Below, piece by piece: positions 1 to 45,990 of a stretch of 45,990 nt of DNA; the stretch's first letter is position 1, and each line of letters begins with the position of its first letter. The notes under the pieces were generated by a model. The model had not been told where the DNA came from, searched no databases, and worked only from the letters and a program-made list of their open reading frames with translations. This DNA comes from Candidatus Aenigmatarchaeota archaeon (GTDB taxonomy: Archaea; Aenigmatarchaeota; Aenigmatarchaeia; Aenigmatarchaeales; Aenigmatarchaeaceae): positions 1 through 45,990 of the forward strand of contig JAFGAZ010000009.1 in assembly GCA_016933455.1 (NCBI GenBank). The letters run 5' to 3'. A program made the translations under genes and the position numbers.

Positions 1-3000
1 GTTCCTGCATCGTCTTCTGTGAAGTTGGCATACCAGAAATATGTCTCATTGACGCAGTGCGTACAGTTTGTTGGTGTCATGTTGTAGCATTCGTCCAAAA
101 CATCCTCGCAGTTCTGCCATGCACCAGAACCTTGCTTTAGCTGAAGCACTATTGTCTCGTTGTTATAATCTCCTGATGTCGCGTTCACAGAAAAGTTCCA
201 GTTTATGCGGTCCCAAAGATCCGATATGGGCGTTATAGTCTTGTTGCTAAATTCTCTGAACGGTGATACATAGAAAAGCCAGCCCCTTTCAGCATCTTCC
301 AAAGTCGAGTTTGTATAGTATCCACTCTTGTTTACAAACATTGAAGCGTTGTAGAATTGCACTGGCGTGTCTATGTCTGTCTGCCAGTTGCACTGGTATG
401 CGTTTGCACCTATCAATGTCGACTGGCCGCAGTCATATCCGCTTGTTAAAGTGTCGTTTGCATAGTACTTGACTTCTTCATAGCCTGCTGTAGTGTTTAG
501 CCTTAATGCGTCTTCACAGTCGTCATAGCTGTAACCAAGGAAGGTCATGGCTCCAAGCTGTGTCACGTTTGTCGAGCCGTCTGGGTTGTTTAGAGTTATT
601 AGTATGTTTCCTTTTACGGAGATGTTTCTGTACAAGTAATCGGAGCTGGTATTTTGGTAGTAGCAAGAAAGTTCCGAGTCGTTAATTTCTGCCTTCCACT
701 GCTGCTCCCTTACCTGGAATTTTGGCGCACCTGCGTACTCGTCAAGGCATGTTGGATTAAAGTAGAAGTTGGAATAACCCGTGCTGTTGGTTTCATTGAC
801 AAAGTTGCTGTCAGAGTAGTATGTAACTGTTGTGTTACCTGTTGTTACAGAATACTTTATGGGGAAGTTCGCCATGTTCGTTCCGTTGTAGTTTGTTGCC
901 CTAAACACCAGCAAGTCTGTTTGGTCACCCAGTCTGTTGGCAGTCGAGTTGTGACCCTCTTCATAATTCAGATATATTGTGTCCTTTGTTATGGTAAAGC
1001 TCTGAGGAGTTGTTGAATTTGTCGAAAGGTTGTTGTTTGTTGCATTAAAGAAGAAATATTTTGTGCCAATGTCTGGGCAGTCAAAGTAATTTGTCCAGTT
1101 TAGAGTTTGAAGGCCACCTTCCCCTATGTCGTACGTCATACTGTCTATGAAAGTCCAAGGGCCTATTGCGCTGTCTCCTACCCAAAGGAAAACATCGACG
1201 TCGTTAATTCCTGTTGTGCTAACAGTTGTGTTGAATGTGAAAGGCGTTCCTCCCCACTGAGCTGATGAGGGGTCTTGCGTTATGTCGTCAAGGTATATTT
1301 TTATGTCAGGCTCCAAGTCAACGTAGAATGACTGCTCAGTTGTTTGGTTTTCAAGGTAGCTTGTTGTGTGATTGTACATCCTGAACTGGTAGTACCAAGT
1401 TCCTGCGTCGTCCTCTGTAAAGTTCCTGTACCAGAAGTATGTCTGGTTTATGCAGTTCGTGCATGTTGTGGAAGTTTGAGCCTCGCATTCAGTGCATTCA
1501 GAGTAGCTTCCGCTTCCCTTTCTTAGATAAAGCGTTATGTTCATCTGGTCCGAATTTCCAGATGTCGCATTCACAGAAAAGTTCCAGTTTATGTTGCTAA
1601 AGTACGCAGAATCAGGATTGACTGTTGCGTTATAGAACATTCTTTGCGGCTCTAGGTAGAATACGTCCTGGTCAAGCGAGATGTCATTGTTATAGTAGTT
1701 TTTGCTAGAGTTTATGGTAACATTGTACCAACCCGTTGGATAGCTTATGTCTGTGTCTATTGAGCATTCGCCGGCTGCTGAAGCTATGCACCAGTACTCT
1801 GTTCCTTCGTTAGACATTGTTATGTTTATTGTAGAGTCCGCAGTTCTGCTATTTCCACAATCATCAATGACAGTAGCGCTAAAGTCTATTGTCTGTCCTT
1901 GTGTAAAGTTAGAGCTTCCGTCTGGATCGTTTAGTGTATTGTATAGCGTTCCCATCAAAGTAAAGTTTGATGGATTTGTATTGTTGTTTTGAACACAAGC
2001 GTCTGTTTGTGTTCCTCCCCCCCAGTGGTGCACACCGAGATAATATTTGCTTTCGTCTTCACACCATCCAGCGTTCGTGAATATCTGTGACAAGTGACCT
2101 GTGCTGTTTGTGCTTGTCAAAAAACTTGTGTTCTGGTCAAATGCATAAGTTGAGACCCATATCTTTCCCGATTGTCCTCCATCATAACTTTGGTTATCTT
2201 TGTCATAAACCCTTACAACAAACTGTGTCGTGTCGGTTCTGTTTATAATAGAACTTTCTGTGGGAGTTAGATTTGTTACGTCTACATAGTCTTTGACCGG
2301 TGTGAAGTATATGTTTCCATAAGTGTAATATGTATCGTCTGTTCCTCCTGCATAATCAGAAGCATTGAATTTGTAATATTTAGCAGCTCCAAGAACCCCT
2401 AGGTCGTTTGAGTATGCGTCATAAATCGTTCCGCCACTACAGAGGAATTTTTGTGTTATGTTTGTCATGTTTCCATAAGAGTCATTCATCGGGCCTGTAA
2501 CATTGTTAGAGCCTCCCATCACAAATCCTGTTCCTGCTGTTGGCGTGTACCAAAGGCTTACGTTTGTCGTGTCTCTTTGTGGATCAGTGACATTAACTGA
2601 GAAGTTGAATGTTGTTCCCCATCCAGCAGAGAACCCAGATTCGGTATCGTTGACAACAGGTTCTATTAGTTCTGGCTCAGATTCTATCCAACACCATGTG
2701 TAGTTTATCGTATATACGTCTGTTACTATTTTTTGGTTAGCTCCTCCAGCTCCAGAAGCCATAACTTCGATAGAATAATAATCTGATGCATTATAACCAC
2801 TTGTCAAAGTTAAACTACCTTCACAAGTGTTGGGAGCTGTGTTGCTTCCGCATTCCCATTGAGGTCCAAAGTAATCACCTGGAGGTACCTGTGTCCAGTT
2901 TCTGGCACTGTATCTTGCGTTTGTAAAAGATGCTGAATTGGGGTCAAGATTTCTTTGTGTTGTATTTGCAACTTTCACCCAACCCTGGTCTGTTCCACCA

Positions 3001-4583
3001 GCCTTTGTACCTGCGTTCATGTATCTTATGAAAACGCTTATGTTAGATATGTAACAGTTAAGAACACCAGGACATGGTTGAAGGTCTGGATATGTCCAGT
3101 TGTAGTGTTCATAAGTAACAGATCCGGCTCCTACGGCACCCCACTGTACGGCGTTGGTAAACTTTTGACATGTATAACCTGGCGGGTCGTATGCATATGC
3201 TACCTGATCTCCGAAGGTGAATTGCAAAGTAGCATAACCTGATTTTATCATATTGTTTGTCAAATAAGCAGTTTCGTTACACGAATAGTTCTCGATTAAA
3301 AGATGCTCTATTTCCAAAGAATCGTTTTGTGATAAATCGGAATAGTTATAGACATTACCAGAAAAATCAATTAGTTTAAGTGAATTGCGCAAAGAAATTT
3401 CTCCGCACATTATATCAATGAATTTCATTTCATTGAATGTTTCTGTTGTATCTTTTAGGAACTCGGTCCAACTAGCGTTTGTCGAGTTTATTGTTAGATT
3501 AGCTGTTCCAAAAGTCTCAAATGCTACTATCCAATCGTCCGCATCCTTAAGATATGTGTATGGATTCAAAACCTCTATAGAAACCTCAAAGATTTGCTCT
3601 GAGAGGTGCGGAACATTCCATTTTAGCTTGTCAATAAGACCGTCCTGATCAATGTCAAGCATGCTAAGATTGTACATTTCATCTTCTGTTACATCTATTC
3701 TCTGGTCGTCGCTTATCCAGTATAATTTTATCGAATTTTCAGGGAAATTTCCTATATCAGTCGATGCTGGGACGTTGAAATAGTGCAAAGGTGAGCTTAC
3801 ATTAACCAATTTCTTGTATTGACCAAGAGGAATTTCGCTTATTATTGGTGATTCGGTATAGTATTCAAGTTCATATTCCTTACTTTCATCTGCTTTGAGC
3901 TCTTCTTTCAAACTTTTTTCTTCGATTTTTAGTGATTTTTTGGTCTCTTTTTCCAAAAGGCTTACGTTGAAAGCGCTTTCAGGTATTTCCAGATCAATGT
4001 CGGTTAGAACAATTTCATCTAATTTGTTTGTTACCTTGAATTTTTTGACCCATTTCACAGGTTTTCCAATTTCTATTTCTTCATGTCCGCTTTCCAGAAT
4101 TTCTAATTCAAAAGATTCGGAGTCAATTGAAAAATCAGCTTCTTTACCTAAATCTATCAAATTCAGATGAGATTCAGTCGGATTCAGATAATTTCCACCT
4201 GAAAATACTGCCTTGATAGTGCCGTTGAAAGGAAGCGGAAAGTCAATAATACCATCTGAATTGGTGGTATCAGAATAAAGGGGAGTTTCATTCAAAAAGA
4301 AATCAATTCTTTGATTGGGAATCGCAGTCCCGTTGTCCATTAAAAGAACAGCCTTCATAAGGCCGTCGTCTATAGAAAGAGAAATAGAGGTGTTGGCCAT
4401 CACCTCTATTAAGAACGTGAATTCCTGGGAAGTTAAATCAGGCATGCCCAGATAATTGCCTGTTATTGGCGTGGAATTGGTCCAGTTCATTGTGACATTT
4501 GTGGCAAAAACAACTGCAGATGTTATTATGACCAGCAGAGGCACAAGCAGCTGGCTTTGTCCTGATTTGGCACTACTCTTCAT
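1..4583 (-). CDS. Giant cell-surface / S-layer-like protein (3' end outside the window); N-x-S/T-rich, Ig-like repeats
   Basis: Minus frame read by eye from ATG at 4583 (MKSSAKSGQSQLLVPLLVIITSAVVFATNVTMNW...) stays open to base 1 (~1527 codons). Many sequons and repeated modules (INWNFSVNATSG; C-T-x-C-x-N-x-TYFWYxNFTEDDAGT). Missing from the ORF track because it runs off the edge; + strand ORFs here are antisense. Confidence 0.88.
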   Translation of the reverse strand, partial: MKSSAKSGQSQLLVPLLVIITSAVVFATNVTMNWTNSTPITGNYLGMPDLTSQEFTFLIEVMANTSISLSIDDGLMKAVLLMDNGTAIPNQRIDFFLNETPLYSDTTNSDGIIDFPLPFNGTIKAVFSGGNYLNPTESHLNLIDLGKEADFSIDSESFELEILESGHEEIEIGKPVKWVKKFKVTNKLDEIVLTDIDLEIPESAFNVSLLEKETKKSLKIEEKSLKEELKADESKEYELEYYTESPIISEIPLGQYKKLVNVSSPLHYFNVPASTDIGNFPENSIKLYWISDDQRIDVTEDEMYNLSMLDIDQDGLIDKLKWNVPHLSEQIFEVSIEVLNPYTYLKDADDWIVAFETFGTANLTINSTNASWTEFLKDTTETFNEMKFIDIMCGEISLRNSLKLIDFSGNVYNYSDLSQNDSLEIEHLLIENYSCNETAYLTNNMIKSGYATLQFTFGDQVAYAYDPPGYTCQKFTNAVQWGAVGAGSVTYEHYNWTYPDLQPCPGVLNCYISNISVFIRYMNAGTKAGGTDQGWVKVANTTQRNLDPNSASFTNARYSARNWTQVPPGDYFGPQWECGSNTAPNTCEGSLTLTSGYNASDYYSIEVMASGAGGANQKIVTDVYTINYTWCWIESEPELIEPVVNDTESGFSAGWGTTFNFSVNVTDPQRDTTNVSLWYTPTAGTGFVMGGSNNVTGPMNDSYGNMTNITQKFLCSGGTIYDAYSNDLGVLGAAKYYKFNASDYAGGTDDTYYTYGNIYFTPVKDYVDVTNLTPTESSIINRTDTTQFVVRVYDKDNQSYDGGQSGKIWVSTYAFDQNTSFLTSTNSTGHLSQIFTNAGWCEDESKYYLGVHHWGGGTQTDACVQNNNTNPSNFTLMGTLYNTLNDPDGSSNFTQGQTIDFSATVIDDCGNSRTADSTINITMSNEGTEYWCIASAAGECSIDTDISYPTGWYNVTINSSKNYYNNDISLDQDVFYLEPQRMFYNATVNPDSAYFSNINWNFSVNATSGNSDQMNITLYLRKGSGSYSECTECEAQTSTTCTNCINQTYFWYRNFTEDDAGTWYYQFRMYNHTTSYLENQTTEQSFYVDLEPDIKIYLDDITQDPSSAQWGGTPFTFNTTVSTTGINDVDVFLWVGDSAIGPWTFIDSMTYDIGEGGLQTLNWTNYFDCPDIGTKYFFFNATNNNLSTNSTTPQSFTITKDTIYLNYEEGHNSTANRLGDQTDLLVFRATNYNGTNMANFPIKYSVTTGNTTVTYYSDSNFVNETNSTGYSNFYFNPTCLDEYAGAPKFQVREQQWKAEINDSELSCYYQNTSSDYLYRNISVKGNILITLNNPDGSTNVTQLGAMTFLGYSYDDCEDALRLNTTAGYEEVKYYANDTLTSGYDCGQSTLIGANAYQCNWQTDIDTPVQFYNASMFVNKSGYYTNSTLEDAERGWLFYVSPFREFSNKTITPISDLWDRINWNFSVNATSGDYNNETIVLQLKQGSGAWQNCEDVLDECYNMTPTNCTHCVNETYFWYANFTEDDAG

Positions 4584-5625
4584 AATCCACCACAACTTTT
4601 ATGCTGTTCACACCGATTTCCGACATATTCGTGATAACCCCTATCTCCGAGATGCAAGAGCTGGCGTTCATGTCGCCGCATGTTTCTATGGCATTGCCAG
4701 AAACTATCTCAAAGCCGACTGGAAGCAGCCATTTCACAAGAACATTCTTGGCATAAGCATTGCTTGATACAACCGCTGTGATTGATATCAGCTCCCCTCG
4801 GGTTATTCTCTGCGGATATGTCATGTCAACATCGAACACTGGTTTTATCGGATCTATAGATGTGCCGTTTAGCATGTCCTCGATGTCGATTGTTTGGTTT
4901 TGATCCTCTGTTTCGTTCGAAACATTGGTTTGCGTCGCATTGTCTGTATCATTTGCAGTGAAATTGACATCTTGCGACGTGTTTGTGTCATTGACAAAGG
5001 TGTCATTTGCCTCTGTCTCGTTAAAATCGGTGACGTTTTCCGTCAAAAAAGTTGTGTTAAAAGTGCTGTTTTCGCTGTTATTTTGCGTTTCTGAGCTTTC
5101 GTTAGTACTATCGACACTTCCGACAGTTTCCGTAAGGTTTTGAATTGTCGGCGGTTCGACAGTAGTATTTTGGGTATCGTTTGACCCTACCGTGTCGTTG
5201 AAAAAAGCGCTCAGATCCGACACGTTTGATGTGCTTGTTGTGGGGCTTGTGTTTATGTTCGATGTGTTTGTCGCATTCATGGTGCTGTTTGCGTATGCTA
5301 TGATGGCTGTCTGGCTTACAAGAAGGGTCAGTATCACAACAGACACCAAGAACTTTAGTCTGGCTGCTCCCTTTCTCTTCTTTTTGAGCCTTTCTATTAG
5401 CCTGCTGCCCTCTGCGCTATTCTTTATTTCCTGCTTTAGGTAGCACAGCTTTGCTGCCCCAACATCTCGCTGGAAGACTATTCCTTCCTTTGTTAGCTCA
5501 TTGATGTATTTTCTGCATGTGTGTCGATGCAGGCCCGATATACTTGCCAGAGAAAGAAGTGTCAAGCCTTCTGGATTTGCCATCAAGGCTTCAATTATGT
5601 ATTTTATAGGGTCCTTGCTAACCAT
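4573..5625 (-). CDS. Membrane-anchored winged-HTH protein: N-terminal HTH, one TM helix, Asn/Thr-rich sequon linker, C-terminal Ig/CARDB-like domain
   Basis: 350 aa: HTH (GLTLLSLASISGLHRHTCRKYINELTKEGIVFQRD), basic KKKRKGAARLK stop-transfer then LVSVVILTLLVSQTAIIAYA, then ~25 NxS/T sequons. Confidence 0.85.
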   Translation of the reverse strand: MVSKDPIKYIIEALMANPEGLTLLSLASISGLHRHTCRKYINELTKEGIVFQRDVGAAKLCYLKQEIKNSAEGSRLIERLKKKRKGAARLKFLVSVVILTLLVSQTAIIAYANSTMNATNTSNINTSPTTSTSNVSDLSAFFNDTVGSNDTQNTTVEPPTIQNLTETVGSVDSTNESSETQNNSENSTFNTTFLTENVTDFNETEANDTFVNDTNTSQDVNFTANDTDNATQTNVSNETEDQNQTIDIEDMLNGTSIDPIKPVFDVDMTYPQRITRGELISITAVVSSNAYAKNVLVKWLLPVGFEIVSGNAIETCGDMNASSCISEIGVITNMSEIGVNSIKVVVDYEE

Positions 5626-5638
5626 CGAATATCACATA

Positions 5639-5654
5639 TACAATATTGTACAAT
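5639..5654. promoter_or_regulatory. Overlapping palindromes TACAATATTGTA and ATTGTACAAT just upstream of the membrane-HTH gene; putative operator
   Basis: Perfect 12-bp (5639-5650) and 10-bp (5645-5654) inverted repeats, within the first 30 bp upstream of the 5625 start. Confidence 0.4.
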
Positions 5655-5733
5655 CTTTTGGCCAAAGATTTTGTAATCATAATCTTTCTGTCGACGGTAT
5701 TATATGCAGTAAAGAGCGTTTTTCGTCAAAAAA

Positions 5734-5745
5734 TCGACAAGTCGA
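5734..5745. promoter_or_regulatory. TCGACAAGTCGA inverted repeat, putative operator upstream of the 5801 HTH gene
   Basis: Perfect TCGAC-AA-GTCGA arms; further GTCGA copies at ~5691 and 5759. Confidence 0.4.
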
Positions 5746-5767
5746 GAAAAAATCAACTGTCGAAAAA

Positions 5768-5777
5768 TTTTATATAT
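5768..5777 (+). promoter_or_regulatory. TATA box (tttatatatc) for the 5801 gene
   Basis: About 25-30 nt upstream of ATG 5801, consistent with a leaderless archaeal transcript. Confidence 0.5.
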
Positions 5778-5800
5778 CCCAAATTGAAAGAATATATATC

Positions 5801-6199
5801 ATGTTCAAATCTGTTTTCAAGTCGAAAGATGATGAGAAGGAAAATCTAAGAAAAATCGTCAAGCTTCTCGACATGCGATATGCCCAGATGGCAATAGAGA
5901 TTGAGAGATTGAAGAATTTAGGGCAGAAAATCGACAGAATAGAGGCCAAAGTGCTTAATATAGATGACACTATTTCTTCGACAGGTATAAAGCTACAGCA
6001 AAGAACTATTGCCGTCAAGACAAAGGAAGCAATACGCATGATACTGCAAAAGTACAATGAGATAACACCTGCTCAATTGAGCAAACTAATCAAACTGTCG
6101 AGAACAAGGTGCAACGAGTATTTGAAGCAGATGGAAGACGAGGGCACAATGATGTCAAGGGTAGATAGTCGAAAAAAGTTCTATAGTCTTCGACAATAG
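5801..6199 (+). CDS. Coiled-coil plus C-terminal HTH protein, putative transcriptional regulator
   Basis: 132 aa from ATG 5801 (MFKSVFKSKDDEKENLRK...ITPAQLSKLIKLSRTRCNEYLKQMEDEGTMMSRVDSRKKFYSLRQ). Track start 5501 is an unlikely N-terminal extension. Confidence 0.75.
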   Translation: MFKSVFKSKDDEKENLRKIVKLLDMRYAQMAIEIERLKNLGQKIDRIEAKVLNIDDTISSTGIKLQQRTIAVKTKEAIRMILQKYNEITPAQLSKLIKLSRTRCNEYLKQMEDEGTMMSRVDSRKKFYSLRQ

Positions 6200-6261
6200 G
6201 TCCGACACATTAGAATTGCTCTTATCTATAGAAGAAAACAATATTCTCAGTTGGTATAAAA

Positions 6262-6573
6262 TCAGAACTTGTTAAGCCAGTCCAGTATTTCCCTGCCCTT
6301 TGCCTTCAAGGAAGGCGAAATAAAGCTGCTAGTAGCATCATTTAGGTTCATTTCTATGCTTTCTAGCTTTAGCATGACTGGTGCTTTTTTTGCCCTGTTT
6401 CTCATAAGTTCAGCTCCTAGTATCATGAAATTCACAAGAAACAGCATTACTGTGATTTCCAGGCTAGGCTGTGTGAATAGCTGTATTACTGACACTAGCG
6501 CAACAAGGCCAAAAGCAACCCAAAAGTACTTCATAGAACTAATTGTAGTAAAAGCTTTAAGAATCTTCCTCAT
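6262..6573 (-). CDS. Small membrane protein (two-TM hairpin)
   Basis: 103 aa; hydrophobic hairpin ...VIQLFTQPSLEITVMLFLVNFMILGAE; overlaps upstream gene by 17 nt. Confidence 0.7.
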   Translation of the reverse strand: MRKILKAFTTISSMKYFWVAFGLVALVSVIQLFTQPSLEITVMLFLVNFMILGAELMRNRAKKAPVMLKLESIEMNLNDATSSFISPSLKAKGREILDWLNKF

Positions 6574-7021
6574 CCGTATAGATAAGCTCTCCTAGTGAGA
6601 AGGATTCGCCTTTTTTCTTGTTTTCAAAGTCGTTCATCTTGTCTTTTATGCCAGACATCGAGTCCACCATGCCGTTGCCGAACTTTACTATTCTTTCCTC
6701 AAGGTCCAATGTCTTTTTGGAAAGCCTTTCAAGAAGGTAGGTCACACTCTCGTCATGCTTTTGAAGCTTTGTTTCCAGTGCAGAATTGTCAACTTTGGCT
6801 GATATGTCAGAGCACTTTTTGTCTATTGAGTCAAGCTTTTCTGAAAAGTTGTTTCCAGCTCCGCCTGATTTTCCATTCAACTGCACGCTGGCAGCAAGCA
6901 CAAAAAAGTCCACTATTAGCATTATCATCAAAGATTCCAAAACCCAGTAGCCAAACAACTGCACTGCTGTTAAAAGCAGTGTAAATGCTGTTACTAGCAA
7001 AAACAGTTTGGATAAATGCAT
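6557..7021 (-). CDS. Small membrane protein, two-TM hairpin plus coiled coil
   Basis: 154 aa; ...AVQLFGYWVLESLMIMLIVDFFVLAAS then a long charged heptad region. Confidence 0.7.
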   Translation of the reverse strand: MHLSKLFLLVTAFTLLLTAVQLFGYWVLESLMIMLIVDFFVLAASVQLNGKSGGAGNNFSEKLDSIDKKCSDISAKVDNSALETKLQKHDESVTYLLERLSKKTLDLEERIVKFGNGMVDSMSGIKDKMNDFENKKKGESFSLGELIYTDEEDS

Positions 7022-7052
7022 ATCTATTATGTGACAGAAAAAGATTTAAGCA

Positions 7053-7352
7053 TTATTTTATCTGCTCGTCCCACTTTCCCTCGTCTATTTCAGCCTGTAT
7101 TTCCTTGGGTTTCTTGTTTTCTATATAGACTCCGGAACTGACGCAGAATGCAACTGTCTGCTTTACAGCGCTTTTTAGCTTCTCTGTTTTCATGTCTTTC
7201 ATCTTCTCTTTTGCTATCTTAACTATCTGCGCAAAGGATAGGCTTTCCTTGAACTCTTCCTTTACCTCTTCCTTTTCATAGACGTTAAAAGGCGCTTTAG
7301 CCAGCTTCTTTACATTCAGTTCTTTTCTCACCAATTCGGTCGTTGTTGCCAT
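7053..7352 (-). CDS. Ribosomal protein L11, C-terminal domain only
   Basis: MATTTELVRKELNV...SLSFAQIVKIAKEKMKDMKTEKLKSAVKQTVAFCVSSGVYIENKKPKEIQAEIDEGKWDEQIK matches the archaeal L11 CTD; directly after spt5. The track start at 7361 is a GTG; ATG is at 7352. Confidence 0.8.
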   Translation of the reverse strand: MATTTELVRKELNVKKLAKAPFNVYEKEEVKEEFKESLSFAQIVKIAKEKMKDMKTEKLKSAVKQTVAFCVSSGVYIENKKPKEIQAEIDEGKWDEQIK

Positions 7353-7357
7353 AATTA

Positions 7358-7810
7358 TCACTTTTGCTCTATTGCCTCGATTACTTTTACTGATTCTATG
7401 GGGACTGTTATGGGTATGGGTATTGCTGCCTCAAGGAGCTCTATTGTGACCTCCTCCTTGGCCTCGTCGACCCTTGTCACCTTGCCCTTTTCATTCTTGA
7501 AAGGACCTGATGTTACCTCTATCACATCCCCGCGGTTTACCTTTATCTCTATTTTCTTTGTCTCTAAAAAGTTTTTAAGCTGTTCTATTTTGACTTCCTT
7601 TTTGATTATGCCCTTGACATGGGGAACTGCCTTTACCACTTCATCTATTGCTTCCTCTTCCCCTTCCACAAAAATATAACCCTTTAGCTCTCCTGGATGG
7701 AAAAGCGTTTTTATGTTAAGGGAGCTGCTCTTGGTCTTGCTCACCAAAGCGTCGACTACAGCGTTCTCCCTTCCAACAGTTGTTCTGACCGTATATATCA
7801 TCAATATCAC
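7358..7810 (-). CDS. spt5: Transcription elongation factor Spt5 (NusG family)
   Basis: NGN domain (IYTVRTTVGRENAVVDAL) plus KOW motif (GDVIEVTSGPFKNEKGKVTRVD); follows secE. Confidence 0.93.
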   Translation of the reverse strand: MILMIYTVRTTVGRENAVVDALVSKTKSSSLNIKTLFHPGELKGYIFVEGEEEAIDEVVKAVPHVKGIIKKEVKIEQLKNFLETKKIEIKVNRGDVIEVTSGPFKNEKGKVTRVDEAKEEVTIELLEAAIPIPITVPIESVKVIEAIEQK

Positions 7811-8043
7811 AAAACCCTAACTAAGAAATACAGCAGGAATATTATAAAGCCTATTGCTCCAAGCAATGCCATGCCCATTCCTGTTATTTTCGCAGTGCTG
7901 ATGAACTCGTCCTTTTCAGGCTTTCTGGCAATGTCCACTACTCTCTTGTAGTTGCTTAATTTTGCCTTTAGCTTTGAGCCAATGCCTGGGCCCTTTGGCT
8001 TGCTTACTTTTTCCTTTTTTTGCTGTTCAGAATTTTCCATCAA
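7807..8043 (-). CDS. secE: Preprotein translocase subunit SecE/Sec61-gamma
   Basis: Single C-terminal TM; YKRVVDIARKPEKDEF motif; adjacent to spt5. Confidence 0.9.
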   Translation of the reverse strand: MMENSEQQKKEKVSKPKGPGIGSKLKAKLSNYKRVVDIARKPEKDEFISTAKITGMGMALLGAIGFIIFLLYFLVRVL

Positions 8044-8093
8044 AGCACCTAGAATAAAACTATGTAAAGAACATTATTTAAATGCTTTTGTTT

Positions 8094-9173
8094 TCAAACG
8101 AACTCTATGCCAAGTATCTTTCCTATCTGCTGCTGCTTTTCTGGTGAAAAGAATTCGCCTGTTCCGTAGAGCTGGTTTGGCTTTACCCCTGTTACTATGA
8201 TAAGGGTTCTTACCATGTCGCCAAGGTCCTTTTCTATCTGGGCTCCCCAGATTATCTTGGCATCGTTTGATATCTTTGCGGATATTGCCTCTACTATTTC
8301 CTGGCACTCTTTGATTGTAACGTCAGATCCTCCAGAGACATTGACCAACGCTCCGCATGCTCCCTCTATGTCAACATCAAGCAGCGGGTTGTTTAGGGCC
8401 TTTTCTACTGCCTCAACAGCCCTGTTTTCCGTGTTGGATTCCCCAAGACCTATCATTGCAAGGCCCCCTGTTGACATCACGGCCTTTATGTCCGCAAAAT
8501 CAAGGTTAACAAGGCCAGGCTTTGTCACAAGCTCTGTTACGCCCTTTACAGCGTTAACCAAAATCTCGTCGCATATCTTGAATGCAGTTACAATAGAAAC
8601 ATCAGGAACAACTTCCAACAATTTGTCATTTGGTATTACAATAAGAGTGTCAACATTCTTTTCCAATTCGTCAAGGCCGTATCTTGCGTTTTCCATCCTA
8701 CATTTGCCTTCCATTGTGAATGGAAGCGTAATAACGCCCACTGTTAATATTCCCAGCTTTTTGGCAATCTCGGCAATCACAGGCGAAGCGCCTGTTCCTG
8801 TTCCTCCACCAAGACCGCATGTTATGAAAACCATGTCAGCTCCCTGCAAGGCGTCTTTGATCATTTCCCTGCTTTCCCTTGCGGATTCCCCGCCTACCTT
8901 TGGGTCAGCTCCTGCCCCAAGGCCCCTTGTCAAATCCTTTCCCAGAAGAATCTTTTCATCAGCGTCAGTGTATAGAAGATCCTGGGCATCTGTGTTGGCT
9001 GCTATAACCTCTGCACCGACAATTCCTACCTGCATCATCCTAGAAAGCGTGTTGTTGCCAGCTCCGCCCACACCAACTACCTTGATGACGGCTTTTCTGG
9101 TTTCAAGCAGCTTTCTTAAATCCTCGTCAGTTTCAGAAATTTTTTCCCTTCCGTTTATGTTTCTCACAGCCAT
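8094..9173 (-). CDS. ftsZ: Cell division protein FtsZ
   Basis: Tubulin signature GGGTGTGASPVIAE; VGVGGAGNNTLSRM N-terminus; 359 aa. Confidence 0.97.
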   Translation of the reverse strand: MAVRNINGREKISETDEDLRKLLETRKAVIKVVGVGGAGNNTLSRMMQVGIVGAEVIAANTDAQDLLYTDADEKILLGKDLTRGLGAGADPKVGGESARESREMIKDALQGADMVFITCGLGGGTGTGASPVIAEIAKKLGILTVGVITLPFTMEGKCRMENARYGLDELEKNVDTLIVIPNDKLLEVVPDVSIVTAFKICDEILVNAVKGVTELVTKPGLVNLDFADIKAVMSTGGLAMIGLGESNTENRAVEAVEKALNNPLLDVDIEGACGALVNVSGGSDVTIKECQEIVEAISAKISNDAKIIWGAQIEKDLGDMVRTLIIVTGVKPNQLYGTGEFFSPEKQQQIGKILGIEFV

Positions 9174-9274
9174 TAAAAACCCTTACAATATGATTGACAT
9201 GTTAAATTTTTATAATTAATTGTGATTGTTATAAACTTAGATATAATTAAATAGCTTTGGAAGAAAAGAGAATT

Positions 9275-9628
9275 ATGACTGATGTTTTAATTCTTGGTGT
9301 ACAACGAGTACAAAACGAAGGCGTCTTAAAATGCCCATTTGTACCATTTGATTCTAACATAGCTATATCCTGTATGGTCGAGACAAAAAAAGGTATAGGT
9401 TTGGCCAATTCGATCGATGTGCAATATCAATTTTTGCTAAAAGGAAACCCCGGAGGCAAATGCCCCTACCAAAATAATATAGAAAAGCTTGGAGACGTTT
9501 CTGGCAAAGAGATAGAGCAAAAAATATGCAAACCCATTTGCGAGCATTATGCAAGCGCCTATGAAAGAGGAGCCTTTCCATTAGACACGGAAAAAAATAA
9601 AGAAAATGTTTATTTTATGAAAGTTTAG
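9275..9628 (+). CDS. Hypothetical Cys-containing protein
   Basis: ORF with ATG 9275 (track start 9257 is TTG). Motifs KCPF, GKCPYQN, ICKPICEHY. Confidence 0.65.
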   Translation: MTDVLILGVQRVQNEGVLKCPFVPFDSNIAISCMVETKKGIGLANSIDVQYQFLLKGNPGGKCPYQNNIEKLGDVSGKEIEQKICKPICEHYASAYERGAFPLDTEKNKENVYFMKV

Positions 9629-9635
9629 AAAAATT

Positions 9636-10256
9636 CTATTGTGCCTGAGTAGGCTTGTCATACGTCTCAATGTATCTAACCTTGTCAAATTCAAGAAGCG
9701 TTGTTGCGTCGTTTGCTATTCTTCTCTTGACTATCGGGCTTACCATGGGAGGCACGTCAATGTCTAGCTGCTTTTCGTTTATTGTTATCTTCATCTTTGC
9801 AGTATCGATTTTTGTGTACATGTTAAACAAGGCAATTATCTTTTCCTCGACCTTGTCTATCTTTTCATTGATTTCCAAGTCATACACAATTGTCTTGCCT
9901 GCCAGCGGGTGGTTAAAGTCAACCTTGACCCTTCCGCCTGAAACAGAAAGCACCTTGCCCCTCATCCTGTCGGCCTCGACAAACATGCCTGGCGTTGGCT
10001 TTGTGCCGTGCTTTCTGAATTCTGCAATAGAAATCAGCTTGATTAGATTAAAGTCCCTTTGTCCAAAAGCGTTCTCGGGAGCAACCTCGATTGTCTTCTT
10101 GTCACCGACATTCATTGCTTTCAAAGGCTCTTCTAGTCCCTTTAGCAGATACCCTTCCCTTACCACCATGGGCACCTTTTCAGCCTTGTCTATTTGCTGC
10201 CCGGTCTCCTTGACCTTTGCAGAATAGCTCACAACTGCGAAATCTTTGTCTTGCAT
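9636..10256 (-). CDS. FKBP-type peptidyl-prolyl isomerase (SlyD-like)
   Basis: VKETGQQIDKAEKVPMVVREGYLLKGLEEPLKAMNVGDKKTIEVAPENAFG...VDFNHPLAGKTIVYDLEI. Confidence 0.92.
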   Translation of the reverse strand: MQDKDFAVVSYSAKVKETGQQIDKAEKVPMVVREGYLLKGLEEPLKAMNVGDKKTIEVAPENAFGQRDFNLIKLISIAEFRKHGTKPTPGMFVEADRMRGKVLSVSGGRVKVDFNHPLAGKTIVYDLEINEKIDKVEEKIIALFNMYTKIDTAKMKITINEKQLDIDVPPMVSPIVKRRIANDATTLLEFDKVRYIETYDKPTQAQ

Positions 10257-10307
10257 GTCATTAATTGTCAGAAGTTCTTTATATATTTATAACCTCAATT
10301 ATAAATC

Positions 10308-11060
10308 ATGGAAATAAATGAGTTCTGTTCCATGCTTCAAGAGAGCAAGCAATTCGATGATTTGGAGATAAGAATTGTCAGGTCAATGCTAAAGCTTACC
10401 AACCGCGACCTTGTCAAGGCTTCTGCCAATGTAATAGCATCAGAGGCCGGCATGTCTGTTACCAATGCTTACAAGTATCTTTACTCTCTAGAAAGAAAGG
10501 GGCTTGTCGAGTCGGGCCAGGACAAGAACAAAGTTTTCTGGCTTTCAAGGTCGATAAACCCTTTTCCCAGGATAATGAGCTATGTTTCCAAGGATTATCT
10601 TAGGTTAAAGGACCTTTTTGTCAAGCTCGAAAAGTTATATGACGAGTACATTGACTTTAGGGGCAAGAGCATCTGGCAGGAAGAGAAGGCATACGAGCAA
10701 TACGAGGGCGACTTTGTAAGAAGAGCTGCCTTTATTTTCGATGTTGCCAAGAGCGAGATTCTAATTACAACCAAAAAATTCTTTGATGACATTGTGCTGC
10801 TTGAGGCAATCAAGCGTGCCATTGAAAGGGGAGTTAAGATCAGAGTCATTGCCTCTGAAATGTTCCCGCCAATGATAGAAAAGCTAAGGAAAATAAACAT
10901 TGACATGAGGCTTGGACGGGCAATGCCGTACATAATAATTGCGGACGAAAAGCACGGCATGACAATGGACGAGAATGAAAAGGGAATCTGGTTCCTAAAC
11001 TGCCAGACTGATTACAAGGACAAGTTCGAGCAGTTTTGGGAAAAGGCTCAGGCAATTTGA
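10308..11060 (+). CDS. TrmB-like transcriptional regulator
   Basis: N-terminal wHTH and C-terminal TrmB/PLD-like region (FVRRAAFIFDVAKSEILITTKKFFDDIVLLEAIKRAIERGVKIRVIASE). TATA at ~10276-10286. Confidence 0.8.
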   Translation: MEINEFCSMLQESKQFDDLEIRIVRSMLKLTNRDLVKASANVIASEAGMSVTNAYKYLYSLERKGLVESGQDKNKVFWLSRSINPFPRIMSYVSKDYLRLKDLFVKLEKLYDEYIDFRGKSIWQEEKAYEQYEGDFVRRAAFIFDVAKSEILITTKKFFDDIVLLEAIKRAIERGVKIRVIASEMFPPMIEKLRKINIDMRLGRAMPYIIIADEKHGMTMDENEKGIWFLNCQTDYKDKFEQFWEKAQAI

Positions 11061-11071
11061 AGGTTTCTAAC

Positions 11072-11356
11072 ATGAGAGAAAAATTTACTGCTGAAGAGGC
11101 AAAGCTTATTGGAGAGCAACTAGGAGTTGACTGGACAAAGTTCGATGTCGAGCAGTTTCGAATGGGAATGGATGTTGAGCTTGAGCATGGAAAAGTGGAT
11201 CCTAATACAAATGTTTCTGACGACGACCCTCTGACAACAGGAAAAATAACTCTTGCACATCTAAACGAGTTCCCTGACTATTATACGAGGCTCTATAAGA
11301 TGGAGCATGAGGCAGAAGCTTTCTGGGAAAACAAAGATAAAACGGAATCAGAATGA
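11072..11356 (+). CDS. DUF5661-like protein
   Basis: MREKFTAEEAKLIGEQLGVDWTKFDVEQFRMGMDVELEHG...LAHLNEFPDYYTRLYKMEHEAE; start chosen at ATG 11072. Confidence 0.75.
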   Translation: MREKFTAEEAKLIGEQLGVDWTKFDVEQFRMGMDVELEHGKVDPNTNVSDDDPLTTGKITLAHLNEFPDYYTRLYKMEHEAEAFWENKDKTESE

Positions 11357-12012
11357 GAATAACAAAATATCCGCAGTCATGCATTCTAATTGAAATTGAA
11401 AACAAGAAAATTCTGGTAGATCCCGGAAGATACTGTTACGGGGAAAATTTTAAACCTGAAGACTGGAAAGACATAGATGTATTATTGTTGACGCATGGAC
11501 ATACTGACCATTGCTCGCCGGATGCTGTTAAAACAATATACGAGAACAACAAGCCAAAAATTATAGGAAGCAAATGGGTAGGAGAAATTCTTTCAGAAAT
11601 AGATGTTCCTCATGTTATTATATTTCCTGGTCAAGAAGAAGTATTTGAAAAATTTTCGATAGAGGCTGTCAAAGCTTTGCATGGAGAAAGTCCTGTAATG
11701 TCTAGTAGCCCTAAAGAGACTGTTGGTTTTTTGATAAAATCAGAAAAGATTTTGTATCACTGTTCGGACACGCTTTACATGAAAGACAAACCAAATGCTG
11801 ATATAGTTTTTGTTCCAATATCCAACAGTACGATAACGATGGGACCAAAAGAAGCTGCAATTTTTGTAAATGAGATTAATCCTGAGATTGCCATTCCTTT
11901 CCATTACAACAGCCCGAAGTTCCCAATGGACCCGAAGAATTTTGTTGACGAGATGAAGGGTTCTGGTATTGAAGTCAAAGTTCTTGAAAATAAAGAAACA
12001 ATATTATTCTAG
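11353..12012 (+). CDS. Metallo-beta-lactamase-fold hydrolase (UPF0173-like)
   Basis: LLTHGHTDHCSPDA (HxHxDH), second-half His motifs HGESPV and FHYNSP. Confidence 0.88.
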   Translation: MRITKYPQSCILIEIENKKILVDPGRYCYGENFKPEDWKDIDVLLLTHGHTDHCSPDAVKTIYENNKPKIIGSKWVGEILSEIDVPHVIIFPGQEEVFEKFSIEAVKALHGESPVMSSSPKETVGFLIKSEKILYHCSDTLYMKDKPNADIVFVPISNSTITMGPKEAAIFVNEINPEIAIPFHYNSPKFPMDPKNFVDEMKGSGIEVKVLENKETILF

Positions 12013-12018
12013 AAAGAA

Positions 12019-12633
12019 TCAAATAATTTTATTTTCTGTTATAAAATTTTTTACAGTCTCAAATATTTTTTTATGTCCATCTTTGTTTGGATGCAAACCG
12101 TCTTCTAATAATTTTTTATAATCTGATGTGAGCCATTCTTCCAATATTCTTACAAAAGGAACATTATTCTCTTCACAAAGAGATTTCAATATTCCATTGT
12201 ATTCCTTGATGTTAGAGTTTTTGTAAGTTGCCATACCTTCCCAAGGTTGAGTCATATCCTCATCTACAGGAGTCAAACCAAGAAAAATAAATCTTTTTGA
12301 GAGATTTTTTGATATACCTATAATTTCTTTTATATTTTCTCTGAAATTTTCTTTTTTGACCCAGAAATCGTTTTTCTCTACAGTTATCGCGGAATCATTA
12401 AGACCTATTTGAAAAATAATTATTACATCATGTTTCTTTTTTCTCTGTAAAACCTCAAATTCTAGTCTTTCTACCAAGTCTTCTGTTGTATTCCCAGAAA
12501 CACCTAAATTATAGAAAGGATGAATTAGTTCTTCGTCTAAATAAAGATTCTTTAATTTTTCTACCCATCCACCGTTTTTATCATAGTAGCCCCAAGTAAT
12601 ACTGTCCCCAAACACAAGAATTCTCAAACCCAT
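12019..12633 (-). CDS. SGNH/GDSL-family hydrolase
   Basis: FGDSITWGYY block I, IGLNDS block III, DGLHPNKDGH block V. Confidence 0.9.
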   Translation of the reverse strand: MGLRILVFGDSITWGYYDKNGGWVEKLKNLYLDEELIHPFYNLGVSGNTTEDLVERLEFEVLQRKKKHDVIIIFQIGLNDSAITVEKNDFWVKKENFRENIKEIIGISKNLSKRFIFLGLTPVDEDMTQPWEGMATYKNSNIKEYNGILKSLCEENNVPFVRILEEWLTSDYKKLLEDGLHPNKDGHKKIFETVKNFITENKII

Positions 12634-12662
12634 GATAATAATAAAATATTTTGATTAATAAA

Positions 12663-13097
12663 CTAAACCCAAATACATCTTCTTGCGTTCTGTGCTTTTT
12701 CTTGTGCTTCCAAAATATTTTCTGAATGTTTCTTGTTAAGACCAACTTCCTCGAATCTTGCCATACCCAATCTTACCATCTCTTTGTTGACAAGCATATC
12801 TTCTACATACACATATCTCAAAAGCCTGCCGTAATCATCAGTATCCTGCCTATCCTTTTCGAGCATTACTTTTTTGTACAGTACCAGCTCTTGCAATAAT
12901 TCCTTTGATTCTTTGTAGCATTCCTCGTTTTTTTCCGGGGCGTTTATGCCAATAAGCCTTATGGAAGCGTATCCTATCTTTATTGTGTCGCCGTCTATGA
13001 CATCTGTTACTCTTTGTTCTTTATACTGCTCCATATAATTGGTGACAACAAACGCTATTGCAAGAATTATGAAAAATATTTTGATGGATTTCTTCAC
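12663..13097 (-). CDS. Secreted or membrane-anchored thermonuclease (SNase-like)
   Basis: N-terminal hydrophobic segment, VIDGDTIKI, IRLIGINAPE, GRLLRYVYV. Confidence 0.9.
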   Translation of the reverse strand: MKKSIKIFFIILAIAFVVTNYMEQYKEQRVTDVIDGDTIKIGYASIRLIGINAPEKNEECYKESKELLQELVLYKKVMLEKDRQDTDDYGRLLRYVYVEDMLVNKEMVRLGMARFEEVGLNKKHSENILEAQEKAQNARRCIWV

Positions 13098-13179
13098 AGC
13101 AATAATTTTTGTTTATATTGCTTAGAGAAAATTCACCACCCAGGGAAGTAATTAATAATCCTCTAGATTATAGATAATT

Positions 13180-13572
13180 ATGAAATACGAGATGGCTGAA
13201 GACATCCAGGTTGTTATGAGGGATGTCATTGAAAGGCTTGGAATGTGCCATGTGAAAACCGACAGGGTTGTTTGCATACGAAGCTATGGCTCCAAGAGCA
13301 AAAGGATACTTGCCAGAATCCAGGGGCTTTCAAAGATAATGCAAAAGGCAATGCAGACAAAGGCGTTCTATGCCATTGAGTTTATTTCCGAGAACTTTGA
13401 CAAGCTTGACGACGATGAAAAAACGAAAACAGTCATACACGAGCTAATGCACATACCCAAGTGCTTTGGTGGGGGCTTTAGAAACCACAGACCGTATGTC
13501 ACAAAAAGAAAGGTTGAAAAAGTTTTTAGCGATTACAAAAAACTAGTCCATCAAAATTCCAGGTTTTCCTGA
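13180..13572 (+). CDS. Putative zinc metallopeptidase-like protein (HELMH)
   Basis: TVIHELMHIPKCFGGGFRNHRPYV: HExxH followed by an additional His. Confidence 0.72.
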   Translation: MKYEMAEDIQVVMRDVIERLGMCHVKTDRVVCIRSYGSKSKRILARIQGLSKIMQKAMQTKAFYAIEFISENFDKLDDDEKTKTVIHELMHIPKCFGGGFRNHRPYVTKRKVEKVFSDYKKLVHQNSRFS

Positions 13573-16374
13573 TTCTGCCACAATGGCTTTGGGGTTTTTG
13601 GATTTTTCGGCATCAACTATTTCTACTGCGCATCCAAATTCCTTTTCCATGAAAGCCTTTGATGCACTCAGAACCTTTAGCTCGCTTTCCGAAGTCATAA
13701 ATATTTCTTCTGTAGGCCTTCTTTTAATTAGTTTTTTGTAGTAATTTGCTATCTGTTTTTCCTTGCCTGGGTGATTCTTTATTATTTCCTTTAGTGGTGT
13801 TTTCGTTAAAACAGCGTCGTATATCTCGTGCTTCCATTTGGGCGCGACAAATATTGTTACCTTTTGAGGATTTTCTATTTTTGCTAGCCTCTTTACCTCT
13901 TCTATGTCCTTGACAACCTCGTCAACATAAGTTTCCGCTGCCTCAACTTCTGGCCTTATTTTCGACTCGTCGTATTCGGGCCATTTTTCTGTGCTGACAA
14001 AACCATCTTCGCCTGAAAGTTGCCACAGTTCTTCTGCAATGTGCGGAACAACAGGGCTTATCAGTTTTATCCAGTCGGTTATAATGTAGCAGTAAAGCGC
14101 CTTCAGTTCTTCATCACTTAGTGTTTGTTTGGCCTTCTTTACCATGTTCACCATTTCATAGAATACAAGACCGTCATAATCCTTGAGCCTCATATCTTTC
14201 AATCTAAAAGTGGCATCTCTTTTTATCCTGTTGAACTTGGAAAGATACAGGTTGCTCACTTTGCCTTGTCTTCTGTTTTTCATCCCCTCTTCTATCATGG
14301 AATATAATTTTTCGATATTCTTCTTTGCATTCTCGGCATCAGAATCCTTCCAGTCAAATGTTCCTGAAACTTTGGCTGCCTGAGTTAGATAGAATCTGAA
14401 AACATCTGCTCCATACTTTTCCTTGACATGCAAAAGCGTTACGACATTTCCCTTGCTTTTTGACATCTTTTCCCCGCCGCTTACCACAAGTCCGCCGAAG
14501 CTGACGAACTTGGGCCAGTATTTTTCTGGCAAAAGACCCGCGTGCGCGAAAATCATGAACGAAAGATGGTTTGACAAGTGTAGCACAAACGTGTGCCTTT
14601 GGTCCACAGGCATCCAGTACTCAAAGCTCTTTCTCATCTCTTCAAGGACATTCTTTTCTATGTTTGTGCTTTCCGATACCTTTGATGTATTTCCTTTACC
14701 CAGATAAACATAGTCAAAAAAGTCATGATTCAGACTTTCTGCCTTTATTTTGTGTTTTCTTATCAGATGGTTTATAGTGTAGAGTGTCATGTATATTGTG
14801 GAATCTGAAAGCGACTCTATCATCCAATCCTTGTCAAAAGGCAGTTGTGTTCCAAGACCTCTTTTCCTTGCGCATGGCCTTTTGTCAAGCCAGTCGAAAA
14901 CGTCCATGAACTGCTTTCTTGTTGTTTCAGGTTCGAGTTTCATGCTTTCAAGGCATTTGTATGCCTTGTCTTTCCATCCCTTTGCGTTAAAGTCCAAGAA
15001 CCACTGGTTCTCCATTACAGCAACAATTATCTCCCCTCCACCTCTTGAAACAGCTTTTCTTGAGGTCTCGTATAGTATCTCGGCATCGCCTTTCTCTATC
15101 ATGTCTTTTTTCATTTCCTCTTTTGCGTCTGTTACTTTTTTTCCTGCATAGGGCCCGCATACATCAAGAAGAATTCCTGTATGAAAGCCCTCCTTGTAGA
15201 CTTCCTGTGTTAGCTTTTCCAATCTGTCGTCGTCCTGATTTTTTATTTTCTCCTTTTCAACGACTTTGACTGCGGCTTGGGTTCCGTACTTGGCCGTCTT
15301 TATTATAGGTATTATCTCAATTGACCTGACATTTTCTATGTCAAGCTTGTATTTTTCCATTTCCTTTTTGTTTTCCTGAAGTTCCTTTAGCGCTATGTAG
15401 TCGTATGGCGCGTCAGAAGGCACGCATGTGACTATTCCCGTACCCCTTTCCGGGTCAACAAATCTTCCTGGCAGAATTATTATTTTCCTGTTTATTGCAG
15501 GAGCTGTGGCATACTCTCCAAGTAATTTTTCCTTTGTTTTGCCCAAGTCTTCCACGTCCTTTCTCTGGTGCTTTAGCTTGAATATGGCCTCCTTGCTTAG
15601 AATCCATGTTTCGTTTCCAACCTTTGCCTCGTGGTACTTTGTTTCCGGATTTACCCAAAGGTTTGTCTGGCCGAAAACAGTTTCAGGCCTTAGTGTTGCT
15701 GCTACAAGAAACTTGTCGTTGAACTTGAATTTTAGAATCGTGAATTCCTGCTTCTCGACAGGGTTTGAATCGGCGTCCTGGATGTCGTCTTCTCCCATGG
15801 CGCTCTCGTCTTTTGGCGAATACAAAACAGGATAAGCCCCCCTTATCAGGTAGCCCAAATCCTTATAGTTCTGGAACTGCCACGTGACCATTTTCTGATG
15901 CTCCATATCGCCTGATGTAAAGCTCCTTCTCCAGTCTACCCCAAGACCCAGTTTTTTGTACTCGTCCACCATCTTTGGTATGAAATAGTCTACTATCTTT
16001 TGCGGATCCTCAAAGGACTTTACAATGTCCTTCACTTTTTGTTCATTTTTCTCGTATGCCGAGACATAACCCTCATATAGCTTTATTTTCTTCTTGTTGC
16101 CGTTCTTTATCGCAGCCGAGATGCCCAAAACAGGGGTTCCTGTTATGTGAAATGATAAAGGAAACATCACGTTAAAGCCCTGCATTCTCTTGAATCTGCA
16201 GACAACGTCGCTTTCCACAGCAGCCCTGCCGTGTCCCAGATGAAGGCTTCCCGAGATGTAGGGATAAGGCGTTGTAAAGAAAAGCTTCTCTTTTTTTGTA
16301 TCAACGTCTACCTCGAATATTCTTTCCTCTTCCCACTTCTTTTCCCACTTTTTCTCGATTGCATTTATATCCAT
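13543..16374 (-). CDS. leuS: Leucyl-tRNA synthetase
   Basis: 943 aa; PYPYISGSLHLGHGRA (HIGH region) and GGEKMSKSKGN (KMSKS). Confidence 0.97.
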   Translation of the reverse strand: MDINAIEKKWEKKWEEERIFEVDVDTKKEKLFFTTPYPYISGSLHLGHGRAAVESDVVCRFKRMQGFNVMFPLSFHITGTPVLGISAAIKNGNKKKIKLYEGYVSAYEKNEQKVKDIVKSFEDPQKIVDYFIPKMVDEYKKLGLGVDWRRSFTSGDMEHQKMVTWQFQNYKDLGYLIRGAYPVLYSPKDESAMGEDDIQDADSNPVEKQEFTILKFKFNDKFLVAATLRPETVFGQTNLWVNPETKYHEAKVGNETWILSKEAIFKLKHQRKDVEDLGKTKEKLLGEYATAPAINRKIIILPGRFVDPERGTGIVTCVPSDAPYDYIALKELQENKKEMEKYKLDIENVRSIEIIPIIKTAKYGTQAAVKVVEKEKIKNQDDDRLEKLTQEVYKEGFHTGILLDVCGPYAGKKVTDAKEEMKKDMIEKGDAEILYETSRKAVSRGGGEIIVAVMENQWFLDFNAKGWKDKAYKCLESMKLEPETTRKQFMDVFDWLDKRPCARKRGLGTQLPFDKDWMIESLSDSTIYMTLYTINHLIRKHKIKAESLNHDFFDYVYLGKGNTSKVSESTNIEKNVLEEMRKSFEYWMPVDQRHTFVLHLSNHLSFMIFAHAGLLPEKYWPKFVSFGGLVVSGGEKMSKSKGNVVTLLHVKEKYGADVFRFYLTQAAKVSGTFDWKDSDAENAKKNIEKLYSMIEEGMKNRRQGKVSNLYLSKFNRIKRDATFRLKDMRLKDYDGLVFYEMVNMVKKAKQTLSDEELKALYCYIITDWIKLISPVVPHIAEELWQLSGEDGFVSTEKWPEYDESKIRPEVEAAETYVDEVVKDIEEVKRLAKIENPQKVTIFVAPKWKHEIYDAVLTKTPLKEIIKNHPGKEKQIANYYKKLIKRRPTEEIFMTSESELKVLSASKAFMEKEFGCAVEIVDAEKSKNPKAIVAESGKPGILMD

Positions 16375-16438
16375 TCATATCACCTTTTGAGGTCTGTTAA
16401 TCATATATTTAAATTGTATAAATAAATTAAATGAATAT

Positions 16439-16547
16439 GCTTCCGTAGCTCAGTTTGGATAGAGCACTTGACTTCTAAACTTGTTTAGAAGATCTGATTC
16501 AAGATGAAGAAATCAAGGGGTCGCGGGTTCAAATCCCGTCGGAAGCG
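16439..16547 (+). tRNA. tRNA-Arg (anticodon TCT) with ~34-nt intron at position 37/38
   Basis: Acceptor GCTTCCG/CGGAAGC, D-arm GCTC/GAGC, anticodon stem CTTGA/TCAAG, loop CTTCTAA, T-arm GCGGG TTCAAAT CCCGT. Intron ~16479-16512; mature length ~75 nt; no encoded CCA. Confidence 0.9.
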
Positions 16548-16550
16548 CTT

Positions 16551-16736
16551 CTATATTATTCCGCCGGCTATTGCAATAAGTCCTGTCAAAATCAGGTATA
16601 CTGCAATCAGGTATGATATGATGTTCGGCTTCCAGAGTATCAAAAGACCAAAGATTATGCTCATTATGCCGAATGATGCTGATATCTGCCTTGCGCCCTC
16701 GTTTAGAAGAAACATTCCGAGTATGTCGCCTATCAT
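16551..16736 (-). CDS. Small membrane protein (DUF3096-like)
   Basis: 61 aa, ASFGIMSIIFGLLILWKPNIISYLIAVYLILTGLIAIAGGII. Confidence 0.6.
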   Translation of the reverse strand: MIGDILGMFLLNEGARQISASFGIMSIIFGLLILWKPNIISYLIAVYLILTGLIAIAGGII

Positions 16737-16815
16737 AATATAATAATGCCTTTCTAGATATTTATTCTAAATTTTTCTGTGAAAAAGATAAAAAGATTTC
16801 AAACGTATTATTAAC

Positions 16816-17091
16816 ATGTCTTACGTATTCGAATTTTTTGGTAATAAAGAAACAGCCGAGGTTTTTGAATATCTTTCAGAGCTTAAAAAGCCTAGAACTA
16901 TTGGACAGATTAGTGTTAGTTTGGATATTTCTCAAAACAAAGTTGAACAATCGATAAAAACATTAGAAGAAAAAAATCTGATAAAACAACGTGGAAGTTT
17001 CGGTCCTATGCATAACACAGTCCTTTATGGAGTAACAAGTAAGAGTCTGGAAGCTTACAATGCTTTGGAAAGTCTAAGAAAGGTTCTTTAG
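16816..17091 (+). CDS. Winged-HTH (ArsR-like) protein
   Basis: TIGQISVSLDISQNKVEQSIKTLEEKNLIKQRGS HTH pattern. Confidence 0.7.
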   Translation: MSYVFEFFGNKETAEVFEYLSELKKPRTIGQISVSLDISQNKVEQSIKTLEEKNLIKQRGSFGPMHNTVLYGVTSKSLEAYNALESLRKVL

Positions 17092-17151
17092 ACGTTTTTT
17101 CTGTCTTGCGTCAATTTTTATATTTGCGATAAACAAAATAATCTCTATAAT

Positions 17152-17916
17152 ATGTCTAAAATAATCTCGGTAATATCCGGAAAAGGCGGGGTCGGCAAGA
17201 CCACGCTTGTCTCGAATCTTGGCTCTGCCCTAACAAAGCATGGGAAAAGCGTAGTTGTCATAGACGGCAATGTGACAACCCCTAACCTGAGCCTGCATTT
17301 GGGAATACCTTTCTATCCTGTTACTTTGCATGACGCCCTAAGAAACAACATGCCAATAGAGTCTGCAGTTTACAACCATCATTCTGGCATGAGAGTAATA
17401 CCAGCTTCTCTTTCTATCGACTCGATGGAAGGAATCGATTTGGACAGGATGGACGAGGCAATATCTGGTCTTATCGGCAGCGCGGATATTGTTATCATAG
17501 ATTCCGCGGCAGGCCTTGGCAAAGAGGCAATGGCCGCAATGAATGCGGCAGATGACCTTTTGATTGTGACAAATCCTGACCTGCCTTCTGTCACAGACGC
17601 TCTCAAGACCATAAAGATAGCTCAAAACAGCCGCAAGAACGTGATGGGCGTTGTGGTAAACAGGGTGCGGGGCCTAAAGCACGAGATGTCGATAGAAGAA
17701 ATAAAGATGATGCTCGAGGTTCCAATAGTCTCTCTTGTGCCAGAAGACCTTTCTGTTCCCAAGTCAATTGCAAGAAAAGTTCCGGTTGTGCACCACAAAC
17801 CCAAGAGCAAGTCTTCTGTCGAGTTCCAGAAGCTGGCACTTAAGATAATGGGCGAGCCGTGGAGAAAGATAGAAAAGCGCGCATGGTGGGAAAGGCTGTT
17901 TTTTTGGACTGACTAG
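17152..17916 (+). CDS. MinD/ParA-family P-loop ATPase
   Basis: SGKGGVGKTTLVSNLG deviant Walker A; IVIIDSAAGLG; VVNRVRG. Confidence 0.93.
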   Translation: MSKIISVISGKGGVGKTTLVSNLGSALTKHGKSVVVIDGNVTTPNLSLHLGIPFYPVTLHDALRNNMPIESAVYNHHSGMRVIPASLSIDSMEGIDLDRMDEAISGLIGSADIVIIDSAAGLGKEAMAAMNAADDLLIVTNPDLPSVTDALKTIKIAQNSRKNVMGVVVNRVRGLKHEMSIEEIKMMLEVPIVSLVPEDLSVPKSIARKVPVVHHKPKSKSSVEFQKLALKIMGEPWRKIEKRAWWERLFFWTD

Positions 17917-18515
17917 TCTTTCATAACTTTTTTGAAGAAATCGGTTGTCGCCTTTCTAAAGCTTTCGTGCTTTCTTTCCGATATTTCTATTATGTCGTCT
18001 AGGAAAAGGCACGGTATTATCACCATTATCAGATAAAGCAATAATCCAAAGCCTAAAGAAGAAACAATGTAGCCTTCGACGAACTGCGGATTTGTCGGAA
18101 TGGCCATTGGAATCGTGACACTAAAATCTATGTAATACCTCTCGTTGCTTAGCGGATAGAAAAGAGGGATGCCGTCACCGCTGTTTATGCCTATCCCGCT
18201 GCCGTATATGGGATACGAGAAAAGGTCAACCAATAGGTGGCCTGACATGAAGATTAGCAGCAGCAAAAAGAATCCCTTTTTGTACTTGTCGAGCTTTAGA
18301 TGAAAAGACAAGCAAACCAAAGCAATCGGGACAATAAGTGTTATGAATATGTTATGAAACAATGCCCTGTACTGGTCAAGGTAGATGAAATGATCAATGT
18401 CTATTAAAACAGAAAAAAACGCTGCTGCCAGAATGGTCTTTATCTGGTGCTTGATGTTTAGCCTTGCTGCAAGTGCTGCCAGAATCGGCATCACAAAGTG
18501 AAACAAGCTGTCCAT
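17913..18515 (-). CDS. Membrane-bound metal-dependent hydrolase (YdjM/DUF457-like)
   Basis: Multi-TM; LIDIDHFIY and GHLLVDLFSYPIYGSG motifs. Confidence 0.75.
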   Translation of the reverse strand: MDSLFHFVMPILAALAARLNIKHQIKTILAAAFFSVLIDIDHFIYLDQYRALFHNIFITLIVPIALVCLSFHLKLDKYKKGFFLLLLIFMSGHLLVDLFSYPIYGSGIGINSGDGIPLFYPLSNERYYIDFSVTIPMAIPTNPQFVEGYIVSSLGFGLLLYLIMVIIPCLFLDDIIEISERKHESFRKATTDFFKKVMKD

Positions 18516-20120
18516 CTAACCTATCTCCATCTCAAAAGCTATGACCGGCTTTTCAAGCTTCCAGTTCTCCAAAATCTCAGGTCTTATTTCCCCGAAAAAG
18601 CCGATTGCCTTTTCACCCGCAACAATTTCCCCTGCCCTGGAATCAATAAAGCTCGGATGATTTGTTTCTTGTATCTTGTAGTCAATTCCCATGTAGCTTA
18701 AGACGTTTTCGACAATGGATTTTATTTCTGTTAGGTTGGCCGCATCATGAGATACGATTCCAGCCAGCTTTTTTACCATCCTTATTCTTGTTTCCTTTGT
18801 CTCGTCAAGAATTATGCAGTTGCCTATTTCGAAAAGCCTTTGAGGATACTCCCTGTGCATGTTGTTTGTTAGGTTTCTGACAAGCGATGGCAAAAGCCAT
18901 GTCCTGCAAATTGTGTATTCGCTGGAAACCGGGTTTGATATCTCGGCTGCCTTGCCTTGCAATAGCATCTTGGAAAAGTTGCTTTCCTCGTTTGTCAAAA
19001 CAAAGTTGAGAATTTCCTGGAAGCCAAGGCCCATCATCATGTCCCTTGACTTGGATATTAGTTTTGAAAGCTCGCTCCTGTTGCCTATTGTGGGAAGCTT
19101 TGGAAGTATGGGCTCGATGTTGTTGTAGCCGTAGCCTATTGCAACATCTTCTATTATGTCGACAAGATGCAAAATGGACGTCCTGTAAGGCGGTATGGCA
19201 ATGTTCATCTTGCCTCCCCTTTGCTTGGAAACGCCGTACCTCATCCTTTCAAGAATGTCAGCTATCTCGTTTTCGGAAAGGCCCAGTCCCAAAATCTTGT
19301 CAATGTTTTCCACTTCAGCTGGAAAGTCCTTCGGGGTCAGGTCCGGCGTTCTTTTCTTGTCAATGTTTACTGTTTCTATTGTGCCTCCCCTTTCTGTTAT
19401 GTTGCAGACCATTATGTTGATTGCCTCGCTAACAGCCTTCTCGTCTGTTCCTGTCACGTCAATGAAAAGGTTGTTTGTCCCGACTGTCACTCTTGTTCTT
19501 TCCGAGTTGATAATCGGCGGGAAGCTTATCACTCCCTCCTTGTCGTAGAGCATGGGCCTTGTTTTTCCAACAAGATGCGCAAAGCCGATTCCCTTGGGAT
19601 GCTGCGTTAGTATCTGGTCAACGTCCATTTCCTGCGTTCCGCCCAGGGGAGTGAATGTTTCGTTCTCGACATCAGCATACCTTAACGGCGGCACTATCTT
19701 GTCATAGTCGTGAACGCCAATGGCAACCTTCTTTCTTTCCCTGCCGATTGTATCATGAAGCTTTTCTTGTATCTGCATAAGGCTCTTTACCAGTTCGTCT
19801 GTTAGGTCAACGCCCTTTATTATTGCGCAAGCAATGTGCGGCCTTGCTTGGGGATTTTCCGTTTTGACAACTACTTTGGAATCCTTTATGTCGTATTTTC
19901 TTATTCCCTTCTCTAGGCCAAGAAATCCCTTTACCTCCCTTGCAACTCCCTCGACCGAGAACATGTCCGGCCTGTCGGCATGCAGCTCGCACTTTATTGT
20001 TTCTTCCTCGAACTCCGGCTCGAGCTTTACTAGGAACAACAGTTCTTCTAGTTCCTCGTCTGGAATATCCTTTCCTATCAAGTTAAGCAAGTCGTTTTTA
20101 CTGAATTCTATTACAACCAT
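18516..20120 (-). CDS. pheT: Phenylalanyl-tRNA synthetase beta subunit
   Basis: Archaeal-type PheT (~534 aa), B3/4 and B5 domain patterns; adjacent to pheS. Confidence 0.96.
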   Translation of the reverse strand: MVVIEFSKNDLLNLIGKDIPDEELEELLFLVKLEPEFEEETIKCELHADRPDMFSVEGVAREVKGFLGLEKGIRKYDIKDSKVVVKTENPQARPHIACAIIKGVDLTDELVKSLMQIQEKLHDTIGRERKKVAIGVHDYDKIVPPLRYADVENETFTPLGGTQEMDVDQILTQHPKGIGFAHLVGKTRPMLYDKEGVISFPPIINSERTRVTVGTNNLFIDVTGTDEKAVSEAINIMVCNITERGGTIETVNIDKKRTPDLTPKDFPAEVENIDKILGLGLSENEIADILERMRYGVSKQRGGKMNIAIPPYRTSILHLVDIIEDVAIGYGYNNIEPILPKLPTIGNRSELSKLISKSRDMMMGLGFQEILNFVLTNEESNFSKMLLQGKAAEISNPVSSEYTICRTWLLPSLVRNLTNNMHREYPQRLFEIGNCIILDETKETRIRMVKKLAGIVSHDAANLTEIKSIVENVLSYMGIDYKIQETNHPSFIDSRAGEIVAGEKAIGFFGEIRPEILENWKLEKPVIAFEMEIG

Positions 20121-20121
20121 T

Positions 20122-21465
20122 TCATTTCACCATCGGTACGTTCCTTAAAAATTCCAAATCATCAGAATAAAGCATCCTGATATCGCTAATACCCAGCTTT
20201 ATCATTGCAAGTCTTGCGATTCCAAGGCCCCATGCCAGAACTTGACAGTTGTTTATGCCAAGGGGTTTTAGAACTTCAGGCCTAAACATTCCTGCCCCTC
20301 CAAGCTCTAGCCACTTGCCGTTCATTTTGCCGAACAGTTCAACAGAAGGCTCTGTGAACGGGAAAAATCCGGGCTTGTACTTTACGTCCTGAACGCCGAC
20401 TGTTTCAGCAATCTCCTTTAGGAAGCCAAGAAGATGGCTAAGCGTTAGATTCTCCCCAACAACAATGCCCTCGCACTGCGGGAACTCCATCAAATGGCTT
20501 GCGTCTATCATGTCTGTTCTAAAGTTCCTGTCAATTATGAAATACTTGCCCGGCTTGTCGCCGACATTAAACAACGTTCTTGCTGATACCGGCGTCGTGT
20601 GGGATCTCATAATAAGCCTGCTCGCCTCTTCCTTGCTCCATGTTCCTCCCCAGCCCGTTGAATCCGTTATCCATCCTCCCTCGTGTGTTGCCTTGACCTT
20701 TGCAACCAGGTTCTCGTCTGGCAGGTCGCCTTTGGTTGGATTCTTTAAAACGAAAACATCCTTGATGCCCCTTGCCGGGTGGTCCTGAGGCATGAACAAA
20801 GCATCAGAGTTCCAAAAGAATGTCTCAACCATGGGCCCGTTCATCTCCTCAAAGCCAAGGCCTATTAGCTTTTCTCTCATGTCGTCTAAAAACTGGGCGT
20901 ATGGCTGCTTTTTCCCGCCGTATACTTTCGGGGCAGGCGCGTTTACATCGTACTTTCTAAAAGTAGCATTCTTCCATGAGCCTGACTTTATCATGTCTGG
21001 GGTTAGCTGAGCTATCTCGGATATCTGGACATTGTTTACTGTAACGCTTTCGTTTCTTCTAAAGAAGCTAATTATCTTCTCCCACAAAGACATCTCGTTC
21101 TTTTTTTCTTTTGCAATGTTTTGCGTTTCAGTTTCCTTTGCTTCGAAAATAAGGTTTCTTTTGAGAAGCGTTCTTGTTGCATTTTCATCTGCTTTGCCGT
21201 TCTTGTCGATTTCTTCCAATGACCTTTCCATTTCCGTTTTTTCATTGGCAGCTTTCTTGCCGGTCTCTGTAACCTTGACTATTTTGTCTTGGATTTCTAT
21301 CCAGGCGTTCCTCTTGGCCCAGCCTATTGCTATTCCTGTTTTCTGGTCTTTTGGAACTTGGTCTAGAGGCTTTTCTTCGCCTATTATTCTAAGCAGCTGC
21401 TTTTCTGGCAGCCCGTTTTTCAGATACTCTCTTCCCTCTTCAGTAAGCTTGTACATATCATTCAC
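20122..21465 (-). CDS. pheS: Phenylalanyl-tRNA synthetase alpha subunit
   Basis: Class II motifs: RSHTTPVSARTL, FIIDRNFRTDMIDASHLMEFPQCEGIVV, WGLGIARLAMI. Confidence 0.97.
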   Translation of the reverse strand: MNDMYKLTEEGREYLKNGLPEKQLLRIIGEEKPLDQVPKDQKTGIAIGWAKRNAWIEIQDKIVKVTETGKKAANEKTEMERSLEEIDKNGKADENATRTLLKRNLIFEAKETETQNIAKEKKNEMSLWEKIISFFRRNESVTVNNVQISEIAQLTPDMIKSGSWKNATFRKYDVNAPAPKVYGGKKQPYAQFLDDMREKLIGLGFEEMNGPMVETFFWNSDALFMPQDHPARGIKDVFVLKNPTKGDLPDENLVAKVKATHEGGWITDSTGWGGTWSKEEASRLIMRSHTTPVSARTLFNVGDKPGKYFIIDRNFRTDMIDASHLMEFPQCEGIVVGENLTLSHLLGFLKEIAETVGVQDVKYKPGFFPFTEPSVELFGKMNGKWLELGGAGMFRPEVLKPLGINNCQVLAWGLGIARLAMIKLGISDIRMLYSDDLEFLRNVPMVK

Positions 21466-22561
21466 ACTCGAACTCTAGTATGTTTAGTTTGCTTATGTTC
21501 CTTTTGGCATTTTCGAATTTGTCGTTAAAGTCTATCATGAATTTTTTCATAATGTCAGCAGCTTTCTTCTTACAACCACCGCACATTATCTTTCCGCTTT
21601 TGCAGTCTTTGAAGATTTTGTCAAGCTCCTTGTCATCTTCTATTAGATGCTGTTTGAATAGTTCGAATACCACACACTCTTCAGGCTTGCCGCCCACTTT
21701 TTTCTGCTCTTCTATTGTGTCGCATCCACCAGTCTTTGCCTTCATTATCTTCTTTGCCACCTTTTCAGGATCCTCGGGTATTGATATGAAGCTGTTTGGC
21801 TTGCTCTTGCTCATCTTCATGCTGCCGTCAAGGCTTGGGGTAAATTTGTGATATGTAGCAGACGGCGGTATGAAATCCACCTTCTTATATCTTCTAACAA
21901 CATCCCTTGTTGCTCTAAGGTGCGGGGATTGGTCTGACCCGACTGGAACAACCACTGGCTGCACTTTGTCGAACTGCGGAAACAGAATGTCTGATATCTG
22001 AGTTAAAGATGAGATTATCTTTGGCGCGCTAGGCTCTCCGTATAGAGCCCTGTACTCGTTTAGCGTCAGTCTTGGAGAAAGCTCAACAGACATGTCCCTT
22101 ACTTTCTTGTTTTTTGACTGGAAGTAGAACACTGTCTTTTTCGGATTAAGGCCTAGGGCAATGTATGCCGGAATGTAGAATTCAAGAGCCCTTTTCTTTG
22201 CCTCGTCAAGAGGCACGTCTCTTGTAGCCAAGGACTCGAGGTCGGCCACCAAGACGAACGTCTTTCCTCCCTGCTCTTGGAAGTATTTCACCATCTCTAT
22301 TACCATCTTTGTTCCAAGATGCAGCTTTTCAGAAGACGGCATTATACCTGTGAGTATGGCAAAATCTTTCTTCTTTTTTATAGCGTCTACTATTCTTCCA
22401 AGGTCTTGATGTCCGAACACAACAAGCCTTCGCATGAGTCTGTTGGGATTTGGTAGCTTGCTTAGTATCTTTTTATCGAACGGTTCCATCCCATAGTTCT
22501 CTATTATTTTGTTGTAATCGTCTATCAAAACTGAGCCCCAAGGATCTATTCTTTCAGCCAT
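21458..22561 (-). CDS. trpS: Tryptophanyl-tRNA synthetase
   Basis: Class I: GIMPSSEKLHLGTKM and MKMSKSKPNSFI; archaeal C-terminal CGGCKKKAADIMKKFM. Confidence 0.96.
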   Translation of the reverse strand: MAERIDPWGSVLIDDYNKIIENYGMEPFDKKILSKLPNPNRLMRRLVVFGHQDLGRIVDAIKKKKDFAILTGIMPSSEKLHLGTKMVIEMVKYFQEQGGKTFVLVADLESLATRDVPLDEAKKRALEFYIPAYIALGLNPKKTVFYFQSKNKKVRDMSVELSPRLTLNEYRALYGEPSAPKIISSLTQISDILFPQFDKVQPVVVPVGSDQSPHLRATRDVVRRYKKVDFIPPSATYHKFTPSLDGSMKMSKSKPNSFISIPEDPEKVAKKIMKAKTGGCDTIEEQKKVGGKPEECVVFELFKQHLIEDDKELDKIFKDCKSGKIMCGGCKKKAADIMKKFMIDFNDKFENAKRNISKLNILEFECE

Positions 22562-22714
22562 TTACTCACCCTTAAGATATAGATAACTCTCCTTATCTTT
22601 ATTAATATTTTCAGAACTAGCGAAATCTTCTAAATAAATTGGAGTCGGTCCCATTCCATGTAATCGCCTTGACAATAATTGTTCTTCTAAGAATATAAAA
22701 TTTTCACATAGCAA
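22562..22714 (-). CDS. Possible unannotated 50-aa ORF (TTG start) or frameshifted tail of the 22704-23105 protein
   Basis: Minus-frame translation LLCENFIFLEEQLLSRRLHGMGPTPIYLEDFASSENINKDKESYLYLKGE* ends at TAA directly abutting the trpS ATG. Confidence 0.35.
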   Translation of the reverse strand: MLCENFIFLEEQLLSRRLHGMGPTPIYLEDFASSENINKDKESYLYLKGE

Positions 22715-23105
22715 GATTTACAAGGTCACCTGTCGTGTCAATTTTTTCTTTAGTTTCTCTGTTGTAAACAGTGTCCGTTATAGCTCTAGTGATGTATTCC
22801 TCTAGAAAATTTCTTGCTATTGGATCAGGTACCAAACTTTCTAACACCAAGTCTATTTTTTTGCCGCGTTTAAGGTCTTGATGCGTTCCTTCATGAATTT
22901 TTGCATGATAAAGAGGATTTCCTACTTTAGGATATTTAATGTTTTTATTGTAAAATATCAAGTCTATCGGATATGCTGGTATATACATCGCTTCTTCTTC
23001 CATACCTTCAACATCATAACAGACAAGGGCCCTTCTTTTTTTCCCATTTGACATTTCATATTCTTCTATTCTGCAATTATCCTTGTCTATTTGCAGGTTT
23101 TTCAT
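22704..23105 (-). CDS. Putative zincin-like protein (HEGTH...EEYITR)
   Basis: YHAKIHEGTHQDLKRG then NFLEEYITRAITD, an HExxH plus downstream Glu pattern. Confidence 0.6.
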   Translation of the reverse strand: MKNLQIDKDNCRIEEYEMSNGKKRRALVCYDVEGMEEEAMYIPAYPIDLIFYNKNIKYPKVGNPLYHAKIHEGTHQDLKRGKKIDLVLESLVPDPIARNFLEEYITRAITDTVYNRETKEKIDTTGDLVNLAM

Positions 23106-23151
23106 AAGAACGTTATGAAATTTTAAACTTAAATTACTTTATTATACAGAA

Positions 23152-23961
23152 CTAGACAAAATCATCGAGCTTTGATTTGCCAAGATTTTCAAACTTTTCC
23201 ATTGCCTTCTCAACATGCCTAACCAAAACCTTTGGTGCGTTCTCGTTGTTTGCAAGCTCGCCTGCTGTTTTCATCAAGACAAGGCCAGTTCTGATGTCTC
23301 TTGCATCGTATGCCTTTCTCATAACCATCTCCGATGCGTCATAGTCCCAAGAGTTCGGGGCAAAGGCATAGTTTTGCCTTTCGAACAATATCTGCCTTGT
23401 CTCCTCAAAGTTGTAAGGCCTAAACTCCACCTTTTCTAGAAGCATCCTTGATAGAAGGCGGCTGTCCATTTTGGTAACGATGTCTTTTATGTTGGTTATC
23501 AGAAATACGGTTTTGTAGGGGACGTCCTCTAGTATCCTGTAGAGAAAGTCATAGTCCTTTGCCTTGTCAAGCTCGTCAAAGGCGAAAACAACGCCGTCGT
23601 ACTTGCCAAGCCTTTCAATGATCCTGTCAAACAATTCGTCTGAGAATATCTTTTCCGTGAGCCTAATGTCCATCTTCCTGGCTATCTCGCTAATTATCTT
23701 GGTGCTGGTGTCTCGTTTCCAGCAGTTGATGTATATGGGCATTATGTTGTCTGTGTTTTCCAAAAGCTCCCTTAGAATGTACTTTGTGCATGCGGTCTTG
23801 CCAATACCGGAAGGGCCTGATATCAGAAGGTTGCTGCCAGACCTTCCCTCGAAAATAGGCTTTATGCACTCTGCCAGATACTTGTGCTGCTCTTCTCTGA
23901 ACTTGAGAAGCTTGGGAAGGAATGTCTGCTCAAGAACAGCCGGGTTTACAAACAAACTCAT
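23152..23961 (-). CDS. Orc1/Cdc6-like AAA+ ATPase, short form
   Basis: Walker A GPSGIGKTACTKYILREL, Walker B VVFAFDELDK, sensor 1 VFLITNI, sensor 2 AYDARDIRTGL. Start set at ATG 23961; the track start 24216 is a spurious extension. Confidence 0.85.
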   Translation of the reverse strand: MSLFVNPAVLEQTFLPKLLKFREEQHKYLAECIKPIFEGRSGSNLLISGPSGIGKTACTKYILRELLENTDNIMPIYINCWKRDTSTKIISEIARKMDIRLTEKIFSDELFDRIIERLGKYDGVVFAFDELDKAKDYDFLYRILEDVPYKTVFLITNIKDIVTKMDSRLLSRMLLEKVEFRPYNFEETRQILFERQNYAFAPNSWDYDASEMVMRKAYDARDIRTGLVLMKTAGELANNENAPKVLVRHVEKAMEKFENLGKSKLDDFV

Positions 23962-24067
23962 AATAGATAGTTGCCCTGGCACTATTAAAAAATTTATTTG
24001 ACATGCGTTGTAACAACCACTGAGAGTAGGAAAAAATCTAGATACATATTTTCGGTCCAATAATAGC

Positions 24068-24643
24068 ATGTTCTTTCGAAAGAGCAGACTTGAAAGTACG
24101 CTTTCAAAGCTTGAGCCGTTGGATCTTGACGGGTTCCTAGAGGTTGAAGGTCTAAAGGGAAAAATAGCGTCGGACAAGCTTAGGTATAAGGACGGGACTG
24201 CAGTGTCTTGTCTCAACTATGCCCAAGCCCAATTGTTAACAAAGAAGCTTAGTAATAATTCAAGTAAGGTAAGACTTCCGACCCTAAGGGAGGACTTTTT
24301 TGCTTTTAGGAACCTGGATGAAAGCTACAGAAACTCTGTTTTTTCATGCCCTTTCGAATGGAAGGCCGAGTACCTTGACGGCAGCTTCCTTATTACAAAC
24401 CCGGATGTAGAAAAGGTCAGGAACCAAAGGCAGTACGACTTTCGAGGGGATTTTAGAATACTTGGCAATCTCCCAAAAGAGGGAAGGCAAGTTAAATGGC
24501 TTGGCATAAAAAGAGATCATTATGACAGGGCAGCAATAGTTAGGGGCTATGACTATGACAAGAACGGCAAGGTTTATGCAGCCTACATGATGCCCCCTCT
24601 TTCCAATGACTGCATAGGCATCAGGCTGTTTTTGGAAGAGTAA
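24068..24643 (+). CDS. Hypothetical protein, 191 aa
   Basis: Complete ORF divergent from the Orc1-like gene; weak FGE/C-type-lectin-like pattern (KVRLPTLREDFFAFRN ... DCIGIRLFLEE). Confidence 0.65.
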   Translation: MFFRKSRLESTLSKLEPLDLDGFLEVEGLKGKIASDKLRYKDGTAVSCLNYAQAQLLTKKLSNNSSKVRLPTLREDFFAFRNLDESYRNSVFSCPFEWKAEYLDGSFLITNPDVEKVRNQRQYDFRGDFRILGNLPKEGRQVKWLGIKRDHYDRAAIVRGYDYDKNGKVYAAYMMPPLSNDCIGIRLFLEE

Positions 24644-24685
24644 TAAATACTTTTTTCTAAATATAGATATAAATTGAAATTACCA

Positions 24686-26185
24686 ATGATTTGTATGGAG
24701 AATGAAAACAAAAATAAACTTACAATAGAAGACCTTACAACCTTTTGCAAGAGAAAGGGGTTTGTGTTTAGGTCCTCGGAGATATACGGGGGCGTATCAG
24801 GTTTCTGGGACTTTGGTCCTTTGGGCGTTGAGCTATACAACAACATAAAGGCAGATTTCTGGAAGTTCTTTGTGCACGACAAGGAGAACATGACAGGAAT
24901 CGATGCAAGCATAATATCGCACCCTAAAACATGGGAGGCTTCCGGCCATCTTGATGTTTTTAGCGATGTTGCTGTTGTTTGCAAAAAGTGCAAAAAGGCA
25001 ACAAAAATAGACAAGTCGGAGCTTGAAGACAAGAGCATAAGATGCGAGTGCGGCGGGGAATACGATGTCCAGGGGGAATTCAAACTGATGTTTAAGACAA
25101 GCATAGGCGCTCTAAAGCCTGAGGATGCTTACATGAGGCCTGAAACCGCCCAGGGCATGTTTCTTGATTTTCTAAGCGTGTGCGACACCACAAGGCTAAA
25201 GCTGCCGTTTGGCATAGCGCAGGTCGGCAAGTGTTTTAGAAACGAGATAGCTCCAAGGGACTTTTTGTTTAGGAGCAGGGAGTTTACAATTGGCGAATTG
25301 GAGTTTTTCACTCATCCTGAAAACGACGACTGCCCTTTGCTTGACGAATCTCATTTGGATCTGAAGCTAAGGCTTTTGGATGCAAAGACGCAGGACGAAG
25401 GAAAAGACAATCTTGTTGAAACAACGATTCGCAAGATGCTTGAAGAAAAGAAGATGAGCAACTGGCATGCCTACTGGCTTGCTGAGCAGCTTTTATGGTT
25501 TAGAAGCTTGGGTCTTTTGGGCAAGATAAAGGTAAGAGAGCACATGAAAAAGGAATTATCTCATTATTCCTCTGCAACATTCGACATGGACTATGAGTAT
25601 CCTTTTGGCAGCAATGAGATTGCTGGAAACGCCAACAGGGGGCAGTACGACCTAACGCAGCATGCAAAGTTCTCTAATGAGAAGATGTCCATATTCGACG
25701 AGGTGACAAAAAAAAGGGTTGTGCCAAGCGTCATCGAGCCTACATTCGGCATAGACAGGGTTTTTCTTGCTCTGCTGTGCCAGGGTTATTGTTTCGATGA
25801 GAAAAGAAACAACATTGTTCTAAAGCTTCCCCCGAGGCTTGCGCCTGTCAAGGTTGCGGTTTTTCCAATAATAAAAAAGGAAGCCTACCAGAAAATGGCA
25901 AGGGATATTTTCAACGAACTAAGAAAGGATTTCAATGTTACATACGATGCTTCGGGCAGCGTTGGAAGAAGGTACGCTAGAAACGATGAAAACGGAACGC
26001 CCATGTGCATCACAGTGGACGCAGACAGCACTGAAGACAATGCTGTCACCATAAGGTGGAGAGACAACGCCGAGCAGGTTAGGGTTTCCAAAGAGAACAT
26101 CCGAGAGATAGTAAGAAAGGTTATTGTTGACGGGGAAGATCTCTTCAAGTTTGGTAGCAAGGTTAATACGCGCGTCAAGGATTAA
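24686..26185 (+). CDS. glyS: Glycyl-tRNA synthetase
   Basis: FRSSEIYGGVSGFWDFGPLGVELYNNIKADFW; zinc motif CKKC...CECGGEY; RPETAQGMFLDF; FGIDRVFLALL. TATA at ~24659-24671; start ATG 24686 or 24695. Confidence 0.96.
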   Translation: MICMENENKNKLTIEDLTTFCKRKGFVFRSSEIYGGVSGFWDFGPLGVELYNNIKADFWKFFVHDKENMTGIDASIISHPKTWEASGHLDVFSDVAVVCKKCKKATKIDKSELEDKSIRCECGGEYDVQGEFKLMFKTSIGALKPEDAYMRPETAQGMFLDFLSVCDTTRLKLPFGIAQVGKCFRNEIAPRDFLFRSREFTIGELEFFTHPENDDCPLLDESHLDLKLRLLDAKTQDEGKDNLVETTIRKMLEEKKMSNWHAYWLAEQLLWFRSLGLLGKIKVREHMKKELSHYSSATFDMDYEYPFGSNEIAGNANRGQYDLTQHAKFSNEKMSIFDEVTKKRVVPSVIEPTFGIDRVFLALLCQGYCFDEKRNNIVLKLPPRLAPVKVAVFPIIKKEAYQKMARDIFNELRKDFNVTYDASGSVGRRYARNDENGTPMCITVDADSTEDNAVTIRWRDNAEQVRVSKENIREIVRKVIVDGEDLFKFGSKVNTRVKD

Positions 26186-26190
26186 TTCTT

Positions 26191-26808
26191 ATGAAATATA
26201 GATGGTTTGCTTTTCAGCTTGTAGCTTTGTGTGTCATAGTTTTCTTTTTGAAATACAGTGATTTTATTTTAATTGATGAGTACGTTTTGGTTTCTGCAGA
26301 TGTTCTTGCAAAGCCGTGGACCTTGGTTACAAGCATCTTTCTCCACGGAAGCTTTGAGCACCTTTTCTACAACATGTTCGCCCTTGGGCTTTTTGGCTCA
26401 TTGTTAGAGAAGATAATAGGAAGCAAAAAGTTTCTTTTGCTGTTTTTTGTTTCAGGAATAGTTTCCGGTATAGGCAGCGTTTTCTTCTATGACGCTGCAA
26501 TAGGAGCTTCAGGAGCAATATTCGGAGTGCTTGGAGCGCTTGGCGCCCTTAGACCAAAAATGACTGTCTATGTTTCATACATTCCCATGCCAATGGCTGT
26601 TGCGGTGATTCTTTGGGCAGCTGGCGATCTGATGGGGCTTTTCATGCCGTCAAATGTTGCAAACGCAGCGCACCTTTTTGGCTTGGCGTTCGGATTGCTT
26701 GTGGGTTTATTCTTAAGAAATAAATACGCAGAAAACATGTCTAAAAGAAGAATGCTTCCTTATGTTAGCGAAGAAAGGTTCGAGGAATGGGAAGACGACT
26801 ATATGTAA
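26191..26808 (+). CDS. Rhomboid-family intramembrane serine protease
   Basis: GSFEHLFYNMFALGLFG, catalytic GASGAIFGVLGALG, His in NAAHLFGLAFG. Confidence 0.92.
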   Translation: MKYRWFAFQLVALCVIVFFLKYSDFILIDEYVLVSADVLAKPWTLVTSIFLHGSFEHLFYNMFALGLFGSLLEKIIGSKKFLLLFFVSGIVSGIGSVFFYDAAIGASGAIFGVLGALGALRPKMTVYVSYIPMPMAVAVILWAAGDLMGLFMPSNVANAAHLFGLAFGLLVGLFLRNKYAENMSKRRMLPYVSEERFEEWEDDYM

Positions 26809-27072
26809 TCAGTTTCTAAAAATTTCCATTATCTCGCTTTTAACGTCAAAGAAATGTCTTTTGGTTTCTATTTCTATTAATCCCAAAGCCTTGAACTTGA
26901 TTAAAGCATTGTCCATTTCTGATATGATTTCATTTGATTGTTCTCTGGGGTATTCTATATGCACTATTCTGTTTTCAGGTATAGGGACATTTAGTGTGTA
27001 TTTTGGTATTGCTATGCTTTCCGCGGTTCTTTTGACTTCAGACCATAATTTTTCAGAACAACAGTAATCCAT
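26809..27072 (-). CDS. Hypothetical protein, 87 aa
   Basis: Complete ORF, convergent and abutting with the rhomboid gene. Confidence 0.55.
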   Translation of the reverse strand: MDYCCSEKLWSEVKRTAESIAIPKYTLNVPIPENRIVHIEYPREQSNEIISEMDNALIKFKALGLIEIETKRHFFDVKSEIMEIFRN

Positions 27073-27102
27073 ACAAGTATAGGCAAAGAAAATTTCTTAT
27101 AT

Positions 27103-27243
27103 CTATCTTACCCTTATCTTTAGCTTCCTTCTGCAGAACTTGCAAAGCTTCTGGTTGACTCCCTTCCACTTGACATTGGTTAGCCTTCCTACTTCCTTTA
27201 CTGACTTTTTGCATTTATCACAAATAACTTGAATGAGAATCAC
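27103..27243 (-). CDS. Mini zinc-ribbon protein, 46 aa (GTG start)
   Basis: By-eye translation MILIQVICDKCKKSVKEVGRLTNVKWKGVNQKLCKFCRRKLKIRVR; two CxxC pairs; follows the CBS gene on the same strand; below the ORF-track length cutoff. Confidence 0.7.
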   Translation of the reverse strand: MILIQVICDKCKKSVKEVGRLTNVKWKGVNQKLCKFCRRKLKIRVR

Positions 27244-27254
27244 CTTTCAATATC

Positions 27255-28403
27255 TTATCTTAGCAACTTTTTAAATCTTAACATCTCTTTTAGCCTGTCT
27301 CTCTTGCTTTTCTTGTTCTTTATCACTATCTTCTCTAGCTTGTCTAAAGCCTCGTCCACTGCTGACCTAAAGTCCCAAGCATAAGACTTTGTAACGTAAA
27401 AGCCCCTTTCCGAGCTAAGCCTTGCCCTTATGGAATACTTTACCCTGCCTTTTCTTTCGTATCTTTTCACGTGCAAAAAAAGAAAGGGATTTTTCACTAT
27501 CTTGGAGAGCTTTTCCATGCTGTCATTTAGCATCCTGTTTATCGTGCTCATTACAAAGTCGTCCTCTTCTTCAAGGCCGCTTATCTGGTATGATGGTCCC
27601 TTTGGATTTAGGCTTGATACATAGTATTCCAAAAGGTCTTTTTCTGTGACAACGCCTATCGGCGAATTGTTTTCAGAAACAATAACCCCGTCCGTGTCGT
27701 ACTTTCTCATCAGGTTTATGGATTCGCTAAGGGGAGTTTTCTTGTCTACTGATGTTGGGCGCTTGTTCATCACAGTCGATACAAGAATGTCTCTTGTTGT
27801 TAGCTTTTCAGCTGACATGGAGTAAAAGTTCATCCTTTCGCTTGGCTTTACTGCCCTTAGCAAGTCGAATATTGTGACAACGCCTACAATCTTCTTTTTA
27901 GAATCAACAACAGGCAGCCTTGAAATGTTCTTTTCTCTCATCAGAAATCTGGCTGTTCCTATGTCGTCTTCGTGGTATATTGTCTCGGCTTTTGACATCA
28001 CTGTCTCTGCCTTTGCCTGCCTAAAGGCCTTGCTTTTTGATGCCGCGTCAACTATGTCGCTAAGCGATATGATGCCTACTACGACCTTATTGTCAAGAAC
28101 AGGCAATGCCCTAAGGCCTGTTCTTAGAATCTTTTGCGCTGCCTCTTCTATTTCTTGGTCTGGTCGTATAGTTGCAGGCATGTGACCCATTACGGTTCTT
28201 ACCTTTATTCTGGTCGGGTCTGATATTTCCCTGCCAGCTATTTGTTTTGAGTATACTATTCCCTCTAGTTTGTTGTTTTCAAGCACCAGAACTTCCCTAA
28301 AGCAGTTCTTTTCTATTAATGACAATACGTCAGACACGCTGTCGTTAGGTTTGACGTATTTCAAATCCTTTGACATTATTTCGTTTACTTTCATCATGAT
28401 CAC
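27255..28403 (-). CDS. Four-CBS-domain protein with C-terminal HPF/RaiA-like domain
   Basis: Four CBS repeats, then PFLFLHVKRYERKGRVKYSIRARLSSERGFYVTKSYAWDFRSAVDEALDKLEKIVIKNKKSKRD. Confidence 0.85.
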   Translation of the reverse strand: MIMMKVNEIMSKDLKYVKPNDSVSDVLSLIEKNCFREVLVLENNKLEGIVYSKQIAGREISDPTRIKVRTVMGHMPATIRPDQEIEEAAQKILRTGLRALPVLDNKVVVGIISLSDIVDAASKSKAFRQAKAETVMSKAETIYHEDDIGTARFLMREKNISRLPVVDSKKKIVGVVTIFDLLRAVKPSERMNFYSMSAEKLTTRDILVSTVMNKRPTSVDKKTPLSESINLMRKYDTDGVIVSENNSPIGVVTEKDLLEYYVSSLNPKGPSYQISGLEEEDDFVMSTINRMLNDSMEKLSKIVKNPFLFLHVKRYERKGRVKYSIRARLSSERGFYVTKSYAWDFRSAVDEALDKLEKIVIKNKKSKRDRLKEMLRFKKLLR

Positions 28404-28948
28404 GGACTAAGATAATTGATATTGTAATAAGTGACGTCGTTTTCGTTGTCAACTATTGCCCAAAGCATGCTGGACCTTATGTTGTGCGCAAGTCTTACTG
28501 CCCTTGAAAGCTCCTGGAAAGAGCAGGCATAGTCTTCTGGAACGCAGAAAACTATCCACTTTGTGTGCTCGTGCGGAGCCTTGGGACCTTTCTTTACCGG
28601 CTTTATGCCCCTGTCATACACCCTAAAATCGCAGCCGAACTTGAAGCCTGTTCTTACAGGAAGGCCTCTTTCTCTCATGTCCTTGTATACAATGTAGCGT
28701 ACAACAAACCTCGGGTCTATTTTCTGGGCCTGCTTGTAGAGCTTCTTCATCGTGACTTTTTTCTTGTTTTCAAAAAGCTCTATTCTTCCCTTTTCAAGAA
28801 GAAAGGCAGTTTCAACCAAAGAAAGCTCAAGGCCGTCTTCTATTAGTTCTCCAAACCAGCTCTCGTTAAAGAGCCTGTTGGCATCGTCCTTGTTCCAAAC
28901 AACAGACTTGTTTTCGCTAAGTTCAGCTTTGGCTATTTTCTTGGGCAT
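28400..28948 (-). CDS. endA: tRNA-splicing endonuclease EndA
   Basis: GFKFGCDFRVYDRG (Tyr), PHEHTKWIVFCVPED (His), SRAVRLAHNIRSSMLWAIVDNENDVTYYNINYLSP; 182 aa single unit. Confidence 0.93.
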   Translation of the reverse strand: MPKKIAKAELSENKSVVWNKDDANRLFNESWFGELIEDGLELSLVETAFLLEKGRIELFENKKKVTMKKLYKQAQKIDPRFVVRYIVYKDMRERGLPVRTGFKFGCDFRVYDRGIKPVKKGPKAPHEHTKWIVFCVPEDYACSFQELSRAVRLAHNIRSSMLWAIVDNENDVTYYNINYLSP

Positions 28949-28987
28949 ATAATCACTTTATCATTATCCTATTTAAATTCTACGAGT

Positions 28988-29533
28988 CTACAACCTGATT
29001 CCCTTTGCCATCATGTTTATCTTGCAACTCTCGCAGAAATACTTTTGCTTTGAGTCGATGTCCCCGACCGAAGGGGAAAAGTTCATCACGCATTCCCTGT
29101 TGTCGCAGTGGTGAAGTCCCAGGTGGTGGCCCACCTCATGTATTACTTCCTTTGTAGCCCTTTCTGCTAGCAGGTTAAGGTTCGGAGTCTCGTCATAGAA
29201 CTCAGGCCTCATTCTCGCTATCGAAACAATAAAGCAGCTTATTGTCGGGTTCTCTAGGCTGAAGACAAAGCTCAAGCCCTTGAAGTAAAGGTCAGAGTCT
29301 ATTAGCATTATAGTGGGAATGTTTTTGTCTATGAACTTTACTGCTGACTCGTTGGCAAGCTTTGTTAGTATGACCTCGGCGTTGTGCTGCTTTCTCCAGC
29401 GGTTGAACGAATCTTCCGGCACGGAAAGCTTTGGCATCACGCGCGACTTTATGTTGATGTTCTCAAGCTCGTTTTGCACAGTGTCAAGCACTCTCTGAGG
29501 TATAATGCTTATTGGCACTATACGTAGAAACAT
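28988..29533 (-). CDS. amzA: Archaemetzincin-family metallopeptidase
   Basis: HEVGHHLGLHHCDNRECVMNFSPSVGDIDSKQKYFCESC. Confidence 0.95.
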   Translation of the reverse strand: MFLRIVPISIIPQRVLDTVQNELENINIKSRVMPKLSVPEDSFNRWRKQHNAEVILTKLANESAVKFIDKNIPTIMLIDSDLYFKGLSFVFSLENPTISCFIVSIARMRPEFYDETPNLNLLAERATKEVIHEVGHHLGLHHCDNRECVMNFSPSVGDIDSKQKYFCESCKINMMAKGIRL

Positions 29534-29564
29534 ATTAGATAATTGGTTAATTGTGTTAAAAAAT

Positions 29565-29831
29565 CTAATTTTTTCTTGATTCTAACTGATTTTCTATTTC
29601 AACCTTCTCTCCGTTTATATATTTTACAATAATCGGATATAATTTTTCCATGAAATCTGGGAAAATTTTGTTTGCTGATACCACAAAATTCATATCCTCT
29701 TTTGTAAGACTTTTATCGTTTTCCCAGAACCTATCCACGATTTCGTCAAGTTCGAGCCAGATTTCTTCCGTCCCTTCCTTTCTTATGTATTGTTCTATTT
29801 CTTCCGAGTTTTTGAATCTCATACAAACCAC
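29565..29831 (-). CDS. Hypothetical protein, 88 aa
   Basis: Complete ORF, acidic/helical. Confidence 0.5.
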   Translation of the reverse strand: MVCMRFKNSEEIEQYIRKEGTEEIWLELDEIVDRFWENDKSLTKEDMNFVVSANKIFPDFMEKLYPIIVKYINGEKVEIENQLESRKN

Positions 29832-29842
29832 GAAAAGTAGAG

Positions 29843-29916
29843 TGGGACAGGCGTGATTTGAACACGCGACATCACGATCTTCAGTCGTGCGCTCTCCCAG
29901 GCTGAGCTACTGCCCC
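29843..29916 (-). tRNA. tRNA-Phe (GAA)
   Basis: Minus: GGGGCAG TA GCTC...GAGC G CACGA CTGAAGA TCGTG ... GCGTG TTCAAAT CACGC CTGTCCC A; 74 nt, no intron, no encoded CCA. Confidence 0.95.
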
Positions 29917-30057
29917 ATACAACTGATAAAGGGATAATAATATTTAAGCTTTTTAATGTCGATATGGGGCTAAAATAAGAAGGAAAGACAAAGAAAAAAG
30001 GAAGTTAAAACAAGTCAACGACCGTCATCTTTGCATCGGGTCAAAAATCACAAATCA

Positions 30058-30159
30058 TTATTTTTTCTTTTTCTTTGTAGACTTCTTTGCTGTCTTTTTC
30101 TTGGTTGTCTTTTTCTTTGTTACTTTTTTCTTTGTTGTCTTCTTTTTCTTTGCTGGCAT
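30058..30159 (-). CDS. Polylysine mini-protein (33 aa, ~61% Lys), H1-tail-like
   Basis: ATG 30159 to TAA 30058: MPAKKKKTTKKKVTKKKTTKKKTAKKSTKKKKK; preceded by GAGGTG Shine-Dalgarno at 30166-30171. Confidence 0.78.
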   Translation of the reverse strand: MPAKKKKTTKKKVTKKKTTKKKTAKKSTKKKKK

Positions 30160-30191
30160 TTTTTACACCTCATTTTTTTTCGAAAAATATC

Positions 30192-30213
30192 ACGAATAAT
30201 TTTTTTTATTCGT
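30192..30213 (-). promoter_or_regulatory. Leader stem-loop ACGAATAA-AAAAAA-TTATTCGT of the polylysine gene
   Basis: Perfect 8-bp inverted repeat lying between the TATA box (30235-30244 on minus) and the SD. Confidence 0.55.
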
Positions 30214-30281
30214 AATTAAGAATAACATTTCCCGATATATAAAATTATGTCTGAATTTTTTATGAAAAAAATTCCAAAGAA

Positions 30282-31364
30282 CTAGATTATCCAATCTTTT
30301 TTCTTTATTTTTTCCGGTATGTACTCATCCGATATGAAAGATATGCCCTTGGAAGATAGGGCTGCTAGTTCCACTTTGCCGTTTATTTGCTTCATGAGCT
30401 GGAACTGCCTTTTCCATTCCTTGTGATCCTTGAACCAGTCGTACTTTCCCATATCCTTCAATCTCTTGGCGTCAACTTCCTTGAACTTGATTATGTGCTT
30501 CTTTAAATCAAAGTTTTCTATGTCATCTCCTGTGAGACCTAGGAACCTTGCATTGGGTATTGTAAGCCTGTCTGAAATGTGTGCTAGAGAAATTGAACCG
30601 AATTTCAAAACAGAGTAGATGTAAAATCCCCAAGGGTCAAAGTCTGTTAGAACATACACGGGCAGCTTGTGCTCTACGTTGAGTCTTTGCAAAAGCCTTC
30701 TAACTCCTCTTGTTGACTGGCCCTGCGACGACATGATTATGCAGTTGAGCCTCTTCCACACCTTATCCTCGTGCAGCCTTTCCCATTCTGCAGCCTTTTC
30801 CATGTATATGACAAACTCTGCGTCAACACTCTTGAACTCTATTTCCTCGACGTTTGACGGTATTGACCATCCGCCTGAACCAAGCTTTGCCCAGTTCACA
30901 AGGTCTCCCTTGTCTTTAACTACAACATTGCCTGCAACGGAGCCCATCTTGTTGGCATTGATGTGAAGCTGCTCTCTTGAAAGAGATGTTATTAGTTCCA
31001 AATCCTCTATTGCCTTGTTGGAATCTTCTTGCTGGTCAACAAGGTCGATGTTGGTTCCTGGCAGAGTTCTTTTTATCCTGTAGTAGACTTCTCTGAGGCT
31101 CAGGTGCTTTTGCACTTCCACAAGCTCCTTGGCAGTGGCTGCTGCCTCTATTGTCTGGACGAACTTTTTGATGTGGGAAATGTTAAAGAAATGTCTCTTT
31201 GACGTGTTGTTTCCAAGGGTCAGTATGTTTTGCTTCTTGTCAAATATCGTGTTTGAAAGAGACCTTACAGGTATTTCCAAGGAGGGGTTTTTGTTTTGCT
31301 CTATTTCCTTGACTAGGTCCTTTCCCATTTTCTCGAGCTTTTGCGCAGACGTGTTCTTTTTCAT
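30282..31364 (-). CDS. top6A: DNA topoisomerase VI subunit A (Spo11-like)
   Basis: SLREVYYRIKRTLPG catalytic Tyr region; Toprim LPVYVLTDFDPWGFYIYSVLKFGS. Confidence 0.96.
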   Translation of the reverse strand: MKKNTSAQKLEKMGKDLVKEIEQNKNPSLEIPVRSLSNTIFDKKQNILTLGNNTSKRHFFNISHIKKFVQTIEAAATAKELVEVQKHLSLREVYYRIKRTLPGTNIDLVDQQEDSNKAIEDLELITSLSREQLHINANKMGSVAGNVVVKDKGDLVNWAKLGSGGWSIPSNVEEIEFKSVDAEFVIYMEKAAEWERLHEDKVWKRLNCIIMSSQGQSTRGVRRLLQRLNVEHKLPVYVLTDFDPWGFYIYSVLKFGSISLAHISDRLTIPNARFLGLTGDDIENFDLKKHIIKFKEVDAKRLKDMGKYDWFKDHKEWKRQFQLMKQINGKVELAALSSKGISFISDEYIPEKIKKKDWII

Positions 31365-32914
31365 TTTTTCTCACCCTTCTCCTCTTTCTTTAAGAAACCC
31401 TCAAGGCCCTTTATTATCTTTTCCTTCTTTTCACCCGAAAGCTTTGACAGGCTTTCTGCAACCTCGGGTATGTATCTTTCAAACATGTTCTGTCTCATCT
31501 CTATTTCCTTGTTTCTTTTCTTCTTTGATATGAAAATCTTGAGCTTTCTTCCGGCATCCTGCAAAGCCAGCTTTATTTCCTTTATTATTTCAGGATACGA
31601 AGCAATGGCTTGCTTTCCTTCGGACGTGAAAGGCACCCATACGGATGCAAAATGCACCAGTATCAAAAGAGGCCCGTTTGGCATAGAACCTTGCGATTGC
31701 TGCAGGCCGTATCTTCTCCAGTCAAGACTCTTGACAGCATCTGTTATTGCGCAGTCACCATTGTGATACATCAACGGGACCTTGTTTGCAAATCGTAGAA
31801 GCTCTGCAGAGTTTTTTGCGTTAAGATCCCCCCCGTACGCAAGCCCCACCTCAACAGCAAAAGGCCTTCCCTTGTAGACAGTTGGCGACCTTGCTATTGA
31901 AACGAAATGCTCTCCTTGTATTTCTTTTTTTAGACCTTTTTCAATCAAGGACTCTCCCAGCTGGGAAAGGCAGTCAGTGGAAGGCGCGATAAGCTTTACT
32001 TTTTGCATTGAGTTGTGCAAGTTGACAATGTCTTGGTGCCTTAGTTCAGAGGGCTTTGTCTTATTTTCTATCTTGGCAAGCTTTAGTATCTGGTCGGCTG
32101 ATGAGCTTCCCACCCTGCAAAAGTTCTTTCTCAAAAAGACGCTCATGTTCAAATCTTTCGATGTTCTTGCCATTCTTCTTAGTATGCCAAGCTCAACTCC
32201 GTGCGGATGGGGCTTTATTTCCTTTGGTAGGTTGGGCATTTCCTTTGTTGCCCTCTCAAACACTGTCTTGCCGTTTGGGCCGTTGTAAATTATCTTGGCA
32301 TAAGGGTTCATTATTGCTGTCTGCTTTAGGTACTCTGGTATGGACTGGCCCTTTTCAACATACCTTCCCTCTATCTCAAGCTCTATCTTTATGCCGTGCC
32401 AGCCTTTTAGGTTCTTTTCTTTTTTTGTAGATATTATGTTTGGCTGGTTCCTGACAACGTCTATTGTCATGTCAAGCTCTATAATGTCCTTTCCTGTGCT
32501 TGACGTGAGCTTTGCGGTCTTGCCTGTTGTCAGCTGTGAATATAATATGGCTCCTGCAACACCGATGCCTTGCGTTCCTCTTGCCTGCCTGAGCCTGTGG
32601 AACTTGCTGCCGTAGAGGAACTTGCCGAATGCCAAATGCAGCTTCTCTTCCACAATTCCGGGGCCGTTGTCCTCGACTCTTATCATGTACTTATTGTCTT
32701 CTGTTGGCTTTACTGTGACTTTTATGTCAGGCAGAATTCCTGCTTCCTCGCATGCGTCTATCGAATTGTCCACAAGCTCCTTTATGACGGTGAGCATTGA
32801 TTTTGTGGTGTTCTCATAGCCCAGAAGGTGCCTGTTTTTTTCAAAGAACTCGGCAATAGAAATTTCCTTTAGGTTCTTTGAAAGTTCCTGTGCGTCTTGA
32901 GTCTTTTTGGCCAT
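31361..32914 (-). CDS. top6B: DNA topoisomerase VI subunit B
   Basis: GHKL motifs: KELVDNSIDACEEAG, VEDNGPGI, ARGTQGIGVAGAILYSQ. Confidence 0.96.
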   Translation of the reverse strand: MAKKTQDAQELSKNLKEISIAEFFEKNRHLLGYENTTKSMLTVIKELVDNSIDACEEAGILPDIKVTVKPTEDNKYMIRVEDNGPGIVEEKLHLAFGKFLYGSKFHRLRQARGTQGIGVAGAILYSQLTTGKTAKLTSSTGKDIIELDMTIDVVRNQPNIISTKKEKNLKGWHGIKIELEIEGRYVEKGQSIPEYLKQTAIMNPYAKIIYNGPNGKTVFERATKEMPNLPKEIKPHPHGVELGILRRMARTSKDLNMSVFLRKNFCRVGSSSADQILKLAKIENKTKPSELRHQDIVNLHNSMQKVKLIAPSTDCLSQLGESLIEKGLKKEIQGEHFVSIARSPTVYKGRPFAVEVGLAYGGDLNAKNSAELLRFANKVPLMYHNGDCAITDAVKSLDWRRYGLQQSQGSMPNGPLLILVHFASVWVPFTSEGKQAIASYPEIIKEIKLALQDAGRKLKIFISKKKRNKEIEMRQNMFERYIPEVAESLSKLSGEKKEKIIKGLEGFLKKEEKGEKK

Positions 32915-33075
32915 CTTATCACTTGATTCAATTTATTTCGGATTTGTTACTTTTAAAGTTTTTTTGTCTCTAGAAGTAATTCTTTGCTTTCTATTAGATA
33001 TACACGTGCTTTGTATAAATTTGTTTTGAGTAAAAAACAAGGCTTTAATAAAATTCGAAAATAACAATCTAATTA

Positions 33076-33606
33076 ATGATGGGAATACTAGAAACGCTTT
33101 TGGTTCCAAAAGACAGGGTGGGCGTGATAAAGGACACTCCCGTTACTCAAAGAATTGAGAAAGACCTAGGCGTGAAACTAAAATTTGACGACAACCTGCT
33201 TAAGATAACTGGCGAGGACGGTCTTAACATTTTCCAGGCAAAGACAATATGCAAGGCCATAGCAAGAGGCTTTGTCCCAAAAAAGGCATTCAAGCTTTTC
33301 AAAGAGGAAAACGTCTTGGACATTGTCGAGCTCTCTGGCATGAAGGACAACAAGATAAAGCTCATAAGGTCAAGGATGATCGGGACCAATGGCAAGACCA
33401 GAAGGATGATAGAGCGCTTTAGTGGCTGCTCGGTTTCTGTTTACGGCAAGACCATATCAATAATCGGCAAGTACGAGCAAAGCGTTATAGCCAAAGAAGC
33501 TGTCAACATGATATTAAGAGGCTCAAAGCACTCCAAGGTATACGGCTTCTTGCAGCAGGCAAAGAACGAATCATCTGCTGCCTCTAAGCTTGACCAGCTT
33601 GTCTAA
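33076..33606 (+). CDS. KH-domain ribosome biogenesis protein (Pno1/Dim2-like)
   Basis: Two KH-like repeats; IRSRMIGTNGKTRRMIERFSGCSVSVYGKTISIIG. Confidence 0.9.
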   Translation: MMGILETLLVPKDRVGVIKDTPVTQRIEKDLGVKLKFDDNLLKITGEDGLNIFQAKTICKAIARGFVPKKAFKLFKEENVLDIVELSGMKDNKIKLIRSRMIGTNGKTRRMIERFSGCSVSVYGKTISIIGKYEQSVIAKEAVNMILRGSKHSKVYGFLQQAKNESSAASKLDQLV

Positions 33607-33861
33607 GGCCTTTGTTAGCATTTTCTTCTTATAGTCCTCTATGTTCATGTGCCAGTAAACGTTGGCCCTTGATATCTTTCTTTTTTTGGCCCTTCCCTTT
33701 TTGCACAAGGAGTCCATTTTTTTCTTCATGGTCTCTAGGGTGTCTGGCTTTATCGGTATCTTTTCTAGCTTTAGAATGTCAGAAGGTGTGCACGGGGAAT
33801 TTGTCAGAATAAGCAATTCAAGCTTTTCGTCTTGTGGATAGTCGTGTATTCTTTTCGGCAA
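33571..33861 (-). CDS. Hypothetical basic protein, possible wHTH (TTG start)
   Basis: 96-aa ORF with upstream GTGAT SD-like motif; overlaps the 3' end of the KH gene by 36 nt. Confidence 0.6.
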   Translation of the reverse strand: MPKRIHDYPQDEKLELLILTNSPCTPSDILKLEKIPIKPDTLETMKKKMDSLCKKGRAKKRKISRANVYWHMNIEDYKKKMLTKALDKLVKLRGSR

Positions 33862-33900
33862 TTAATCACTAGAAATAATTGGGGTTTGAAATAAAAAAAG

Positions 33901-34206
33901 TCAGACTAGAACGTCTAGTGATATCTTCTTTAGAAAGCCCTTTCTTTGCAGCCACAGAGCCTGGGCCTTGGAATACTTCCATATGACATCAGCTCTCTCA
34001 TCAGCCTGAACTATCCATGGCTTTATCAAAACAAGGTTGCCCGGCTTTAGCCAGAGCCTTCTTCTCATGCGCCCTGGTATTCTACACACTCTGGAGTTGC
34101 CGTCATTGCAGCTAACTTCCATTCTGCCACCGCCCAAAAGAGCCATCACAATTCCGATTATTTCGTCGTCTTTTGGCGTTCTTACTCTTATTACCTCTTC
34201 TTCCAT
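33901..34206 (-). CDS. Translation initiation factor aIF1A
   Basis: GIVMALLGGGRMEVSCNDGNSRVCRIPGRMRRRLWLKPGNLVLIKPWIVQ...DVIWKYSKAQALWL. Confidence 0.96.
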   Translation of the reverse strand: MEEEVIRVRTPKDDEIIGIVMALLGGGRMEVSCNDGNSRVCRIPGRMRRRLWLKPGNLVLIKPWIVQADERADVIWKYSKAQALWLQRKGFLKKISLDVLV

Positions 34207-34213
34207 TCAATCA

Positions 34214-34858
34214 CTAAATCCTTACTACAATTATGCTCCTATAAATATCTTTCCCTTCCTTTTTGGTTACAATCCTAAAGCTTTTCTTTATTTTCGCCTT
34301 AAATCTCCTCTTCATTGCAACAGCCATGCTGTTTGCAAAGTTCTTGTCTGTAAGGTAAACGTCAAAGCCGTTCTTTCTCTGGTCAGCCCTGTAGCTCTTT
34401 TTTTCTTTAACCATAACGTCGACCATAAAGTTCATGGCCTCTTCCGATTTTCCTCTTAGCTGCATTATGGCCTCATAGTAGCCTCCGGAATCCCTTGCGC
34501 AAGAGGGGCAAACTATCTTGTTTATCTTAAGTTTTATAACATGCCTTTCTTTTTTTGGTTTTTTGCAGTCTTCCAAAAAGCCCTTGGCGTCTATTGTTAT
34601 GTCTTCGTCAACGCCTATTTTGAGGCTGACATTTTGGCCCATAATTTTTATTTTGTCCTTTAACACGTCCTTTATTGTTATTTCCATCCACCTGTTTCTG
34701 TGCCTTACCTTGTCGCACCTGCTGCACATCTTTATCTGCAATTCCTTGGGCACCTTGACTAACTGGTACTTTTTGTTGTAGCAGTCCTCGCAGTAGCCCT
34801 CTACCAAATCGTTGGTTTTCTTGCCGCAAACAAAGCAAAACTTCATAGCACGTACCAT
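34214..34858 (-). CDS. NMD3-family ribosome export/biogenesis homolog
   Basis: CFVCGKKTNDLVEGYCEDCY...CSRCDKVRHRNRW...CPSCARDSGGYYEAIMQLRG. Confidence 0.92.
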   Translation of the reverse strand: MVRAMKFCFVCGKKTNDLVEGYCEDCYNKKYQLVKVPKELQIKMCSRCDKVRHRNRWMEITIKDVLKDKIKIMGQNVSLKIGVDEDITIDAKGFLEDCKKPKKERHVIKLKINKIVCPSCARDSGGYYEAIMQLRGKSEEAMNFMVDVMVKEKKSYRADQRKNGFDVYLTDKNFANSMAVAMKRRFKAKIKKSFRIVTKKEGKDIYRSIIVVRI

Positions 34859-35967
34859 AATGTTATCTCCAGTTCGGAAACCTCTGTCATGTCACAGCAC
34901 TGCGAAAAGAAGGACGAAACTGTTGTTGTTTCCCTTGTGGTGTAGACGCCCTTGGCAATCCATTCGTCGTTTCTTGATATTATCGCAGCTTTCAAAAGGC
35001 TTTTGTACTCGTCGCTTGGTTCAAAGTCTGATATCCAAATAGCGTTTTTGTTAGAAGCCATTGATGCCGCGCTTCCTGAAGGTCCCAATATCTTATTGCC
35101 CTCTACATCATTTAAATCAGAAAAATCCTCGAATATGAAGCCTGTTCTCGCTGCTTGTATTATAGCTTCTCCGGAATTGTAATCAAAGCTTTTCACCTTG
35201 AACGTGTTTCCATTTATGACAAACTCTTCTCCTGTGTTCAAGAAGCTTAGAACTTCTGTTCCTCTTGTTATGTTTATGTAAGAATTTCTGTATATTACGT
35301 TCCACGCATCCCCCCAAAGATACCAAATGCTGTTAACATCAAAGCCTATGCCCATGAAATACTTTTCAACATCCTCTAAAGACGGGTCGTATGTTACGAA
35401 CTTGTTCGGGTTCGAAACGCTGCCTGATGGCTGCAGGCCAAATATTTCGTTAAAGTCCGCGTTGTCATTCGAATAAGTTGCATTTATGCCCAAGACCACG
35501 CCGCCGTTGTCAAGGTAGTTTTTTATGTTTTCCTTTTCAGCTGTGTACCCCGTGTAGTTTACAAGGACTATCGCATCAAAATCAGGTATGCCGTTTTCTA
35601 TGTGATAATTCTGGACATCGAAAACAATGTACCTCCCGTTAACATATGCGGGCGTTAGGATGCTTTGCAGATATCCGCATGAAAGTTCGGTGCAGCCCAC
35701 GGTTATATTTGTTTTAGGGGAACCCAAAACTCTTATGCCATATCCCACGTTAGCAGGCTTTACCTTTTCAATGCCGGTGAAATCCGTTTCAAGAACTTTT
35801 AAAAAATTGTCATCGTTGTTTAGATAGTCTATTATGTTGTTTCCAACTGCCACAAGATCTGCATTGTTCCAGTTCTGCTTGACCCTTATGGCAAAGAACG
35901 CGCTTAGTATCACAACTATGAGAATTGATGCTACAGCAATTTCCAACAGATAAACAAACCCTTTCAT
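34843..35967 (-). CDS. Prepilin-like protein with large extracellular GATase1-like domain
   Basis: MKGFVYLLEIAVASILIVVILSAFF N-terminus; DFDAIVLVNYTGYTAEKENIKNYLDNGGVVLGINA. Confidence 0.72.
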   Translation of the reverse strand: MKGFVYLLEIAVASILIVVILSAFFAIRVKQNWNNADLVAVGNNIIDYLNNDDNFLKVLETDFTGIEKVKPANVGYGIRVLGSPKTNITVGCTELSCGYLQSILTPAYVNGRYIVFDVQNYHIENGIPDFDAIVLVNYTGYTAEKENIKNYLDNGGVVLGINATYSNDNADFNEIFGLQPSGSVSNPNKFVTYDPSLEDVEKYFMGIGFDVNSIWYLWGDAWNVIYRNSYINITRGTEVLSFLNTGEEFVINGNTFKVKSFDYNSGEAIIQAARTGFIFEDFSDLNDVEGNKILGPSGSAASMASNKNAIWISDFEPSDEYKSLLKAAIISRNDEWIAKGVYTTRETTTVSSFFSQCCDMTEVSELEITLWYVL

Positions 35968-35968
35968 G

Positions 35969-36421
35969 CTACCAAAACTCCAGCGTCACGTTGCCATAAT
36001 CCCCGTCTATGTCAACGTGCCTTGTTTCTATTGTTGAGGGTGAGTCGAGCATATCATAGCCGCAAAAAAGAATAAGGTCTGACGAATCATATATTCTCAG
36101 CCTATAGCTTCCTAGGTCAAAATCATCTAGAAGATTGCAGTTGTCATAAAGAGCATCTATCTTGATTCTTGATAATTCGAGTGTGCCTGTTGCAAGTCCT
36201 ACTCTTCTAGTGCTCCATATGTTAACATTCCAGTTACTCGGGCTGCCAGGGTCTTCTGTTAAAATAGTTATTACATTTAGAGCCTTTGATTTTAGTATGT
36301 CTGATCTTGAATCGCTAAGTAGGTTTCGAAAAGTTATGTTGGTCTGATTCACTATGAAAATAAGTATTATAGCAAATATGAGTATTCCTGCAACGAATTC
36401 TATTCTCATCTGACCTTTCAT
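35969..36421 (-). CDS. Prepilin-like protein
   Basis: MKGQMRIEFVAGILIFAIILIFIVNQ then soluble domain. Confidence 0.75.
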   Translation of the reverse strand: MKGQMRIEFVAGILIFAIILIFIVNQTNITFRNLLSDSRSDILKSKALNVITILTEDPGSPSNWNVNIWSTRRVGLATGTLELSRIKIDALYDNCNLLDDFDLGSYRLRIYDSSDLILFCGYDMLDSPSTIETRHVDIDGDYGNVTLEFW

Positions 36422-36426
36422 TCAAA

Positions 36427-37389
36427 TCACAATATCGTAAGTATGACTATTAGCGAAAAGAAGCCTGTAACAGACATTATTATGCTATGCTTTACGCCGG
36501 CTGAAACCGAGCCTTCTCCTATCTGACCTGCCACAAGTCCTGAGAATATTCCCTGCACAACTGCCATCAAGACAAACAATGCGTTGTAGTAGCAAGAGCC
36601 TCCTTGCTCGAATCCTACCATGCTGCAAAGGCCAGAAAATATCGGACAGTTTATGCACTGGATATCGTTTAGGCCCTCGCATTGCTTGCATGGGTCCTCG
36701 AAAGCGAATATCCCTCCTATTCCCCCGGCTGACTGGCTTTCTGTTCCTATGTTTAGAAGAGGTATTAGTGTTTGGGACAAACCAATGACTATGCCTATGA
36801 ATATGAAATATATCGCATACATGATGAACGTGTGCTGGGATGTTACTGACTGCCTTTCTTTTTCAGCCTCCTTTATGGCCGTTATGTCAGAGGCAGTTGA
36901 TTCCATTGTCCTGCCGATGTCGCCTCCTGAAACGTAAGTTTCGTTTATTATGCTAACAACTCTTGTTGTAAGCTTTGACTTTTTCATTCTTTCCGCAAAG
37001 TTGGCAAAAACGTCCTGTACCCTTATGCCCCAGGAGAGCTGGTTGTATACTTTCTTTATTTCCGGGGACAGCTTGCCATAGTCCACCTTGGAGGCTTGTC
37101 TTAGGGATTCGTGAAGCGTCAGGCCCACCTTTTGCGATTCTGCAAGATCCAAAAGGAAAATTGGCAGCTGGTCCTCGATTGCCCTGATCTTGGCGTACTC
37201 GAAATAAGAAATCAAGGCAAATGGGGCAATGCCGACTATCACTCCGAGCACAACAAGATTTAGCATGGCTGCGCTGAACTGGTAGAGCGCAAGGCCCAAT
37301 GTTATTAGTATTGCTGCGGCTACCAAAGGCAAATTCTTTGGCTTTGTTATTTCCTCTAGTATTTTGTTTTTCTTTTGCTTTTTCATCAA
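36427..37389 (-). CDS. TadC/ArlJ-like type IV pilus platform protein with Cys-rich insert
   Basis: T2SSF-like: QLPIFLLDLAESQKVGLTLHESLRQAS...YVSGGDIGRTMESTA; multiple TMs. Confidence 0.88.
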   Translation of the reverse strand: MMKKQKKNKILEEITKPKNLPLVAAAILITLGLALYQFSAAMLNLVVLGVIVGIAPFALISYFEYAKIRAIEDQLPIFLLDLAESQKVGLTLHESLRQASKVDYGKLSPEIKKVYNQLSWGIRVQDVFANFAERMKKSKLTTRVVSIINETYVSGGDIGRTMESTASDITAIKEAEKERQSVTSQHTFIMYAIYFIFIGIVIGLSQTLIPLLNIGTESQSAGGIGGIFAFEDPCKQCEGLNDIQCINCPIFSGLCSMVGFEQGGSCYYNALFVLMAVVQGIFSGLVAGQIGEGSVSAGVKHSIIMSVTGFFSLIVILTIL

Positions 37390-37390
37390 A

Positions 37391-38269
37391 TCACGCTGAA
37401 GGGGATATTGTCTTGACTAGTAAAATGAAGCCCACTGACACAAACGGCAGTATCAAAAATATTACTGCGAACTGCAAAAACATCATGGAAAGGCTCGATG
37501 TGCCTCCTATTATGGACATAAGCGCTGTCATTATTATGAAAAATATCGAGCCTATCAAAACAACTGTCAGATAAACCTCGATTAGCATAGAAAGCGTTCT
37601 CGAGTATTTCTCAAGACTTCTTCTGTACTCTGCTATGAAAAGCCTTGACTTTTCATGAAGATAGTTTCCCACGTTGCCCCCGCTTGAGAGCATTGTCTCA
37701 AGACCCCACAAGAGTTCCTTTAGTTCCTCTGACGGCGTTCTGCTTGCGGTTTTTCTTATGGCCTCGACAAGCTCCATGCCGAATGCCTCGACATCGCGGT
37801 ATATCTTGCCCATCTCTTGTGATATTTCTCCATAGTCCTTGAACTCAGACATTACCTTAAACATTGTTATAGGGGGTGCGCCCGATGTTGCTATTGTTGC
37901 CATGTAGGTTGTTGCAAACGACAAAGAAGAGTCAATGTTCTTCTTTCTTCTTCCTGCGGCCATGCTAGGGTATGTGTAGAACAAAAAGAACTGCACTATC
38001 AGTATGACGACAGTCATTGTGAAAGAAAGCAAAAAAGCATTGATGGCATCATGCAAAAGCAGAGATGTTATTATGACTATCGACGGAAACTCTATGATAA
38101 AGGTTCCAAGTATTACCAGAAACATTATGTAGACGTATTCCTGAAGGCTAAGCCCGATGTTTGCCCTTATCAAATCTGGCTTTATGCTATCGAAATAATT
38201 GATAAAAGGCTCAAGGCTCCTTCCAAAGAACTTGAAGGAAAGCTGCTTGAGCTGTTGCCATATGTCCAT
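37391..38269 (-). CDS. TadC/ArlJ-like type IV pilus platform protein
   Basis: SLSFATTYMATIATSGAPPITMFKVMSEFKDYGEISQEMGKIYRDVEAFGMELVEAIRKTASRTPSEELKELLWGLETMLSSGGNVGNYL. Confidence 0.9.
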   Translation of the reverse strand: MDIWQQLKQLSFKFFGRSLEPFINYFDSIKPDLIRANIGLSLQEYVYIMFLVILGTFIIEFPSIVIITSLLLHDAINAFLLSFTMTVVILIVQFFLFYTYPSMAAGRRKKNIDSSLSFATTYMATIATSGAPPITMFKVMSEFKDYGEISQEMGKIYRDVEAFGMELVEAIRKTASRTPSEELKELLWGLETMLSSGGNVGNYLHEKSRLFIAEYRRSLEKYSRTLSMLIEVYLTVVLIGSIFFIIMTALMSIIGGTSSLSMMFLQFAVIFLILPFVSVGFILLVKTISPSA

Positions 38270-38273
38270 CTTA

Positions 38274-40019
38274 TCATCTAATCTCGTCTAATAGATCCTG
38301 TTCCCTTGTATAGTAGAGTTTTATTATTTTTGCTACATCGATGTAATCGCTTATCTTGTTGTCGACCATCCATTTCATGACCCTTGTCCTGTTTTCTATC
38401 TGCTTGTCGATTGCGCTTTGCTTTATGCCAAACTGCATGCTTATCTTTTCCAAAACATTTGACTTGTTGACCTGCTTGTAGCCGTCGTTTACAGGGTCCC
38501 ACTTGAAGACCTCGTTTACAATTGGTATGTTCTTGTCTCGGTCAAATCCCAAAACTTCATATATGCTCTTTATTCTTCTTATGTAGCTTTGGCCGTATTT
38601 CATTCTCACAACAAAAACCACAATGTCTAGTGTTTCAATCAAGGATGCAGGCAGTTCTATTGGGGGAGTTGTTAGCCTGTCTATTAGCCTTTCCATAGAA
38701 TCGGCGTGTATTGTTGACATGCTCGGGTGTCCTGTTGCTATTTGCTGGAACAATACGTAGGCTTCCTTTCCTCTGACTTCTCCTACTATAAGATAATCGG
38801 GTCTTTGTCTTAGCGATTCCCTGAGCAAATCAAACAAGTCGACTTCTCCAATCTTTTTGCCTTCTACCTCGGTTATTGCGGTTCTTGCAACGCCCGGCAC
38901 CCAGTGGGGGTGTGGCAAAACAAGCTCAGCAGTGTCCTCTATTGAGACTATCTTAAGTTCAGGCCTTATGAAGAGCGACATGGCATTAAGTATTGTGGTC
39001 TTGCCTGTTGCAACGCCCCCGCTCACTAGAACCGACCTGCCGTGCTCAACCGCAAGCCAAAGATACGCTGCTATCTTCGGATCCATTGACTTGAAATTTA
39101 TGAGATTAACAGGCGTTAGCGGCTTTTTGGTGAACTTTCTTATGGTAAAGTTGCTTCCCTTTCTTGCAATGTCTGTTCCAAGCGTTGCCTGGACTCTTGA
39201 ACCGTCCGGCAGGCTGCCGCCTATCAGAGGATTTGCTATTGATATGTTCTTGCCGCATCTTTGCGCTACCTTGCTTACAAATGTGTCTAGTTCCTCTTTG
39301 TCGTCAAACACAACATTGGTTCTTATGCTTCCAATTATAGGATTCCTGTGGAACACGTAAAGTGGGATTCCAACACCGTCGCACGATATGTCCTCTATGT
39401 TGGGGTCTTGCATTAGAGCCTCTATCTTGTCTAGCCCCACAAAGTCTCGCTGTATGTAGTAGAAAATATCCTTCCTTTTGCTTGGAGGCAATTCTGCTGC
39501 CATCAGCTCTATTGTGTCCTCGAACTTTTTGAGCAAAAAACCCTTTGCCTCCCCCTTTCTTAGCGAGGTAAAATCCACATCGAGTTTTTCTATCAAATTA
39601 AGCTTTATGTTGTTTAGGAGTTTCTTTTCCTCGTCAGAAAGAATAGGCTCTTGCAGATAATAGACAAGACCGGTTTCTCTTCTGCTCCACTTTATGTTGG
39701 CGCTAGCAAAGGGAGTCCTGTCGCTTGAGGGTATTAGAGTATATACTATGTTTATGCCTTTGATGTCAATCTCAGGTTCTCTTACATTCACGGTTGTTCT
39801 TTCAAGTATTGATGAGCTTTTTTCATCTTCCTCTAATTTTTTAGCTTCAAGTTTCTCAACGTTTATTGCTGGTGCTTGCATAGGATATGGTATATAGTCT
39901 TTTGGCATGCCATAGCGCTCTTTCTTTTTCTGGTTTTCCAGCTCCTTGTAGCCTATGACAGCTTTTGAGAAAACTTTGTAGAGGTTTATCCTTTTTGGTG
40001 AACTGTGAAGCCTTATCAT
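38274..40019 (-). CDS. Type II/IV secretion ATPase (TadA/ArlI/VirB11-like)
   Basis: Walker A SGGVATGKTTILNA, VSIEDTAELVLPH, LRQRPDYLIVGEVRGKEAYVLFQQIATGHPSMSTIHAD. Confidence 0.96.
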   Translation of the reverse strand: MIRLHSSPKRINLYKVFSKAVIGYKELENQKKKERYGMPKDYIPYPMQAPAINVEKLEAKKLEEDEKSSSILERTTVNVREPEIDIKGINIVYTLIPSSDRTPFASANIKWSRRETGLVYYLQEPILSDEEKKLLNNIKLNLIEKLDVDFTSLRKGEAKGFLLKKFEDTIELMAAELPPSKRKDIFYYIQRDFVGLDKIEALMQDPNIEDISCDGVGIPLYVFHRNPIIGSIRTNVVFDDKEELDTFVSKVAQRCGKNISIANPLIGGSLPDGSRVQATLGTDIARKGSNFTIRKFTKKPLTPVNLINFKSMDPKIAAYLWLAVEHGRSVLVSGGVATGKTTILNAMSLFIRPELKIVSIEDTAELVLPHPHWVPGVARTAITEVEGKKIGEVDLFDLLRESLRQRPDYLIVGEVRGKEAYVLFQQIATGHPSMSTIHADSMERLIDRLTTPPIELPASLIETLDIVVFVVRMKYGQSYIRRIKSIYEVLGFDRDKNIPIVNEVFKWDPVNDGYKQVNKSNVLEKISMQFGIKQSAIDKQIENRTRVMKWMVDNKISDYIDVAKIIKLYYTREQDLLDEIR

Positions 40020-40438
40020 TCTAAATCAATCTCCCCGTTTTCAGCAGTAACTTTGATGCTTCCGCTGCTGCTGTATATTATATTGTTTTTTATTTCAATA
40101 TTAAAGTTGTATGAAGTCAGTGCAACGCCAATGTCGCTGCCTTCTATGCAGTCAAGCCTCAAAAAATTGTTCAAAATAGTGACAGTGTATATGCAGTTGG
40201 ATAGCTTTTCGGGTATATCCAAGTCGTAGCTTATTTTAGTGTTGGTATTTTCAGAAGTCTCATAAAGCCTTATTGCTGTCCCTAATATCATATGACCCGT
40301 CATTTCAAGCTGGTACTGTGTTGTGTGATCTTCGTATTGCACAATCATGTCCGAAAATATGTAGTATACCGAAACAATCAGGACAAGGCCGATGACAAAG
40401 AACATTACGTATTCTAGTGTCAGATACTGGCCCTTCAT
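40016..40438 (-). CDS. Prepilin-like protein
   Basis: MKGQYLTLEYVMFFVIGLVLIVSVYYIFSD. Confidence 0.75.
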   Translation of the reverse strand: MKGQYLTLEYVMFFVIGLVLIVSVYYIFSDMIVQYEDHTTQYQLEMTGHMILGTAIRLYETSENTNTKISYDLDIPEKLSNCIYTVTILNNFLRLDCIEGSDIGVALTSYNFNIEIKNNIIYSSSGSIKVTAENGEIDLE

Positions 40439-40447
40439 AAGAGATAA

Positions 40448-40954
40448 TTACATGAAAGTTACTTTTATTTGAATCTTCTTTGTTGTAGCTTCTGTTATTG
40501 TTTCGCCTTTTTCAATTCTTATGTAGCTTGGTGTGTCAAGGCTTGAGCCTTCTGTAAAGAAGAATATGTTGTACTCTGCTTGAGGGGGGTATATTATTTG
40601 CAAAATAAGCTCGCTTCCTTCTTTTCTCTCCCTTATGTAAGAGCTGCCTTCTGATATGTTAACCCAGTTTTCCTGTATTTCTATCGAAAGGGGCGTTCTT
40701 ATTTCCAAGACGTTTGTCTCCTTTATTTCGGCTGTTCCCTGCACAGAGAACTCTATCTCCTTTTTCCCCCCGAATTTTATTACATTCGAAATGCCATCGT
40801 CGATATCCTTTGCCAACTTTTCAGCTGCTTCTAGCTTGGTAAAGTCCATGTTGTCCTCGAATATCTCCCTGCCCCAGATGGTGGCTGTTGAGAAAAGCGC
40901 TATGCCGATTAAAAACAGCAAAACAAAGACTATTGCTTCTGCCTGACCTTTCAT
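40448..40954 (-). CDS. Prepilin-like protein
   Basis: MKGQAEAIVFVLLFLIGIALFSTATIW. Confidence 0.75.
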   Translation of the reverse strand: MKGQAEAIVFVLLFLIGIALFSTATIWGREIFEDNMDFTKLEAAEKLAKDIDDGISNVIKFGGKKEIEFSVQGTAEIKETNVLEIRTPLSIEIQENWVNISEGSSYIRERKEGSELILQIIYPPQAEYNIFFFTEGSSLDTPSYIRIEKGETITEATTKKIQIKVTFM

Positions 40955-41034
40955 TATAGATACATTCGCATTTCCGAATATATAGATTAAATAAAAAAGA
41001 AATTAGAAAAATTAAGAAAAAACAATTCACGTTG

Positions 41035-41442
41035 CTACTCTAGAGTCTTTGATAAGCCTGCTCCTGATTCTATGACTACTCTGAGCGTCTGACCATCTGT
41101 ACATGCAGGACCCGTGAATGTTGCTGATTGTCCTGATGCAATTGATGCAACACCACCGGATACAGTTATTGTTCGAACAGTTCCGTCTACGAAAGCCTGA
41201 ACATTTGCTGTTGTCAGATTCGCTGTTCCCGTGTTCATTATTGTGAACTGGAGTGGTGTACAAGATGCAGATATTATTGAGAAACTCTTTGACATCTGGT
41301 CTGTAGAATGCTCAATGTTCTCTCCTGCACCTTCCATTAGGTCTGTAGCCATTGATGTGAACCAGGTGTAAGCCAATGCAGCCATAGCAACGACTATCAT
41401 TAAAATCAAAATAACTGCGATTACAGCGCTTACTCCCTTCAT
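41035..41442 (-). CDS. Type IV pilin / archaellin-like major subunit candidate
   Basis: MKGVSAVIAVILILMIVVAMAALAYTWFTSM; small beta-rich Thr/Ser-rich body; strong SD. Confidence 0.85.
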   Translation of the reverse strand: MKGVSAVIAVILILMIVVAMAALAYTWFTSMATDLMEGAGENIEHSTDQMSKSFSIISASCTPLQFTIMNTGTANLTTANVQAFVDGTVRTITVSGGVASIASGQSATFTGPACTDGQTLRVVIESGAGLSKTLE

Positions 41443-41518
41443 TTTTTCACCTCATTTATTTTTTCAATATACTTCCTTATATAACTGAAATTCACATTCC
41501 CAGTATATAATTATAACG

Positions 41519-42016
41519 TTACTGCCTTGTTTCCCTTTTCATCCTAACGCTTGGGTAGGATGACAAAAGTTCTGAAACTGGCGTGCCCCTTTTCATCTTC
41601 CTGCCCATGACATCCAATTTGTCTATCATGGACTGGTTGGTTTCTAGTATCCTTTGGTTTTGCTCAACCATCTTCTTTAGCTCGTCTGTTACCGGTCTCA
41701 TAAGCTCAGGGCCAGGGGTCGTCATCTCCTCTTTGCCTGCAGCTTCTATAAGCGAGATAAAGTTCTTCATCAAGCTTGTCATTTCGTCTATCTTGCCAGG
41801 CATCTTGGCTAGTTCGTTCCTAAGTTCCACATTAGCCTGTATCACGTCGTTTACAATCTTCTGGTTGCTTCGAATAAGCTCTATTATCTGGTTTATCAAA
41901 GACTGCAATTGCGGAACAGCGCTGGAACTTTCAATTGCATCCAGTCTTTTCTCCATTCTCTTTAACGGAGTGACTGGTATTATTTCATACGCGTCATCAG
42001 AACGTTCGTCTGGCAT
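41519..42016 (-). CDS. Coiled-coil protein upstream of the pilus operon
   Basis: 165 aa, soluble, heptad-rich (LKRMEKRLDAIESSS...IIELIRSNQKIVNDVIQANVELRNELAKMPGKIDEMTSLMKNF). Confidence 0.7.
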   Translation of the reverse strand: MPDERSDDAYEIIPVTPLKRMEKRLDAIESSSAVPQLQSLINQIIELIRSNQKIVNDVIQANVELRNELAKMPGKIDEMTSLMKNFISLIEAAGKEEMTTPGPELMRPVTDELKKMVEQNQRILETNQSMIDKLDVMGRKMKRGTPVSELLSSYPSVRMKRETRQ

Positions 42017-42078
42017 AAAGATAGTTTTACGAAACCGATATATAAATGTTTAAGAAAAAAAGAAAGAAATTTGGGGGC

Positions 42079-43743
42079 TTAGAAGCCGCCCATTCCAGGA
42101 GGCATGCCCGGTGGCATACCTGCTGGCATTCCGCCCTTGTCTAGCTTGCCAGCGGAGATTATGTCGTCTATTCTTAGTATCATCTCTGCTGCCTCGGAAG
42201 CCGAGTTTATGGCCTGCGTCTTTATCTTCAAAGGCTCGATAACTCCCAGTTCCTTCATATCAACTATCTTTCCTGTGTAGACATTGACACCAGCAGTCTT
42301 TAGACCGCTGTCGTGTGCATTTCTTATCTCGACTAAAATGTCTATCGGGTCAAGGCCTGCGTTTTCAGCTAGGGTTCTTGGGATTATCTCCATGGCCTCT
42401 GCAAAGGAAAGTATTGCCAGCTGCTCTCTTCCAGAGAAGCTTTGTGCAAATTCCTTGAGACCCTTGGCAACCGCTTCTTCAGGAGAACCTCCCCCTGCAA
42501 CAACTTTGCCTATTTCCAAAGCGGAGATAACAGCTCCAACAGCGTCTTCAATGGCTCTGTCGACTTCGTCAACTACGTGCTCTGTGCTTCCTCTGACAAG
42601 TATTGAAACTGCTTTGGGGTTTTTGCACTCTCTGACAAACACCATCTGCTCACCTGCTATCTTTCTTTCCTCAACAAGGCCTGCGGACCCGAGGTCGTTT
42701 ACAGAAAGGTCGGATATGTTTGAAACAATCCTTGCCCCTGTTGCCTTTGACAGTTTCTCCATGTCGGATTTTTTCACCCTTCTTGCTGTCATAATGCCTT
42801 TCTTTGCAAGGAAATGCTGTGCAACATCGTCTATGCCCTTTTGGCAAAACAGCACGTTGCAGTCAGATGACACTATCTTTTCCACCATGTCTCTTAGTAT
42901 CTTCTCTTCCTGGTCAAGATATCCCTGCAACTGGTTTGGCGAAGTTATCTGTATTTGCGCATCGGTTTCAGTTTTCTCTATTTCCAAAGCCGCATCAAGC
43001 AAGGCGATTTTTGCATACTTTACTTTTTTTGGCATTCCTGGATGCACAACTTCCTTGTCGATTATAACGCCTTTTATGAGTTCAGTGTCTTCTGCAGAGC
43101 CTCCCTGCTTCTTTTCCCTTTTGATGCTTTCCTTGTCTATTTCCATCTTGCCGTCAACTTGCTCCATTACAGTTCTTATTGCGTCTACTGTTATTTTGGA
43201 TAGGTGCTCTGAAGCCCTTTCAGCGCTTTTTCCAGTCATTGAGGTTGTGGCTATCTTCTTTAGTATCTCAACATCGTCTGATGTCACTTTTTCAGATATG
43301 CTTTCTAGTATTTTCAAGGCCTTTTCCCTTGCCAGCTTGTAACCCTTTGTTATCACAGTAGGGTGGATGTTTTGCTCTAAAAGCTCCTCCGCCTTCTTTA
43401 GCAATTCGCCTGCAATAACTGCTGCTGTTGTTGTGCCGTCCCCCACTTCCTCGTTTTGGGTCTTGGCAACCTCAACTAACATCTTGGCTGCTGGATGCTC
43501 TAGCTGCATTTCCTCAAGAATTGTCACTCCATCGTTTGTTATCACAATGTCACCCATGTTGTCCACGAGCATTTTGTCCATGCCCTTTGGGCCTAGGGTT
43601 GTTCTTACTGCGTCTGCCACTGCTTTGGCAGCTGCTATGTTTGTGTACTGGGCTCCTTTGCCTAGAGTTCTTAGCGTTCCTTCAGGCAAAACCAGAATGG
43701 GCTGTCCGCCCCCTTGCATTTGATTGTTCATCATTTTTTTCAC
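42079..43743 (-). CDS. Thermosome subunit (group II chaperonin)
   Basis: [42 protein letters not shown], Gly/Met/Pro-rich tail. Confidence 0.97.
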
Positions 43744-43833
43744 CTCGTATTTTATTCGATAAATATGTGTATGTAAGTATATCTCAAATCTATTTAAAAC
43801 TTTAATAAAAGAAGGAAAAAAAGAGTATGAATT

Positions 43834-44118
43834 CTAAAGCTTTTTCTTCATACTCTTTGCAATAACAAAAGCCACCAGCATGATCACTAGGAAGCTGACC
43901 AATGCGTCCAAAAAGTGGCCTATCTTGAATGTTGACAGGCCTATTGTCACTGCTGCTTCGGCGTCTAGACCAATATATGGCACATATAGGGGGCTTATTA
44001 TGTCTGCCACCAAAGCGTCTATTAGCGTTTTAGCTGCGAAACCGATTATCAAACCTAGTGCAACTGATACTATGTTTTGTTTTTTCACAAAATCCATGAA
44101 TTCTTTTAGTATTCCCAT
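43834..44118 (-). CDS. mscL: Large-conductance mechanosensitive channel MscL
   Basis: LKEFMDFVKKQNIVSVALGLIIGFAAKTLIDALVADIISP. Confidence 0.88.
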   Translation of the reverse strand: MGILKEFMDFVKKQNIVSVALGLIIGFAAKTLIDALVADIISPLYVPYIGLDAEAAVTIGLSTFKIGHFLDALVSFLVIMLVAFVIAKSMKKKL

Positions 44119-44155
44119 TAAATTACCTAAGAAATATTACGTCAAAAGCTCCATA

Positions 44156-44983
44156 TTAACGCTTTCTTTTCTGCATTTTTTTGGCGTGTATATAGCCCTT
44201 TCTCAAGAAAGAGGGTATTGTTGGTATTATATTCTCTTTTTCGAACTCTTTCTTGATTGCTTGCGTTAGCCTTGACTTGATGAATTCCTCGTTTTTAGGC
44301 TCGTTTATCCAGAAAAGGCATTCTATTTCCGTTGTCCATTCGTTGCTTCTCACAATGAACCTTATCTCCCTTTTTCTTTTCACATCAAAAACAACGTTCT
44401 TGTCGCTTCTTAGTACTTTTTCCATTACTTTCTTTGCCTTGTCTGTGTCAGAAGTATAGTCTATCATAAAAGTTATGGCGGATACAGATTCGCTGCTGCC
44501 TCCAGTGAGATTTATGACCTTTTCCTTTATTATCAAGGAATTGGGAATTATTATGTCGTTCTTGTCGTATGTTGTCAGCTTGGTCGACCTTAGGCTTATG
44601 TCGCTAACAACGCCTGTCGTGTCTCCTATCTTGATCACATCGTCTATCTTGTATATTTTTTCAGCTGTTATTATTATTCCTGAGACCCAGTTCGAGACAA
44701 TGTCTTGAAGGCCAAAGCCCAAAACTATTGCTCCAACACCAAGACCTGTTGCAATACCTGTGATATCAATGCTGAAAATCGAAAGTATAAGGAAAAAAGC
44801 TATTAGGTAAACTATTATTGACAACACCCTTTTCAGAGGTATTATGACGCTTCTTTTTTCACCCCTTTTTATCATTGGCTTTATTAGGTTTCTTTCAAAG
44901 AACTTTACTATAATGTATGCCGATACTATCACCAAAATCGATTGGAGAATATTTATCGGTGTTAGCATGTCGTAGATAGCCAT
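44156..44983 (-). CDS. Small-conductance mechanosensitive channel (MscS family)
   Basis: ATGLGVGAIVLGFGLQDIVSNWVSGIIITAEKIYKIDDVIKIGDTTGVV. Confidence 0.94.
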   Translation of the reverse strand: MAIYDMLTPINILQSILVIVSAYIIVKFFERNLIKPMIKRGEKRSVIIPLKRVLSIIVYLIAFFLILSIFSIDITGIATGLGVGAIVLGFGLQDIVSNWVSGIIITAEKIYKIDDVIKIGDTTGVVSDISLRSTKLTTYDKNDIIIPNSLIIKEKVINLTGGSSESVSAITFMIDYTSDTDKAKKVMEKVLRSDKNVVFDVKRKREIRFIVRSNEWTTEIECLFWINEPKNEEFIKSRLTQAIKKEFEKENIIPTIPSFLRKGYIHAKKMQKRKR

Positions 44984-45022
44984 TAATAATCAGCCTGTTA
45001 TCTAAATTTGTTTTTGTAATTA

Positions 45023-45916
45023 TTAAATTGCCCTTTTGGCCTTTTTTATTAGGTCCTTTTTTTCCATTTGCTCTAGTTCCTTTTTTTGGACAACTGGTAT
45101 GCCGTGCAGCTCATCTTCATCTGTCTTGTTGGTTATGACAACTGCTGGCTTTTTCACCAGCCTGATAAAGTCGCTTAGATCCGCCGCATGCTTTACCATC
45201 TTTTTCTTGTCTATTTCTATGTTGGAAATTACAAGAGTTTTTTCCTTGGCAAAGACATTGAAAGGCGCCTGCTTTACAAAGTCTGTTTTGAAGCCTATCT
45301 TTTCCAGATTTCTGCCTATGCTTTTTTCGATATTGCTTGCAGGCTTTCCGTGACTGTCATAGCTTTTGAAAACATCTGTTTTGGTTATAATTTTTTTATC
45401 CAGTATTTGTTCTAGCCTTTCTGCGATATCTAGCATCATTCGAAGCTGCTTTTTCTCGTGCTCGTATATGGCCTTTTTGTTTATGCCAACAGCTTCCGCA
45501 AGCTCTCTTTGGCTCAAGCCCTTGTTTTTTCTAGAGTCCTTTAGAACGTCCGAGTCGATTTCCACATACAAGCCCCCACGGTCCCTGTAGACCCTTGGGT
45601 ATATTGAGTTGCAAATTAGGTCCTCGAAAGTTTCAATGGACATTGCAGGCAAATCATACCTTTCATACACTATGCCCTGCTTTAGCTTATCCCTTGTTGT
45701 GTGAGAAGCTATTAGCATCGGGTGCGCGTCCAGGTTGTTTGATATTATCTTTAGGTTTCTTGCCTGCTCTTGCTGGAAGGAGTCGACGTTAAGCAGCGTC
45801 TTGATTAAAAGCAGAACATTCTTTTGTGCAGCAATGTCAAAGCACCCGCGATACTCGCAAGTGGCATAGTCGCTTCTTTCCAGGAACAATTTGACCTCCT
45901 GCTTGACATTAAACAT
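45023..45916 (-). CDS. Archaeal XRE-type HTH regulator (COG1395-like)
   Basis: LKDSRKNKGLSQRELAEAVGINKKAIYEHEKKQLRMMLDIAERLEQIL. Confidence 0.88.
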   Translation of the reverse strand: MFNVKQEVKLFLERSDYATCEYRGCFDIAAQKNVLLLIKTLLNVDSFQQEQARNLKIISNNLDAHPMLIASHTTRDKLKQGIVYERYDLPAMSIETFEDLICNSIYPRVYRDRGGLYVEIDSDVLKDSRKNKGLSQRELAEAVGINKKAIYEHEKKQLRMMLDIAERLEQILDKKIITKTDVFKSYDSHGKPASNIEKSIGRNLEKIGFKTDFVKQAPFNVFAKEKTLVISNIEIDKKKMVKHAADLSDFIRLVKKPAVVITNKTDEDELHGIPVVQKKELEQMEKKDLIKKAKRAI

Positions 45917-45952
45917 ATTTTTAAATTGCTGAAGACAAAATAAATCCTTAAT

Positions 45953-45990
45953 GGGCGGGTAGCTTAGCCTGGCAGAGCGCCAGTCTTATA
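45953..45990 (+). tRNA. tRNA, 3'-truncated by the window; apparent anticodon TAT (Ile, AUA)
   Basis: GGGCGGG TA GCTT AGCCTGGCA GAGC G CCAGT CT TAT A; standard numbering puts 34-36 at 45987-45989. Confidence 0.7.

Follow-up and report, generated by a model that had tools for sequence, protein, structure and literature searches.

A lysine-rich mini-protein gene, very probably real, beside the topoisomerase VI gene of a DPANN archaeon, and similar stand-alone mini-ORFs in its relatives

We analyzed a window of 45,990 nucleotides (the whole stretch of DNA under study) from an Aenigmatarchaeota-type DPANN archaeon. The host genome is 694 kb with 41% GC, and 682 kb were pieced together for genome-wide counts. 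On the minus strand of the window, a Lys-rich mini-ORF lies between the gene for topoisomerase VI subunit A (Top6A) and tRNA-Phe, with the following features.

30282..31364, minus strand: Top6A gene, identified with Pfam; upstream neighbor
30235..30244, minus strand: TATA-like box TTTTATATAT, whose spacing predicts a transcription start at ~30210-30212
30189..30216, minus strand: A/T-rich inverted repeat with a perfect core at 30192-30213, overlapping the expected transcription start
30166..30171, minus strand: Shine-Dalgarno (SD) sequence GAGGTG, 6 nt before the ATG of the mini-ORF
30058..30159, minus strand: Lys-rich mini-ORF of 33 amino acids, with KKKTT/KKKVT/KKKTA pentamer-like repeats and a DNA period of 15 bp
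29842..29916, minus strand: tRNA-Phe (GAA); downstream neighbor

The mini-ORF (30159-30058) encodes MPAKKKKTTKKKVTKKKTTKKKTAKKSTKKKKK, a product of 33 amino acids with 20 lysines and a net charge of about +20. An initial annotation had reported this ORF together with the TATA-like box and GAGGTG, and we confirmed all three. It had also likened the composition of the product to that of a histone H1 tail. The Lys-rich, low-complexity repeats (20 of 33 residues Lys, 15-bp period) support that description. Since tRNA-Phe comes next downstream, no co-oriented protein gene lies between it and the mini-ORF, which has its own TATA-like box and appears to be a single-gene unit. Runs of Lys can slow translation, and a hairpin lies in the leader; both could fit a regulatory leader peptide, in which ribosomes slowed by A-rich Lys codons would control a gene downstream. 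We consider this very improbable, because tRNA-Phe comes next on the strand and the neighbors of such ORFs vary among genomes.

The 20 Lys codons (8 AAA and 12 AAG) are the only purine-only codons of the mini-ORF, and all 12 of their G's fall at codon position 3. By simple arithmetic, the chance of such phasing is (1/3)^12, or ~2e-6. Among ATG ORFs of at least 14 amino acids in the 682-kb recovered genome, the mini-ORF has the highest K/R content. We simulated 60 genome-equivalents of the genome's own intergenic DNA with each of Markov orders 1, 2, and 3, and none yielded an ORF of at least 28 amino acids with 55% K+R. ORFs on the opposite strand (e.g., 30031-30219, plus strand, TTG start, rich in Cys, Phe, and Leu) were set aside because they are taken to mirror the Lys codons.

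GAGGTG precedes only 13 of 749 larger genes of the host genome (~2%), including those for thermosome, L7Ae, the acidic ribosomal stalk protein, and NRDD. These are mostly abundant proteins. The only hint that the mini-protein may be abundant as well is its membership of this SD class. TATA-like hexamers peak at -30 to -26 from the start codon in 227 ATG genes with >60 bp of upstream DNA, which makes plausible the earlier proposal that many genes nearby are leaderless.

The inverted repeat between the TATA-like box and the SD has the core ACGAATAA-A6-TTATTCGT, at exactly 30213-30192, so the perfect stem-loop of the initial annotation is present; RNA folding lengthens it to 11 pairs (30216-30189). 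The sequence is unique within the recovered genome. The 59 kb of intergenic DNA contain 29 inverted repeats with arms of at least 8, where 13.4 would be expected, and shuffling of the upstream region gave p = 0.037. The hairpin is thus only marginally beyond chance. With a transcript start at 30212 or 30210, it is cut to 7 bp (z -1.4) or gone. It is missing from the best counterparts within the family, those of genomes G005 and G007. Several leaders (L278, L229, and G003) looked suggestive by eye, but a shuffle test of 27 mini-ORF leaders was not significant, with inverted repeats at p<=0.05 in 4 and a combined p of 0.098. Rfam gave only tRNA above the gathering score and no leader family. The idea of a structured, autoregulated leader is therefore unsupported, because the hairpin is mostly or wholly lost with the predicted start and is not enriched in these leaders. 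Most likely, the inverted repeat is incidental, or it is a local operator or terminator element outside the system; it is possibly a DNA operator at the transcription start. A second inverted repeat, with 9-bp arms, lies at 30253-30274, just past the Top6A stop codon.

The 33-amino-acid product matched no Pfam or NCBIfam family (HC1/HC2, linker histone, and eL41 included), no PDB sequence, and, specifically, no SWIB domain (PF02201). Searches with BLAST and HMMER returned only the protein itself and the tail of a SWIB protein from its own genome. Such searches are uninformative here, because low complexity defeats them. We replaced them with codon-pattern searches, using reversed patterns as controls.

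Within the family, four of the seven genera have stand-alone Lys-rich mini-ORFs, and many DPANN genomes elsewhere have them too. The predicted products range from 10 to 76 amino acids, and some are near-identical in sequence (MPAKKKKATKKKTTKKKTTKKK...). The mini-ORFs of G005 (encoding MFRKKKIVKKKIIKKIIKRKTTKKKTAKRR) and G007 (encoding MIFGRKKVVKKKTVKRKVVKRKTVKRKAVKKVAKKKTARRKKK) share one locus, with a PpiC gene immediately after the mini-ORF, and each has a TATA-like box and GAGGTG. G006, of the same genus as G005, has no mini-ORF at this locus. Another genus of the family (G003) has MAKKKKKAAKKTKKKKTKKKKK, and Nanoarchaeota archaeon AUK188 (G166) has MAAKKKKTTKKKKTTKKKKTTKKKTTKKKKTTKKKTTKRKKK. 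In the phylum of the latter, a 12-codon pattern that made no use of the SD matched 11 of 371 genomes; 10 of the matches were stand-alone, nine of them in addition to those just named, among them MPAKKKKATKKKTTKKKTTKKKTTKKKKATKKKKKK, and the reversed control gave 0 matches in the same 371 genomes. In the host's own phylum, 16 of 156 genomes matched an SD-based pattern and 12 of 155 matched the 12-codon pattern when one mismatch was allowed; in each case, some matches were not mini-ORFs. All of these counts are lower bounds and vary with MAG completeness. IMG/VR viral contigs had no match to an SD plus M-x-A-KKKK pattern.

The mini-ORF adjoins Top6A, as the initial annotation had said, but this adjacency is not conserved: no mini-ORF was found beside Top6A in seven genomes of the family or at 60 named Top6A loci. 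The Top6A search returned relatives mainly named Aenigmatarchaeota and Woesearchaeota, and the closest of them showed no mini-ORF by the long-repeat pattern. The Top6A neighborhood was accordingly dropped as a means of locating orthologs. In several of these relatives (L005 and L007 are listed) tRNA-Phe also lies downstream of Top6A, there apparently with intron-like insertions; the tRNA-Phe of the window (29842-29916), unlike those copies, has no such interruption. A search of relatives had been proposed as a check on both ORF and hairpin, and it is the K-rich mini-ORF that recurs and not the hairpin. The position of the mini-ORFs is not conserved, and their gain and loss are rapid. Low complexity makes homology among the mini-proteins unprovable, and their sequences may possibly reflect convergence.

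A significant SD preceded 13 of 19 mini-ORFs that had been found without use of the SD (combined p ~1.6e-18; the null shuffled the mononucleotides of the 60 nt upstream, and a few of the 19 sequences are related). No other result speaks more strongly for translation. Alternatively, the ORF could be spurious, a product of A-rich repeat DNA, or could be a relic of a SWIB tail gene, as might be expected from the 15-bp tandem-repeat structure, the lack of conservation at this position, and the likeness to the SWIB tail (67% over 30 amino acids). We judge this alternative very improbable, given that 0 such ORFs are expected by chance, that a strong SD is combined with strict codon phase, and that the SD is kept over independent counterparts. 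For the same reasons, the mini-ORF is very probably a genuine gene, and a strongly translated one.

The SWIB protein of the host genome, at G000:C10:234-536 (L002), has 100 amino acids, MVFGLGKKKKTTKKKVVKRKTAKKK..., with a short SWIB domain at the end (PF02201, 25.8 bits versus a cutoff of 25), and it is its tail that the mini-protein resembles. SWIB proteins with Lys/Arg tails also occur in G003 and G007. In G005 the SWIB protein carries no more than a short stretch of Lys, and the separate mini-ORF lies in the cluster with its gene, ~700 bp upstream; G006 encodes this short SWIB protein as well and lacks the mini-ORF there. Lys-rich tails thus occur both fused to SWIB and free. In this lineage, SWIB proteins align to only roughly the initial half of PF02201 (positions 4-37 of 74), and their N-terminal Lys/Arg tails differ greatly in length.

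Nucleoids are compacted by plastid SWIB-4, which has an H1 motif beside its SWIB domain and complements an hns mutant (PMC4154389). Together with the occurrence of free and fused Lys-rich tails, this makes nucleic acid compaction the leading idea. The 33-residue product would be an intrinsically disordered polycation, a free histone H1-type tail, that binds DNA, and inevitably RNA too, by charge and without sequence specificity. Bound DNA would be neutralized and condensed alongside histones, which the host genome encodes. We give this reading about an even chance.

We also considered that the product is an RNA- or ribosome-associated basic mini-protein, like eL41 or ribosomal tails, acting in rRNA binding or assembly and not in the nucleoid. 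Its size and charge fit, and the GAGGTG class of the host genome includes ribosomal proteins. However, no ribosomal family matched in Pfam or NCBIfam and no sequence in PDB, the rapid gain and loss and the variable length (10 to 76 amino acids) are unlike a ribosomal protein, and the parallel is with a SWIB protein tail. We regard this role as unlikely, though it is the strongest of the competing explanations.

Long Lys-rich tails also occur on an ATP-grasp acyl-CoA-synthetase-type protein (three genera), topoisomerase I, a secretion ATPase, a RecA/KaiC-like protein, and TFB (G000:C15 [L013:593-1480, minus strand], L016, L243, L012, L018, L022, L242, and L244). Since several of these (ATP-grasp, topoisomerase I, secretion ATPase, TFB) are not chromatin proteins, such a tail need not mean DNA binding.

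Adjacent micro-ORFs of opposite charge occur in two genomes of the family. In the host genome, acidic MAELKFDDYDEEEDWEDDEDDE lies with basic MAAKKKAKAAAKKSKKK (G000:C16 [L090:1251-1319 and 1390-1443], plus strand), with a histone gene divergent upstream; in G007, of another genus, basic MAKKKKAEKK adjoins acidic MKWDDDDDDFDDDEDEED (L111:1518-1384, minus strand). Most of these micro-ORFs have strong SDs. Such pairs would fit a counter-ion or condensate peptide for polyphosphate or RNA, a substitute for polyamines, as would the pure polycationic nature of the mini-protein and the precedent of H1-like AlgP, which is linked to polyphosphate granules (PMC9239181). With no polyphosphate gene context seen and no acidic partner near the mini-ORF, we think this role quite unlikely, more so than the ribosomal one. 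Other tiny ORFs with SDs (L225, L235, L228, L295, L106, and L096) combine runs of Lys with Cys motifs; MAKKKKAVKKTVKKKTDKCCCGSGKSSKDCCGC is one example, and another, MGCCGKKKKRKK, stands before a PadR-like gene in two genomes. These possibly encode metal-binding micro-proteins.

More broadly, we tentatively suggest, with rather less confidence than for compaction by the 33-residue product, that DPANN archaea have widespread, unannotated, stand-alone naked-tail mini-proteins (~10 to 76 amino acids, mostly Lys, with a strong SD) that would serve as minimal linker-histone-like chromatin factors, evolutionarily interchangeable with the Lys-rich tails on SWIB and other proteins. Neither gene callers nor trypsin-based proteomics would detect proteins so short and Lys-rich. 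Should they be abundant, the chromatin of tiny-genome archaea has protein components missing from the known set, and archaea would have H1-like linker activity in the form of a bare peptide. Their recurrence provides a concrete list of genes for testing. A partial literature search found no description of free-standing Lys-rich mini-proteins in DPANN archaea.

Among known proteins, eL41 is likewise tiny and very basic; it is an Arg/Lys sequence, whereas the mini-protein consists of Lys/Thr pentamers and has no family match to it. Archaeal Alba, MC1, Cren7, and histones are, like the mini-protein, small, basic, apparently encoded as single-gene units, and presumed abundant. Archaeal nucleoid-associated proteins have been sought by size, predicted binding, abundance, and operon (PMC7613761), and the 33-amino-acid product is small, basic, and encoded by a single-gene unit. 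The same study lists WP_019177984.1 of Methanomassiliicoccus, a Lys-rich candidate of 74 amino acids with a predicted novel fold that is only nominally nucleoid enriched (PMC7613761). All of these are folded and have at least 56 amino acids, whereas the mini-protein is a bare tail. Lys-rich pentamer-type repeats with Thr, Ala, and Val, expected disorder, and variation in repeat number are shared with Hc1/Hc2 of Chlamydia, BpH1, and the C-terminal domain of AlgP, bacterial H1-like proteins for which DNA/RNA binding has been demonstrated (PMC2848022, PMC9239181). Those proteins have 100 to 350 amino acids and mostly carry other domains; the mini-protein has 33 and none. A 76-amino-acid relative in kind (L277) matched HC2 below the cutoff (15.1 versus 40 bits). 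SWIB proteins with H1-type tails, namely plastid SWIB-4 and the G000:C10 protein, have the same tail composition and repeats (KKKKTTKKKV...) and differ in carrying a SWIB domain.
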